Assembly (NCBI GenBank): GCA_030248195.1
Contig: JASAND010015780.1
Location: 1 to 64,000, forward strand
Source: Trissonchulus latispiculum
Taxonomy: Eukaryota; Nematoda; Enoplea; Enoplida; Ironidae
Direction of reading: 5' to 3'
Length of the DNA: 64,000 bases
Under the pieces are notes generated by a model, which was not told the origin of the DNA, searched no databases, and saw only the letters and a program-made list of their open reading frames with translations. How positions within the stretch are numbered: position 1 is the stretch's first letter; each line of letters starts with the position of its first letter. Shown here piece by piece: positions 1 through 64,000 of the stretch. The position numbers and the translations under genes are program-made.

Positions 1-306
1 TATAACAATTTGAGTATTTTTTATTTTAGAAATTCCAAAATTTTGGTCAAAAGTTAGCACTATTACGTTAAAAGTGGTGCTTCTCTAGGAAATTTCAGTA
101 TACCATTGTATATAGTTACTTGAATTGAATCTCTGTGTATTAAGATTATTTTGTGTGAATTGGGTTTTGGCAAAATGTAACCAGACAGTAATTTTTGTTC
201 AGAAAATTTTGGCCTAATTTTAAGTAGACATTGCTTTATGCAGTATCATAAATAAACTTTGAACTGTAGATAAATGCTGAGTTTCTGTGGTCAAAATGAG
301 CATGAA
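1..306. other. No gene seen; AT-rich intron or intergenic DNA
   Basis: No exon-like open frame with splice signals was found. PSMB4 must have earlier exons, because the first one recognised begins in mid-protein, so this stretch is most likely intron of that gene. Confidence 0.5.
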
Positions 307-778
307 GACTAGCAGCCAATGATGACAAAATTTTCACTGACTGTGACATTGGTGCTGCATGCAGCACGAACGAGTGAGCACAGAACTCTCTCACTGAGGC
401 TGCCTGCTCGCTAATTTGCGTTTATTCTTTGAAACGGGATTGCGCGGAAAGTATTAGAATGTTAAAGAACTTATTTTGGAAAGTTTCATCAAATTTCATT
501 TTGATTTGAGCCATCAACCGATAATAAATGGCCAAAAGGAATCACCATCTCAAGTTGGAACTGCAAATGCAGCTGGTTGGTCTTGTATGGTGTGCTCTGT
601 GTTGTGCATTGTGCAATTTATGCTCAAAATGTTATTAAAACTCTCGATGAATTGCAAACATGACTAGCAGCCAATGATGACAACATTTTCACTGACTGTG
701 ACATTCGTGCTGCGGCATGAACGAATGAACACTGAACTCTCTCACTGAGGCTGACTACTCGCGAATTTCCGTTTATTT
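307..778. repeat. Direct repeat pair flanking a TTAA-element fragment
   Basis: Positions 307-421 and 662-778 are near-identical direct repeats, both starting with CTAGCAGCCAATGATGAC. Between them, about 421-556, lies a decayed end of the TTAA element that occurs complete at 38764-39753; the shared end reads GGCCAAAAGGAATCACCATC. The direct repeats look like a local duplication or the ends of a further element. Confidence 0.55.
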
Positions 779-799
779 TACTTAATTCCCATCTGGGCT

Positions 800-1146
800 C
801 AGGGCTTAGTCTAGTGGCCTCCATAAACACCGCCCCACAAAATCGCCCTCCCCCAAAAAAAGTTGGTATGTACCAAATTTCGCCCTGAAAAAATCGCTCA
901 GGCGGCCACATTTTCAAAATTTTTTCCGGTTTCGCCGGAGATTTTTACGCAATTTTTGCCCTTTTCAATACTTTAAGTCTTTTTATGCTTGCGATGAAAA
1001 TCAACTTCTGCGGTGCATGCTAGAAAAATAGCGCTATTTTTAGCATATTTTAGGCAAATTTTCGCCCCCCCCCCAATTCCTTTCCCATCCGACCTTTGGG
1101 CCTCCCAAGAAGCTCCCCCAAGAAATAATCCTTAGAATAAGCCCAG
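800..1146. mobile_element. MITE with GGGCTTA-type terminal repeats, copy 1
   Basis: The ends are inverted: GGGCTTAGTCTAG on the left and CTTAGAATAAGCCC on the right. The interior has C-rich runs and a short CGGTTTCGCCGG palindrome. A related element with matching ends and interior lies at 9297-9725. There is no coding capacity. Confidence 0.55.
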
Positions 1147-1312
1147 CCCATGTGAATTAAGCGAATTGCAACAGTTTTTAAATGAAATTTACGGAACTCA
1201 TTTTACTTTTTTATATCTCGTTTTTGTGTGAGTACGTTTACTCGAGATATCTAACTTCTTTGTGCTCGAGATATCTAACTTGTTTGTGTTTGTTTGTTTA
1301 CTTGTGCTTCAG

Positions 1313-4300
1313 GAGTGAGCTGAAATGCATTGATCCTCAGGCGGAACTAAGCCCAATGGCCTTGCATTCGTGGCTGACTGCTGTACTCTATAACAGGTAG
1401 GTTGGTAGGTATATACCTAAAGCTTGTCAATCAATGTTTTTATACCATAGCAGTAGGGATCGACCGGAATTCCGGTTCCGGTACTTTTTGGTTCCGGTTC
1501 CGGTTCCGGTTTTTGAAAACGTACCGGAACCGGAACCAATCTTAGCCTATGATCGAAAGCAAAATTTTATTAAAATTTTCAAAAATTTTGTTAAACTTTT
1601 TGAAAAACTGCGATTGGTTTGAAAAAAGTATTGGTAGAAGATACCTAATGCTATGAAATCATTGAAGCTTTGGCGTAGACCTACGCTATTTCAGAATAAT
1701 ACAGTGCACTGTTGTATGATCAAATGTCAGTTTAAGCTTAAATTTGATCGTTTTCATTGTTTAAATAGCATGGACTAAGTTTATTGCATGTTTGTTCAGT
1801 AATTAATTTATTACGGAGATTAACAGAATTATATATTAAAAAATTACGGATGGAACAAATAGCAAGGGTTTTTAAAAATATTCAGAAGAAACGTCATTTA
1901 AATTTCAAAATCCAGATGAAGTTAGCAAAAAAGGAGAAATTTCGTTTAATTCAACTTGGAGAATTTGTTTAATTCAACTTTCTGTGAATCCTGTGAAAAA
2001 CTTTTGGCTTTGGATGGATGAAAATGATGATTTTAATGGATGAAAATTGATATATGTATTGCAACAATGCAAACTCAGAAAACTCCAACAACAAAGTAAT
2101 TATATATACTAAGTTTTAATGACAAGCTAAGGAATTATATAAAAGCCGATGTTGTAAACAAGTTTAGCTGATGTAGCTGATGTTTATACCTAAGTTCATA
2201 GCCAAATACAGCTAGATTAGGTATTAGATTACGAAATTTGTTCAAGATTTGTAATTTTCGGAATATTTATTTTAATTTTGTCTTGAGTACAGAGAGGATA
2301 AAAGTAAACTAAAATTGTAACAGGTATCTCTCATTTTCTAAAAATATCAATGGCGGCATAATTTTTTCGCGACAATTTTTTATTTTGATTTGAAAATGCT
2401 GCAACTTTTCTTGAGGCTCTAGTTAAGTTAAATGAACTTTTTGATTATGACTAGAAATTGTCAGGCAAGCCAGATAAAAACTAAACATGTTTTTGACTTA
2501 TTTTGCCGAAGGAGCAGTTGTTGGTGCTCGCAAAAATTTCGTGGAATCAATTTCTATCCACTTATATTTAGCTTAATTTAAAAGTCAGCTTAGCCAAGTA
2601 AGAAATTAAATTTTATTTGCCATTAAATCTCCTTTAAGTCAACTTGCATTCGATTAAAGTATTCATCGCAATTCGGCAATGTAAAATATAGATGCCGTTT
2701 ATTCATAGAAAATGTGCTCCAATAATATAAATATATATATATATATATATATACGTATATATATATATATACGTTAGCATATTTATACCGTGTATAATTA
2801 AAATCTTAAAGCTGTAGTAGAGTTTAACTACAGTACATTTCATGAAATCCGTGACTGGTGGCGTAATTTCCAAATTGGCGAAAACAGCAAAATGTCGCGA
2901 AGTATTAGCGATTTTCGCCATAGTTGGCGAAAACTTGGAAAAAGTTGGCGAAAAAAACAAGAGTTGTCGCCAATTAAACAAGACTTTTCGCCAATTTTGG
3001 CGAAAATTGCCGTCACTTCGCGATATTTCGCCAATTTGGAAATTACGCCACCAGTCCTGGATTTCATGAAATGTACTGTATGCTATAAGACAAAATTCTC
3101 TTAATAAATTGCAATTTCATGTTTTTGCATTGAAATAACTATATAAAATAAAATTCAAACGTTATTACAATGTTGTAATAACTACAAAACAGCGAAAAAT
3201 TGAGCAAAATTTGTCCAAAGCGTCAGAAAAAATTTTCGATTTTTGTAGTGTTAAAGAGCCGGTTCCGGTTCCGGCTTTTTAAAGCCAGTTCCGGTTCCGG
3301 TTCCGGTTTTTTGGAGTTCCGGTCGATCCCTACATAGCAGCCTGTCTTTGATTTGATTTTGCATTGGCGATTTTAAATTAAGCTTAACTGCAAATACTGT
3401 TTCGCTGTCTTTAAGGAAGACCCTAATCCTGGAGTTCGATTCTGGCGGGACACTAGTCGGGGGGTGGGCGCCCAACCCTACCTCTTCACAGAAAAGTATC
3501 TTTGAATCTCGACAGGGATTTTACGAAGGAGGGAGGAGGGTGGTTCCCTCCGCAAATATTTCCCCTCTAAATCACCCCCCCCCGGACATTTTGGGTACCC
3601 AAGTTTTTGCCAAAAATTGGCAAATTTTCAAAACTTTTCCGGCTTTTCCGGTGATACCGAAAATTCCACGGAGGCGGGGGCGGAAAATCCATAGAAATAC
3701 CCTGCTCTGAGGGGTGCACCCAGGATTTTGAAAAAAGGAGGTCTAGCCTGATAAAATCCTCCCCAATTTGAAAATATGTATATGCAAAAGGCTGATAAAT
3801 TTTTCTACCTAATGCACAAATCCATAATGGAAAGCCTTTATTCTCTGAAAAGATCTCAATTTTTGCTTTCTATCCAGAAATTCCGGGGTCGGACAGAAAG
3901 GAAACTGTCGGAAACCCCAAAAGCCCTCCCCTGGGTGCGCCAATTTCTGTTCTGTAAAGGGCTTTTGCTCTTTACCTTTGTTTCTATTGAATTGTTTGCT
4001 TTTCAGACGCTCGCGATTTAATTTTCTGTGGAATACCTACTTAGTTGGCGGTGTCCAGGGAGAGGATAAGAAACCGTATGTTTGTCCTATATTTGTTTAC
4101 CTGTAATATACCGTACCTGTGCGTGTATAGGACTGTAATCATAGGTTAACACGGGGAAGGGTCTGGAGGGGTCCAAGCCCCCCCCACCCGGACAAGGTAC
4201 AAGCCCTATCGCCTTCGGGGAATGGCCAAGGCGTAACCAAAAACAGCCGTAAAAAATTAGTTTTTACAGTAAAATTTCAAAAAATCTTCGGCTTCGCCGG

Positions 4301-7300
4301 AATTTTTTAGCTAAAATGTTTATTGTTTCGGGAGATCGGGCAAAATTTTGAAATTTTTTCCAAAAATTGAAGATTTTTGGCAAAGTTTTACAAAATAAAA
4401 TTGTATTAAAATAAAATCAGCGTTAATTTTTCGAAAAATTTTATAAATTGTTTCTTGATGTACAAGGCCCCCCCTGAAAATTTTTGGTCAAGGTACAAGC
4501 CCCCTCAACATTTTTTGGGGACAACCCCTTCCAGGATCCTACCCTATGTTAATGTATGCCTGTAATGATAGATAAAGGAAGCGTCACACTCTTAGTTATA
4601 TACTAGCCTGCGGAGATGGCTTGCACAGTAACGGCTTTATCCACCTCCACAACTGGAAATACGGTGGCATAATAGACTAGTCGTTGTGTTTTCCAATACG
4701 TTAACCTAGAGCTGTCAGCAGAGTTGTGCAATGTACAATACGTATTCAATTGTGGAGTCGGTGGCTATTATTGTTGTTGTCAATCTACGGTGTGGCGCTT
4801 GTCACCCTTAATTACGTATCTTGTGTTCAGAGGGTCGATGGGTTGGGCCCGCCCCACCCCCCCCCCACTTTTCGGGAACAAATTTAAATTTTTAAATTAT
4901 TTTTAGCCTAAATTTGGCTATTTTTTGGATACTGAGGCCATGGTCTCCCTTTTGGAGTTGGACTACCTCCCCTGTATGGTCTTCTTGAAAGTCAGATATA
5001 GTAAAATTTATTTTATGATATTTCTCACCTTTACGTTCTACTTAATACGTCTTTCCATGTCACATAACCCCACTGCTCCCTCTGTAAATGTTGAAAATTT
5101 GGCTAAAAAATTCCGTTTAGAGATCAGCAATACGCGTGTTCATATTTGAAAAGTTTTTAGAGTTTTAGTCTAGGAAATTAATTTTATTTTTTCAAATCGA
5201 TAATAATATGGTGCCTCGCCTACAGTGTGCGAATATTGAGGGATTATTATCTGATTTTTTCATGCGAAAATTGTTATGACGTGATCAGCAGTAACGTTTT
5301 CTATTTTTTACTTTCGACATCTTTTCAGTCTTACATTTTATCTTTATTGGATGACAGCTAAATTGTTTGGTAACGATTTTGGTCAATGCTATTAACTTTG
5401 TTTGTATTTCTGTGTTGTTCAGATACCTGGGTACTGTAAATAAACTGGGCGTTTCCTACACTAATCCCTTCATTGCCACTGGTATTGGAGCCTATGTTAT
5501 TCAGGCAGGGATAAATTAATATTGTGTTTGGTTGACCTAGATTTTAATTAAATTCGAAATAGATTTAAATTTTAATTTATCACTGTTTTGATATCTAATA
5601 CTATCTTGATATTATTTTTGTTTTGAGGAAAACGATAACGGTATCCATATCCGGTGTAGAAAATTCGTGTCCATGTAGATTTGGATGAAAATGGGACAGT
5701 GTTTTGTTCAGATTTTTCGAATTTCTATTATAATTATTTCCAATAATAAATCAATTATTGTTTCTAGCATACTCTGGAAACGGAGTATAACAAGAAAAAG
5801 GCCAGTAATGCCCTGATGTCTAAGGATGAAGCCTGCCGGTTGCTGGAAAAATGTTTGGAGGTTCTCTACTATCTGGACACTCAAGCCTATAATCGGGTAG
5901 GTCCCCCTAGCGTTGTGCCACTAAGAAATTTCTCGGGCCGTACTGATTTCTCGGTTCTGGCTCGGACAAGCCCGAGCCCGACCCGAGGCCCGAGTAAAGG
6001 CCCGGGCGGCCCGAACAACCCGAGCGGCCCGAGCAGCCCGAGTTGCTTCAGAACTTGGAAACAGTACTCACCTTATTGGTTATCAAACCAAATTAAAATT
6101 ATTTGAAAAATAAAAGAAACTATTTTAAGTATCTACAAATACTTACGTGTTCAGAAATATAAATACTTCATACAGGTATATTTCGAAAATGTAAACTTTT
6201 ATATCTGAATTTCAATATTAGAATATATAATAATTGAAATATTTATTTTATTTTTAAAATATATATTTAAAGAATGCGATGTATTCTTTTTTCAAAAATT
6301 TGTAGTCTACATACCTTTGTATTAACAAGTAATAGCAAGCAGGAATCAAATGCGACGTATTATTTGCTACGTGATACCCGTGTCGCACAAAAAGGCATGA
6401 CTAAGATGAAGTTCTAACTCGTAATAGCTTTGATGTGTCCTATGTAGTGCCAAAAATATTTGCTCCAGAATCAACCTTGATACTGTGAGCTGATAGAATG
6501 GCCCGAACGGTCCCGGGGGGGGGCCTGTGGCCTGTGGACCTTCTCGGTTCGTGCTCGGTTCGGGCCGCAACAATTATTTCTCGGGCCGGGCCGGCCCGAG
6601 CCCGAGGCCCGATTCACGGCCCGAGTACAACCCTAGGTCCTCCAGACAAATATTGGGAAGTATTGTTCTTTTCTAGCTTTTCCATTTGTCCTATCAATGA
6701 TCATTGTTGTAGTTTGTGGGGTGGGTAAGCTGCTAGAATTTGCTATGGGTTTTACATGAAAGAGAGGTACCAGGCATGAGTTAGGAGGCTTTGACATGCA
6801 AGGCTTATAGACTTCATTTCGGTAGCGTTGAAGTTTATTTACTTTTTTTAGCTATTTACTAATATTTAATCCTTTAATCTGTCTTATTTTTTAAAATTAA
6901 ACCCAAGCAAATCACACCGTATTTTATTTTAATACCGTTATTGTGCCTGTGTATCTTAAAATGAAGTGTGATAATAAAACTTAGAGTTTAGTCCAAATCC
7001 AGGATTTTTTGTGCACTACTGACAATACCGCAATCAAATAATATATTATCAAATATGTTTTCTTTAGTTTGAAATTGGTGTCGTGACGGCGAAATCTTGT
7101 GAGATTTTGGAAGCCAAAACCATCATTGGAGAGTGGAAGTTGGGTGAAGTTATTCGGTAAGATTTTGATTTTTTTGCTATTTGGGAAATTTTCTCTGGGA
7201 ATAAATTGATTTGACCTGGCTACTGATACTGGTTTCCGGGTTTGTTTTAGTATGCCAGGCATAGTTACTGTTTTATTTACAGCCATATTGTGTGACAAAT

Positions 7301-7346
7301 AAGTGTAGCAATGTTCGTCTTTTTCTGTTTCAGAGGTTATGATTAA
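1313..7346 (+). CDS. PSMB4: Proteasome subunit beta type-4 (PSMB4), 3' exons only
   Basis: Six exons encode the C-terminal half of the beta-7 subunit of the 20S proteasome core, a structural, non-catalytic subunit of the beta ring. Exons are 1313-1396, 4007-4075, 5423-5504, 5768-5896, 7068-7156 and 7334-7346 (TAA). Junction phases match throughout (2, 2, 0, 0, 2). Diagnostic stretches are ALHSWLT and LYNR in the first exon, LWNTYLVGG in the second, YLGTVNKLGVSY and GIGAY in the third, and CLEVLYYLDTQAYNR in the fourth; they align in order with metazoan PSMB4, including its short acidic C-terminus (here GYD). The intron after 5504 would use a GC donor (CAG|GCAGGG); the others are GT-AG. Upstream exons with the N-terminus lie outside the window or were not recognised. 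hAT elements sit in the first and fourth introns shown. Confidence 0.9.
2725..2775. repeat. AT/TA microsatellite
   Basis: Two runs of alternating TA separated by ACGTA lie inside the hAT element. Confidence 0.8.
2831..3078. mobile_element. Palindromic MITE flanked by TA, 248 bp
   Basis: Long inverted arms begin CAGTACATTTCATGAAAT and end ATTTCATGAAATGTACTG, flanked by TA on both sides. This fits Tc1/mariner-type target duplication. The interior repeats TTGGCGAAA in both orientations. ORFs reading through both arms are artefacts of the palindrome. Confidence 0.7.
3341..4006. other. PSMB4 intron; decayed C-rich repeat
   Basis: No gene is seen. The stretch has C-runs and fragments related to the repeat family at 800-1146. 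Confidence 0.5.
4076..5422. other. PSMB4 intron; repeat debris
   Basis: No exon was found between the second and third recognised exons, and their phases join directly. The stretch includes C-rich runs at about 4180, 4470 and 4855 and a CTTCGGCTTCGCCGG palindrome near 4288. Confidence 0.5.
5908..6635. mobile_element. Non-autonomous hAT element, 728 bp
   Basis: Ends are TAGCGTTGTGC and GTACAACCCTA (imperfect inverted repeats), flanked by GGTCCCCC (5900-5907) and GGTCCTCC (6636-6643), a 7-of-8 target duplication. Both ends carry subterminal GGCCCGAG arrays. It begins only 12 bp downstream of a PSMB4 exon end. Confidence 0.7.
6636..7067. other. PSMB4 intron, nothing recognised
   Basis: No gene or clear repeat was seen before the acceptor at 7066-7067. 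Confidence 0.5.
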
Positions 7347-8178
7347 ATGAAGCTTTGTGAATTTGAAAAACTTTTCGTTACTAATTTTATTTCCTTATGA
7401 TAAATGTATGTTTATTGTCTTAAACTGTAAACAGATATGTATAAATAAACATTCTTACTCTTTCATTACTTTGATATATAAGTTTAACTTTTTACAGCTA
7501 AAAATTTTCCATCGATTTAACAGAAAGGTGAAATATTGGTTTGCACTTTTACACTGACCCCATTGTATGCAGCATACTGCATACAGTAGCACAGTACTAT
7601 TGAAAATTTTAATTGAAATTTTGGTTCTGTTCCCTGTGTTTGTTGTGTATGTTAGTGGAATATTCTTTTGTTGTCAGATAATATTATGTACTCTGTGAAT
7701 AAAAGCTTGTTACTAAAGTCTGACAATAAATACTACTTGTTCTTTAGGAGTATCAATTCATTAGTTTGTGTTGAAGGCGGGAAGTGCCACACCATTTGCT
7801 TGCTTTGTTTGGACAGCTTTAAAGCTGTAGTATTTTTTCGAATGTAGGAATGGGTGGCTGGGATTTGAGCAGGCATTTAGATCCTTCGAGATCAGATGCA
7901 GGATTAACGACTGAGAAAGCTGCGATCGGAAACTGTTGTTTCACTAGATTTTTGCAGTGATTGTATTTTTCGAATGTAGGTGTAGGAAGGGTCTTGTATC
8001 TTGAACCTGAGCGAAATTGGTCAGTTTTGGGTGGAAATTGAGCCAGCAAATTCAGGCCTCTGATTAGACGATTAGTCGTAAAGATGAGAGTAGAGTTAGA
8101 AGTACTTTTAACTCAACTCTACTCTAGCCTTTCTTGAAAAGGCCTTTAGAGACGAAATTGTCGGATTTGGCTATATAT
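7347..8178. other. PSMB4 3' UTR and intergenic DNA
   Basis: AATAAA-like signals follow the stop, for example near 7442 and 7699. At 7835-8050 a segment with TTTTTCGAATGTAGG occurs twice. A short palindrome with GAGTAGAGTT lies near 8087-8130. No gene was seen. Confidence 0.4.
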
Positions 8179-8461
8179 GGGCCGATTTCATCATTAGTCA
8201 CAAATCAGAAGCCACAACTTCTGCCTTGTGGTCACTATCCAAACACTGATTTCATCAAAATTTGTAGGCAACTTGTGGCCAGAAGTGGCAAGCAAGCACG
8301 CTGAAATGACAGCTGTTTGCAGGGACTTGCGAGCTTGTGGCTCGATGCAACCGAAACTGGAAAATCAACTTGTGGGCAACTGGTCACAAGCAGGGACTTT
8401 GGTTGTGACTAGATTGTTGATGAAGCCGAAATTACTTGTGACTAATGATGAAATCAGTCCC
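8179..8461. mobile_element. Palindromic MITE, 283 bp
   Basis: The inverted ends share GATTTCATCATTAGTCACAA and its complement near 8431-8456. There is no coding capacity and the target duplication is unclear. Confidence 0.6.
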
Positions 8462-8524
8462 TGATAGAACAGAACTGACGGTTAATGCATGTTTTTTCGA
8501 CAAATGCTCGTGTGCTCCAGGTTA

Positions 8525-9096
8525 AGCCCGGTTCATACTTATTTTCGGTCTGTCCGTTTGTACGTTTGTCTGGTTATACGGTTGTCCGTTTTTAAAAAGG
8601 ACAAAGTGGTTCATACTTAATTTGCTGATTGTCCGTTTGTCCGTATTGATGGTGTCTATTTTCTGTTTTAAGACACTATTTAAACTTGCTGGATTGCTGT
8701 TTCTGTTTTCGAGTTACCTGTCACTTTCTGTTTATGTTGATTGGCTACAGCATTATATTACTTAATTTCATAGTGTTGTCAAATTCACCTAATTAATGTC
8801 AAAACCATTCAAAAATCAAATACAGACGTTTACTTAGCAAGCACGTGATAGTTCTGGTTGTTTCCCATTGGTTGTTGCATACGGACAAACGGAAAAGGTT
8901 AAACATTGCTCAAGTTCAAACGGACAACGCTTACGGACAAACGGACAACAGCAAAACGGCAAAGGTATGAATCAACCCTGGAAACGGACAAAAGGACAAA
9001 CGGACAACCAGCAAAACAGCAAAACAGCAGAAGTATGAATAAACTTTTAAAACAGACAAACGAACAACAGAAACGAACAGAAGTATGAACCGGGCT
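8525..9096. mobile_element. Harbinger-like MITE, copy 1, 572 bp
   Basis: Ends are AGCCCGGTTCATACTT and AAGTATGAACCGGGCT, flanked by TTA on both sides, as in PIF/Harbinger insertions. Arms are filled with degenerate TGTCCGTTTG units. A shorter relative lies at 27796-28000. Confidence 0.75.
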
Positions 9097-9296
9097 TTAG
9101 TCATCCACGGCTGTGGTCATGTCTTACTTTCTGAATTAGTTTCCCCTGCAGCCCATAGGATTTTGGAAAATAGGCGAGGCCGATCATAGTATAAATTTCG
9201 ATGATTTTAGGGTGGAGCCTCCCAGAAGTTTCAGAATTTCCCAGAATGGGCAGCTAGGTCACCCTTGTTTCCCATACGCCCCTTCCCCAACTCTGG

Positions 9297-9725
9297 CTGG
9301 GCTTATGCTAGTGGGGATCCCCATAAACATCCTTTCTCCCAATGTATAAAGTTTGTGCTGCTTTTGGTACCTAATTTTGTCCTGAAGAAATTGCCAGGAG
9401 AGCAAATTTTCAAAAATTTGCCGGCTTCGCCGGAGATTTTTACTCGGTTTTTGCCTTTATAAAGACTAAATCTGCTTATTTTTACGATAAAAGTCAACTT
9501 TTACAATGCATGCCAGAAAAATAGCGCTATTTTATCTTATTTTTAGAAGAATGTTCGCTCCCCCCCCAAAAATATTCCTTGCCCCTCGGACTTCTGGGGG
9601 CCCCCAAGAAAATATCCCTAGAATTAGTGTTGTTTCAGTTACCGATTTTAGTTTCAGTTTCAGTCGGCGATCCAAAATTGTTTCAGTTTCAGTGCCTGAA
9701 ACATCACTACCTAGAATAAGCCCAG
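9297..9725. mobile_element. MITE with GGGCTTA-type terminal repeats, copy 2
   Basis: It begins CTGGGCTTATGCTAG and ends CTAGAATAAGCCCAG, with an interior like 800-1146 (CGGCTTCGCCGG palindrome, CCAGAAAAATAGCGCTAT). It is interrupted by the nested element at 9625-9709. Confidence 0.65.
9625..9709. mobile_element. 85-bp hAT micro-MITE nested in another MITE
   Basis: It starts TAGTGTTGTTTCAG and ends CTGAAACATCACTA, flanked by a perfect 8-bp duplication CCTAGAAT (9617-9624 and 9710-9717). The interior repeats GTTTCAGTTTCAG. A decayed relative is visible near 26096-26148. Confidence 0.8.
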
Positions 9726-9887
9726 TTTGGACTTGCTCCGTGGTGCAATCTGACTGAATTTTCTGTTACTGTTATTTCAGAGTTATACCTAATACATTTT
9801 CGCATCCATTGGAATCGTTTTCTCTAACCGCAAGACGCAAGACTACACAATAGAATAGGCATATAGACCAGATTTTTATGTATACCA

Positions 9888-10255
9888 GCAAGAGTACATA
9901 ATGCATAACAGTGTGACATGCGTCAAACTATGTTATTAGCAGCTGAGCCGTGCTCTGCGCGCTAACGGGCCACCCACGCTCACTCACGCAAATGTCACCT
10001 ATCATTCGTCAATTGAAAAATGATAGGTCTGTTTTGCGGGGGGGGGGTCGAATGATAGGTCACATTTGCGGGGGGGGGCCTTGCTATCGGAAAAAGTGAG
10101 GATACGCAATTGCGTACTGGGTGCTCATTTGCGGGGGGTCCACTAGTTACGCAATTCCGGGGGGGGGGTGGCCTGTTAGCGTGCAGAGCATGGCTCAGCA
10201 TGGCTAATAACATAGAGTGCGACGCTTGTCACCCTCTTATGTATTATGTACTCTT
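9888..10255. mobile_element. Large inverted repeat, about 365 bp
   Basis: Arms pair across the element: AAGAGTACATAATGCATAAC on the left and TATTATGTACTCTT on the right, plus CTATGTTATTAGC against GCTAATAACATAG. The centre has G-runs (ATTTGCGGGGGGGGG). No ORF of interest. Confidence 0.6.
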
Positions 10256-10912
10256 GATACCTGGCGCTGATCGTGCTGTGTTTATATGAAACTACTTCCG
10301 CAAAAATTATCGGCGACCCTTTGTTTAATTAAAATCGCATTTTCCTGCAAAATTCGTCTTAGGCGGCTCAATTTCTAATTGTTACAGGAGGAGTAGTTCT
10401 ACAGTCTACAGGTCAGTCACCAGCGAAAGATTTTTTGTACTTTCAAACCGGAATAAATGTAAAAATTACAGGAGCTTCCTGTAGTAGCCAAGTTTCTAGA
10501 GAATCCTGTAGCATTTTGACTTTTTTTACAATCACAGCTTCCAACTTGGAGGGCGACCGACAATAAAAGTCACTCAGGATTTGTTGAAAGACGGATAATT
10601 ATATACTTCAGTAATTTGGTTCTTCAGAAACTGCAAACTACGGGTTCTCTGTACTGCACTGATTAATATGCTTTGTGTTATTTGCGTGTCGAGGAGTAAT
10701 AACTTAGATCTGTGAATCCAGTGAAAACTAAAACTGGATAATCGAATCCATCATTGTACCAAAGTTTCTCCGGTAAAAAGCACGAACGATGTCATTGTAT
10801 TGTTGTAGAATAATACAGAATATAACCCTCTTGTATTACTGTAGTTTCTGTAGACTCTTTGTCTAGGATATATACTACTTGCAGATTTAATCACAAAGAA
10901 ATATTGAAAAAC
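10256..10912. other. Intergenic, nothing recognised
   Basis: No gene or clear repeat structure was seen. Confidence 0.45.
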
Positions 10913-11022
10913 GCCTGCCTGCACTCACTAAGGCTATGCCTTAGTCCGAAACAGAAGATACACCGCCCATTGGCTCTCTCCTGTTTCGGACTAAGGCTTC
11001 GCCTTAGTGACTGCAGGCAGGC
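10913..11022. repeat. Strong hairpin, about 110 bp
   Basis: GCCTGCCTGCA(G/C)TCACTAAGG-type left arm pairs with CCTTAGTGACTGCAGGCAGG on the right, and TTAGTCCGAAACAG pairs with CTGTTTCGGACTAA. Each arm also holds a small AAGGCNNNGCCTT sub-hairpin. Confidence 0.65.
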
Positions 11023-11389
11023 TTTTTGTTTCTTTTTGATTAATGCAGTTGTATCCTTCGTGGACCCGCCTGCTAGCCCGCGTTTTTGATGTATATACTT
11101 GCAGGTTTATTATCGTCCTATTCATTTAATATCATTCTGTATACGTCACTTCTTGCTTGTTGTATCATCTTCTTATTGGTTGACTACAGGATCATGGTTC
11201 CTCCATTACAGAAAACTATCCAAGATTTGCTTCGAGGTGATTATGCCGAAATTCGAATACACCAGTTTGCGGTGTTTGTCAGTTTTATCATGAGTTCATA
11301 ATAACCATGAGTGTGACAATGGTCACTTGGTACTCATTTGTGGGGGATCAGTCGTTATCTTACAGATCATATACTAAGCTGGGTTTTCT

Positions 11390-13010
11390 CTAGGCGAAAA
11401 CCGTGGGGTGCAGCCACCCCACACTAGTGTGGACGGAGGAACAGAAGTCAAAAAGGTGGAGGGAATACAAAGTTGTCTAAAATTGCGAAAAATGCAATAA
11501 AAATAGCCTGTTTTCTATATCATAGGGGTCGCTGCAGCGACCCCTTATAATATGTGTCAAAAGTCCCTGGAGACACCGTAAAATAAGCTGCGCAGAGGCT
11601 GCGCAAAATCCTGCGCAGATCCTGCGCAGATTTCATGCGCAAATTGTAGAGCACATCGAGTTTAGTATGTGTGCGAAGTTTCAGCCCCGTATCACTTTCC
11701 GTTAAAAAGTTGCGCCCCGGACCGGTTATGGCGGCGATGTTTTTTTCCGGTTTCTCCTATTTAATAGTCGTATTGTCCTGACTTTCCGCCTCTTTCACGT
11801 AATCTGCAGCGGAGGCACGGACCTAAAGTGGTATAGGGTCTGGTAGTACCTCATGCGCCATTTAAGAATCGCTACTTTTTTTGCGCCGCAGGTGCGCCAC
11901 AGCGCCGCAGCGGCGCCGCAAAGTCGGCTCAGAGCGAAAAATGACCATTTTGTGGTCGCTGCGCAGCTCGAACGTTAAGACCTGGAGCCGATTTCTTTTT
12001 ATATTCAGAAACTACATATATTGAACTAACTAAATAGCTAAGTCTCGTTTCTCTATCACTTCCCATGCGACCACTGTGGCCGGTCAAAAATGGTGAAAGT
12101 TCGAAAAATGAAAAATCGAAAATTCTCGCTGTGTATTCAACTTAGAAAGCTCAATTCTTTCATACAAAGGTTTTCTGGCACGGCGAATTGATTCCCGTAA
12201 GCAGTTTTGCCGTAGGGCCCACCCATATTGCTGGGCTGGTTCCACTTTGCTGTCGGGAGGGTCAAGTCGGTACCGACTTCCAAGAACACCATATAGGACT
12301 GTGCATAGCCTCTCAAAACTTTGTCCATAGGGGTTTTCTGGTGCGCCCAGCTCATTTCCGGTGTCCGTTTTGCCGTCCGACCCACCCATTTTGCTGGGCT
12401 GGTTCCACTTTGCTGTCGGGAGGGTCAAGTCGGTACCGACTTACAAGAACACCATATAGGACTGTGCATGGCCTCTCAAAACTTTGTCCATAGAGGTTTT
12501 CTGGTGTGCCCAGCTCATTCCCGGAGTCCGTTTTGCCGTCCGACCCACCCATTTTGCTGGACTGGCTCCACTTTGCCGTTTGAAGGGTAAATCGGGTAGG
12601 GGGTCAAGTGGTCAAAAATAAAATTTTTCAAAAGTAGTCAAATTTGGTACCAAATGAAAGCCCTAAGTGAGCTGAACAACGTTTGTCATAGAATTGCATG
12701 CTCAAAGTAGCTGTAGAGTGCTGTGGTAGGGTGGGGGTGGGGACTTAGGTGATTTTGGGTCAAAAATTAAAATTTTCAAAAGTGGTCAAATTTGGTACCA
12801 AATGAAAGCCCGCATCGAACTGAGCAACTTTTGTCATAGAAGTGCGTACCTAAAGTGGCTGTAGAGGGCTGTGGTGGGGTGGGGTGGGGACTTAGGCGAT
12901 TTTGGGTCAAAAATTAAAATTTTCAAAAGTGGTCAAATTTCGAGTCAAATGAAGGCCCGCATCGAACTGAACAACTTTCGCCATAGAACCACCCACCCAA
13001 ACTTGCTGAG
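11390..13010. repeat. Composite tandem-repeat element, copy A
   Basis: It holds in order a hairpin (AGGGGTCGCTGCAGCGACCCC near 11523), a TGCGCAGA-rich segment, an array of a 162-bp unit (about 12190-12590; TTCCACTTTGCTGTC recurs at exactly 162 bp) and an array of a 147-148-bp unit (about 12600-12990; AAATTTGGTACCAAATGAAAG). The same order recurs at 18593-20470. Overlapping ORFs on both strands are by-products of the repeats. Confidence 0.75.
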
Positions 13011-13404
13011 TCGGATTTATATACTTGCTTTCTCAACCGGAATTTAAACGACAGACATAGGCCCAACACACATATTATCCCCTTTTGTGCGGAGCATTTT
13101 TGTTACTTGTATATATATACTGCTATAACTATGCTAAAACGTGCCCAAATTTGAGTTGAAAATTTTGACAAAAAATCCTTTAAATTTGACATTTTCTGGG
13201 CACCCTACAGTAAGTGGGGTGGGGAAGCCCAAAAAAGTGGAGGGAGGAACGAGTGGGAGAGGGACCCAAGAAGACAGGTCCCCTCACTAAGGGAAATTCA
13301 GCTAAGCCTGATGAACTATAAGTTCAATAACTGTAACGGCCTTATTACACTCTTGGTTATTATGTACTCGGATGATGTAGATTTGTCCGATGACTGTTCT
13401 AGCT

Positions 13405-14218
13405 CAGAGTTGGCTCCGGGTCCAAAGTGTCAGACCCGGCCCAGACCCAGACCCGTTTGGCCGGACCCAGACCCAGACCCATCCAGACCCTGATCCGGGT
13501 ACCCGGATCTAAAAAAAGAACCAGTTTGCATTTCAAACCTTCACTGCATTCTTAAATTTCACTGCAACTTTACTACTGTAATAGTGTGAATAAAACCTGT
13601 GATAAGTTTTCGGTCAGCTATACCCAGTAAAAGTTTTCAAAACTATCTCCTATCTAACTGACACTGCTCCTAACCGGTGTAAGATCAACTGGAGTGGGGC
13701 GTACAGAAAAAGTTTTCGGTAAGTTTATTTTACGCTTTAAATGATTTGAGTGCTAGGGCTAAAGAATTGGGATCTCATTTGGATATTGGTAGCAGTTTTT
13801 CTATCAAGAGACAAGAGACAGTGTGAGGCTGTCCTGCGGATAAGTTACGATTCCTCTGGAGGAAAGAACCTGAACGAATTTTTGGTAGCTTGTATTTGAA
13901 AACAATATCCTTGAGCTTATTTAATAGATCTACTTTTGCGTGCATTGCAAAATTTTGTGCAAAGTTCGAATTCGTGTTTGCATTACTACTACAACTACTT
14001 ACTACTACATTCTATATTCAATGCTTAACACATGGTTCTACCAACCTTTTATTAGAAAAGAAAAGAACAAATTGTATATAATGTTTTAACATCTCTAAAT
14101 GCACAAAAATCCAGTTTTCTTCAGTTTTTTGACCCGGACCCGGATTCGGTCCCGCGGGTCCTATAGTTGAATCCGGACCCACCCTGCCCGCGGGTACCCG
14201 GACCCGGTGCCAACTCTG
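13405..14218. mobile_element. Non-autonomous hAT element, 814 bp
   Basis: Ends CAGAGTTGGC and GCCAACTCTG are flanked by a perfect 8-bp duplication TTCTAGCT (13397-13404 and 14219-14226). Both ends have subterminal GACCCGG/CAGACCC arrays, the same architecture as 1454-3332 and 5908-6635 but with different sequences. Confidence 0.85.
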
Positions 14219-14281
14219 TTCTAGCTCAATGTTTTCCTATTGCAGTAATATTATTCTACAACTGAATTAGGAAAGCTGAGC

Positions 14282-17200
14282 ATGGAGACAGTATTTGAGG
14301 AATTTAAGCTGTGGTTTACTTTACGCATCGGTCAGCTTCAAATTTTAAGGAAGAGTCCTCTAAATAAAAGAAAGTAGTGATAGACATTTTATTTCGAATT
14401 GTTCGAATTTAGGAAGTTGAATTTTAGAATTCCGGAAGTTTATATATATACATGATATATATCTTTTATGATCCAAGTTTATTTGATATCTGGTTGGATT
14501 GTTGTAATTGTAGTTTTTTAATATTGATAGCAACAGTAATATTTTGATTTAAAGTAAGACTTAATATAATCATGGGTTCAGGTATTTCGTAACTGTATAT
14601 AATTCTTCTAGAGCAATGTTTACTGCAAAAGAAATCTGCGGATGTTGCCAAACAGGCCACTGACTGGACCCAGAAAGAACTTGCTGGTTGGTTCTAGCTG
14701 AGATTAATTTTTTCACGTATTGTTTATTCTCCCTTGTCCGCCCCGAAGTCTTGTACAGGGGACAAGAAAGGTTTAAACCATTTTTGGTTTCGTGGGAATT
14801 GTTATTTGGTCGAACTGTTTTCGCATCGCATAAAACCTCAATGTTTGTGAATTATAGCTAAAAATGCTGGAGAAAAAGCTTGCTATCCCTATTCACTGAA
14901 TTTTGGTTTATATATAAGTAGTAAAATGTTCTTCTACAAGAATCCGTGAAATTATGACCTCCTTCGGGAGAATGTTGGCTTTTTAATGTTTTTGCATTTT
15001 TCAGGATGAGGCTATTGTCGATATTATAGGGGGCGAGATAGCGCCCCCCCGTATAATATGGTATATATTAAGTTATATATAGTGTATTGCTTTTAGGGAT
15101 CTAAAGTGCGGCTCTTTCCAACAGGTGGGCGAGGGAGTCCCTTCAGGGGCCAGTGTTATCAAAATCGGGTTGATTTCAACCCGGGTTGAACCCATTCTTG
15201 GGTTCAACCCTAATATTTTAGGGTTGGCTAAACCCCGGTGCTCAACCGACTGTTATCAAATATTTTAGGGTTGACTTGTCTTTGCCAGCGTTAATTCGGT
15301 TCTAACTCAACCCATATTTTAAACCCAACCCTGATTTTACAACCCGGGTTTATTCAATCCTGTTTTGATAACATTGGGTCGAAGTTTTCAACCCCAATCT
15401 CAACTTTCAACCCGGGTTGAGATGCTTGATAACATTGGCCCCAGAAATCGGTTTCCCCCAATCTATGGTCGCTCTCCCAGAATCGTCCCCCTCCAAGATA
15501 AGGGCCTGCCAGCCCCCAGACTACAAAAGTCAACAAAAAATAGAGTTTTGAGGGCAAAGTTTGAAAGCTTTTCGCCTACGTCGCCGAATTTTTGTCTTTT
15601 TAGCATTTTTAGTCATTGTAAGCTTGAATTTAAGTTAGCAATTGTTCTTTTTTTTTGCTCAGCCCCCAGGGCTTCAACTATTCCTATATTCCTATTTTTT
15701 CCCTATTTTTTCGGAGTCGCCCTATTTTTCCCTATATTGAGTGAAATCGCCCTATTTTCCCCTATTTTTTGGACAAACTGTTAAATTTCTACCTTTGCAA
15801 AAGTAAACGTTTTTGCGTTAACACTTAGGTTAATTTTGAAATATTCAAAAAAATTTTGCCTGCGGCGCATTGTCTTTTTAATGCAGATGAAATATAAGCA
15901 GCTTTTTATTAGAGCTCTTCGTTTATATATGCTGTCTATTTAATTTGAAATTTTATTAGTTACATATTAAATTTAACTTTAACTCAATTTAAACCTATTT
16001 TAAATTTAAGAAGATGGCAGTTTTTGTTTATTTTACTAAAATCTTTTCAAAATGATATGCTACAGCTGCCTAAGTGGTTTGTAGCAACAGAAGCAGCAAG
16101 TCTTGAGCTTTCGGGCGATGTGCAACTTACGGCGGGGGCAGTGCTTTCGATTTTATAGGCCTCGTGGATGCCCAAACCGTTAGTAACTAAATGTCTCCAC
16201 TCAATTCATTCAAGTGGTATGCAATTCCGAGTCGGACATGTGTTCCCGACATGTGTTAAACCAAACCTAGATCCATGGAAAATTAGGAATACGTTTCTGC
16301 AGCCAAAATCTTTGAAAATTGAAAATTCGCATAAATTTAATCTTGACTAGGAATATATAATCGGTCTGCGAATTTTCAAAATCGCTTCGCCCAGATCGAG
16401 CTACTACTGAAAGTATATACGTGGTGTCACTGACGCTGCGTATGTACAATGACAACCTCGTTGTAATGATTAATATACCTGTTTTCAATGATTTACTTAT
16501 ATACACTTTTGTTAACAGAATTCCTTGTTTTTTTTGCTAACAGTTTCGAAAAGTCGCCATTCTCTGAAAATTTCATACAGGGTTAGTTTTTTCCGGAAAA
16601 AATTTAGGAAAAGTTGTTTTTTGCTTTTCAAATTAGTTTTTAAAATTGCCTAGATTTTTCCCAATACTTCCCCTGCTCCGGTATTACGCACCAGGCTTGG
16701 GGCTGGGATCTTATCCTGGCCGTGATTGGGTCAAGGCCTGAAATTTGTTTTCCAAATTCAAATTTTTTGAAAAATTCCGATTTTGTGATTGAAGAAAACA
16801 AATGCAATGCAATGAAAAATACAGACGATCCTGTTTTTTCCTTCAAATCCGTGAGAAAACTTACGATTTCTAATGTGTACATCTAATTATAATGTAATTC
16901 TAATCTAATGTATGTAATTTACCGAATTTTTGTCGTTCGAAATTTAAAAATTTTGGTCAAAATATGTCCGACATATATACATTAAAAGATGTCACTAAAT
17001 TTTGGCCCGACCGGGAGCTCGAGACCGGGGCATGACCACTGGGAACAGGTACATCCCTGATTTGTTGTGGAAGGAAATTTTTGGAATTTTCGGAAAATTT
17101 CAAAACTTTAAATTTTGGTTGTGACCGCTAATTTTGTTGAAATATTATAACTTGTCGAAAAACTGTATATAACCTAGAATTTTACGAATTCTGAAAATAC

Positions 17201-20200
17201 CTGAAAAAACCTGGTTTAGGTTTCGTTGTGCCTTAGTTTCCTGGCTCCGTAAAACTAGTGTACATGAGAAACCATGCTTTGTGGCTAGAAGCTCGTTTGT
17301 GACATGAATAAAGTATCCCTATATTTCGCCCTATATTTTTGTTGTAAAATCCCTATGTTTTGCCCTATTTTTAAATTTTCCGCGGTTGAGGCACTGAGCC
17401 CCCCCCCCAGAAATCGGTGCCCCCTCCAGACTTCCTCCCTCCATTAATATTGGCCTTGGAAAAAACCAGGAGTCTAAATGTGTTGATTTTTTAGCACAAA
17501 AGAAAGCCGATGACGACGAACGAAATGTGGATAGAATGCAGGGTATACGGTCCAGTTTTTGAACAGTTTCGAATATTTTGTATCGACATACAGTTTGTCC
17601 CATACCTTATTCAGTGTACACGGTTCTATTTATTATATATATAATGCTATTAGGTTATTATCTGAGGGCCACGTTTATCTCTCCCTCGTAGAGCTGCAAT
17701 CATGCAAACTTTTGATTGGTTCCTTCACGGCTCTGTGGTGTAGTGGTAGCGTGCTCGTCATAGAGGTTAGAAAGGTCCCTGGTTCGATTCTCCGCAGAGT
17801 CAAAATCTTTACAAATCGGTTTTACCTTCCCAATTATCTGTGGAAACCTGTTTCTCCCTTCCCCCCATTTTCGAGAACGAAAGTTTTTGAAAGAAAAAAT
17901 GGAAGAAGAATCCGGTCCCACCACATGGTTTTGGCTAATTAATTACTTACAATTATTAATTGAGCTCAATGAATCAGACTCAGTCAATCAATAAACTGTA
18001 TATTACAAAAGATTTAAATTAAATTAAATTTGCAATTAACTTATTATTTATAGAAGCTGTGAAGCTGGCCTTGATTCGTGTCAGTCAGATTGAAAATGAA
18101 CTGAAGCAGTAAGCAAGAACTGTTAGTAAGCTTCCTTTACCACAGAATTATTTTTGCTTTTTTTATTTGGCCTTGATTTTCAATCCAAGGCGTCGTGACA
18201 CTTCTGAGTGGTTAAGGCGTTTGACTAAGGATCCAACAGTCTGTCTGAGGTTCGGATCCCAGCTACCACAAGGCTTTCACAAATCCCCCTGAACAAGAGA
18301 CTAGGAACATATCGGTTCGCCGTGGGCTCCAGCCAACCCAGTTGTCTATCCTTAACTGGTTGGTAAATGAGGTAGCAGGAGTCTGTGTTCTGGCGTGCCG
18401 TAATCACTGATGAAGGGCGGATCTTTGAGTTGTCACTCCTGGTTTCGGACTGAAAATCCGCAGGTAAGCACCGGCACCCTAGAACTTTCTGTAGGTTGAA
18501 GCTCTCTCCAGGGGTAACTTTACCTTTTTACCAAGGTTCGGATGGTAAAAACGGTTCGAGTCATGGACACTCATTTATTTTAATTTAATTTATCATAGGG
18601 GTCGCGGTAGCGACCCCTATAATATGAGTCAAAACGCCCCAATGACAGCCTTCAGAGGCGCTGCGCAGAGGCTGCGCAGATCCTGCGCAAATTTTGTGCG
18701 CAAAAGAAAGTCCGTGTCGAGTTTAGTATAACTGGAAAATTTCATCCCCCTATCACTTACCGTTAAAAAGTTGCACCCGCCGGCAGTTATGCCGGCGATG
18801 TTTTTTTTCCGGTGTCTCCGTTTTACCCTCGTATGTCACCATTTTGTAGCCTCTTTCACAGAATGTAGCGACGTTCAGACACCTATTGCGGTATATCATC
18901 CATTTATATAGGTTAGTGACTTTCGATATATGTGGTCGCCGCCGCGCCACAGTGCGCCGCAGCGCCACAGTGGCGCCACAAAGTCGGCTTAGAACGTCGA
19001 AATGGCCAAAAGTATGCCTGGGATTAGCTTCTTTCCAGCTCTTTGTGCAAATACAAACCAGACAAGTTATATATGGTTGATAAGGACATATATCCGGATT
19101 ATGACGTTTGAAGTAGGATTTTTGATATGTTGCGCCACAGCGCCACAGTGGCCCGCCAAAGTTGGTGAATGTTGGGTCCGACTTTGAACTTAGTTTTTTC
19201 GCTTATTTTTCAAGATAGACTTCTCAAATCGTGCATATAAAGGTTTTTGGGGACGGCGAATCCATTCCCGCCATCAGTTTTGCTGCCCGATTCACCCAAT
19301 TTGCTGGGCTGGTTCCACTTGACCGTCTGAGGGGTCCGGTCGGTACCGACTTCCGGGAACACCATATAGAACTGTACATAGCCTTTCAAAACATTGTCTA
19401 TAGGGGTTTTCTGGTGCGCCCAGCTCATTCCCGGTCTCCGTTTTGCCGTTGGACCCACCCATCTTGCTGTGCTGGTTCCACTTTGACGTCTGGAGGGTCC
19501 GGTCGGTACCGACTTCCGGGAACACCATATAGAACTGTACATAGCCTCTCAAAACATTGCCTATAGGGGTTTTCTGGTGCGCCCAGCTCATTCCTGGCAT
19601 CTCTTTTGCCGTTGGACCCACCCATCTTGCTGTGCTGGTTCCACTTTACCATCCTGAGGGTCAGGTCGGTGGGAGGTCATGTGGTCAAAAATGAAAATTT
19701 TTAAAAGTGGTCAAATTTGGTACCAAATGAAACCCCTCAGCGAGCTGAGTAACTTTTGTCATAGAACTGCCTGCTCAAAGTGGCTGTAGAGTGCTGTGGT
19801 GGGGTGGGGTGGGGACTTAGGCGATTTTCGGTCAAAAATGAAATTTTTCAAAAGTGGTCAAATTTGGTACCAAATGAAACCCCTCAGCGAGCTGAGCAAC
19901 TTTTGTCATAGAACTGCATGCTCAAAGTGGCTGTAGAGTGCTGTGGTGGGGTGGGGTGGGGACTTAGGCGATTTTGGGTCGAAAATCAAAATTTTCAAAA
20001 GTGGTCAAATTTGGTACCAAATGAAAGCCCCAAGTGAGCTGAGCAACTTTTCTCATAAAAGTGCATGCTCAAAGTGGCTGTAGTGTGCTGTGCTGGGGTA
20101 GAGGTGGGGTCTTAGGCGATTTTTGGTCGAAAATAAAAATTTTCAAAAGTGGTCACAAATTTGGTACCAAATGAAAGGGTCATGTCGGCAACCGTTTCCT

Positions 20201-23200
20201 GGAGGTCAGGCCTGGAGGGCAACCGTTTCCTGAAGGGTCAGTCGGGTGAGGGGTCAAGTGGTCGAAAATAAAATTTTTCAAAAGTGGTCAAATTTGCTAT
20301 CAAATGAAAGCCCTAAGTGAGCTGAGCAACGAATGTCGTAGAACTGCATACCCAAAGTGGCTGTAGAGTGCTGTGCTGGGGTAGGGGTGGGGGAAACTAA
20401 GCTTTTATCATAGAACCACTTACCCTAACTTGCTGTGGAGCGGTCTCGTGTGAGGGGTGTCAGGGTGGAACTGAGCCAATTTGCCATAGAACCACACACG
20501 TGAGTCTGAGTATTTAATGCATATATAATGCTTAATGATTCTTTAACGCTTTTATGTCAACGACATGTAAAAAGTGGATAAACAAGAAATAAAAATGCTC
20601 CTAAAGAGCAAAGAAAGGAATATGAGTCAACATGGAACATGTAAAATGCTAAATATTGTCGGTTGTAAATTAAGAATAAGACAAGCATGTAAAATGCTAA
20701 TATGAGTCTGGTGAGGTTGGAAAGTGCAGAAGACAAGTTTGTACACGCACCAATATGAGTGCATGCCAAATAGACTCATATTGGCATGCCTTCAAAAAAC
20801 AATAATGCATGCATCCATTGCGGAATTCTAACGGATATATTTCTACGCAGGAGTTAAGACCAATAAGTAGCGTTATTGACGTCACATGGATATCCCAACC
20901 ATGGTCAACATTGTCAACTTTTCTCCTTAGGAAACTGTTAAACCGCTGTTAGTCAACAATGCGCCGACGGACGGATATATATTTTTGCATACAATACATT
21001 TTTAATAGGCGTTTGTATAACTCATGTATTCAGAGACTCAAAGTTAAATCTGATGTTAACTTTCGTGACATATATACGTATATATATATACGTGCGTAAC
21101 CTGTGTATCATCCTGTCATCCATCCTAAAACTACCGTGTCTCGTCTTGCTGACATTACGTGAGTGATATATAACCGAAATTCGCAACCACTTGCCTTCAG
21201 AATATATACTAATAATGCCAATATGAGTGCATGCACTCATATTGGTGCGTGTACAAACTTGTCTTCTGCACTTTCCAACCTCACCAGACTCATATTAGCA
21301 TTTTACATGCTTGTCTTATTCTTAATTTACAACCGACAATATTTAGCATTTTACATGTTCCATGTTGACTCATATTCCTTTCTTTGCTCTTTAGGAGCAT
21401 TTTTATTTCTTGTCTTTATTTAATTTAAATTTTGTGCACAGATTTATTTTTCAGCCCGATTTCTTTAATCATTCACAAGGAGCTAATTTATTTTAATTGG
21501 AAAATTTTAATCATACTCGTCGCTGGCTTGCAACAAGGCAGCTTTCTGTGAAAAGTTCTACAAATAACGTAGGTTAAACTAAGACTGTTCAAGTTAAGCC
21601 TGAAATTTTTGTTTTGATTTTGGGGTTTGTTTGTTTGTTTGTTTGTTTGTTTAGGTGGGAAAGTTGTAATCAGAAGCTACGAGAGGAGATCGATGCCATT
21701 CGACAGAAACAAGCGGATCTAGATACTGCTAATGATAAATTTATGTACGTACGTATAAATGTCTAGTTTTTGTAAGAGTTTTATAAGTATATACGTAATT
21801 TAGTGCTAAATGTATATTTATTTTGTTTAATGGCTGCTATTGATATTGATAGTTATCTATTTTGGCTTTTTTAACGAGTTTTTCAGGGGAAGGGGAAATG
21901 GTTCCTTGCTCTCTCTTGTCAACGTGAACTTATCCAAACTGGGGATTTCACAGTATATAATTACGAAAAATACAAAATTTTTTAATGTGTTGATATTTAA
22001 TTTGATAAACTGTCGAAACTCGATGAAAATTGCTGCAGTGACTGTAGCATGACATGAAAATGGCTTAGAGAAGGCATATTTTGTGAAAATAGTATGCATA
22101 TTTTTATATTTTTCTGTCCATAAGAGCTTTCCAAAAATCTATAAAAATTGATGATTTTAGCTCCAGTGGTTGTTTTTGAGAAGCTGTCTAGTACCTATTT
22201 AATAGGTAAATTTAACAGTAAACCTGGCTACATTCTAAAGGCTGGATTTTGTGAAAGTTGTTAAAATTGCCGAAACTATTTGTACAAGTAAAATGTTAAC
22301 TTGATCTTATTTTAGGCAAAATATGGAATCGGAAATTGATGAACTGCTGGAGGCCTTTTATAATCAGTTTGATTTGAATGTATGTATATAATTATGTTGT
22401 ATCAATAGTAGATAATAGGAACAGGAAGAGAACAACACCGTACTCTTCCTAATGCAAATAGCCTGTAAGATGCTCGGCACATTAGGGCCGAAATCTCGGG
22501 GGGTCACGGTTAACTCAGTTAACCTGGTGTTTGTATGCGTTTGAACTAAAATAAATCTGATTGACTAATCCCCTTTTTATGTCAAAATTACGTGTATAGG
22601 GTGACCCCCGAGTTCTTGAGGTTAGGGAGGCTCAGCTTAGCGGTATTAAGCGTATGTTTATATGCGTTTGAACGAAAATGCATTTGATTGGCTGCTTAGC
22701 TACCGTAAACCCTCATCAGTGCGTTCCAATAGCAGCAGCTAAGTGGCCAATCAAATGCATTTAGTTCAAACACACGCTAACAACGCTAAGCTGAGCCCCA
22801 CCCCACCTCCCCCCCACCCAGATCTCTGGGATCACCTACCTTATACACGTAATTTTGACATAAGGTACGGGATTAGCCAATCAGATTCATTTTAATTCAA
22901 ACGCATAAACACGTGGTTAACTGTGTCAACCGTGACTCCCCGAGATTTCGGCCTTAATGTGCCGAGCATCTCACAGGCTATTTGCACTAGGAAGAATACG
23001 GTGTCGTACTCTTCCTGTTATCTGCTCTTGGTTGTATATACTAACTCTGCTGTTCTTAACAGAATATGTACTTATTCTATGCACTGCACGCTAACGGCCG
23101 AACCCTCCGAAATTCTTGAATATTGGGAGCGAAGCTATGTACACTAGCTCATAAAGTTTACCGCCAGATGCTTGTAACGTTAATCTTTTAAATGGGGTTG

Positions 23201-25331
23201 TTTGGAACCTTAGAACGATTAATCATAATTTGGCAGAACTATTTATTTATTGTCGCGGAACCAATTTATCGGGTGCGGGGGAAAGGGCATAGTCTTAACG
23301 TTCTGCTGTGATTGTTCAACTGTGTCTAATGCCATACTTTTTCCTGTTTCTTAGATATTATATACTAATTTTATTGTATTTCTTCCCCCCTTTTTTCAGA
23401 ACAAGGAACAATGTGTTAATGAGTGTTCAGAAACTGAGCTGAAAATTACTAAACTGGAAACGGAGAGTTAGTGTTAATTTATTTTATTTGTTGTAAACTT
23501 TTACTTGTTCTAAAAATGCTTGACCATCAATGGGGGTCTGAGGCTGACAACGTTTGTAGCTAGCTACTTCAGTCATTGTCGGAAAATGTCCCATAATTAT
23601 GTTATATTTTTCTTTTATGTTTTCTAATCTAGCTTAAGGGGGGTCCATTTTTTGGTCAGTTTTTTCTACTTTCTCCGAACTCGCTGATTTTTGCATATTT
23701 TATTGTCCAAACGGTATATTTTAATGAGTTTTTAAAATTAAAGTTGTACGTCTTACGGTTATTGAGTAATTTCACCTCAAAGTTGAGTTTTCTTGTGTTT
23801 AGGAAATTAAAAAGTTGTCACTTTTTCACGTGCTCCAGAGATCTTCACGGAAAAATGTTCAGATAAAAGTCATATTATTTCCATGTTTTTCCGGAACTGT
23901 GATTTGTAGGAATCAGAATTTTAAATTAGGTCTTTAAAAAATTTTAATGAATTTTTGAAGTATTAAAAGTTGAACTTATACGAAATTTTAATACTTCAAA
24001 ATTTCATTAAAATTTTTAAAGACCTCATTTAAAATTCTGATTCCTACAAATCACAGTTCGGAAACAGGGAATTAATATGACATAAAGCTTGAACGGATCC
24101 ATTTTGCCATTCGTGAAATTTCTCTGGCGCACGTGAAAAAATTACAACTTTTCTAATTTCCTATGTTTAACACATGAAATCTCAACTTTGAGGGGAAATT
24201 ACTCAACAACCGTAAGACTTACAACTTTAATTTTAAAAACTTGTTAAAATATACCGTTTGGACAATAAAATATGTAAAAATCAGCGAGATCGGACAAAGT
24301 CGAAAAAATTACCAAAAAATGGACCCCCCCCTTAACTTTTAATTGGAGTCTGCTGAGGTTAAAAACGTTGTGGTGGCCAAATTAGGTCACATTTCCAAAT
24401 CCGCCCATTGTTAATTGCCCCTGCTTTGATCTAGGGTTCTGTGGAATTTAAATTTTTTTAAATTTTATATTTTAATTTTTTCTGTGTTTTTTGCAGTTTC
24501 AAGCACTCAGCAGAAACTGTGCCGCCTGTCGACTAGACTGTCCAGCGTGTGCCAGCGAGCAGAGAATCGGAAACGTCAGTATCAGGAAACGGATCTCAAT
24601 TTGTTGATTTTTCTCATGTACGTAAGCTAAGCTTTTGAGGACCACTTTTAGTTGGCATTATACATATTACTTTACATTGGAGAAAAGGTACTTTGCAGTT
24701 TGTTGATTTTTCTCATGTACGTAAGCTAAGCTTTTGAAGAAACTTTTGGGCCTGCATTGTAGGTAAGGAAGGTCCTCGCGAGTTAATGTACAGAGGGCCT
24801 TTTCAGGAAGAAGTTACTTCGACAAGCTGTGTGCAAGAGTTGAATCTTACTGGATTCTTTCCATGAGCTGAACTTGATTGGAGTTAAACGATAATTATTA
24901 TTGTACTCGTGTACTTTATTCGTTTATTCGTATTCTATTTTTCTCGTAACTAGGACCTGAAATCGCAGGGCCTTTTCACCAAAGGGCAGAGTAGAGTAGA
25001 GTAGAGTATAGTAGAGTTGAAATCAACTCTTTTAACTAGTTTAGTTCAGACTAACTCGCAGTCAGACACAGACTTTCAAGTGTAGTTTCCACATTGTTTC
25101 TATTTTTCTGTTTTTCCTTTGCTTTCTCCTGTTTTAGGAAATTGTTTCCGTTTTCCTTTCTCTCAGATTTTTTCTTCCTGTTTTAGGTCACTGATGAAAA
25201 CCAAGCGTCGTGCCTCAGCCAAGTCTTTGATGCAAACTCGTGCGGAAGTTCAACGCTGTAGCCGTGAGGTGAAATTGCTGGACTTAATGGCTTCTGCTGC
25301 TGATTCTTTCAATGATGAAGATGGCTGTTAA
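14282..25331 (+). CDS. Predicted coiled-coil protein, eight coding exons
   Basis: Exons 14282-14330, 14612-14686, 18054-18108, 21655-21744, 22316-22379, 23400-23466, 24497-24617 and 25187-25331 (TAA) join in phase and give 221 residues. An in-frame TAA just upstream (14246) supports the ATG; the first donor (TCG|GTCAGC) is the least certain. The protein is rich in E, K, Q and L with heptad-like spacing, e.g. ENELKQWESCNQKLREEIDA, and ends in an acidic tail (FNDEDGC). I do not recognise the family with confidence. The pattern of QA, W and alternating Leu in the first half faintly resembles the Nsp1/Nup62 coiled coil, but no FG repeats are present. An AATAAA follows near 25818. Its introns are loaded with palindromic elements and an 18-nt duplicated mini-exon lies at 24699. 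Confidence 0.7.
15027..15062. repeat. GC-rich hairpin flanked by TATAATAT
   Basis: AGGGGGCGAGATAGCGCCCCC resembles the hairpins at about 11519-11552 and 18593-18625, all followed by TATAATATG. It may be a solo end of the composite repeat element. Confidence 0.45.
15146..15442. mobile_element. Palindromic MITE, about 297 bp
   Basis: Inverted ends are GGGGCCAGTGTTATCAA and TTGATAACATTGGCCCC. The interior carries repeated CAACCCGGGTTGA-like motifs. It lies in an intron of the coiled-coil gene. Confidence 0.6.
15443..17728. other. Intron of coiled-coil gene; repeat debris
   Basis: There are two clusters of CCCTATTTTT-like units (15680-15770 and 17310-17375) in the same orientation. No exon with splice signals was seen between 14687 and 18053, and flanking exon phases join directly. 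Confidence 0.45.
17729..17801 (+). pseudogene. tRNA-like sequence (decayed tRNA or SINE head)
   Basis: The 73-nt segment has matching acceptor halves (GGCTCTG and CAGAGTC), a good A box (TGGTGTAGTGG) and a near-consensus B box (GGTTCGATTCT). The T stem has two mismatches and the anticodon stem does not fold well, so a functional tRNA is unlikely. It lies inside an intron. Confidence 0.45.
18190..18540 (+). mobile_element. tRNA-derived SINE, about 350 bp
   Basis: The head has A box TTCTGAGTGGTTAAGG and B box GGTTCGGATCC spaced as in a long-variable-arm (Leu/Ser-type) tRNA. A non-tRNA body of about 270 bp follows, ending near TTACCTTTTTACC. It sits in an intron of the coiled-coil gene. Confidence 0.6.
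18593..20470. repeat. Composite tandem-repeat element, copy B
   Basis: Same architecture as copy A: hairpin, TGCGCAGA-rich segment, an array of a 163-bp unit (TTCCACTTTGACCGTC and relatives at about 19313, 19476 and 19639), then at least four 147-150-bp units carrying AAATTTGGTACCAAATGAAA (19714, 19861, 20009, 20159, with a divergent copy at 20291). It lies entirely within an intron of the coiled-coil gene. Confidence 0.75.
20583..21415. mobile_element. MITE with about 190-bp terminal inverted repeats
   Basis: The ends read CAAGAAATAAAAATGCTCC and its complement and stay inverted for about 190 bp, so both arms encode the same meaningless ORF in opposite directions. Each inner arm also contains a CCAATATGAGTGCATG palindrome. 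No transposase was seen. Confidence 0.75.
22410..23023. mobile_element. Foldback element, about 614 bp, arms about 270 bp
   Basis: Outer arms ACAGGAAGAG and CTCTTCCTGT pair, followed by long imperfect complementarity (GGCCGAAATCTCGGGG against CCCCGAGATTTCGGCC). The centre repeats CAATCAAATGCATTT in both orientations. It lies in an intron of the coiled-coil gene. Confidence 0.7.
23638..24331. mobile_element. Foldback element at TTAA, 694 bp
   Basis: Near-complete palindrome: arms of about 340 bp starting GGGGGGTCCATTTTTTGG and ending CCAAAAAATGGACCCCCCCC, flanked by TTAA on both sides. It lies in an intron of the coiled-coil gene. Target choice is like that of piggyBac-type elements, but the termini are not the usual CCC(T/C). 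Confidence 0.7.
24699..24716 (+). other. Candidate 18-nt duplicated mini-exon
   Basis: The last 18 nt of the exon ending at 24617, plus its donor and about 18 bp of intron, are repeated at 24699-24736. The copy is preceded by an acceptor (CTTTGCAG) and followed by the same donor (GTACGTAAGC). Because 18 is a multiple of three, inclusion would keep frame and add six hydrophobic residues. Use of the exon is inferred only. Confidence 0.4.
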
Positions 25332-26540
25332 CGTTTTTCCTTTGTGTTTTTCATTTCCTGTTTTTCTATGTATTCCGTTTTGTTTTTTACTTTTTGTTGA
25401 ATTCTTGTGAGTTACTCTTGTCGTTGACTGTCAGCAATTGTGCCAGTCCTGCTTTGCAGTTAAGTTTGTGTTAATTCAGTGTTGATGTTAGCTTTTAATG
25501 TTTTAACCGGTGTTTTGCAGTATCTATGAAGGCAATTTGATTTGAATATGGTGACGTATTATAGTTGAGCCCTTGAATAAGATTAAGAATAACTATGATC
25601 AAGATTTTCTAGTTGAGATTGAGGTTGAAGATCTTAAAATTTATGCATTTATAATTCAGGTTACAGAACTGTTATTGCTTTAAGATGCCACAAGTTTCTA
25701 ATTTAAGTTTAAGTTTTTCACTTAAAATTTAAAAAATAATTTTATGGTGGAAGTAGGTTTGATTCAATTGTCGGAGTCATGTTTGTTTCTGTTTGAGTTT
25801 TTGTTGTTTTTCTGTTTTAATAAACCACCGTTGTTACGTTGTTTATGTTTAGTTAATAGCCAGGGGGCCCTTCAAAAGACGCTCCTAGGCTTTGAAAGCC
25901 CTCTTTAAGTGAGCTCCTAAAACATGACCTGCGTTTGAATTAAAGTCATAAGTACTGACTTAGGAAAACCTTGTACAGCGCCATCCAAATTATTTATTTG
26001 ATTGTGTGCAAACTGCAAAGAGAGCAGTACAGCAAACTGAAAGTACATTAAGATATATTTCACAGCTCACTCGCTATTTCTTCGGATTGCAATGGCAGTG
26101 TTGTTTCAGTAACTGTGATTCAGTTTCAGTGACTAAAACATTAATCATTAATCATTAACTGAATTAGAAAAGGGGAGGCTGTTGAGCTTTTCTGATGTTT
26201 TCGGATTTCGGATTCACTCGAATAACTGAGCAGGGGCCAGTACGTCTGAATAACAAAAAGAAAGCGAAGACAAAAGTTGTCCGACAAAAGGTTCTGTTAC
26301 AACCTACGGGTTATAGCAGTTTTGTCATCAAGAGTTTTCTAGAATAATATTAGTTTGAAAATTGTCTAGAGCAAACATTCCCAGTTTAAAACAATTTTTT
26401 GAAAAGGTTCATAGGACCTTATGTCTATGTGCCATCCACTAAGCAAATGCCACTAAAGGAACACATGCGTATAATAAAATTTAAGGCGTTTAAGCATTGT
26501 AAAGGCTGCAGGAATAGCAGTCTCTATGCTTTTATTCTTG
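25332..26540. other. 3' UTR of coiled-coil gene and intergenic DNA
   Basis: The UTR runs to about 25840 (TTTTAATAAACC near 25818). Near 26096-26148 is a decayed relative of the 85-bp hAT MITE (GTGTTGTTTCAG). No other gene was seen. Confidence 0.5.
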
Positions 26541-26542
26541 TA

Positions 26543-27598
26543 TATATATATGTGGTAGACAGATAGCGAAGTTAGACACTTCTAGAAGTGTCTAGTCATT
26601 TTAGACACTTCGCAAAGTGCCTAGACACATTGCGAAAATTTTGTCAGAGTGACGTTTTTCTGCAATGTGTCTAGGCACTTCGCGTCTAGACACATGCAGA
26701 AAATTTCATTTGTCATGAACTATATATATGACTCCAATCAATTTATTTGTTGACACAACTGTGGTTCAACTTTCGGAAATTTGAAATATTTAGTTTTTAC
26801 ATATTTTACTGGATGTATACCTATACTTACATTTCGTCTGCAGTCTATTGTAACAAAGTCAAAACAACAAGATTAAATTAATTAAGTTAGCAATTAGCAT
26901 TTTTATTTTTTCAAAAAGTGCTAAATTTCAAAAAGTTCCAAATTTATTATTGAAATTTGGTATGAAGTTTCTATGTATGTTGTAATCACAAAAATTGCGT
27001 CAATGAATTGAAGAGATTTGACATTAATTCTGAGCACCAACTTTTGCAATGAACAGTTTCAATTGCTTTTTCTGAATTTTTGCAGTTTGAAGTGCTTGTT
27101 CAGAATGTTTTGAACCACAGAGCTGTGCTGGACAACATCTGAAATGATATACGTACGTATATCTTTTAGTACCTTTTCAGGAATCAAGAAATGAGCATAA
27201 GTATACAGATTATAAAGTGATAACGTTAAAATTAGAAGGATATCCAGCATTTTTCCCTACATCTAAGCGCAACCTGAATTTCGCCTGGTTTTCTCTACTT
27301 ATGATGTTATTTCTGTTTCTGTAATGGCTGAAAAGTTTTTGTAAATTTCAAATTTCAGAAAGTTGAACCACAGTTGTGTCAACAAATAATTTGATTGGAG
27401 TCATATAGTTCATGACAAATGCAATTTTGTGCATGTGTCTAATGAAGGTCAGACACTTCGCGAAGTGCCTAGACACATTGCAGAAGAACGTCACTCTGAC
27501 AAAATTTTCGCAATGTGTCTAGGCACTTTGCGAAGTGTCTAAAATGACTAGACACTTCTAGAAGTGTCTAACTTCGCTATCTGTCTACCACATATATA
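26543..27598. mobile_element. Element with about 250-bp inverted repeats, 1.06 kb
   Basis: Arms begin TGTGGTAGACAGATAGCGAAG and pair with CTTCGCTATCTGTCTACCACA. Each arm is itself built of short palindromes such as AGACACTTCTAGAAGTGTCT and CACTTCGCGAAGTG. The inner 500 bp is AT-rich and non-coding. Confidence 0.75.
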
Positions 27599-27795
27599 CG
27601 CTCTGTCCCTGCTTGAAAAGGCCCTTGGTGAAAAGAGAACCTGATTAAAATCAGATGACGGCCGGATTGTGGCATTTTAGTTGGAATCTGTTAACCTCCA
27701 GTAGTTTTGGCCAAACTTGAAAAATTTAGCCACACTTCAAAACTTTCTTCCGTCCTCGAGTCTGCAGAAAAATATAAAATACTCTGTCTTTGTTA

Positions 27796-28000
27796 AGCCC
27801 GGTTTATACTTGTCCGTTTGTCCGTTTGGGCGTTTGGGCGTTTGACCGTTTGGGCGTAGACTCAATTGAAATTAAGTTGTCCGTTTGTCCGTATGCGGGT
27901 GTCCGTTTGGGCGTAAGAAAAGTTGAGCAGTGTTGAACATTTTCTTACGCCCAAACGCCCAAACGGACAGACGGCCAAACGGACAAGTATAAACCGGGCT
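27796..28000. mobile_element. Harbinger-like MITE, copy 2, 205 bp
   Basis: Ends AGCCCGGTTTATACTTGTCC and GGACAAGTATAAACCGGGCT are flanked by TTA on both sides. The interior has GTCCGTTTGGGCG units. It is the same family as 8525-9096. Confidence 0.8.
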
Positions 28001-28160
28001 TTACAATGCGCATTTTTTTCTGGTTGAAGACAATGTCCCACAGAATTGAAATGTACGTACATATTGAAATATTAGATTTGCCAACCTCCCTTGTTCCGAA
28101 TCGTTGCAAAAGGGCCGCTACGGCCTAAAAGGAGGTGGTTGGCATAAAAGTAAAGGTGGG

Positions 28161-28298
28161 ATGAGCGATACTGCTATGGATACTCTATGCGTATTCATAG
28201 TTCTTCTTATTGTCGTTGCCAGTTGCATTATGGCACTTATTGTAGTGGTTTGCAAACTGTGGTGTGATAGGCGGAAAAAGAAAAATGACCTGTATTAG
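28161..28298 (+). CDS. Membrane microprotein, 45 residues, with in-frame extension after TAG
   Basis: The ATG at 28161 opens a 45-residue frame: a short polar N-terminus, one strong membrane helix (about residues 9-31, rich in V, I, L), then a basic tail with DRRKKKN. This is a type I or III single-pass layout by the positive-inside rule. The stop is TAG and the same frame stays open for 39 more codons to TGA at 28416-28418, ending RRKRPKP; a poly(A) signal AATAAA follows at 28454. The extension looks protein-like, so the TAG could be a recent stop or a read-through site. No family is recognised and an upstream exon is possible, since the frame is open before the ATG. Confidence 0.45.
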   Translation: MSDTAMDTLCVFIVLLIVVASCIMALIVVVCKLWCDRRKKKNDLY

Positions 28299-28555
28299 CA
28301 GAAAATGATGGAACAAGGACGAGTGCTACCTGAAAATTCCAGCTGGACAAACCCAGATCAAGCTTCAGACTCTGTGGAATTTAGTTTAGGATTTCGAAGG
28401 AAACGACCGAAACCTTGACGGAGGACAAGTAGTGATGGACAGCTAAATTGCTGAATAAAATACATGTTTTTATTTATTAAAGGGTTACATCTTGTGAATC
28501 ACATTACATCACGTGAACTCCAAAAGGTTGAAGTCAGGGCAACAGACCAGTTTTG

Positions 28556-28640
28556 CTGTCCAGGAACGTAGCTGAGTGGTAGCCTACTCTATTGCTGTTT
28601 TAAAGCCGAAGCAGGGTGGTTCAATTGTCCTCTACAGACA
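28556..28640 (+). pseudogene. Second tRNA-like/SINE-like sequence
   Basis: A box TAGCTGAGTGG and B box-like GGTTCAATTGT are spaced as in tRNA genes, with a decayed acceptor stem. It is probably a SINE remnant. Confidence 0.35.
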
Positions 28641-29387
28641 CATTTCTGCAATTTTTTGTATCTTGATTTCAACCTTTCAAAACAAAACAGAACAAAACCT
28701 TATAAGTTTAAGCACAGGAGAATTTCGAGTTAACTTAAATTTAACTTGATATTTTTCTCCATTGTTTTTTACTGATCCGATTGTCCGTTTATCCGTTGCT
28801 CCGTCCACAGGTTACGTAAGCATGAAGCGGTCACACTCTTCTTTTTATTATTCTTGCTGGAGCAGGAATACCTATGATCGGTTGGTTGCATCTTTTTCTT
28901 TTGTACGTGATAGCGCTGAGAAAGGAGACTATGTTTAACACATGTCTAGCTATGTACTATTTTTGCTTGCACAATATGCAAATTAGATTTTGCAGCAACA
29001 AAGTTACACAAGGTAAATAGCAAGAGAAAGGGAGTTCTGTATAAATTGTAGTCCCCTAATAATAGAAAGTATCATTTGCATAGGCCCAACTTTTTGAACC
29101 TCCCTCAACTTGGCAGTCCCACTTGCTGAGTCAAAGCTAAATACAATTGAGACAGTCAGTTTGGACTGAAATACAATTGAGGCACGTGTTTATTTAATTG
29201 AGACACGTTTAAATAATGTATAAATTTAATCAAAACCTGGGGACTTCTAAATAGAGGTAAACAGTCCCACTTTTGAGTCACAAGATTTTATTTGCTCTGT
29301 GGATGTGCATACATTTCCTGGAAATGAGCCACTCCTTTAAAATCTTTATGAGTCAGCGACGAATTTTAAAATTAAGTTTAAATTTGT
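28641..29387. other. Intergenic, nothing recognised
   Basis: No gene was seen. Motif AATACAATTGAG(A/G)CA recurs near 29140-29180. Confidence 0.4.
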
Positions 29388-31860
29388 CATTTTTGTTTCT
29401 GGAACGATAAATGTTTACTAGCTAAGGTCTGGCTCGATGTTATTGAGGTGAAAGGGGCGCCCAAAACAATACTTGCGTTCAAAAGGCGTGGGGAGGACAT
29501 AGGTGTACCTCTACCTGGGGCGACAGGTGGGGGGAACCCACCCGCCACCATAGGTGTACCTGGGGGTGGGGGGTGGGGAGGAACCCCTCCCCCCAACTGG
29601 AAAAGTCCCGACCCCACCCACCCAAATTTGCCAGACCCCACCCTCAAAATTTTCAAAATTTTGCCTCAACATTAGAAAACTTTTAAAAATTTGTTTTTGG
29701 AACGATAAATGTTTACTAGCTAAGGTCTGGCTCGACGTTTTTGAGATGGAAGGGGCCCCAAAAAAAATAGTTTCCTTTGGGGGGGGGGTTGGGGGGTACC
29801 CCCGTCCCCAAAAATTTTGAGCCAATTTACTCCCCCCCGGAGATTTTTTGGCTTACCCTCCCCCAACCTTCGGCTACCCCCCGAACGCCCCCTGCGATTT
29901 TTGGACCCAAACATTTAGCTAAATTTGGCTAAAAAATAGTCATTTCTTGAAGAAATTTTCTCAAATTTTGGCTTTGAATCGCTTTAAAATTCCCTTCACT
30001 TCCCCCAGGTTGTGTACTTACCCTCCAAAAACTTTCGGCTACCCCCCCCCAAACCCCCCCAACGATTTTTGGACCCAAAATGTTACCTGTTGGCTGAAAA
30101 ATGATCATTTTTTCAAATTTTTTTCTCAAATTTTGGCTTAATATCGCTTCAAAACGTTGCAAAAACGCCTAAAACGTTAAAAACAAGCCTTATTTTGAAG
30201 AAAAAATGGTAGAAACTCAAGAAATTTTCCATTTTTTGCCCATTTTTGGAAATTTCTGAGGTCCAAATTTTGGGAGGGGGTACCCCACCGAAGTTCTAAA
30301 ATTTACCCCCCTCCCCCCGAAACCCAAAGTTCCAGGGAAACGATGGGGGTGGTTGGGGAAGAAAAAGGGTAAAAACTCAAGAAATTTTCCATTCTTTGCC
30401 CATTTTTGGAAATTTCTGAGGTCCAAATTTTGGGAGGGGGTACCCCACCGAAGTTCTAAAATTTACCCCCCTCCCCCCCGAAACCCAAAGTTCCAGGGAA
30501 ACGATGGGGGGGGGGGGTTGGGGGAAACCCCCCAACATTTTCGACCAACTTTACTCCCCCTCAGATTTTTTGACTTACCCTCCCCCAACGTTTGGGTACC
30601 CCCCCCCCCGAACCCCCCCAATGATTTTTGGACCTAAAAAGTTTGGCTAAATTTGGCCGAAAATTGGTCATTTTTTGAAAATTGTTTGAAATTTTGACCT
30701 AAAATCGCTTTAAAACGGTGCAAAAACGCCTAAAACGTTAAAAACAAGCCTTCGTTTGATGACAAAAGGGCTAAATTACGGAAAAGTTTCTATTTTTCGC
30801 TATTTTTCGAAATTTCTGAGGTCCGAATTCTGGGGGAGGGGGGTACCCCCCATCACATTTCGGAGGTCGGCCAAGATTTACCCCTTTAGACCCAAAGTTC
30901 TAGGGAAACTATGCCAAAAACCATACGTGCAAGCAAGCATAGGTGTTTATTGGGGAGAAGAAGGGGGGAGTAACCCGCCCAACCATGCTTCCAAACTACC
31001 CCCAAAAATTTCTGGAGGCCACCCCTAAACTGGTGGGGATAGTCTCGCCGAAGGCCCGAAAAATTGGATGTTTTTGGGTAAATTTTACAAATTTTTTCAA
31101 AAAGGTCCAAATTTTTGGCTTAAAGTTAAAGTGTTCATTGCGAGAAATACACGTTTGTAACCGTTTTATGGACTTTCTAACTCAATATTGACCTTAGTTT
31201 GGTGTTAGAAACATGTTGGCAGTCAAGACTCCAATGTAATGTTAAAATTACTTAATGGTTGGATGTTTGGCATTAGCAATGATTGAAAATGTGATTTTCT
31301 GGCATAAAAAATGAAAAAAGTTTTGGGGGAGGTTTGGTGGGGGGAGTCGTGGGGGATTTGGGCTTGGGGGTCTAATAAGGGGGCCCCCACTCCAAATCCC
31401 CGTTACACCCGTTTGGGTTGGGGGAGTAGAAGGTCCGAATTTGGCTCGGGGGACCCGGGACCCCACCAAAATCTGGGGGGTGGGGAGAATCCCCCCTAAA
31501 CTGTACCCAAGTTGTTTTACCTAAAAATGCTTCTTTTTCGATGTGGGGGAGGGGAGGGGCCCCCCAACCCAGATCCCCGTTACACCTATGCGTGCAAGGC
31601 GTGGGGGGATGGGCATATAGGGGGTCCCCTCCCATGCCCCCCCTATTGGTGTGGTAGGGCAAAAAATCCTCCTAAATTTTCGATTTTATGCCATTTTTGG
31701 CCAAAAATCTGGTAGCAAAAATTTTAAAATCTTGGGGGGGGTCGCCAAAATTTGTCATTTTGGTTGGGGTTCCCCCCACCCCCCACCACATCTATGACTC
31801 CTCCTCCCAAATCTAAACCCCTAAAATTTTCAAACCCCCACCTAAATTTTTGAAAATTGT
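29388..31860. repeat. Degenerate G/C-run tandem field
   Basis: Segments repeat with decay. One at 29391-29470 recurs at about 29693-29760 (GGAACGATAAATGTTTACTAGC). One at 30221-30350 recurs 160 bp later at 30381 (GGTCCAAATTTTGGGAGGGGG). Blocks of 6-10 G or C alternate with AAAATTT motifs. The many overlapping Gly/Pro-rich ORFs on both strands follow from composition and are not believed. Confidence 0.65.
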
Positions 31861-31890
31861 TAGCCGCAAATTCGAACTTTGAGACTCTTA

Positions 31891-32443
31891 GGGCCTATTT
31901 CTTTAAATATTAAAATGGTCGGATTAAACGGATTAAAAATCAGCCGGATTAAAATTATAATTGCTATTTCTTTAATGCATGATTAAACTGATTAAAATTA
32001 ACTCGTTTAATCAGACCATTATTAATCCGCGGATTAAACGAGTTAATTTTAAGCCATTTAATCGCCATTAAAGAAAAAGCTATTAAAAGTTTCAATCCGC
32101 CAAATTTTAATCCGTTTAATCCGCGTAGCTGCACGATGATTAAAACCAAGTTGAAAATGCAGGCTGCAGAATAAACGAATTAAAATTAATCTTTAAAGAA
32201 ACAGTGATTAAACAGGTCGGATTAAAATTAACTCGTTGATAATTTAATCCGAAGTGTGAATAAAGAAACAGGATTATATTAAAATCTTAATCCCAGGTGC
32301 TTTAAAGAAATGGGATTAAATTTAATCCGTTTAACTCGTTTAATCCCGCTGCATTAAATTTTAATCCGTTTAGTCCGAGGTGCTATTTCTTTAATGCAGA
32401 TTAATTTTAATCTAATCCGCTTAATCCTTAAAGAAATACGGCC
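31891..32443. mobile_element. Foldback built of GGATTAAA units, 553 bp
   Basis: Ends GGGCCTATTTCTTTAA and TTAAAGAAATACGGCC are flanked by TTA. Between them, GGATTAAA/TTTAATCC units and AACTCGTTTAATC motifs occur in both orientations. The TTA flanks suggest a Harbinger-type MITE. Confidence 0.65.
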
Positions 32444-32861
32444 TTAGCTGATGTATCTCAAATGTAGTCTTCTATGAGGAAGTTCCAATTCTGCAAGGCG
32501 GTCGTCATAACTTGGTCTCCTAGTACTTAATTCTCTATAATCTCTATGTGTGGTATTATAAACCTAATCATTGAAATACGGTAGCTTAACAAAGAACTAC
32601 ATACAATGAATTCTCGATCAGGAAAACTAAGTAATTACTAAATATAAGTCTGAAGATGAAATATAATAGATCTCCAAAGAGAATATATCCTATTTGTGAA
32701 TTCGTCATTGAAAACAATATAATGACTACAAATTTTGAAAAATCATGGTGGAATTTTGCCTAATTTACTTAATATTTAACCAAATCAAAAGCGAAACCTG
32801 ACAAAAATTTATTTAGTGTATATATGTATGCAGAAGCATTTAGTGTATGTATGTATACATG

Positions 32862-33332
32862 TTATAGGATATTCATAATAACGTCATTAATCAGAGTTTC
32901 TTCTTCCTTCATTTTCACATCAGTGGTTGGATCCGGCGTACGTTGTTCTCCAGTAGACCCAAAACCATTTCCACTCCGGTCTGTGACATCCAAATTCAGA
33001 ACCACTGTTACATAGGTATTCCTATCTTGCTCACATATAAGTTGTGCAATACGATCCCCTATGTTCATCGTAAAATCCTGACTACTCAGGTTGACTACTA
33101 CAACACCTACGTTCCCCCGCTAGTCACCATCGATCACTCCTACCATCACACCAATCCTTACTTTCAAGGCTAATCCAGATCGAGGCGCAATTCTTCCGTA
33201 ACATTTTGGTGCTAAAGTAATGGCAATGTCCGTCTGAATTAGTATTCTTCCCAAAACAGCAGGTACCACACAGTGTCTGGCACTGAAACGTTCATAACCA
33301 ACGCGATGAGGCGCGTGTTGGCAGCATGTCAT
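32862..33332 (-). pseudogene. dUTPase-like gene with in-frame stop
   Basis: A leftward frame carries trimeric dUTPase motifs in order: an AGYDL-like remnant (VGYERFSA), a TDIAI strand, motif 2 (GRIAPRSGLA), motif 3 (VGVIDGD), then after a TAG at 33120-33122 and in the same frame RGNVGVVVVN, GDRIAQLICE and the C-terminal motif GFGSTG. The enzyme hydrolyses dUTP to dUMP and PPi. The stop falls where the family has a conserved tyrosine after DGD, and motif 1 is weak, so the copy is probably dead. It is intronless and sits head-to-head with the small gene at 33437. DNA viruses and retroelements often carry dUTPase; a processed host copy is also possible. Confidence 0.75.
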
Positions 33333-33390
33333 GTTTTGACAACAACTGGACTTTAAGCTGATGACTCTTGGCTTTAGAATGCAGCACTCG

Positions 33391-33401
33391 ACTATAAAAG
33401 G
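33391..33401 (+). promoter_or_regulatory. TATA box (TATAAAAGGAG)
   Basis: TATAAAAGGAG at 33393 lies about 45 bp before the ATG at 33437. The same 11-mer occurs at 60015, and a close form TATTAAAAGGA stands before the minor capsid gene of the Polinton (51811). Confidence 0.5.
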
Positions 33402-33436
33402 AGAAAAGTTTTAAGTTACAATTCATTTGCTCTACC

Positions 33437-33743
33437 ATGTCGGAACAAAGGGTGTGCTTTATAAGTCTTGTTTTAGTTCGGTTGGAACACGATCACACGA
33501 TTTCGCTGTGATTATGAAAATGGCAATGATTATTTTGGACAGATCTTGAAGTTTATGATTGAGTATGAGTTTGGCGTGGGAGCACCTCAACAAACATTAA
33601 AACTCGCTACCGAACACACAGAAATTATCAGCTTCATTAAAGAAGCGTCCAAGAAGAAATGGAAGACAACCGCAGCTACCAAAACTATGGACCAACGGAT
33701 TACAAGCATATGTAAACTGCTTAATGAATTTAACCCGTCTTAA
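33437..33743 (+). pseudogene. Small unknown gene with a +1 frame break
   Basis: The ATG at 33437 opens a 24-codon frame starting MSEQR. A second frame from about 33500 to 33743 (stop TAA) continues with protein-like composition (helical, Lys-rich, ending LLNEFNPS). The shift is +1, opposite to the breaks in the Polinton. Family unknown. Confidence 0.35.
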
Positions 33744-33749
33744 ATTGTA

Positions 33750-33987
33750 ATGAAAGGATACCGACAACGTCAGATTATCACAAGAACGATCAGAATGAAT
33801 GATATTACTATTCCTGTAAAGGATCCTCATATGTTCATCCTGTACTGCAACCTGGAACTTTCAACTTTTTCCTCAAGCTAATCCTCCACTACTCCAAGTG
33901 TTTGCACAGCAACGGCTAGATCGCGTATGGAAGCATACGTCATATGGAACTCAGATAACTCAGCATGAAGGCAATCTTAACCAGTAA
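33750..33987 (+). pseudogene. Small unknown gene with a +1 frame break
   Basis: The ATG at 33750, 6 bp after the previous stop, opens 43 codons (start MKGYRQRQ). A +1 shift in the T-run at 33866-33870 leads to a second frame ending at TAA 33985-33987. AATAAA near 34040 could end a shared transcript with the upstream ORF. Family unknown. Confidence 0.35.
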
Positions 33988-34468
33988 ACTTATTGTATCT
34001 TATATAGTTTGTATAATTATGTAATACCTATACTTACTCAATAAAGACAATATTATAGTTGATTGTAGATAATCATACATACAATACAATAGTGACCGTA
34101 CGTGTAAGACTATAGTCCGTCATTCAAGATATATTGCTTATCGGCGGAAGCCGACAAACTAATTTTATTAGTTTTTATTGAAAATAGTTGGTGTTTATAG
34201 CTTCTGATCATATTCATTACATGACGACGAAATGTCTTCCTGATCCATAAATATCTGATGAAGTTTTCGTACTGTGGACAGTATGATAACTTCATCAGAC
34301 TTACGCTGCTTTATACCACAATGCAAACCAATATCACACTTACGACCTACAGGACGACAAAGCTATTTACCTATACAGACAAGTACAGACATATTGGCTT
34401 GCGGCTACTTTATCAGAAACTTGTTTAGCTTCAATAACATTTACAGACTCTAATTTATTGTTGATATA
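33988..34468. other. No clear gene
   Basis: A poly(A) signal lies near 34040. A 61-codon leftward frame at 34110-34295 has no recognisable features. Confidence 0.4.
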
Positions 34469-35175
34469 TTATTTTGAAAAGCAAGCAGAGCAGGCAATTA
34501 TTGTAATTACTTGTTGTTTTTGTTGTTGTTGTAGTTGTTGCTCCCATCCAGGAATGCTGTATGTTGGAATGTTAATACCTTCAAAATGTTGACTATCACT
34601 AGGTAGAGCCACTTCCTGCACCAGCTGTAGGACCCGGAAAATGACATTAAGGAACCACCAAACCAGGGGTGTTAATCCAAATACAGGTGAACTATTTCCA
34701 AATAACCTAGGCTTGGGGAACGAGCCCGACCACCGAACGTAGCCACTTATTACCAACCACAGGAGCACCTTTCCAACACCATCTACGGGATCGGGACCAA
34801 TTCAGAAACCAGGACCATGTGCCTCAGCGTCTGGACCCGGGGAATCACCAAATTGAGCACCGAGCAGAAGCAGAGTGTATCAGCAACCCCTAGAGCGCAA
34901 CTTCCAACCACATCTACAGGATGGTAACCTGTGCAGAAACCAGGACCATCATCTGGATCCGGGAAATGGTAGTGAGGACGTAAAAACCCAGAAGGTTCAC
35001 CGGCATACCTTGGTGGATTATTTTCGGGGCGAACCACATCGTGGCGGTCATTCATGGGATTAGACGAAAACATTCTATCAAAACCACTTTCAGAGTATTG
35101 TTCGTTGAGAGAAGCAATACTGCGTTGTGGTAGGCAGGAATCATATAGGCAATAAAGGTCTTGTGATCCATACAT
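34469..35175 (-). other. Two leftward ORFs over an imperfect duplication
   Basis: ORFs of 130 (35175-34783) and 99 codons (34768-34469) follow each other. The DNA at about 34770-34845 and 34898-34970 is an imperfect duplication (CAGAAACCAGGACCAT in both). The first has a Pro/Asp-rich stretch (HFPDPDDGPGF); the second ends in a Gln-rich run. They may be remnants of one virus-like gene. No family assigned. Confidence 0.3.
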
Positions 35176-37181
35176 GCGATCATAAAACGAATAGTCTTAG
35201 CTAATAAGCAACTCATGGTGAAGTGATTATTAGGGAGTTTGAGCTGTTCTTTTCTATCGTTTTTCAGCAAAAAATAGTTCATTAAGTATAAAGCATATTC
35301 CAAATGTGATGAAATTATTTAGGTAGCTGGAGCAGAAATTTTAGCTATATTTATATAACTTTAATGTTGTTTTTGTTTTAATTTATGCCGTTAATCTCTT
35401 GAATAGTTCTTTTTGAAAATACAGTCCTGATTGATAACCAATTTTGTTCTCATGAAAATTGAACCTTAGGCATTGCATTACTGCATTCGAAATTCCTTTC
35501 ACTTGACACAAAACAGGATAATCACTGTAAAAAGTGAAATTGCAATTGTTTAAATTTGCGTAATCTATTTATAGCTATATCACTGGGTAATTGAAAATGA
35601 GGCGATGTTGAGAAGAAATATCTATTACGAATTAGATTATACGATTGTCATGCGTATTTGTTCTTCTTTTCAAGAATTATTGTACATAGTTTTGTACAAG
35701 TGGAGTAATTTTAATACATATCAGAGCTATCACTCAAAATGAATTAAAGCTAAATTATATTAACGTGACAGTAACCTTGGTTCCTGTTGAAATTTTGCTG
35801 TTCCAGTTTACGATTAAAATTTTCTTTAAGCTGTTTCAACTGACGTTCTTGTTTTTAATGATACAAATCTGAAGTGATTAATACCTTGCATTTACGTTTA
35901 ATGGCATTATGATTTCACCTTTGTAAAACCCATAATTTAATTTTTACATTTTTGTTTTGCGGCAAGTTTTCATCGGCTTAGAAATGGGTTTTTACTGTCT
36001 GAATTTAATCTGGCAATCTACTCACACGAACAACGTAATGAGAGACAAAATCATCGCTTATAGCTTTTGTTAAATTAGTTTCACTTTTAAATTAACTTTG
36101 AAAGAAGTCATTTTCTTGTATGAGTTGAATAGCTTGTAGTTCGTCTGCTGATTGAACGTTTTTCGTGGTGGTCTCAGCCGCTGCGAATATGCTATATTCA
36201 GAAGCTGCTCTGATGCAACGAAATATGTGTTACTCAACGCTGCGTTAACGTGCAGTTTGTGTTAGTCATCTAAATGTAACTTAAAAGAGAAGCATGCAAT
36301 GTCACAGAGATGGCAATTAGTTATGACTCTGGGCGAAACCCAATAGAATGATGGTGCAATAAAATCTATTTAAAATCTTCAATGTCGAATGTCTTTCGAG
36401 CGCTGGTGGAAAAACAAAGCCTTCAAAATAACTCTACTAATTCACTTCGTAGAGCTCAGAAAAAGTAAGTCGTGTATGGGAGCTTTGTTTTTATGAAAAA
36501 TAGTAAAATTCGTCAAACTAAGTACTATCTGTTAGAAATAATCTCTAAGGACGGAAAAGGAATAAAGAAATCGTTGCATCTATTTTGCAATGAAATATTA
36601 AATATGTACTGATAATCTCACAAAATGTATTCTACTTGAGAGCAGTATATACTTGTTGGTAATTAGAATCTATGAAGCGTTTATAATGTAGTATAACAAG
36701 TCGTTCTGTACGTAAGCCCAAATTTCAAGGTCCATAAACAACATTTTCTCAATCGTTTTAAATAATCAATCCAAATAACGAAAAAGCCATGAATTCAGCA
36801 TTTGATATTCGACAGTTCAGTTTCGACGGCTTCACCTCAGTCAAGTATTTGACAGGTTCACTCGCTCGAGGCTAGCTTTCTGAAACAACCACATATTGAG
36901 ATAATCTGTCAAATGTTCAGTCAACCACCTTGACAGATTTATAATCTGAGTCCAGCTTAACAAGAGACCACCTGTGATTGTCAGAAATAAACCAGAAAAT
37001 TCCGGATAGCTTTGTCTCTGAACTTCTAGAATTAGCCTTCAGCAATAATTGTCTTTTATTATGACGACAATTGGACAATAGCTTACTACGGACAGATACC
37101 TCAGCGTGACAATTTGTCATGCGCACTGTCATATGATAAATGTATGAAAACCAGAAAATGATAGTAAGCTAGGCCTCGGAG
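35176..37181. other. AT-rich, no gene recognised
   Basis: Only short frames without supporting motifs are present. Confidence 0.45.
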
Positions 37182-37317
37182 TATATAAATAGAGACATTG
37201 TTAATTTGTTTCACATTGTACAAGTAGTGATAGTTACCTTAACCACTTACCAGAATTGTTATGAATATCTTAATTTCAATTTTGAACAAGATTCCTGCAT
37301 CAACGGCAATAAAGAAA
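37182..37317 (+). promoter_or_regulatory. TATA promoter with short first exon
   Basis: TATATAAAT at 37182 precedes an ATG at 37261. The 19-codon frame (starts MNILISILNK) runs into a donor AAA|GTGAGT at 37318. The LTR element begins 33 bp later, so any downstream exon has been displaced. The layout resembles that at 60011-60163. Confidence 0.35.
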
Positions 37318-37350
37318 GTGAGTCCTGTATTTTCATATATTTGAAGTAAT

Positions 37351-37969
37351 TGTAACAAACCAAACAATGCCCCCCCTTTAAACTTTGTACAACTTTAAAA
37401 TTTAAACCTTTTCTTTTAAAACTTAAACCTTTTCTTTTAAATTGTTTTTAAATCATTCTAAATACGTCATTTTTTCATCATTTTGCGCCTTTAGTTTCAT
37501 GCTCTAGTTCCTACACATCCGTTTACAAAAAACATGTATAAACTTTAAACTCTTGTCTTTTGGGGCATTCTGACACTTTCTTTCTTCATGAAACCTTTTG
37601 TCTCTACAGTTCTGACTGCAACTATACATTACATTACGTTTTCCCGACAAGCACAATCTTTGCTCCTTACGAAATCATTCAGAATAGTTGAGTTCCTCCC
37701 GGAGCCGTTTTAATTGAATATTTAAGCTTACCTTGAGTCTCTTCCGAGACCCTTACTCTAAGTTGAGCTCCTCCCGGAGTCTTTTTTGAGTTTTGCATTG
37801 TCGTTTACCCCGAGTCTCTCCGGAGACCCTTTTATTGCATACTATTCGCATTGTCTACTCTACACCTCTCCCGAGGTTCCTTTCGTCGTCTGACATTGTA
37901 ACTAGCTGTAACCTGCCTGCACAAAAAATAGCTGCTTTGCCATCTCACCATCTAACCGAAGCCGTTACA
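37351..37969 (+). repeat. LTR of a retrotransposon, 619 bp
   Basis: It starts TGTAAC and ends GTTACA, the usual TG...CA inverted form. A primer-binding-like site TTGGTGTGAGGAGTGG follows directly at 37970, and a gag-like frame 44 bp later. Inside are repeated CTCCCGGAG/TCTC(C/T)GGAGAC motifs. No second LTR was found in the window. Confidence 0.7.
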
Positions 37970-38012
37970 TTGGTGTGAGGAGTGGGATACTGCGTCCAAT
38001 CAGTCAACGTGC

Positions 38013-38676
38013 ATGCAACGGACCCCACCCAGAACTCAGAAGACAACAGCAGCCGCAGCAGCTTCAGCTTCAGCCCAGTCTACCAGATCAACGGAGCCAC
38101 AAAGCTCGAGCAGCGACGCCTCTGTGAATCCACAACCACCACAGCCAACCCAATCCTCAGTAACAGCAGTGCCTGACACCGCCCAGTCAAAATCTTCCTC
38201 GGAAACCCGCCTCTTGTCCCCAGAGGAAATCCAACACCACTTGCGGCAACAGGCCTACCAGATCCATCAGGATGGAACAAATATCAGTAGCCTCAGTTCC
38301 AGCCTCTGCTTCCTTGAAACCCGTCACACCGCACTTGATAGCGGACTAGGCCAGCGATTGCAACAAATCGGCGCTGATCTCCGCCGAGTCCAATCAGACA
38401 TCAGACCCTAATGTCCTCGCACAACTAAGACAGATGAATCCTATAACTCAGCTTGACTCTTTGCGTCAGGGCATTGATCAGCTGATCTAGCAACCTCAGA
38501 TTCATCAACCTCAGGTGCCATACCTGAATGATTTGCCTCGACAATTTAACGTCGGTGCTGTGAATAGTCAGCCAGCTGCAGGTCCCACGCCTTTGTTGCC
38601 AGCGGCCGCAATGTTGAATTCTTCTGCTGGCATTGTAACCTGCAGAAAACCGTTGAGCAACTCCAAGAGTCGATTC
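38013..38676 (+). pseudogene. Retrotransposon gag, 5' part
   Basis: A 132-codon frame (38013-38411) is Ser/Thr/Gln/Pro-rich, then helical (EEIQHHLRQQAYQIHQDG). A frame shift near 38405 continues the protein through about 38640, with a TAG at 38488-38490, and a further shift leads into a helical stretch ending at 38672. There it is split by the nested element, and the zinc-knuckle part resumes at 42661. This is Gag, the coat protein of a Ty3-like retrotransposon by LTR and PBS form; no pol was seen. Confidence 0.6.
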
Positions 38677-38763
38677 ACAAAAAGTACTTAAACGGCTTCA
38701 CTTAAACGAAGTGGTTTTTGTGAAACCAATTTCTACTTAAACTACTTAAACGACTTAAACGAC

Positions 38764-39753
38764 TTAAGGTGGTGATTCCTTTTGGAGACATCAACTTTGA
38801 ACCACTATTATTCATTCATTATTTGGAGTTAAGAAGCCATCTTTATATCAAAATGTAGCTTAACATTTTCTCGTTTTAATGAGTACAATGAATCTAAGTT
38901 TGGCTTTCCAAAATGTTTTTCCTGTATTTTAGAAGAAGTATAATTTTTCAGATTTTTTGCAGGCTGAAGTAAATTTTTTCGCAGGACATCGGTTAGAGCA
39001 TTCGATACCTCTATCAAATAGCTGGGGACCCTTTTTTAGTTATTGTGATATCGGTCTTCGTTATGGAGAAATAAACTAAAATGTCTGCGCAACCTGGATT
39101 TTGCCTACTTTTCACTACTTTGGCAAGCCACTACTTCAGTTAGAAAGCAGTTATCGGGGCAACTAAAAAAGGGTCCCGGGGTATTTTTGTGTAGAACACA
39201 TCTGCTAAGTGGCAACTCTCTAGCTTGCATACTAAATTCTGCACAATCGCTGGAAAAAATTTGGTCGTGTTTTTGCAAAAACTACATTTTTTGTGATAGC
39301 AGCCTAAGGGATAGCAATTGTACGATGGTCATGCCTCCGATAATTAGCCTCTGTGAGACCTTTAAATCGACACCTTTAGTTAAATTTTACGGCTTTCGTA
39401 GCTCAAGAAGTAGTGGATTATTTGATTTCTGCAGAAAGGACAAGTTTTTGACGCCAAAATAAGAAAATTGGCTATATCTCACGATAGGGAAAAGCTAGAA
39501 AGTTGCTTCCAAAAGCAAAATTGTAGAGTTTAACGCGTTCTTTCGAATGGATATAGTCATAGCCATGCAGCTGCTGCCAAACGTTCAGAAATTGGCAAAA
39601 ACAGCCCTGAACGCAAATGTTGAATTTTTGAAGCGCGATTGCGCAGAGGGTGTTAGAACGCTGAAACAACTTATTTTGGAAAGTTTCGTTGAATTTCATC
39701 CTGGTTTACGCCGTCAATCAACAATATGTGCCCAAAAGGAATCACCACCTTAA
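38764..39753. mobile_element. TTAA element family 1, complete copy, 990 bp
   Basis: TTAA plus GGTGGTGATTCCTTTTGG on the left; CCAAAAGGAATCACCACC plus TTAA on the right. An inverted copy lies at 60511-61490 and a fragment near 421-556. Non-coding. Confidence 0.8.
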
Positions 39754-40326
39754 CTTAAGTCGTTTAAGTAGTCCCCCTTTCACAAAAAACCAGCTACTTA
39801 AGCTTTAAGTAAAGTGGCGTTTCACAAATACAGGTCTACTTAAACTTTCAGCGAAGCCGTTTAAGTAGAACTGCTTTCATAAAAACTACTTAGTTTAAGT
39901 AGTTTAAGTAGATCGCTTAAATGCAGTTCAAAATCAGTCATTTTTAAGCTCCGTAGATTTACGGGGCTTAAACGACTTAAACGAAAAGATTACTATTAAG
40001 TGAACATTTTAAAAGCTTCATAGCGTACGCAATGTTGGGAGTTGTGAAGCCGTTTTTGCATCTTTCGAAAGCTCTTATCGAGTACTTTAATTTTACAATA
40101 TCGTTGCAAACGTAAATATTTTCGAAAATCCGTTAATACTTCAAATACTAAATTTTTTGTCTAAATTTGGCTTGTATATATCAGCTTCTAAATGAAAAAG
40201 AAACCTTCTAAATGAACTTGATTTGCTCAAACATGTTGTCCCAATTGAGAACCAATTGTTTTACACAATTAACAAGTTGAATTATATAAGAACGTTTTGA
40301 GTTATCTTGCTAGCTATCATGATTCC

Positions 40327-40935
40327 ATTTAGCGACATCAACTTTGAACCATTAGTATTCATTTAATTCTGGGAGCTAACAAGCCATCTTACATCAAAAT
40401 GGCTGAACATTTTTAAGTGTACAATAAAATGAATATTGGTTGTCTATAATTAAACTAATGATTTTTAGAAGAAGCGAAGTTTAAAAGAATTGTTTACCGG
40501 CTGAAGTAACTTTTTGCCGAGACATCTTTTACATAAATCGGTACCTCTGTCCAATCGCTGGGGAACCCTTTTTAGTTATTATGAAGTAGCTTTTAGTAAT
40601 GGAGAATTTGGCAAAATGTATGCGTAACCTGGATTTTATCTCCAATTCTTAACTTTGACAAGCTGTCGCTTTCGCCAGAAAGCGGCTACGAGAGCAACCC
40701 TCATAGATAATTTGATTTCCACAAGTCTCTGGTTTTTGATGCCATAAAACGAATAATTTATGTAAAGGCGTGTCTGCTCGCTGATTGGCTCACTTAAGCC
40801 CAAGACTTTCCTTTGGTAATTTATTAGTAATTTTATTAGCTGCATCAACCTAATTATAGTAAATACACTGCACAAGGGAAGCAGCAATTTAAATGCTGGC
40901 CCGTATCTTATAAGGTACTGGTTTCCTTTCGGGTA
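40327..40935. mobile_element. TTAA element family 1, truncated copy
   Basis: It starts GACATCAACTTTGAACCA as at 38787 and follows family 1, with substitutions, to about 40700 or beyond. Both ends are lost and it runs into a family 2 copy. Confidence 0.55.
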
Positions 40936-41935
40936 TTTTTGACTCATACGGCTTTAATCCTTTACGTAAATGGTTGAAACTTACGAAATAAGCTATTTCC
41001 ATGCTCTTTAATATTCTGGGACCAGTCTCGTATTTTTAGGCCAAAAGATAAGAAAGTTTAGGTTTTTGGCCTTAGGCTCCCAGTAGGTAGAGAAGACGCG
41101 GGATTGGTTGTTATGGCTGGAAAGAGGACACGAAAATGAACATTTGGCTTTTACAACTTTTGAGCTATCTCCAGTGGTTAAGTCAGTATAAGCAAAAAAC
41201 TGTTTTTTGGGTCAAAAAATGGCCATTTTCGAGGAAATCACTTTTTTCAAAATTACTGCCACATGTTACGGACAAAGTTGGCTTATTTATAGTCAACCGA
41301 TACAGCGTCTAAATGCACATTTTATGAATGCCTGTTAGCTGAACTTTATTGCTTTAAGCTAGAGATTTGGCCGAAAAACCATTTTGGCGAAACTGCGATT
41401 ATTTTGTTTCGAACATCGATTTCTCAAAAACTACTCGACAGATTCCGGAGATTTTTGGCAGAATTGAAATTCGTACTTCTGCGGAGGGACGTTTTTCTTG
41501 GTTTGAGCTAAAACAACTCCAGTTGCGAGAAAACTGAATACAAAGTTCAGAAATTTCGAGTCGCCGCACACTTGCCGGATGTTCTGGAGTATTGAGGCTT
41601 GTTGAGCCAAATCCAGAAAAACGTCCCTCGGCCCATATGTCCTCTGTATGATAGCACAAGAAAACATTTTGGCAGACTCTTCAGTTTAGAGAAATCGATG
41701 TTCAACAATGTTTGGTCTATATTCATCCTGTTAGATGTCAGCAAGTCTGAAAATTTCTGCCACTTTTTTGCGAATTTTGCTAGTTTCGTAAGCTCATGAG
41801 AATCTACAGATAATAAGCTTTAAAACGATGTATAGAGCTCTTTCCAACTCCTAAAATTGCGAAAGTAAAAGCGTTTCAAAAAAATCACCATCAAAGCAGC
41901 ACTGCACAAAAGGATACCACCACCTTAAAGTGCAC
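40936..41935. mobile_element. TTAA element family 2, left-truncated copy
   Basis: It aligns with 55716-56676 (GGGACCAGTC, TTTTGAGCTATCTC, GGCCGAAAAACCATTTTGG) and ends GGATACCACCACC-TTAA. Its left terminal repeat is missing. Non-coding. Confidence 0.65.
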
Positions 41936-42660
41936 ATTTGCTGTTGAAATTTAGTCAAATTTGCTACATCATTGTCGAAAACATAAAAAATCGGGTTTTT
42001 GTGAAATTAGCTTTAATTCGTCAGAACTTAAAAATTTTGAATAAATCTGACTAAAATTAACAGTTTTCTCAAAATATTGAGCTTGTTTGCTCGTTAAACA
42101 ATTTCATAAAAGGTAGCCATCGGGAAGACATTTCTTTAGAAGCTGGAACCGGCCGCTTTTATTTTGATTTCCGGCGCTTGGAGAAATCCATGCTCAAAAT
42201 TGTTTTCATGCAACCGCATGTCCAAATAGAACTGCTGAACTATTAGACAGATGTACTCTGCGTAGTTGTAGCAAGTACATTCCAAGCTTTAAAGTATATA
42301 ACTGAACTGAAGTCTGAATTGATTAATTTACGGGCTTTTAAAGTTTGCCGCAAATACCGGACCAGCACCTTTAAACTACCATTATGATGTTATTGTAACA
42401 TTCGATTCATTAAAAATCGGCTTAAACGACTTAACTTAAACAACTTAACTTAAACTTCTTAAAAATTTGTTTCATAAATAAATGACTTAAACTACTTAAA
42501 CTACTTAAATTTAGTCGTTTAAATTAAGTCGTTTAAGCCATTAAGCCGTTTAAGTATTTTAGGTAGTTTAAGTCGTTTATTTATGAAACGAATTTTTTTA
42601 GAAGTTTAAGTAGTTTAAGTTAAGTCGTTTAAGTTAAGTCGTTTAAGTTTTTTGTGAAAG

Positions 42661-43001
42661 GACCCCAAGAGCAAATGGCGCAGCTCTCTCGCCAGATGTC
42701 CCAACAAAGGTTTGAAACGCCTCGTCGGAGCAATGGAAATGGTCAACGAAGAGACTTCGGATCCCGTCAGTTCACTACGGATTCGCGTCCGATCTGTCAG
42801 TACTGTGGTCGGCCCGGTCACTATGCTGCAGCCTTTAGACAGAGGCAGGCGCAGGTGCAGGAAATGAATCAGACGTCTAGGCAAGATGGAGGAAACCGAT
42901 CCTCAAAGGGAGCTACCTCAAAGTTCTCTACTCTTGGCATCCTGCTCTTCTTTTCCTTCTTCTTGGGTGTTTTTCTGGGCACTGTAGGCACAGGCAGGTA
43001 A
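42661..43001 (+). pseudogene. Gag zinc-knuckle part joined to a membrane/signal segment
   Basis: After a basic Gln/Arg-rich stretch comes a CCHC knuckle, CQYCGRPGHYAA, whose last Cys is replaced by Phe. About 40 residues later the frame enters a hydrophobic helix (LGILLFFSFFLGVFLG) instead of protease-reverse transcriptase. A stop follows, and a donor-like CAG|GTAACG lies at 42996-43001. Gag without pol followed directly by a signal-like helix suggests a spliced or deleted copy. Confidence 0.55.
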
Positions 43002-43002
43002 C

Positions 43003-43314
43003 GTGCTCATCGCGCCTGAACACCCTATGCTTTGCTTGTCTGATGAAGGCAAGTCTTTTTGGAAACCACCTGAACCACTACAGTGCTATGTGTCGTTCAC
43101 TGACCCTGACTCTCAACCACTGGCAACAGATGGTTTGCTCTATAAACGCAACTACGTTCAGTATAAGTCAAAGGTATATAAATGCACGAAGGTGAAACAA
43201 GAAAAAGACGTGAAGACATATTTCTTGGGTACTCATCACATAGAGCTGGATAAAAAGGTTAACAGCCGTGTAGACGCAGATGAGTGCTACAACATGAGGG
43301 AATGGCACAGGTGA
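43003..43314 (+). pseudogene. Env-like ectodomain fragment
   Basis: A 104-codon frame (+1 relative to the preceding segment) has spaced cysteines (MLCLSD, QCYVSF, YKCTKV, ECYNMREW) as in a secreted or surface domain. It directly follows the hydrophobic helix, so the two may form the start of an Env-like glycoprotein of the retroelement. It stops at TGA 43312-43314 and the rest is not recognisable. Assignment rests on context and the Cys pattern only. Confidence 0.35.
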
Positions 43315-43689
43315 TCGGGGGGCCCTCTCGCAGAGACTGGTGACCTCTACGAAACAACCAAACAGTTAGAATGGTGGTGTAGAATGTTAGAAAGAAATTT
43401 GGTGGCGTCAAGGTGAGCAATGGAGTTGGGAGATGCAAGAACGTAGGAGGCTTAGGTGATGTGGTTTTGAAGAAAATAGATGGACAACAGACGACAGTCA
43501 TTGAAGGACTGATAGTACGACAATCCGTAAAAAGGAGGTCTGAAAGAATGGGTGGTACAAATTAAATGGGGAATCAGAAAAGGAAACTTGAATTTGGTGG
43601 TGCTGTTTCTTGCGGAAAGCGGTACAATGTGAATCTGGACTCTTGGATCTAGAAGCAGTGGTTGCAGCAAAAGGCACTGGAGCCAAGCC
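43315..43689. other. Transition zone of falling C content
   Basis: C becomes rarer toward the right. The leftward ORFs here have odd Thr/Pro/Phe-rich composition and are not believed. Confidence 0.5.
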
Positions 43690-44910
43690 TAGACTGCTTT
43701 AATAATTGTTTATTTTTTTTTTTTTTTTTTGTTTTGGGTTTGTAAATAATTATTTTTTTTTTTATTTATTTGAAAATAAAAATTTTTTTAATTGGGTATA
43801 GGGGGGGAAAATTTTTTTAAAGAAAAAAAAAAAAAAAAAAAGGAGGGTTTAAAAAAAAGTACAAAAATATTTTTTATTATTTTTAAATTGTAGTTTGTAT
43901 GTATTTAATTTTTTTTTTTTTTAAATTGAAGAAAGTAGGAAGAAGGGGGTGTGGGGGGGAGAGGGAAAAAAAAAGAAAAAAAATATTGAGTTTGGGAAAA
44001 AATAGTAATTAATAAAATAATAATAAATTATTAAAAGAAAAAATAGAAAATATTAAAGAAAAATTTGTGTGGGGAATTTGTTGTAAAAAATTGTAAAAAA
44101 AAAGAATTACGAATAAAAAAAAATTATCGTTCAAGCAAAAATTAAATTAAAATAAATTATATTTAAAATAAATAAGAATAGAAAGGATGGAAAGGGGTGG
44201 GAGTGGTGTGGGGTAGTAAAGTTATAGATAGAGTAAATAAATTTTGAGTTAAATTGTATAAAAAATTTTGGGAAAGAGAGGGTAGGAAGAGGGGGTGGGG
44301 GTGGGAAAGAACTTTTATAATTTATTTTAATTTAGTTAATTGTATTTAATAATATTATAATGTAGAGAAAAAAATGAATTGGATGAAAGGGGAATAGTGG
44401 AGGTGAAAGAAAAGTGAAATAAAAAAGAGAATAAAATAGAGATAATTTATATAGTAAATTTATATGAAGTAAAAAAATTTGGATAAAAATAATAAAAATG
44501 TATTATATATATTATATATATTAAATTTAGTGTATTTTTAAAAATTTTAAAATAATTTAAAATAATTTATAATTAGATTAATTTAATTAAATAGAAATAA
44601 ACAGAGTAGGTAGGAAAGTATGACAAATATGAGACAGGGGAATAATACAGTTAAGGATGTAGAAGAAAAAAAAAATAAAAAATTAAAAAAATAAAAAATT
44701 ATAATAAAATAAATATATTTTTTTTTTTGTTTTATTGCTTGTTTTGTTTGAGTTATTGGTTTTTTTTGGATGAGGAATATGTGTGGAATAGTGATATAAA
44801 AAAACTGGAGGATAATAAATACAAAGAAGAGAAAAAAAAAAAAAATAAAAAAAAAAATTATAATAAAAAAAATAAAATATTAGATTAATTAAAAAAAAGA
44901 ATAAAAATAA
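43690..44910. other. C-depleted, homopolymer-rich tract
   Basis: For about 1.2 kb the + strand is A, T and G with almost no C; several consecutive 60-base lines (e.g. 44161-44280, 44341-44580) have none, while G stays common in runs. Long A and T runs abound. It ends abruptly at about 44911 with normal sequence. See findings. Confidence 0.8.
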
Positions 44911-44911
44911 G

Positions 44912-45002
44912 TAGTATAGCACGTCTGTATGGCGCTAAAACCCTATTTCAAGTCATGGACAAATTATTTACGTTTAGTGGTTATGTAGACGTGCCATACT
45001 AT
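44912..45002. repeat. Hairpin at left edge of the Polinton region
   Basis: TAGTATAGCACGTCT pairs with AGACGTGCCATACTA (one mismatch) across a 60-bp spacer. It could be part of an element end. No matching copy was found on the right side. Confidence 0.45.
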
Positions 45003-45419
45003 TTTAGTTGCATTAAACTAATTGCTTTATGTGTTCTGACCTGAATAAATGGCCAGTCTTTGTTGATGGTGTGGTTTCAATTATAACCAAATGTATTTTC
45101 AACTTTTATTTACAGCATAAGCATATTTACAATGCATATCATAAGGACATCATATAAATATGTATTTACATCCGAAAACGTTACATATTACTAAACAATT
45201 ACAAGCATTTCTTATGCAAAATAAGCACGTTAGCTTAACCGCATGTTCTTCAAATTTTGATGTAAGCACAATGTGAAGCAGAGTTATCTAATGCATTCAT
45301 AGCCAAGCACAGTATAATTAAACTATGTACAAACATGTTTTTACGAACATTTTTTACAAGCTAAACAATGTACAATCGTTTTTAGACAAATAAACATATT
45401 TTACTAATAACTGAATTTG

Positions 45420-46079
45420 TTAAATGGTTTTGGAAATATTTGTTTTTTCTATTGATGATATAAGTGAGGTATAATCTTTTCTTATCAAATCAATCCAGAA
45501 CCATTTATTCTTAGCAAATGCTTTCACACATTTAGGGCAAGGTAAATTTTTTAGTTCAAACTCATGAATGAACAGATTGTACAATATATTCATTCGATAA
45601 TAATTGCTTTGATAAGGAACAACGCAAACCCATTCCGACGGCATATGACTGTGGTTATATTTTTTGTGGTAGCCATAAAGCGCGTCAACTGGAGGATCTC
45701 GTTCTCTTCCGAAATGAAACTTGTGGCAAAATACTTCAAGTCTGTGAGTCAATCTTCCATATTTTATTACCTCCAAACCACTGTCCTGCTCAACATTCGA
45801 TACAACCTCAAAGCATACCATTCCAGGAAAAGTCTTTCTCATAAAATGCAAGATTCCTTGAATGTCATTCTCAGGATTGTGGTTAACGTATCCGCCTGTT
45901 TTCCAATAAATAAGATTATGAGCCATCAAGCATTTAATTTCATTGAAGTCCCTGTAGATGCAGTTGCTAGCCGGCATACCATGAAAGTCATTATAATGAG
46001 AAAATAATTCGTAGAGGAATAATAATAAGTAACGGCTTTCAGATTGCACAAGGATATAAAATTCCTGATAATTGTCCAT
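45420..46079 (-). CDS. Orphan Polinton protein, 219 residues
   Basis: An uninterrupted leftward frame starts 35 bp after the PolB stop, so the two are likely co-oriented partners in replication or late functions. It is rich in Tyr, His, Phe and Asn. It has a possible CPKC metal knuckle near residue 182 and several His (HKFHFGRERD around 119-128). No signal peptide or membrane helix is evident. I do not recognise the family. The frame is intact beside decayed neighbours, which argues that it is real and was under selection until recently. Confidence 0.65.
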   Translation of the reverse strand: MDNYQEFYILVQSESRYLLLFLYELFSHYNDFHGMPASNCIYRDFNEIKCLMAHNLIYWKTGGYVNHNPENDIQGILHFMRKTFPGMVCFEVVSNVEQDSGLEVIKYGRLTHRLEVFCHKFHFGRERDPPVDALYGYHKKYNHSHMPSEWVCVVPYQSNYYRMNILYNLFIHEFELKNLPCPKCVKAFAKNKWFWIDLIRKDYTSLISSIEKTNISKTI

Positions 46080-46113
46080 TCCTGAAATATATACATATTT
46101 CAGTTAATCCAAA

Positions 46114-49100
46114 TTATAGGTTCACAATATCATAGCCTAAGGGTACAGTTGAAAAATCGTCCAAAATAAGTCTTTTATCAAAAGTTGTTCGAAAACGTTT
46201 AGAACTAGATTTATTCTGTAATTGGGCTGTCCGTTTGCATCTGGATATAGAGCTGCTATCCACATTGACAATTCGTGCTCCTTCGTTTGTTGCTATATCC
46301 TTCATAACTTGAGGAGTGATGACTGCAGCATTCTTGAACGTTAATTTAATTCCCTTGATTTTATAGTCAGCAATCGGCCCTGCAGTTGTATTTACACTGT
46401 AGCCGTAGCTTTTTGGTCCAGTAGACCAAAATTCGGATGCAGAGGAACCTTTGCCATATTTGTCTTTAAGTTCATCTTTGAGTTCCCCCAAACTGTCTCC
46501 TTCAGGCAGTTCCTCTTGATTAGGACGGGATACGTAAATAATACTATCCGTGTCACAGTACAATGTTCGGTCCCCAGTTATTTTCAAGTAAGTGAAAAGT
46601 TTTATTCTAGCGTAGGCAGTGGTGAAAGCTCCAATTATTATATTATTGAAAGGAGCTGGGCAGGCATAATCCTGACTGCTTTTATATTGCAGCAGCATTA
46701 GGTTGTCTCCAACTATGATTGCATCCGTCACTGTCTTGGATTTATCCAGCAACTGCTTGACCAGCTGTTCATATGAATTGACGTATGTTGTCTTGTACTG
46801 GTTTTCCTTCTGAGCAAACTTTCCCCAAAAGCTGAAACAATAAGATACTGAAACAATAAATTAATCTCCAAGAAACAATTCAGCTAACTTGCGCAAAAGT
46901 TTAAAAATAATGCAGTTTAAATATAATATTACCTGTTAAGGATTAATTTCCCATATGTCCTTTGACCAGAGTTGTGCTGAATATTATTCTTATCCAATCT
47001 GATGCCTTCTTTTTCCCAAATTTCGTCAACATAACGTTGTTTTCCTTCTTCGGTTTGCACATCTTTGGGAAATCCACTGGCTTCGATTTTAATCTTCAGA
47101 AATGCGTTAATAAACTCTTTAAAAAGTTCTCCGCTTCTATTCTCAGGGGGCCAATGCCATACTTCATGTACTTTTATAATCTTGTATCCTTCACTAACTG
47201 CTAGCTTAAGTTCTTCGGACACCCATGTTCCGTGAAGAGTCCTTTCCTGATTTGAATGAAAGCACTGTTTTCGAGGTAAAATATGGCAGCATGACTGGCA
47301 AAGTGGAAATAGTAGTTTACCATTGGCACGATAAGGAAGTATCGGAATAAATAAGTTATTAGGAGGTAATACGTCACATTTGATTAATCCAAAATAATGC
47401 TCAATGGTTGTCCCAACAGGGCTAATCTGAACATCGGGAGTGTGAATTGGATAGATACCATACTTATTTACCCATGGATACTGACTTGTGATATCAACGT
47501 GACGTATTTTTTCACCCTGTTTGGCTTTATAGTATAAATACATAGGAGACACTCTACCACCGTAAAAGGCTGCTTTAGGTATCAGGGGATCCGCTATTGA
47601 CAATGATTTCGTGAAAAGCTTTAAATGTTTATTGCCACTAATTTCTGCATCCCAATCACATTCCCATTTCTCCACAACAGCATATCCTGCTTGTTTCAAT
47701 TTATCAGAGATTGCATAGGTATTTTGTCGAAGTTTATACATAGGAATTCCCATTAGCGGATGAATGTCACTTGGCTTATACTTTTGGCAAACATGATAAT
47801 GAAAAAAGCATCCGTGAAAGAAGAAAACTGTAGGTTTTCCACAGACATTTTGGCAAAATCCGTCCACGAAATTACCTTCAATCTTTATTTCTCTGCCCTT
47901 TCGACCGCTAGTAATTACTATTCCGCACAACTTTTCAATCCATGACATCCACAAAAACGCTTTGTGAGAATGCGACTTCCGTTTTGGAATGCCAAAAGCT
48001 GATATGACGGGTATTGTTTTTTTGGGCATATAATTTATTCGGTAGATCAAATTGCATGCGGATGCAATTGTAATGCTCGAGCTAAAAGGGTCAATGTTGG
48101 TGGTATCAATAAATATTTCCCGAAATTTGGTGCAGGCAAGGGCCAGAATAGTTACATCTTTAGAGCAGTAGGTGTGCAATTGAGCCTGTAAATTATATAA
48201 AGTTCCGCTTTCCTCAAATCTACGTTGAGTTTCTGAATACCATGCTTCAAATTTAGTCTTTTGACCTTCACACATTTTTTCAGGAGCAAAATAGTGTTTT
48301 TCTGGAAATGCTCCGATATAATTCTGATTCTGAGTAGTGTTAAAAAGGTGAGGAAAATGACCTTTGGCTAATTCATCGTCAAGACCAAATGCTTTAGGTA
48401 GTGCCGCCAGTGGTAAAGGAATAAAATTGCATGAGTCGATAAATTTCAGCTTGTTACTAATTGTAATCATCATAACTTTGCACCCGTTGAAAACTATTTC
48501 TTTTGGCCTGATGGAGTTGACATAAAGGTATCGCAATATAGGGAAGGCATCATAAGACTTAAAATTGTGGGCAACAGCAATAACGGGGTGTGACGACTTT
48601 TCGGTATAGCGAAATATGAATTCCATAAATAAAGAAACGCAGGTCCATCCAGAAAAAGATTGCTGAGGATGGTTATTTATCTGCGTTATTAGTAGATTTG
48701 GTGTGTGTGTGCCTGAATCTTGTACCGCTTCAATGTCGAAATAAGCGTAGTCAACGGAATTGTCTTTAATTGCTGGAGGTTCTATATAGCATGTATGATT
48801 AGGATCGTCATTCCAAATGCGACAAATTCCACACTGACTTAATCCGCAAAAATGTTTTTCTGGATCCAAATACTTTCGTCGTAAAACCTTGTTGCATCGT
48901 ATACACTTCTTGTACGTTTGGCACAGTTTCTTTTTATGATTTTCAAAGCATTCACTGGTTGCCCAAGTTCTATTACAGTGGTTGCATAATAAATATATAG
49001 CAGGAGTATCAACAGTTGCAGGACATGAAGACTGTTTACAAAAAGGGCAGGCATTTGTACAACGGTGAGAATTGTCATATCCTTTTCCGCATTTGCTGCA

Positions 49101-50156
49101 GAAATAAGATGTATTGAAAAATCCAGGCATTTTACGTATAACATCATAATGACGGTCGTGATAAAGCAGATTTATAACATTGTTATGATTTGGACCGTGA
49201 AATATTCGCTGTCCACATTGATCAGCAGAAAAAACGTTGATTTGGTACTGGCTCAGTGAACAACACTCTTGGACCGTGAATATCCGTCTATTGATCGGGA
49301 AATGCTGTTGAAACTGCTGAATTTCGGCTATACCACACTTCCCAAATTGAACTCCAGCCTTTTCGTGCAGTTTTATGGCCTTCTCGTATTGAAGGCCATG
49401 AGAGGATTTTGGAAATATCAAGGCTTTGTTCCATAATGACTTATCATATTTAGTTATGTGAATACCAACGACAAGCGCTCTGGCCAGACAAAGATCATCA
49501 TTATTTTTAATGCGTATTACACTTCGTTTATCCTTGGAGAGCCAGCTGCCAAACTTCCGACTTGCTCCTTTCCCTCCAGCCGAAAAGTCAGTATGAATCA
49601 TGTTCAGATGACAGGAACCGTCCAACGAAAAGTCTTCATTTGAGTTTAGCACGTTTACTAGTCGTTCCATTATTAAATCCACGCTTATATCGTCAACAGT
49701 TACGTATGGAATGGCAATAGGATAGCTAAGGCCTGAACTTTGCAAGACAATTCTCATATAGTCGGACCCAGATTTGCCAGATTTCAGTTTCTCGAATATA
49801 TCGTGCAATATCTCGTGCAGCATTTCGTAAATTTCGTTTCCTCTGAGGGTGTCCAAATTGCGGAACGTAATATCCATATCCTCTACAGTAGTCTTAAAGT
49901 TGTGATTGACCTTTTTTGAAATTTTGTTGATTACGTAGTGTTGACCTTCCTCAGGCTTCTGGTTTTCTTCTGTCACATCGCTCGTTGGCTTGTTGTGAAA
50001 TTGAGAATGTTTATCAAACCATGTTTTGGATACAAAGTTTTTACCACAATATGTACAAACAAATAAATTATCAGTATTCATATGGTACATTTTTTCATGT
50101 TGTCTTAAATTGTCACGGCGGCTAAAGCTAGCCGCACATTTGGAACAGTTAAACAT
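46114..50156 (-). CDS. Protein-primed DNA polymerase B, two exons
   Basis: Exons are 50156-46933 and 46831-46114; together 1313 residues in one frame. This is the replicative polymerase of Polintons. The N-terminus has two C2H2 zinc fingers (residues 4-25 and 34-54). Residues about 214-345 carry NNDDLCLARAL and a later DRHYDVI, like a Cys/His OTU-type protease domain. A Cys-rich zinc region follows (350-460). Exonuclease motifs are FDIEA (D474, E476), AHNFKSYD (N531, D536) and YCSKD (Y663, D667). Polymerase motif A is HVDITSQYP (D888) and motif C is YCDTDS (about 1166-1171). Motif B is split by a 101-bp GT-AG intron: KLILN ends exon 1 and FWGKF opens exon 2, with a serine codon across the junction. 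The exon 1 frame stops three codons into the intron if unspliced, so splicing is needed. All catalytic motifs look intact. Confidence 0.9.
46832..46932 (-). other. Spliceosomal intron in PolB, 101 bp
   Basis: On the leftward strand the donor is AACAG|GTAATA and the acceptor TTGTTTCAG|C, with a duplicated TATTGTTTCAG-like pyrimidine tract. Phase 2. Splicing unites the two halves of polymerase motif B. Confidence 0.85.
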
Positions 50157-50362
50157 AGATCACAGAGACAGGATCGCCGTTGAAGTATTTGTAAATGCGA
50201 ATAACAGGAAAGGAAAAGCAGGCGGGAAATGAGCAATCATCGTTTAACGCATCCAAAAGAGCTTCTTCGAATCCTGGAAAACACCGATTCGATCGTCCAA
50301 CAATAAGTACAGAAAGACCACACACAGACACTTTATCCCAGCTGTACTGAACGTGCGGCTTT

Positions 50363-51358
50363 TCAGTGCAGAAGCTTTCGTTTGGGAATTTCTTTGAGAG
50401 ACTCATTAGCTTGCTCCACAGGATTATCGACATTCAATAGTTCTTGGGAATAGAAAGCTGGAAAAAGAACATTACCGTCATTATCTTCAATTCTGTATCT
50501 GTGTTTTGGACCTGATAACTGTGCGCAAATTTTAAAGATTTCCGCAGAAAAAGTAGGCTCGTAACCTTTAGCTACCGCTGATTTGATCAATTGAACTCTG
50601 ACACTATCGCCTTTTTGAAACGAAAATGGCTTAGAAGTTTTCAAGATGGATTTGGTTTGAAAAGCGTAAACATCAGCTTGATTTTCTGGATTTATTTCAC
50701 TTGGAGAAAAGTTGTTTAAAATTTTCATTTTGCGTTTATTCATCCCATCTACAATACGTTGCAGACTATCAATATATCGAAAAGTATCGTTTGCGAACAT
50801 AAACCGATAAAGCCGTTTCTTCAACTCTCGGATACATCTCTCTGCCAATGAACTTTTAACTCGTTCATCTGTAGCATAGTATATATGCACGTTGTGCTCT
50901 CTCATAAACTGTTTGAACACTGAGGATGTATATTCAGTACCTCGGTCAACGTAAGTATTTGCACAAATACGACTAGAGGATTCAATGATATCCTTAAAGG
51001 CATTTACTACATCTTGAGAAGTCTTAGATTTTAATGGCCGAGCCCAACAATAACGTGAAAATTCATCAACAACAATTAGTATAAATGTGAATCCTGAATT
51101 GAACCGCTTTAGTGAAGACATATCGCACAGATCCGATGCCCATGTTTCGTCAAGAGTAGCCACTATTTGCAGTCGAGGAAACTTATAGCGAGGATGTCTA
51201 GTTCGTGAATACACAAACTGGGATTTTAGAAAATGTTCCACGTCTTTCCTGGATACTTTAAGCCCTCTATCTCTAGCATACTCATACAAACTGTTAATGC
51301 CGCTGTAAGCAGCAGCAGATTCCGGACTGTACCAAAGATCACTAAGCTCGTCAGACAT
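50363..51358 (-). CDS. Polinton integrase (retroviral type, DDE)
   Basis: 331 residues, intact. It catalyses insertion of the element's linear DNA. The rve core runs from about 65 to 200. Catalytic residues are D76 (WASDLCDM), D138 (YVDRGTEY) and E173 (SSLAERCIRELKKR), with 34 residues between the last two. The C-terminal part (about 255-315), with KGDSVRVQL and a following FYSQEL, matches the DNA-binding tail typical of Polinton integrases. The canonical N-terminal HHCC zinc finger is not obvious. It lies leftward between PC4-like and PolB genes; a 94-codon ORF overlapping its 3' end (50433-50149) is probably a shadow. Remote possibility: a Ginger-type transposase, but the neighbours settle it. 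Confidence 0.92.
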   Translation of the reverse strand: MSDELSDLWYSPESAAAYSGINSLYEYARDRGLKVSRKDVEHFLKSQFVYSRTRHPRYKFPRLQIVATLDETWASDLCDMSSLKRFNSGFTFILIVVDEFSRYCWARPLKSKTSQDVVNAFKDIIESSSRICANTYVDRGTEYTSSVFKQFMREHNVHIYYATDERVKSSLAERCIRELKKRLYRFMFANDTFRYIDSLQRIVDGMNKRKMKILNNFSPSEINPENQADVYAFQTKSILKTSKPFSFQKGDSVRVQLIKSAVAKGYEPTFSAEIFKICAQLSGPKHRYRIEDNDGNVLFPAFYSQELLNVDNPVEQANESLKEIPKRKLLH

Positions 51359-51415
51359 TGAAAAAATGCTTTATTTGTACAGCATGAGTCTATATACAAA
51401 ATCTCTTTACTTAAA

Positions 51416-51784
51416 TTAGTTCATTGACAATGTATCGTCATCGTATCCTAAACGATTCAACATCTGATACAATACTTTCATACACTGCAGTGCTTGGTCA
51501 GGGTTAAGGTTTATCCCTTTTCCTGCTTTCAAGATGGCGTTACCATCAGCGTCCATGGTAAATTTCTTGGTAACACTATCGCGAGCACGATAAAACGATC
51601 TGATATCTATAGTTTGGCCTCTAGACGTGAATATGAAGCGGCCAAATATTAGTTTCTCTTCATCGATAGTGAAATAACCTGGAGGAACAGCAACGGGAAT
51701 AATTTCAGGTTGCGTGGACTTTACGTAAATTACTTTGCCTTCGTCCTCTTCAGCTATCTTCAGTTGTTTTGGCTCTGATGCCAT
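51416..51784 (-). CDS. PC4-like single-stranded-DNA-binding protein
   Basis: 122 residues, intact. After an acidic N-terminus, residues about 40-108 follow the transcription coactivator PC4 (p15) pattern: a beta strand pair (LIFGRFIFTSRGQT), IDIRSFYRA (59-67), a linker, then KGINLNPDQ (89-97) and a C-terminal helix. PC4 proteins bind ssDNA and melted DNA as dimers and support transcription and replication. In the Polinton this could serve as the ssDNA-binding protein during protein-primed strand-displacement replication, or as a transcription factor. It is transcribed divergently from the minor capsid gene, with only 46 bp between the start codons. Identification is by pattern and is moderately sure. 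Confidence 0.6.
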   Translation of the reverse strand: MASEPKQLKIAEEDEGKVIYVKSTQPEIIPVAVPPGYFTIDEEKLIFGRFIFTSRGQTIDIRSFYRARDSVTKKFTMDADGNAILKAGKGINLNPDQALQCMKVLYQMLNRLGYDDDTLSMN

Positions 51785-51830
51785 TCTAAATAAAGACTAG
51801 AATATAGCTATATTAAAAGGAACACAAACC
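51785..51830. promoter_or_regulatory. Divergent promoter region
   Basis: The 46-bp gap between start codons contains TATTAAAAGGAAC (51811), about 20 bp before the rightward ATG, and a possible leftward TATA (CTATATTC read on the other strand). It probably drives the early (leftward) and virion (rightward) blocks. Confidence 0.45.
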
Positions 51831-52528
51831 ATGTCTGCATGTATAATGGAGTTTACTGTATTTTTAAGCAAACGGTGTAATGACAGCCTGGCTGAGATAT
51901 CGTCTGAACCTATGCAGCGTGTAAAAATCGCATCGCAGAAATTTCAAGTTGCGCTCTATAAAGCTTTCATTCCTCATACATTTTTTAACGTAACCCCAGA
52001 ATTATTCTATTTGGAGTACAAATCTGCGGATCAGGAAGCAAGGAAGATCGAGCTTACCAAAGGGTACTATAGGACAGCTAAGGAATTTTATAAGACGTTA
52101 AGTTCTAAACTGGAAGAAACGCAAGTCGTACTAAGGTTTAATGACAAAACCGCTCAGTTTACTATAGAGTGCCCAGAATCCTGCAGTATTCCTAAGCTGT
52201 CGACAAAGTTGGCTAAGCTTCTCGGCTTAGAAACTGCATCTATTGAAGATACAGCTTCCGGGCGGATTGATGTTACTTTAGCACACGATACTTAATTGTC
52301 AAATGCTCCTTCCAGGAGAAGCAAATATGTAATGATACAGCAGACAATATACTGGCTATTATACCTGTGAATTCCGAAGAGTTTTATCAACCTATTTTCC
52401 CCGACTACTACAACGTAGCTTTTGACTTCAACAGCTTAGGTCATGTTTCTATTACTGACAGTGACGGCGACGTGCTTACATTCGAGAAAGGCACAATCGC
52501 AGTTCAGCTGAAACTGCGTCCTTGCTGA
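51831..52528 (+). pseudogene. Minor capsid (penton-like) protein, frame-broken
   Basis: The first frame (51831-52295) gives 154 residues with the layout of the conserved about 230-residue protein that stands beside the major capsid gene in animal Polintons: an N-terminal beta strand, FKVAL-like strand (KFQVALYKAFIPHTFFNV), LTKGYY and a C-terminal LLGLE. The remaining about 79 codons continue in the -1 frame from about 52289 to TGA 52526-52528, ending with a beta strand and LRP. The two frames overlap only at 52271-52292 and no canonical X_XXY_YYZ slippery site lies there, so a 1-base deletion is the simplest reading. Assignment as penton-like is from position and pattern. Confidence 0.65.
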
Positions 52529-52577
52529 AGAACAGATTGTTTGAATTTATTAGTCTCTGTTTTCAATTATCACCATT

Positions 52578-53057
52578 ATGGATAAGAAAATCACTCTTGG
52601 AATTGTCGCTGCTGTCACTTCTGTAACTTTTATCATAAGCATTACCTTAACGAATCAAAACATTTGCTGCTACGAGTGGCTGAAGCCTAAGTTTGAAGAG
52701 CCTATTGATCCCCAAATCTGGTACCGCATTGACTTTGATCAACGAAACGTATCGACTGAAAACACTTTATACAGATTTGCGCTGGACATACTAAAGTTTC
52801 CTTACCAGCTTTGTGACGAAACCTTACTCCAGCTAATCGAAGTGTGCGAAGATATAAGCCAAAAGCTAGACTTAGTAGACAAAGGAATCGTTGGCAAGTT
52901 CTTAACAGGAGAAGTGGAACAAAGTTTTAGCACTGAACGGTTTACGCCCTTTATTTTCGCATAAACTTTCCTAAGACTTGACATCGACAGCGTTGTTGAC
53001 TACGATACTACGCTGTATTGCAATATACAAGTAATCGCCCAGAAATCCAACTTTTAA
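52578..53057 (+). pseudogene. Single-pass membrane protein with in-frame stop
   Basis: The ATG at 52578 opens 128 residues: a basic start (MDKK), one membrane helix (about 6-26), CC after the helix, then a soluble, acidic domain. The stop is TAA at 52962-52964, but the same frame stays open for 30 codons to TAA 53055-53057 with protein-like sequence (LDIDSVVDYDTTLYCNIQV). Either the protein naturally ends at 128 residues or it has been shortened by a nonsense change. It stands in the virion block, so a structural or membrane role is likely. Family not recognised. Confidence 0.5.
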
Positions 53058-53085
53058 GATTTCATTTCCCTGTAAAGAATCACTG

Positions 53086-53258
53086 ATGGTTTATTATATG
53101 CGAAAAATAGCTGGATTTGTTAAGCCTGCTGTGATTCCCGCACCTTTTCCGGATAAAAAGAGACCTAAGCCAAAAAGAAGCCTGCAAAGAAACCAACAAA
53201 GAAGCGGACAAAGAAACCAACCCAGAAACCAAAGAAAACTAGGAAAACGCGCTTCTAA
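53086..53258 (+). pseudogene. Lysine-rich core-like peptide, frame-broken
   Basis: A short frame from 53086 runs through VIPAPFPDKKRPKPKR; the -1 frame, open from 53169 to TAA 53256-53258, is a Lys/Pro/Thr repeat of the type seen in DNA-condensing core peptides (KKPTKK, then a KTRKTRF end). The zero frame instead becomes an Arg/Gln/Asn run, as expected when a Lys-rich reading is shifted. The break falls at or just before CAAAAAG (53171-53177). Its stop overlaps the next ATG by one base (TAATG). By position and charge it probably packages element DNA in the particle. Confidence 0.5.
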
Positions 53259-54579
53259 TGCCTCATGTCAGCGTTGGTGACTCCTGCTCAGTGCAATCGT
53301 TTGCCTGGCAGGAAAAGCTCCCCATGCAGACGGATGTTACCAGTAATCAATTACGGGGGATATCTCTAGTCACTCCTTTACCGCGAACCGATCAAACAGC
53401 TCTTGAATTTCGCCTGGAGAAAGTACCTGACCAATGCCTAGAGTTTTATCATCAATGTTTCTAGCCATTGAGGTGCAAGTTCTTAACAGCGACCTTACTA
53501 ATCTGACCAGCACATCCAAAATATCCGTCTGCAATATGTTTGGCTATGCTCTATTTTCTGAAATTGAAGTCTTCATCAACGGTCAAAAGGTAAGACCACA
53601 CCAGGATATGTTTCCGTACCAGGCCTATACACTGGCAATGCTAAATTTTTCAACACCTACTAAAAAGTACTTGCTCAGCACCTGTGTGTTTGAAAAGGAT
53701 ACCAGCTACGCTATCGATAACTGGGATCCCACATTACCGGATATCGCGGTGAATAAAGGTCTAAAAAAGCGACTGGAATATATTTCAAAGTCCAAGAAAC
53801 TGTGCCTTGTAATGAGACTATTCCATGACATCTTCGGAAGTATCCGCTGTCTGCCTACGGACTGTACAGCCACCTTCAGGTTTCATCGCACGGATCCTAA
53901 GTTTACCTTAATCGGCGATGCCTCAAAAACCTATGCAATAAAGATTCTGTCGGCGAAGCTAATGGGAACCTTCTTTGAACCTAGTCCTACTTCACTTTCT
54001 TTGCAGAATCGGTTACTGCAAAGCGGAACATTCCAGATTCCTGTGCTCAGGCATATAATTAGAACTCAAACTATAGCTAAAGGCTCCAAGACCTTTCATT
54101 ACGACGCACCCTTTCTAGGTCGAATTCCGACAAAGATTTACGTGTTTATGGTTAAAAGCAGTGCCGTGACTTCGCCGGAAATCATAAGAAACCCCTTCAA
54201 TTTAGTTTACATGCATACCTCCCGAATCCATGTCTATAAAAACGATATTCCACTATTTTCGACGGAAGGACTCAGCCTCAGCGACACTTCTTATAATCTA
54301 ACATACTTTTTCTTCCTGCGAGGACTCAACTTTGCCAACGACGACCCTGGAATTAATCTGGACGAATATACAAATGGCTTTTTCATTATGCCCTGTGACC
54401 TGACCCGAGATCTTAGCAGCAACTGCGACTACTTATCGCCTCCAGAAGAAGGCAAAATCAGCATAAAGCTGTGGTTTGACAAAGAAACGCCCGAAAACGT
54501 GGTAGTGTTCTGCATCGCTGAGTACGACACTGCGATTACCCTAAATAGCGATAGGAATCCCAGCGTCGATGAATTGTAG
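53258..54579 (+). pseudogene. Major capsid protein, frame-broken near residue 60
   Basis: The N-terminal frame (53258-53464) begins MPHVSVGDS and includes TALEFRLE, the usual opening strand. The main frame (53434-54579, 381 codons) is -1 to it and carries the Polinton MCP landmarks: an FSEIEVFINGQKV loop, MFPYQAYTLAMLNFS, NKGLKKR, LFHDIF, a second jelly roll with NPFNLVYMHTS, NGFFIMPCDLT and a C-terminal beta strand with a short acidic end. The family forms the double-jelly-roll hexon-like capsomer. The frames overlap at 53431-53464; I see no canonical slippery heptamer there. Overall length (about 440 residues) is usual for the family. Confidence 0.85.
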
Positions 54580-54601
54580 GTCGCGCGCGCACCCCCTCAC
54601 C

Positions 54602-54645
54602 GCGCGCAGCGTTGACGAAGTTTCGCTTCGTCAACGCATGCGCGC
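54602..54645. repeat. GC-rich hairpin between capsid and ATPase genes
   Basis: Arms GCGCGCAGCGTTGACGAAG and CTTCGTCAACGCATGCGCGC pair fully except for one bulged base, around a TTTCG loop. It starts 23 bp after the capsid stop and ends about 64 bp before the ATPase ATG. The surrounding DNA (GCGCGCGC) is far more GC-rich than the element. Confidence 0.8.
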
Positions 54646-54708
54646 AAGGCCCTAACCTGAGACTAGACACATTGTTTATATTAATAGCTGTTTACAGTAG
54701 TTATCATA

Positions 54709-55365
54709 ATGTATGTAATAGAGTACCCTTTGCAGATACTTATGCCGTCACGCATTGCCGTGATTGGCAGTTCAGGTAGCGGTAAGACTTACCTTATCTA
54801 TAGAATGTTTGTGAATAGTGATACGGCATTTGACAGTCCAATTTCACGCACCGTGTTTATGTACGAAACTGAGCAGCCTCTGTACACTAAAATACAAGAA
54901 GAAATACTAAATGTCACGTTTATCAAAGGCCTCGATGAGGAATTCATTGCAAACAAAGACAACTGGACGGGAAATTCTGTTTTAATAATTGATGACCTGC
55001 AGCTAGCAAGCAGCTCAAACGAAACCATATATAAATTGCTAACAATCTATAGTCATCACTATAACATTACCGTGCTTATGCTGTGGCAGTCACCGTTCCT
55101 GGAAAGTCGATACGGCCCTTCTATCTCTCGGCAGTTTAACCACTTGCTCTTGTTGACGTCACGACGGGATCTTCGAGCTATAAGTACGTTGGGTTCACAA
55201 ATAATGCTAGGAAAAGCTAAAACATTTATGCAAATGTACCAACAAGCCATTAGTGAGAAACCGTATAATTATTTATGGATAGACGTTAGTCCCCAAACCC
55301 CAAGAGAACTGCAATTTCGCGGCTGTTTACCGTTCGAAGACAAACAAATTGTGTATTTACCTTAA
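54709..55365 (+). CDS. DNA-packaging ATPase (A32/FtsK-HerA type)
   Basis: 218 residues, intact. It powers DNA entry into the capsid. Walker A is GSSGSGKT (20-27), Walker B VLIIDD (91-96), followed by a conserved HH pair and LMLWQSPF (about 116-130), matching the sensor strand and glutamine of this family, where WQ/QN is usual. An in-frame ATG at codon 12 (MPSRIAV) is a second possible start. Length is normal for Polintons. It follows the capsid gene in the rightward block. Confidence 0.92.
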   Translation: MYVIEYPLQILMPSRIAVIGSSGSGKTYLIYRMFVNSDTAFDSPISRTVFMYETEQPLYTKIQEEILNVTFIKGLDEEFIANKDNWTGNSVLIIDDLQLASSSNETIYKLLTIYSHHYNITVLMLWQSPFLESRYGPSISRQFNHLLLLTSRRDLRAISTLGSQIMLGKAKTFMQMYQQAISEKPYNYLWIDVSPQTPRELQFRGCLPFEDKQIVYLP

Positions 55366-55422
55366 CTGTTTGCAGACTATGTGCTTTGTATAAAATGTAA
55401 TGTTTTCTAAATAAAATATTAA

Positions 55423-55722
55423 ATGTCTTTGTGTGTTCAAGAAAATATAACCTGTCTGCAGCTAATAGGTGCATCTAAGCAAGTGAGAAGAATTACGGAA
55501 ATAATTGCTGAAGGACACGATTCTTTCTTTGATTGCGTCACAGAAATAGCTTGGAACATGCTCTATTCAGACATAATCCCATTGAAACCCTCCCAGCTAA
55601 AGAAGCTGAAAGCTTATAGATTATTAATTAAAAAGTTGGCATCTCTGACAGTCAGCAATCGTAAGAAGCAGGCTATCCTGCTTAAGGTGCTGGTATCGCT
55701 TTGTGTAAATTTGACCCTATAG
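55423..55722 (+). pseudogene. Small helical Polinton protein, split by a TTAA element
   Basis: The frame begins MSLCVQ and continues with a helical pattern resembling the short protein that often lies just after the ATPase in invertebrate Polintons (IAWNML, LSQLKKLKAYRLLIKKLA, KKQAILL). At 55682 a 995-bp TTAA element is inserted; the last 12 codons are from the element. Right of the element, from 56677, about 40 bp of the original gene 3' end remain and the frame can be followed across the TTAA duplication. The function is unknown. Confidence 0.6.
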
Positions 55723-56676
55723 GCTTTAATTCTTTATGAAAGTGGATGAAACTTTCCAAATATACTATTTCGGTGCTCTTTAACATTCTGGGACCAGTCC
55801 CGCATTTTTACGTGCAAAGATAAGAAATTTTTGGTTTTTGCCATTATTCTCTCAGCACATAGTCGAGACACCAGATTGGTTGGTTTGGCTGGAAAGAGGG
55901 CACCAAAATGAACATTTTTGCTTTTACAACTTTTGAGCTATCTCTAGTGGTTAAGTCAGTATAAGCAAAAAACAATTTTTGGGGTCCAAAAATGGCCGTT
56001 TTCGAGAAAATCAGTTTTTTCAAAATTACTGCCAAATCATACGGACAATTTTGGTTTATTTATTCTCGATCGATACACAGTCTCATTGCACATTTTATCA
56101 ATGCCTATTAGCCGGAGTTTGTTGCTCTAAGCAAGAGATTTGGCCGAAAAACCATTTTGGCAAAACTGCGATTATTTTGTTTTGAACATCGATTTTAAAA
56201 ACTACTCAATGGATTGGCGTGATTTTTGGCAGAAGAGAATTCGCACTATTGCGGAGGGACATTTTTCTTGGTTTGAGCTAAAACCTCTCCAGTTGCGAGA
56301 AAACTCAATGCAAAGTTGCGAAATTTGTGTACCGCACATTTGATGGATTTTCTTGACCGTTAAGACCTGTGAGCCAAATCCCAAAAAATGTCCTGGCCAC
56401 ATTCCTTATAGGTCGGCGCAAGAAAAATGGCCGATTCACAGTTTTGAGAAATCGATGTTCAAAAATTTTGGTCTATCACCTGTCAGATGTCAGTATGTCA
56501 GAAAATTTTCGCTATTTTTTGCGGATTTTTACTAGTTTCGTTCTGTCATGAGAATCTACAGATTATAAGCTTTAAAATGATGTATAAAGCTCTTTCCAAC
56601 TCACAAAATTGCGAAAGTTAGGGCGTTTCAAAAACTACCCACAAAAGCACTGCACAAAACGATACCAGCACCTTAA
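55682..56676. mobile_element. TTAA element family 2, complete copy, 995 bp
   Basis: TTAA plus GGTGCTGGTATCGCTTTGTG on the left; CACAAAACGATACCAGCACC plus TTAA on the right. Non-coding. A left-truncated copy lies at 40936-41935. Related in length, target and termini to family 1, which has GGTGGTGATTCC ends. Confidence 0.88.
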
Positions 56677-56727
56677 GCAGCCCCGACTGCTTCAGTACAT
56701 GGTCCGACTGGTATTACCTGTGCTGCA

Positions 56728-57201
56728 ATGAACCGATACGCTCTTGTAAACGAGTCACTGCTACCCGGAAGACAGTCAGAATTTGTTGAAAGTGTTTTAA
56801 GCATTTTGAATTCGGATAAGTCAGAAACCGAAAAGAAAAAAGAAATAGCAGCACTTTGTTAGTCTGAGGAAACTTTGGACTGGGTTCTTGACTATATACC
56901 GAAAGTCGGGAAATCCAAAGCCAAGTTATTACTGAAATCCATTCAAGAGAAAGTAAAAGTTGCCGAAAACGGTAATTTGGTTATTACTGGAGACGAAGAA
57001 AAAGAACTTTCAAATTTTGTGGATCTGATTAAATATGTAGTGACTCCAGAAAGCTTAAAGCAAGGTCGCCCGCTTCGACTTCACGACTTTCTAGAGTTTC
57101 TTAAGGATGAAAATATTCCAATTTCCGCATACGGTGCAGGTAAACAAGAAACAAACGAAGTCAGAAACACAAACACTAAATGGAAGCGTTTATTTGATTA
57201 G
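56728..57201 (+). pseudogene. Second small Polinton protein, one in-frame TAG
   Basis: From the ATG at 56728 (MNRYALV) the frame is open for 157 codons except for TAG at 56860-56862. It is helical and charged, with KKKEIAAL before the stop and YIPKVGKSKAKLLLKSI, ITGDEEKELSNFVDLI and a C-terminal Gly/Asn-rich tail after it. The layout fits the second short protein that follows the ATPase in many Polintons. The stop overlaps the stop of the convergent gene at 57198. Confidence 0.5.
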
Positions 57202-57857
57202 TAGATTCCACAAGGAAACATGTCCAAATAATATTTACAAGATAAACCATGAGCACAACATCCTATTAGCAGAGGCCAGTGCAAGCAATCAACGGTACAG
57301 CAACTTGGATCTGTTTTAGTACAAGAATTCTTTCCATGATAGCAACAATATAAGTAACTATTATCATACAACAATTCAATGTGCGGAAGCAATTCTGGAT
57401 TGTAACAAGAACAATGACACCAAAAGCGTTTATACTTAGCAGCCTGGCATTTAATATCGTGTTTTGTAGGGTACCCATTACAAATTGCACATAATGTATG
57501 CGTTTTCATGTGTGCCGATACATTATGGTTACTTTGGACTACGTGCTGACGAGGAGGTTTTGCTAGTAAGCAACCCATACACATGTATTTGTCCCTCTCA
57601 ATATCCATTTCAGAGACACTGTCAATTTTAGTCTGTTGAGAGTCGACATCTTTTGACTGAAGAATCTTTTCTTCTGCAATCTTTTCGTTCAAAAATTCAT
57701 ACTTGTAGTGATGGTACTTGAAATATCGAACCATAAGTGCTTTCAGATTTCGAAACTCGTCGCTATCAAGAGGCTTATCTTGTGAACATCTAACCCATGT
57801 AATTAACCCTTCAGTAGACGTGAACGCATCATTTACAGCACATTGTAGCAAATCCAT
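57198..57857 (-). CDS. Cysteine-rich protein, 219 residues
   Basis: The N-terminal half (about 1-90) is charged and probably helical; the C-terminal half has over 20 Cys and many His in CxxC and CxC pairs (CMGC, CAICNGY, CHCSCYNP, CCYHGKNSC, CCTVDC), implying several bound zinc ions or a disulfide-rich fold. It is intact, and directly follows the kinase-like gene (stop 57858, start 57857), so the two may be co-transcribed. RING- or LIM-like roles are possible; no exact match recognised. Confidence 0.6.
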   Translation of the reverse strand: MDLLQCAVNDAFTSTEGLITWVRCSQDKPLDSDEFRNLKALMVRYFKYHHYKYEFLNEKIAEEKILQSKDVDSQQTKIDSVSEMDIERDKYMCMGCLLAKPPRQHVVQSNHNVSAHMKTHTLCAICNGYPTKHDIKCQAAKYKRFWCHCSCYNPELLPHIELLYDNSYLYCCYHGKNSCTKTDPSCCTVDCLHWPLLIGCCAHGLSCKYYLDMFPCGIY

Positions 57858-58749
57858 CTACAACAATACATTTTGTCCGTTACGCTTTAAAAAGTCATGG
57901 TAAGTTTCATAGCATTCTTTAAAATAAGCAGATTTTCTAAAGTTTCTAAATTTGATTCTTCGATTGATGCGGAGACAAGATCGGATGAATTTCCGCATGG
58001 CAAAAGAAATATGGAGAGGAAAATTTTCCTCCCCGCAAAACAGTCGGCCAACCACCAGAACATACAGCAGCTGGCCAAGCTGGTAGGAGATCAGCTTCCC
58101 AGCAGGTAAAGTTAAATCATTCACATATTCAGGTGGAGTAAATCCCACAGAGGAATTCCCCTTTGGAATATCCTCCAGTTCCGACCTTTTCTCCACCTTT
58201 ACCATGTCATTAAGTCGAAAATGACGTGGTATCTTGGACTTCGGATCAAACATGATGTGATCGCGGAAATGTCCCGTAGAATAATCCGGCAATTTTTGAA
58301 TAGGCTTTCATAGGTAAGGTACAACTGAGCAAAAATGATTTTTGCGTCAGTTTCGGACATGGGTCCATGATCGAGTACGTACTTTCCCAACGAAACCTCA
58401 TCGGGGGATGCCCTGTCATACACCAGCAGCACATGTGTCCTTGAATCCCCTGCACCGCATCCTTACTGACCGCAATAAACTCCGGAATTAGGACCCCTGG
58501 TTCACGCTCAAGTTCAGCTAAGTTATCTACTTCCTGGGGTATGGGAGTCCGGTTCGAGAGTGTTCGGCCGATTGGACATCTGTTAAGAGGGATCATCCGG
58601 ACACACGATCTGATCTCGTCCCACAGCCCGTTCTTGTTAACGAATCTTACGGTTGTAGTAACGTATTCTCCTTTTCTGTCACGCTTTTGATATTCAGCAG
58701 GTTTGAACACAACCTTGTTGGTGTTCCCGTCCAAGATTTTATAAGCCAT
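57858..58749 (-). pseudogene. PIM-like protein pseudokinase, frame-broken twice
   Basis: Three leftward frames, each -1 to the last, follow one kinase fold: 58749 to about 58440, about 58450 to 58280, and about 58300 to 57858. Landmarks match the PIM kinase order: TPIPQEVDNLAELE (helix C with Glu), MLLVYDRASPDE and LGKYVLDHGPMSETDAK (hinge and following helix), RIILRDIS (catalytic loop), NDM at the DFG position, GFTPPEYV (activation-segment PPE) and LGQLLYVLVVGRLF (helix F and beyond). Key residues are missing: no Gly-loop, HRD is LRD, the loop Lys and Asn are replaced, and DFG is DM. So even unbroken it would be a pseudokinase. It is probably captured from a host; role unknown. Confidence 0.65.
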
Positions 58750-58795
58750 CTAGAAAAAGCTACTTTTATTATTCTATAGTGTATACAAAATGTAG

Positions 58796-59354
58796 CAAAT
58801 GCTAAATGATGTAGGTTTGAGTCATAAGAGTCTGATTGCTGATTGCGTTAATATTCGCAAAATTGCTTCAGCTGCATTGCTCTGTGCAAAGAGCAGTAGC
58901 GAGCAACAGCAATACAACATTGCCAATGTTCCTGGCAACACCGGAATGGTGTCGCATCTGGTATGCGATAGTAAGCAGGGATATCGATTGCTTCCCCTGC
59001 CACGACAGGAATCGAAACCCCTGATTGCTCAAACGCCGCTTTCAAAAACTGCACCTACGCAGAACCCTTGGTCACCACCTGGGATACGTTTAACCGGCAA
59101 ATCAAGCTGATAACCTCCAAACCCCACTCATCAGCCGATGGCAGAGTTGAGCAAGTGGTCCAATACGCACCACTTTTATCCACGGCCCACTTCAGAGCCT
59201 TCAGCTGATCTGAACTGAGATCACTGGACGGGCACGGAGCCTTTATTGCAGACGTGTAAACGACCCGAGGGTCAGAGAAAACGACTGCTCCCTCTATAGG
59301 GACAGGGTATAGGTTTGGCATGCCGATCATGTTGATGGCAACATAAGCCTTCAT
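58796..59354 (-). pseudogene. Unknown Polinton protein with in-frame TAG
   Basis: The leftward ATG at 59354 opens 99 residues (MKAYVAINMIG) to TAG at 59057-59055; the same frame stays open for 68 more codons to 58848. After about codon 145 another frame becomes hydrophobic (VVLLLLATAL), so a frame break may also exist. Features include SDPRVVYTS, LPSADEWGLEVISLICRLN and GVSIPVVAGEA, which look like an alpha/beta enzyme or nuclease fold, but I do not recognise it. It heads the right leftward block. Confidence 0.45.
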
Positions 59355-59400
59355 TCTGCAAACATTAAAGAATTGCGTTATGCAACACTTTTCATAAAAT

Positions 59401-60010
59401 AATTAATTACTGCTGCTGAAGTGAACTTGTTATAATGAGCAAACCCGGCAAAAAGCAAATTTTAAGTCAACCATAACCTCAGCCGTTCTTTCCTTCGGTT
59501 GTTTTTGGATAGGTATTCCTAAAGAAGAGCCTTTTTCTAAAATGACAACTACTGTAAAAGTTGTTTGTTTTAAAGTATATATTAGTTTTTATGCTTTGTT
59601 TCAACCTTGCATCAGACCCTGTTTTAATTCAAAGACATTTGCAACTTTCTGTCACCATTTAAAAACATTGTCTGGCTGGAAACCTTTTTTTGCAAGCTGG
59701 TAAAATCAGCAAAGAATACTATTACAGGAATCTTATCTCAGACATATATCTTAGATTTGTCACTGTGAACTTTCTACCAAGACAACTTTTTGCAAAAAAG
59801 TACAAAAAATTACGAAGTTGGTCAAATTCAAGGACTAATAATTGTTCTAATCGCACAATCTGTATAGAATACTTGTGCACTCGATCTTGATTGTAACTGC
59901 TCAAATAAGTGCATTCTGCTCATTCATGCATAACAACCTACTCAAACATAATTAGCACCCTACTTTGACCCTTATCTAACAACCTATTTTAACCCTTATC
60001 AGATAACTTA
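59401..60010. other. AT-rich flank; short tandem motif
   Basis: No gene was seen. ACAACCTA(C/T)T(C/T) and ACCCTTATC motifs recur at 59933-59998, just before a TATA box. Confidence 0.4.
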
Positions 60011-60163
60011 ATATATAAAAGGAGTAATTTCTTGCTAGAAAGCAGAATTCAAGACTGCTGACTCACTTCAAGACTCTTTTACAAAGATTCTTCAAGACTC
60101 ACTCGAAGACACGATGACTTCGATCAATCATATTGCCTCAACACTTCTTGAAAAAGCTGCGGG
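60011..60163 (+). promoter_or_regulatory. TATA promoter with short first exon
   Basis: ATATATAAAAGGAG at 60011 is followed about 95 bp later by ATG 60114, with a leader of CAAGACT repeats. The 17-codon frame (starts MTSINHIAS) runs into donor GG|GTAAGC at 60164. The TATAAAAGGAG core equals that at 33393. It may be a Polinton terminal gene, or the first exon of the gene whose exon appears at 63700. Confidence 0.45.
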
Positions 60164-60510
60164 GTAAGCGTTATGTCAACTTTATCCAATTAAACTTTAT
60201 TCAATGAATAGTAGTTATTTAAATCTAGGAGCTTAACATATTTTAGTATAACAATTTGTACATAAGCTTTTTATGACTTCGGTTCAAAAATGTTGTTATG
60301 CTTTTTCTGTAAGCTCTCGACAAAATTCAGTTTCGTCGTATCCACCGAAAAAACATAATTTTAAGCTACATTTTAAGCTAAAGATAGCATACTAACAAGC
60401 AATGAGGGAGCAAGTTTTGGTCAAAGTTGCTGTCTCCAAACCTAATCTCCTTAAAATGTTTAATTTTAAAATGTAATGAATTGAATCTTGCAATCAGTCT
60501 ATTTGGTTGC

Positions 60511-61490
60511 TTAAGGTGGTGATTCCTTTTGGGTACATATTGTTGGTTGGCGGCGTAAATCAAGATGAAACTTGACGAAACTTTCCGAAATTCGTTCTTT
60601 TAGCGTTCTAACACCCTCCGTGCAATCCCGATTCAAAAAGTCGAAATTTCCGGTCCGGGCGGTTTTTCCCAGTTTCGGAAAGTTCGGCAGCAACTATACA
60701 GTTATGACTATATTCATTCCAAAGATCTCATTGAGCTTCATATTTTTGCTTTTAAAGCAACGTTCTAGCTTTTCTCTACCGTGAGATATAATCAATTTAC
60801 TTGTTTTGGCGTCGAAAACTATATTTGCAGAAATCAAATAATCCGTCATTTCTTGAACTATGCAAGTCGTAAAATCAAACTAAGGGCGTCGATCTGAAGC
60901 TCTCATAGGGTCTAATTATCCGAGGCATGATCGTCTTCCAACAGCTATCCCGTAGACTGCTATCTTAAAAAATGTAGTTTTTGAAAAAACGCCAATTTTT
61001 TCCAAAGATTGTGGAGCATACACCATACAAGCTGGAAGGCTGCTACTTAACGGATGTGTTCTGCACACATATACCCAGGGACGATTTTTAGTTGCCCCGA
61101 TTACTGCTTTCTAGCTAAAGTAATCGCCTGACAAATTTGGAAAAAGTAGGCAAAATACAGGTTACGCACACATTTCAGCGTATTTCGCTATAACAAAGAG
61201 AGATTTCACAATAAATGAAAAATCGTCCCCAGATATTTGATGGAGGTATCGAATGATACATCCGATGTCTCGCGAAAAAATTTACTTGAGTCTGCAAAAA
61301 ATCTGGAAAATAATACTTCTTCCAAAATGTGTTTTAAATATTTTAGAAAACCAACATTAGTTTCATGGCATGCATTAAAGAGAGAAAATATCAAGCTGCA
61401 TTTTGATTTAAAAATGGTTTTTTAACACCAAGTGATGAGTGAGTAATAAACGTGCAAAGTTTATGTGACCAAAGGGAATCACCACCTTAA
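60511..61490. mobile_element. TTAA element family 1, complete copy, 980 bp
   Basis: TTAA plus GGTGGTGATTCCTTTTGG on the left and GGGAATCACCACC plus TTAA on the right. Opposite orientation to 38764-39753. Non-coding. Confidence 0.85.
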
Positions 61491-63699
61491 AATGAAGTCC
61501 AACTTTCTTGTTGTACGTGTGGATATTGAAAAATGATTGCAACAAAAGTTGCAAATTAATATATTAAGGAAATTCAATGTGTACTATCATAATTGTTTCA
61601 TTTGTAATCATTTTAAAACTTAAGGCAAAGTTTAAACATTTCAAGCTGCTGTGAGCAAAGTCTCAAAAATTCTAAAACAGGTTTTCGCATTACTGTAAGA
61701 ACTGTTATCTTCATTCACTACTGAAACAGAAATTAATCACACATTCATTGTAGCAAACTTGCGCAAACTTGTTTCAACGAAGCCCATAATTTTGGATTCC
61801 GAATTAAAACTAATGAAAAAGGAAAGTGTTGTGTTAAAAACTCCTTTCAGCTTCAATCGGTTATCAAAATTGTTTCAGTATTAAGGCAGTCAGGAACAAT
61901 TGCTTTTGTGTAGTTCCAGGCGGATTTTTGGTGTTAGTTGATCAAGGAGAAGCACAGCTTTGGAACTTCAAAACTAATCCGAAGCATACATGTATATTCT
62001 GTTTCTTCAGCTGGAGCTGCAGCTCTATTAATTTTTGATTAAAACCAGCAAATCGAAATGTTTTAAAGGAAGACTGGAGCAGTTTCGCGACTTCTCAATT
62101 ACACAATCTCCGTTTCATACAGTAAACAACAAATAATTTTTATTGCAGTTTCCGAATTACAGTGACTGAATCCTGCACATGGCAAACGCATTGGTTTCGC
62201 AATCTAAGCTCATTACAAGCTCAGTTGATTCGTAAAACCCTTGATGTTCTGCTACTTGAAAAGTGATTGTTATACATCTAAGGAGGCTTCTCAACAAGAT
62301 TTGAAATTATGCGCATTTCCAAAGCGCATACTGCACTTTAGCAGCAAGTTTTTAGACAGATTTTTCTGGCTGCAGCTTAGCTTTAACTTAACTTTTATAC
62401 ATGGTGATAAGCATATGTAACTAGAGCAACAAGTTTATAAAAAGCGCATACCGTAACAGCCAAAGTGCGCATTAGAACCAGCTTCTATTTTTGAGAAGAC
62501 TCCTAAATTTGCAAAAATTGTATTTTACTAGTCCTGTAAAACCGTGTCTATTATAAATAATGCTGACGAGAGACAAACAAAAATTTGTGCATCTCAAAAT
62601 TATTTAATACACTTCAAAGACTTCGCATTAAAATAGGTCTGTTGATCAAAAAGTTCTACAGAGGGAAAATGCGAGAATATGGCTATACCGTATTTTGAAA
62701 TTGAAAATTCTGATGAGTCATTCGCAATATTTTTTTAGCAAAATAGAATTAACAATTGCAACATTTAGGAATAGAAAACACAGCTTTATATTCAAATCAT
62801 GAAGGCATTTACTTTACTCACAAAACATTTTCTTATTTAGTAAACCTCTTTAAAAGCAAATTTAAAATGCGCACGCCTCAAGCATTTCTCAATGTGAGGA
62901 AGCGAGCAAACTTATAAATACACCGAGTATTAGTTTATGTTAACGTGCTGCTAAAATGTTGATGCGAAATATGCATCTTTAAAATGGACTTTGGCACAAT
63001 CCAACAAAGTAAAGTCTCCCTAACTTGAATTAATGGTTTTGAGTCAGCTAAACCTAAAGCACATCAAACCAGGATGATATACACATTTATGTATAAACTT
63101 TAAAATCATCACTGGGAAATTGTATATCGCAGAAGCGTTTGTTAAGCTTGTATAGCAATTTCTTTGTAGTTGCTGGAAATTGTTGCAGTTTAAAGTATTA
63201 CACCTCGATAGATTTGTAGTTGGAACGTAGTCTGAATTACTAGCCTCTGTTGGCTTCTAAAATGATACCTTTTGTTGATATCAGCTAAACTGCCTGTTTT
63301 TGTCATGAAATGCGAAAATTGATCTCACAGTCTAGAAAAGACAGAAAGGCGTTTCCAAAGGCAGACCCCGACGATGTTTTTTCGAATGAGTATAGCCAAT
63401 TGTTATCAAGATGCTAGTATTCAGTTGTCAGAAATATTTAAAACCTCCGAATACAGAAATATATGTGCTTCCACTAAGGTTAAAGTTAAAGCAAATGGTT
63501 AAACAACAAATACGCTAATCTGGAAAGTTTATCAATTACAACTTGATATTCGTTTCAGCTCAAATTCCGTCTGCAAACAATATGTGCCCTCAATAAGAAT
63601 TAATGTGTCCAATTTCAATGGCTATTACACAATTGAAACATACTGTTCTAACATATTCTAAGGATTGCAAATAAGTTATGTATGTAAATTTTGTTGCAG
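61491..63699. other. AT-rich, no gene recognised
   Basis: No ORF or exon with convincing signals; probably intron upstream of the exon at 63700. GCGCAT(A/T) motifs recur but with no regular spacing. Confidence 0.45.
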
Positions 63700-64000
63700 A
63701 CGTGGTAAACAGCCTTCGCCCTCAATCCCTCCGTATGTTATCATGAAAACCGAGGAATGGAAGAGCCAGAAACAGAACCAGTATGTGTCGGGGCAAAAAG
63801 ATATGCTCCTAAGAGTGCAGCATGAACTGTACAAAACTTTTGACGTGCTGGCTCGAGAGGTTTGCGGTGGCACGTCAAACGACTCTTCCGACACGGCCAC
63901 TAATAGTCTCGTAGAGACACAACCTTTAGTGTCATTTTTGCTGCAAAGTGACACTGCTAAGGAAACACGGGAGGAAGAAGTTCTGGCCAGTGACAGAAAT
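63700..64000 (+). CDS. Host-like exon, running off the window
   Basis: A strong acceptor (TTTTGTTGCAG) at 63689-63699 precedes 300 bp open in one frame to the window end. The predicted segment is hydrophilic: a Pro-rich start (GKQPSPSIPPY), a helical region (KTEEWKSQKQNQYVSGQKD, then RVQHELYKTFDVLAREV), a Ser/Thr-rich linker and an acidic helix. It reads like a scaffold or coiled-coil protein; the family is not recognised. Confidence 0.5.

What the first reader, a model, noticed from the sequence alone, without database searches (positions are those of the whole stretch)
57858..58749. PIM-like protein pseudokinase carried by a Polinton
Three consecutive leftward frames trace the PIM kinase landmark order (QEVDNLAEL, LLVYDRASPDE, LGKYVLDHGPMSE, LRDIS, TPPEYV, LGQLLYVLVVGRLF). 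The catalytic HRD, loop Lys and DFG Gly positions are lost. I know of no Polinton core or usual accessory gene of this type, so capture of a host signalling kinase turned pseudokinase, as in some large DNA viruses, is a plausible new accessory function.
Basis: partly seen in the sequence, partly recalled or inferred. Interest (0 to 1): 0.75.

Follow-up and report, generated by a model that had tools for sequence, protein, structure and literature searches.

The report
Pseudokinase gene family carried by Polintons
A virus-like mobile element in this eukaryotic genome carries a broken copy of a gene for a dead protein kinase; sister elements in the same genome carry whole copies that selection has kept, so it looks like a working non-catalytic protein whose job is still unknown.

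Summary
Minus-strand 58749-57858 is one gene read in three overlapping frames. The pieces alone match kinases only weakly, but in PIM order and spacing: 0 of 1000 shuffles and 0 of 410 other window stretches reach the pair score. The host genome settles it: 94 matches at 83 gene places in 70 loci, many with open frames of 280-300 aa. Relatives match Pkinase (13 of 16), PIM-2 (6e-6) and a PIM profile (hhalign 1e-10). None of 30 open frames has the full catalytic set: loop Lys 0, loop Asp 2, DFG Asp 15. dN/dS is below 1 in 34 of 34 measurable pairs, and the gene tracks the Polinton ATPase and a neighbour. So it is a conserved, catalytically dead accessory protein of one Polinton lineage; the window holds a lately disabled copy. 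The "PIM" label is only partly secure: wider alignments favour RSK or MSK kinases. Mechanism is inferred: a non-catalytic binder of host signalling proteins, like vaccinia B12. I found no description in print.

The parts
57858..58749 (-). Disabled copy of the Polinton pseudokinase gene (892 nt, ATG to TAG, two frame changes)
   Evidence: relative L009:3013-3906, 297 aa in one frame
58246..58749 (-). Frame piece 1 (167 aa): N-lobe to about the hinge, with the V-R-M-I-P block and the conserved alpha-C Glu (IPQEV)
   Evidence: first 100 residues 97% identical to L009; no Pfam or PDB kinase match of its own
58199..58462 (-). Frame piece 2 (87 aa): hinge, alpha-D/E and the catalytic-loop remnant LRDIS
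   Evidence: PF00069 E 0.17; PIM profile 117-169
57858..58307 (-). Frame piece 3 (149 aa): C-lobe, DFG site changed, TPPEYV, QLGQLLY
   Evidence: PIM profile 207-271; 94 matches in the host genome
57198..57857 (-). Cys/His-rich ORF starting directly after the pseudokinase stop; found beside it in 20 of 20 fetched stretches (weakly, E 8e-5, in L022)
56863..57201 (+). Small conserved Polinton ORF (19 of 20 fetched stretches)
59055..59402 (-). Accessory ORF upstream of the pseudokinase (relative in 19 of 20 fetched stretches)
54688..55365 (+). Polinton packaging ATPase (A32/AAA-like)
   Evidence: AAA_22 1.9e-5, Pox_A32 9e-4, both below cut-off; relatives
53431..54579 (+). Major capsid protein-like ORF (assignment recalled from motif and position; Pfam gave nothing)
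   Evidence: syntenic relatives
50363..51370 (-). Retroviral-type integrase (rve)
   Evidence: PF00665 5.1e-11
46929..50159 (-). Type B DNA polymerase, main part
   Evidence: PF03175 7e-32
46114..46860 (-). Type B DNA polymerase, C-terminal part, a separate open frame
   Evidence: PF03175 0.015 (below cut-off)
55686..56671 (.). About 986-nt insertion absent at the same spot in relatives L009 and L010

Best explanation
57858-58749 is a recently disabled copy of a Polinton accessory gene for a kinase-fold protein of about 280-300 aa that had already lost catalysis in the family's history. Whole copies in sister elements are kept by purifying selection and have stayed with the capsid/ATPase module of one Polinton lineage; in part of that lineage the gene is duplicated in tandem. 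Most likely mechanism (inferred): the protein cannot transfer phosphate but keeps the kinase scaffold (alpha-C Glu in 30 of 30, a Lys or Arg in the likely beta-3 block in 24 of 30) and acts by binding, either to a host kinase or to its substrate or regulator, shifting host signalling in the element's favour. Shown: kinase homology by sequence, catalytic-residue loss, selection, synteny. Inferred: lack of activity in the test tube, the binding mode, the partner, and the donor gene. The confidence given is for identity, history and pseudokinase nature; the binder step alone I put at about 0.5.
For: Homology: Pkinase in 13 of 16 near members, best 1.7e-8. In PDB profile searches the rows shown (60 of 386, 314 and 498) are kinases, best E 6e-6, 6e-6 and 5e-8. 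hhalign to PIM: probability 96.9, E 1.4e-10 for the near clade, and 96.2, 2.3e-9 for the far clade; 0 of 100 column-permuted alignments of each came near (best score 22.5 against 77.8, and 24.1 against 69.7), and reversed alignments fail. Catalytic loss in 30 open frames: loop Asp kept in 2, loop Lys 0, loop Asn 9, DFG Asp 15, all four 0, alpha-C Glu 30; no GxGxxG at the aligned place. Selection: dN/dS below 1 in 34 of 34 pairs with an estimate, below 0.5 in 33; in 19 pairs with dS under 1 the range is 0.10-0.86. The window's in-frame stretches give 0.16 against L009 and 0.12 against L010; L009 is unbroken and has the same catalytic losses, so decay of the window copy did not cause them. Residence: Mantel r of pseudokinase with ATPase 0.90 (13 loci, 0 of 999), Cys-rich ORF 0.97 (15 loci, 0 of 999), MCP-like 0.97 (6 loci, 5 of 999), out of 18 loci tried. 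Linkage: 36 of 58 ATPase places of the near lineage lie within 8 kb of a match to piece 3, 0 of 89 of the distant ones. Precedent for mechanism: vaccinia B12 pseudokinase copurifies with host VRK1 (PMC9175622, abstract).
Against: No structure: the single-sequence model of piece 3 was meaningless (pLDDT 41). No expression, partner or phenotype data. Fifteen of 30 keep the DFG Asp and 24 of 30 a Lys or Arg in the likely beta-3 block, so nucleotide binding or odd chemistry is not excluded. The glycine-loop and beta-3 placements are uncertain, and L031 has a two-residue insertion at the loop. Only 2 of 7 far members match Pkinase, best 0.0083. In 15 of the 34 dN/dS pairs dS exceeds 1, near saturation, and the distal tandem copies are looser (0.19-0.86 at dS under 1; L022b/L024b 0.86 with dS only 0.016). 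The pairs share ancestry and are not independent.
Confidence: 0.7

Rival explanations
1. The family still transfers phosphate, or another group such as AMP, by a non-standard route, as some proteins once called pseudokinases do (WNK, CASK and SelO, recalled).
For: 15 of 30 members keep the DFG Asp, 2 keep the loop Asp, and 24 of 30 keep Lys or Arg in the likely beta-3 block with the alpha-C Glu in 30 of 30.
Against: The loop Lys is lost in 30 of 30, the loop Asp in 28 of 30, no glycine loop is seen, and the residues left differ between clades.
Confidence: 0.12
2. A structural or replication protein of the Polinton that reused a kinase fold, for example a virion component, with no role in host signalling.
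For: Its identities track those of the ATPase and the MCP-like gene, and it lies beside them.
Against: No match to piece 3 within 8 kb of any of 89 distant Polinton ATPases, which still have the packaging gene, so it is probably not a general virion part. The more sensitive search that would make this firm did not complete.
Confidence: 0.15
3. Just a decayed host kinase pseudogene that landed in a Polinton, its catalytic residues lost by neutral decay.
For: The window copy has two frame changes and a nearby insertion.
Against: Unbroken, selected copies with the same catalytic losses in fixed synteny. The window copy differs from L009 by only 25 nt over 273 codons.
Confidence: 0.02
4. A separate question: the two frame changes are assembly or read errors and the window copy is whole.
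For: The alignment to L009 shows only two one-base gaps over 2089 nt, and the compared stretches hold no stop.
Against: Other copies are also split or hold stops (L004, L005, L006, L008), and the polymerase of this element is in two frames too.
Confidence: 0.25

Closest known systems
PIM family Ser/Thr kinases (CAMK group)
   Same: Best PDB match of the near clade; aligned from the alpha-C motif (VP-E) through PPE to the C-lobe end, similar size
   Different: Catalytic loop and DFG residues lost, no glycine loop, only 23% and 21% identity over 204 and 185 aligned columns, intronless, in Polintons; RSK and MSK kinases score as well or better with other alignments of the family
pim-like gene of Teratorn (herpesvirus fused to a piggyBac transposon, medaka fish; PMC5601938, passages seen)
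   Same: A PIM-like gene carried as a cellular homologue by an integrated DNA virus
Vaccinia virus B12 pseudokinase (PMC9175622, abstract and outline seen)
   Same: Virus-encoded pseudokinase; acts with a host kinase (VRK1)
   Different: Related to VRK kinases (recalled), not the CAMK group; poxvirus; one gene rather than a many-copy family
Polinton/Maverick accessory genes (PMC8097293, passages seen; PMC4028283, passages seen)
   Same: Lies in a region flanking the core modules, where vertebrate Mavericks carry diverse accessory ORFs
   Different: The word kinase occurs in neither paper's main text

Membership tests
Protein kinase homology (PF00069) | Significant profile match | tested here: met
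   13 of 16 near members, best 1.7e-8; member 1 (7.5e-7, 29.2 bits) is below the 31.7 cut-off. Far clade 2 of 7, best 0.0083. hhalign to PIM 1.4e-10 and 2.3e-9
Protein kinase homology (PF00069) | Three-dimensional kinase fold | tested here: inconclusive
   Only piece 3 was folded, without an alignment, pLDDT 41; loci from this genome are not on the folding tool's list and were not sent
Active protein kinase | Loop Asp, Lys and Asn and DFG Asp together | tested here: not met
   0 of 30 open frames
Pseudokinase | Kinase homology with catalytic residues lost, in a gene kept by selection | tested here: met
Pseudokinase | No catalytic activity | not testable with these tools
   Needs purified protein
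PIM subfamily | PIM kinases as nearest relatives | tested here: inconclusive
   PIM first for A1 (28.8 bits against 25.0 for RSK2); MSK1 and PDK1 first for A3; RSK1 first for A4 with PIM-1 about 4 bits behind
PIM subfamily | PIM hinge ERPxP | tested here: not met
   L009 reads DRASP and the other near members differ again; the PIM form is read
Polinton element | Type B polymerase, rve integrase and packaging ATPase in one element | tested here: met
   PF03175 7e-32, PF00665 5.1e-11, ATPase matches below cut-off
Polinton element | Terminal inverted repeats | tested here: inconclusive
   38764-39753 and 60511-61490 pair at 79.7%, but a related stretch at 40320-40683 suggests a dispersed repeat

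The most novel reading that the evidence does not exclude
A Polinton lineage has carried, and in part duplicated, its own family of dead kinases for long enough that the copies diverge to about 20% identity, under constraint where it could be measured. It would be a dedicated non-catalytic signalling antagonist or hijacker of a Polinton virus, and direct evidence that these elements interact with host signalling as viruses do.
Probability: 0.45. Interest if true: 0.8.

Novelty: new variant of a known kind. Interest (0 to 1): 0.62.

Why it matters
Polintons are thought to be viruses, but how they handle the host is largely unknown (general knowledge). A selected pseudokinase family gives a concrete protein to test for host partners. 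It also lets catalytic loss in a kinase be followed across several Polinton clades of one genome, from forms such as HRN...DFSG to forms such as YRG...FNG, so the order of loss could be traced.

Tried and rejected
Pieces in viral contigs: 2 pattern matches each, none confirmed; family alignment there: 560 pattern matches, none confirmed; MCP-like ORF there: 1, not confirmed. Protein database of 5.8 billion: piece 3, 44 candidates, none at E<=1; family alignment, 1968 candidates, none at E<=0.001. The bar in that database is high: matches as weak as those would not be expected to pass it. Single-sequence fold of piece 3: useless. Decay as cause of the catalytic loss: rejected. The 79.7% inverted pair as proof of an old insertion: not accepted, it may be a dispersed repeat, and the coding stretches are far closer to their relatives. 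Far-clade copies as something unrelated to Polintons: rejected for the 3 sampled, each with an ATPase on a flank and 2 of 3 with an MCP-like gene. A far-clade query of the whole genome, to look for pseudokinases beside the 22 near ATPases without a match and the 89 distant ones, did not complete, so absence there is not shown.

Rows dropped or limited: for the 30-frame table (23 near, 7 far) I left out L018 (a relative of L014 with small deletions, used in A1), L025_3569 (runs past the usual end), L008_1270 (reads on into the next gene) and partial frames; two of the seven far frames (L031, L035) lack the N-lobe. Of the ten far stretches 10 hold a frame matching the family HMM, three of them partial (L036, L037, L038). 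For one search I copied 147 of the 150 listed ATPase rows by hand, leaving out three second pieces of one gene (C4262, C8071, C15652); the tool counted 152 matches and scored 150 of 929 first-look candidates (77). Some of the 58 near places are fragments or second copies on one contig. Of 46 pairs above 55% identity, 12 had saturated dS and gave no ratio (60). One search shows at most 25 matches a locus. One search listed 15 of 138 papers.

Full report
WHAT IS THERE. The minus strand of 58749-57858 reads in three overlapping frames. The gene-like unit is tight: its ATG follows a TAG directly, and its final TAG is followed directly by the ATG of the next ORF. Within the stretches I compared with relatives (100, 48 and 125 codons) there is no stop. 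The element around it has a type B DNA polymerase (PF03175 7e-32), an rve integrase (5.1e-11) and an ATPase with sub-cut-off AAA and A32 matches. The ORF 53431-54579 I take as the major capsid protein from recalled motifs and position; Pfam gave nothing for it.

IS IT MORE THAN CHANCE. Singly the pieces are weak. Against an HMM of 86 vertebrate PIM1 proteins, pieces 2 and 3 are the best two of 749 frames in the window, in profile order and spacing, though a third, unrelated frame scores almost as much, and piece 1 ranks 240th. The best single score was reached by 2 of 1000 shuffles; the ordered pair score by 0 of 1000 shuffles and 0 of 410 other stretches.

WHOLE RELATIVES. The host genome (734 Mb, unnamed) gave 94 matches to piece 3, which group into 83 gene places at 70 loci, with 13 pairs 0.6-2 kb apart. 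Twenty stretches of about 8 kb were fetched. In them a relative of the Cys-rich ORF is found in 20 of 20 (weakly in L022), of the small ORF 56863 in 19, of ORF 59055 in 19, of the ATPase in 16 and of the MCP-like gene in 12; four stretches (L016, L018, L022, L025) show neither of the last two, and two of these reach a contig end. In 24 loci, 26 ORFs of 270 aa or more were read, one of them running on into the next gene. Ten further stretches around weak matches gave ten family matches, seven of them open frames of 248-303 aa that I call the far clade, two without the N-lobe; near and far clades match at hhalign E 1e-37. Flanks of three of the seven were read: three of three hold an ATPase and two an MCP-like gene.

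KINASE IDENTITY. Pfam Pkinase matches 13 of 16 near members, best 1.7e-8, and 2 of 7 far members, best 0.0083. PDB profile searches return kinases in the 60 rows shown: PIM-2 and PIM-1 first for the near clade, MSK1 and PDK1 for the far clade, RSK1 for both together, with PIM-1 about 4 bits lower but over the longest stretch. hhalign against PIM gives probability 96.9 and 96.2, and 0 of 100 permuted alignments of each approach the score. Kinase homology is therefore secure by sequence; the subfamily is not.

CATALYTIC RESIDUES. In 30 open frames aligned to PIM: loop Asp kept in 2, loop Lys in 0, loop Asn in 9, DFG Asp in 15, all four in none; the alpha-C Glu is present in 30, and a Lys or Arg before a conserved Pro, the likely beta-3 residue, in 24. 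The clades read for example LRDIS...RFNDM (window clade), YRGMS...CFNGA (proximal copies), FRGFL...YDFDD (some distal copies) and HRNIT...IDFSG (one far member, L035). The beta-3 and glycine-loop placements are less certain than the C-lobe, and L031 has an insertion at the loop.

SELECTION AND HISTORY. Of 46 pairs of unbroken copies above 55% identity, 34 gave a dN/dS, all below 1 and 33 below 0.5; in 15 of them dS exceeds 1. At dS under 1 the values are 0.10 (L009/L010), 0.13-0.27 (11 proximal pairs) and 0.19-0.86 (7 distal pairs). The window's in-frame stretches differ from L009 by 25 nt over 273 codons (dN/dS 0.16) and from L010 by 85 (0.12). Both relatives lack the roughly 986-nt insertion at 55686-56671. 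So the gene was under constraint until recently and this copy has since been disabled, unless the two frame changes are assembly errors. Identity among pseudokinases tracks identity among the ATPases (13 loci, r 0.90), the Cys-rich ORFs (15 loci, r 0.97) and the MCP-like genes (6 loci, r 0.97) of the same elements, out of 18 loci tried. The tree splits near and far clades and makes proximal and distal tandem copies sister groups with moderate support (92/92), which fits one duplication; the join to PIM is between long branches and says nothing on the donor.

DISTRIBUTION. Of 58 ATPase places of the near lineage, 36 lie within 8 kb of a match to piece 3; of 89 distant ATPase places, none. The query is weak for distant relatives and the better query did not complete, so these are lower bounds. 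Outside this genome nothing was found: viral contigs and 5.8 billion proteins. That database does hold many animal proteins, but mobile-element genes are often left out of annotation (general knowledge). Other eukaryotic genomes could not be searched here.

HOST. The genome has stretches at 48-62% identity to human PIM1, different parts of the protein lying kilobases apart on one contig (C11735, C3429, C7026, C4568), which fits ordinary spliced PIM genes.

MECHANISM. Shown: a kinase-derived, catalytically depleted, selected, lineage-specific Polinton gene. Inferred: it works by binding. Viral precedent: vaccinia B12, which partners host VRK1 (abstract). Precedent for a PIM-like gene in an integrated virus: Teratorn (passages). 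I rate the binder mechanism at about 0.5, a virion or replication role at about 0.15, and residual catalysis at about 0.12.

PRINT. Papers holding polinton and pseudokinase: 0. Polinton, PIM and kinase: 9; I looked at passages of one (Teratorn), the rest only as listings. Adintovirus and kinase: 2; passages of one seen, its only kinase is a thymidine kinase. Searches (15 of 138 listed; 6; 3) seen as listings. The word kinase is absent from the main texts of the vertebrate Maverick paper and the capsid paper. The library lacks most subscription papers.

Noticed in passing
window 55686-56671 and 40911-41882: Two direct copies (blocks 78-89% alike) of a repeat of about 970 nt; the second is an insertion absent from relatives L009 and L010, and 41-nt inverted arms lie at 55665-55705 and 56653-56693.
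   Followed up: partly
window 38764-39753 and 60511-61490, also 40320-40683: Inverted pair at 79.7% that looks like terminal repeats, but a related stretch elsewhere suggests a dispersed repeat; the element's true ends are not known.
   Followed up: partly
window 57198-57857: Cys/His-rich protein family beside the pseudokinase; 53 invariant columns in 8 members, no convincing Pfam match (DUF7913 0.0024 at best, below cut-off).
   Followed up: partly
window 58758-59402 against L009 and L010: Identity of 97% and 91% to relatives stops within 36 nt of the pseudokinase start codon, and the next ORF upstream is only about 50% identical: a mosaic border, perhaps recombination.
   Followed up: no
G000 contigs such as C13805, C16366, C2040, C3235 (L026, L025, L027, L024): Tandem pair of pseudokinase genes about 1.0-1.3 kb apart; in the aligned set the 8 distal copies keep the DFG Asp and the 8 proximal ones lack it.
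   Followed up: yes
G000, listing: At least 89 further Polinton ATPases of a distant lineage (27-37% identical) in the same genome, with no match to pseudokinase piece 3 within 8 kb.
   Followed up: partly
window 52554-52964: Small ORF with a sub-cut-off match to adenovirus E3 CR2 (E 0.0041), perhaps only a shared membrane segment.
   Followed up: no
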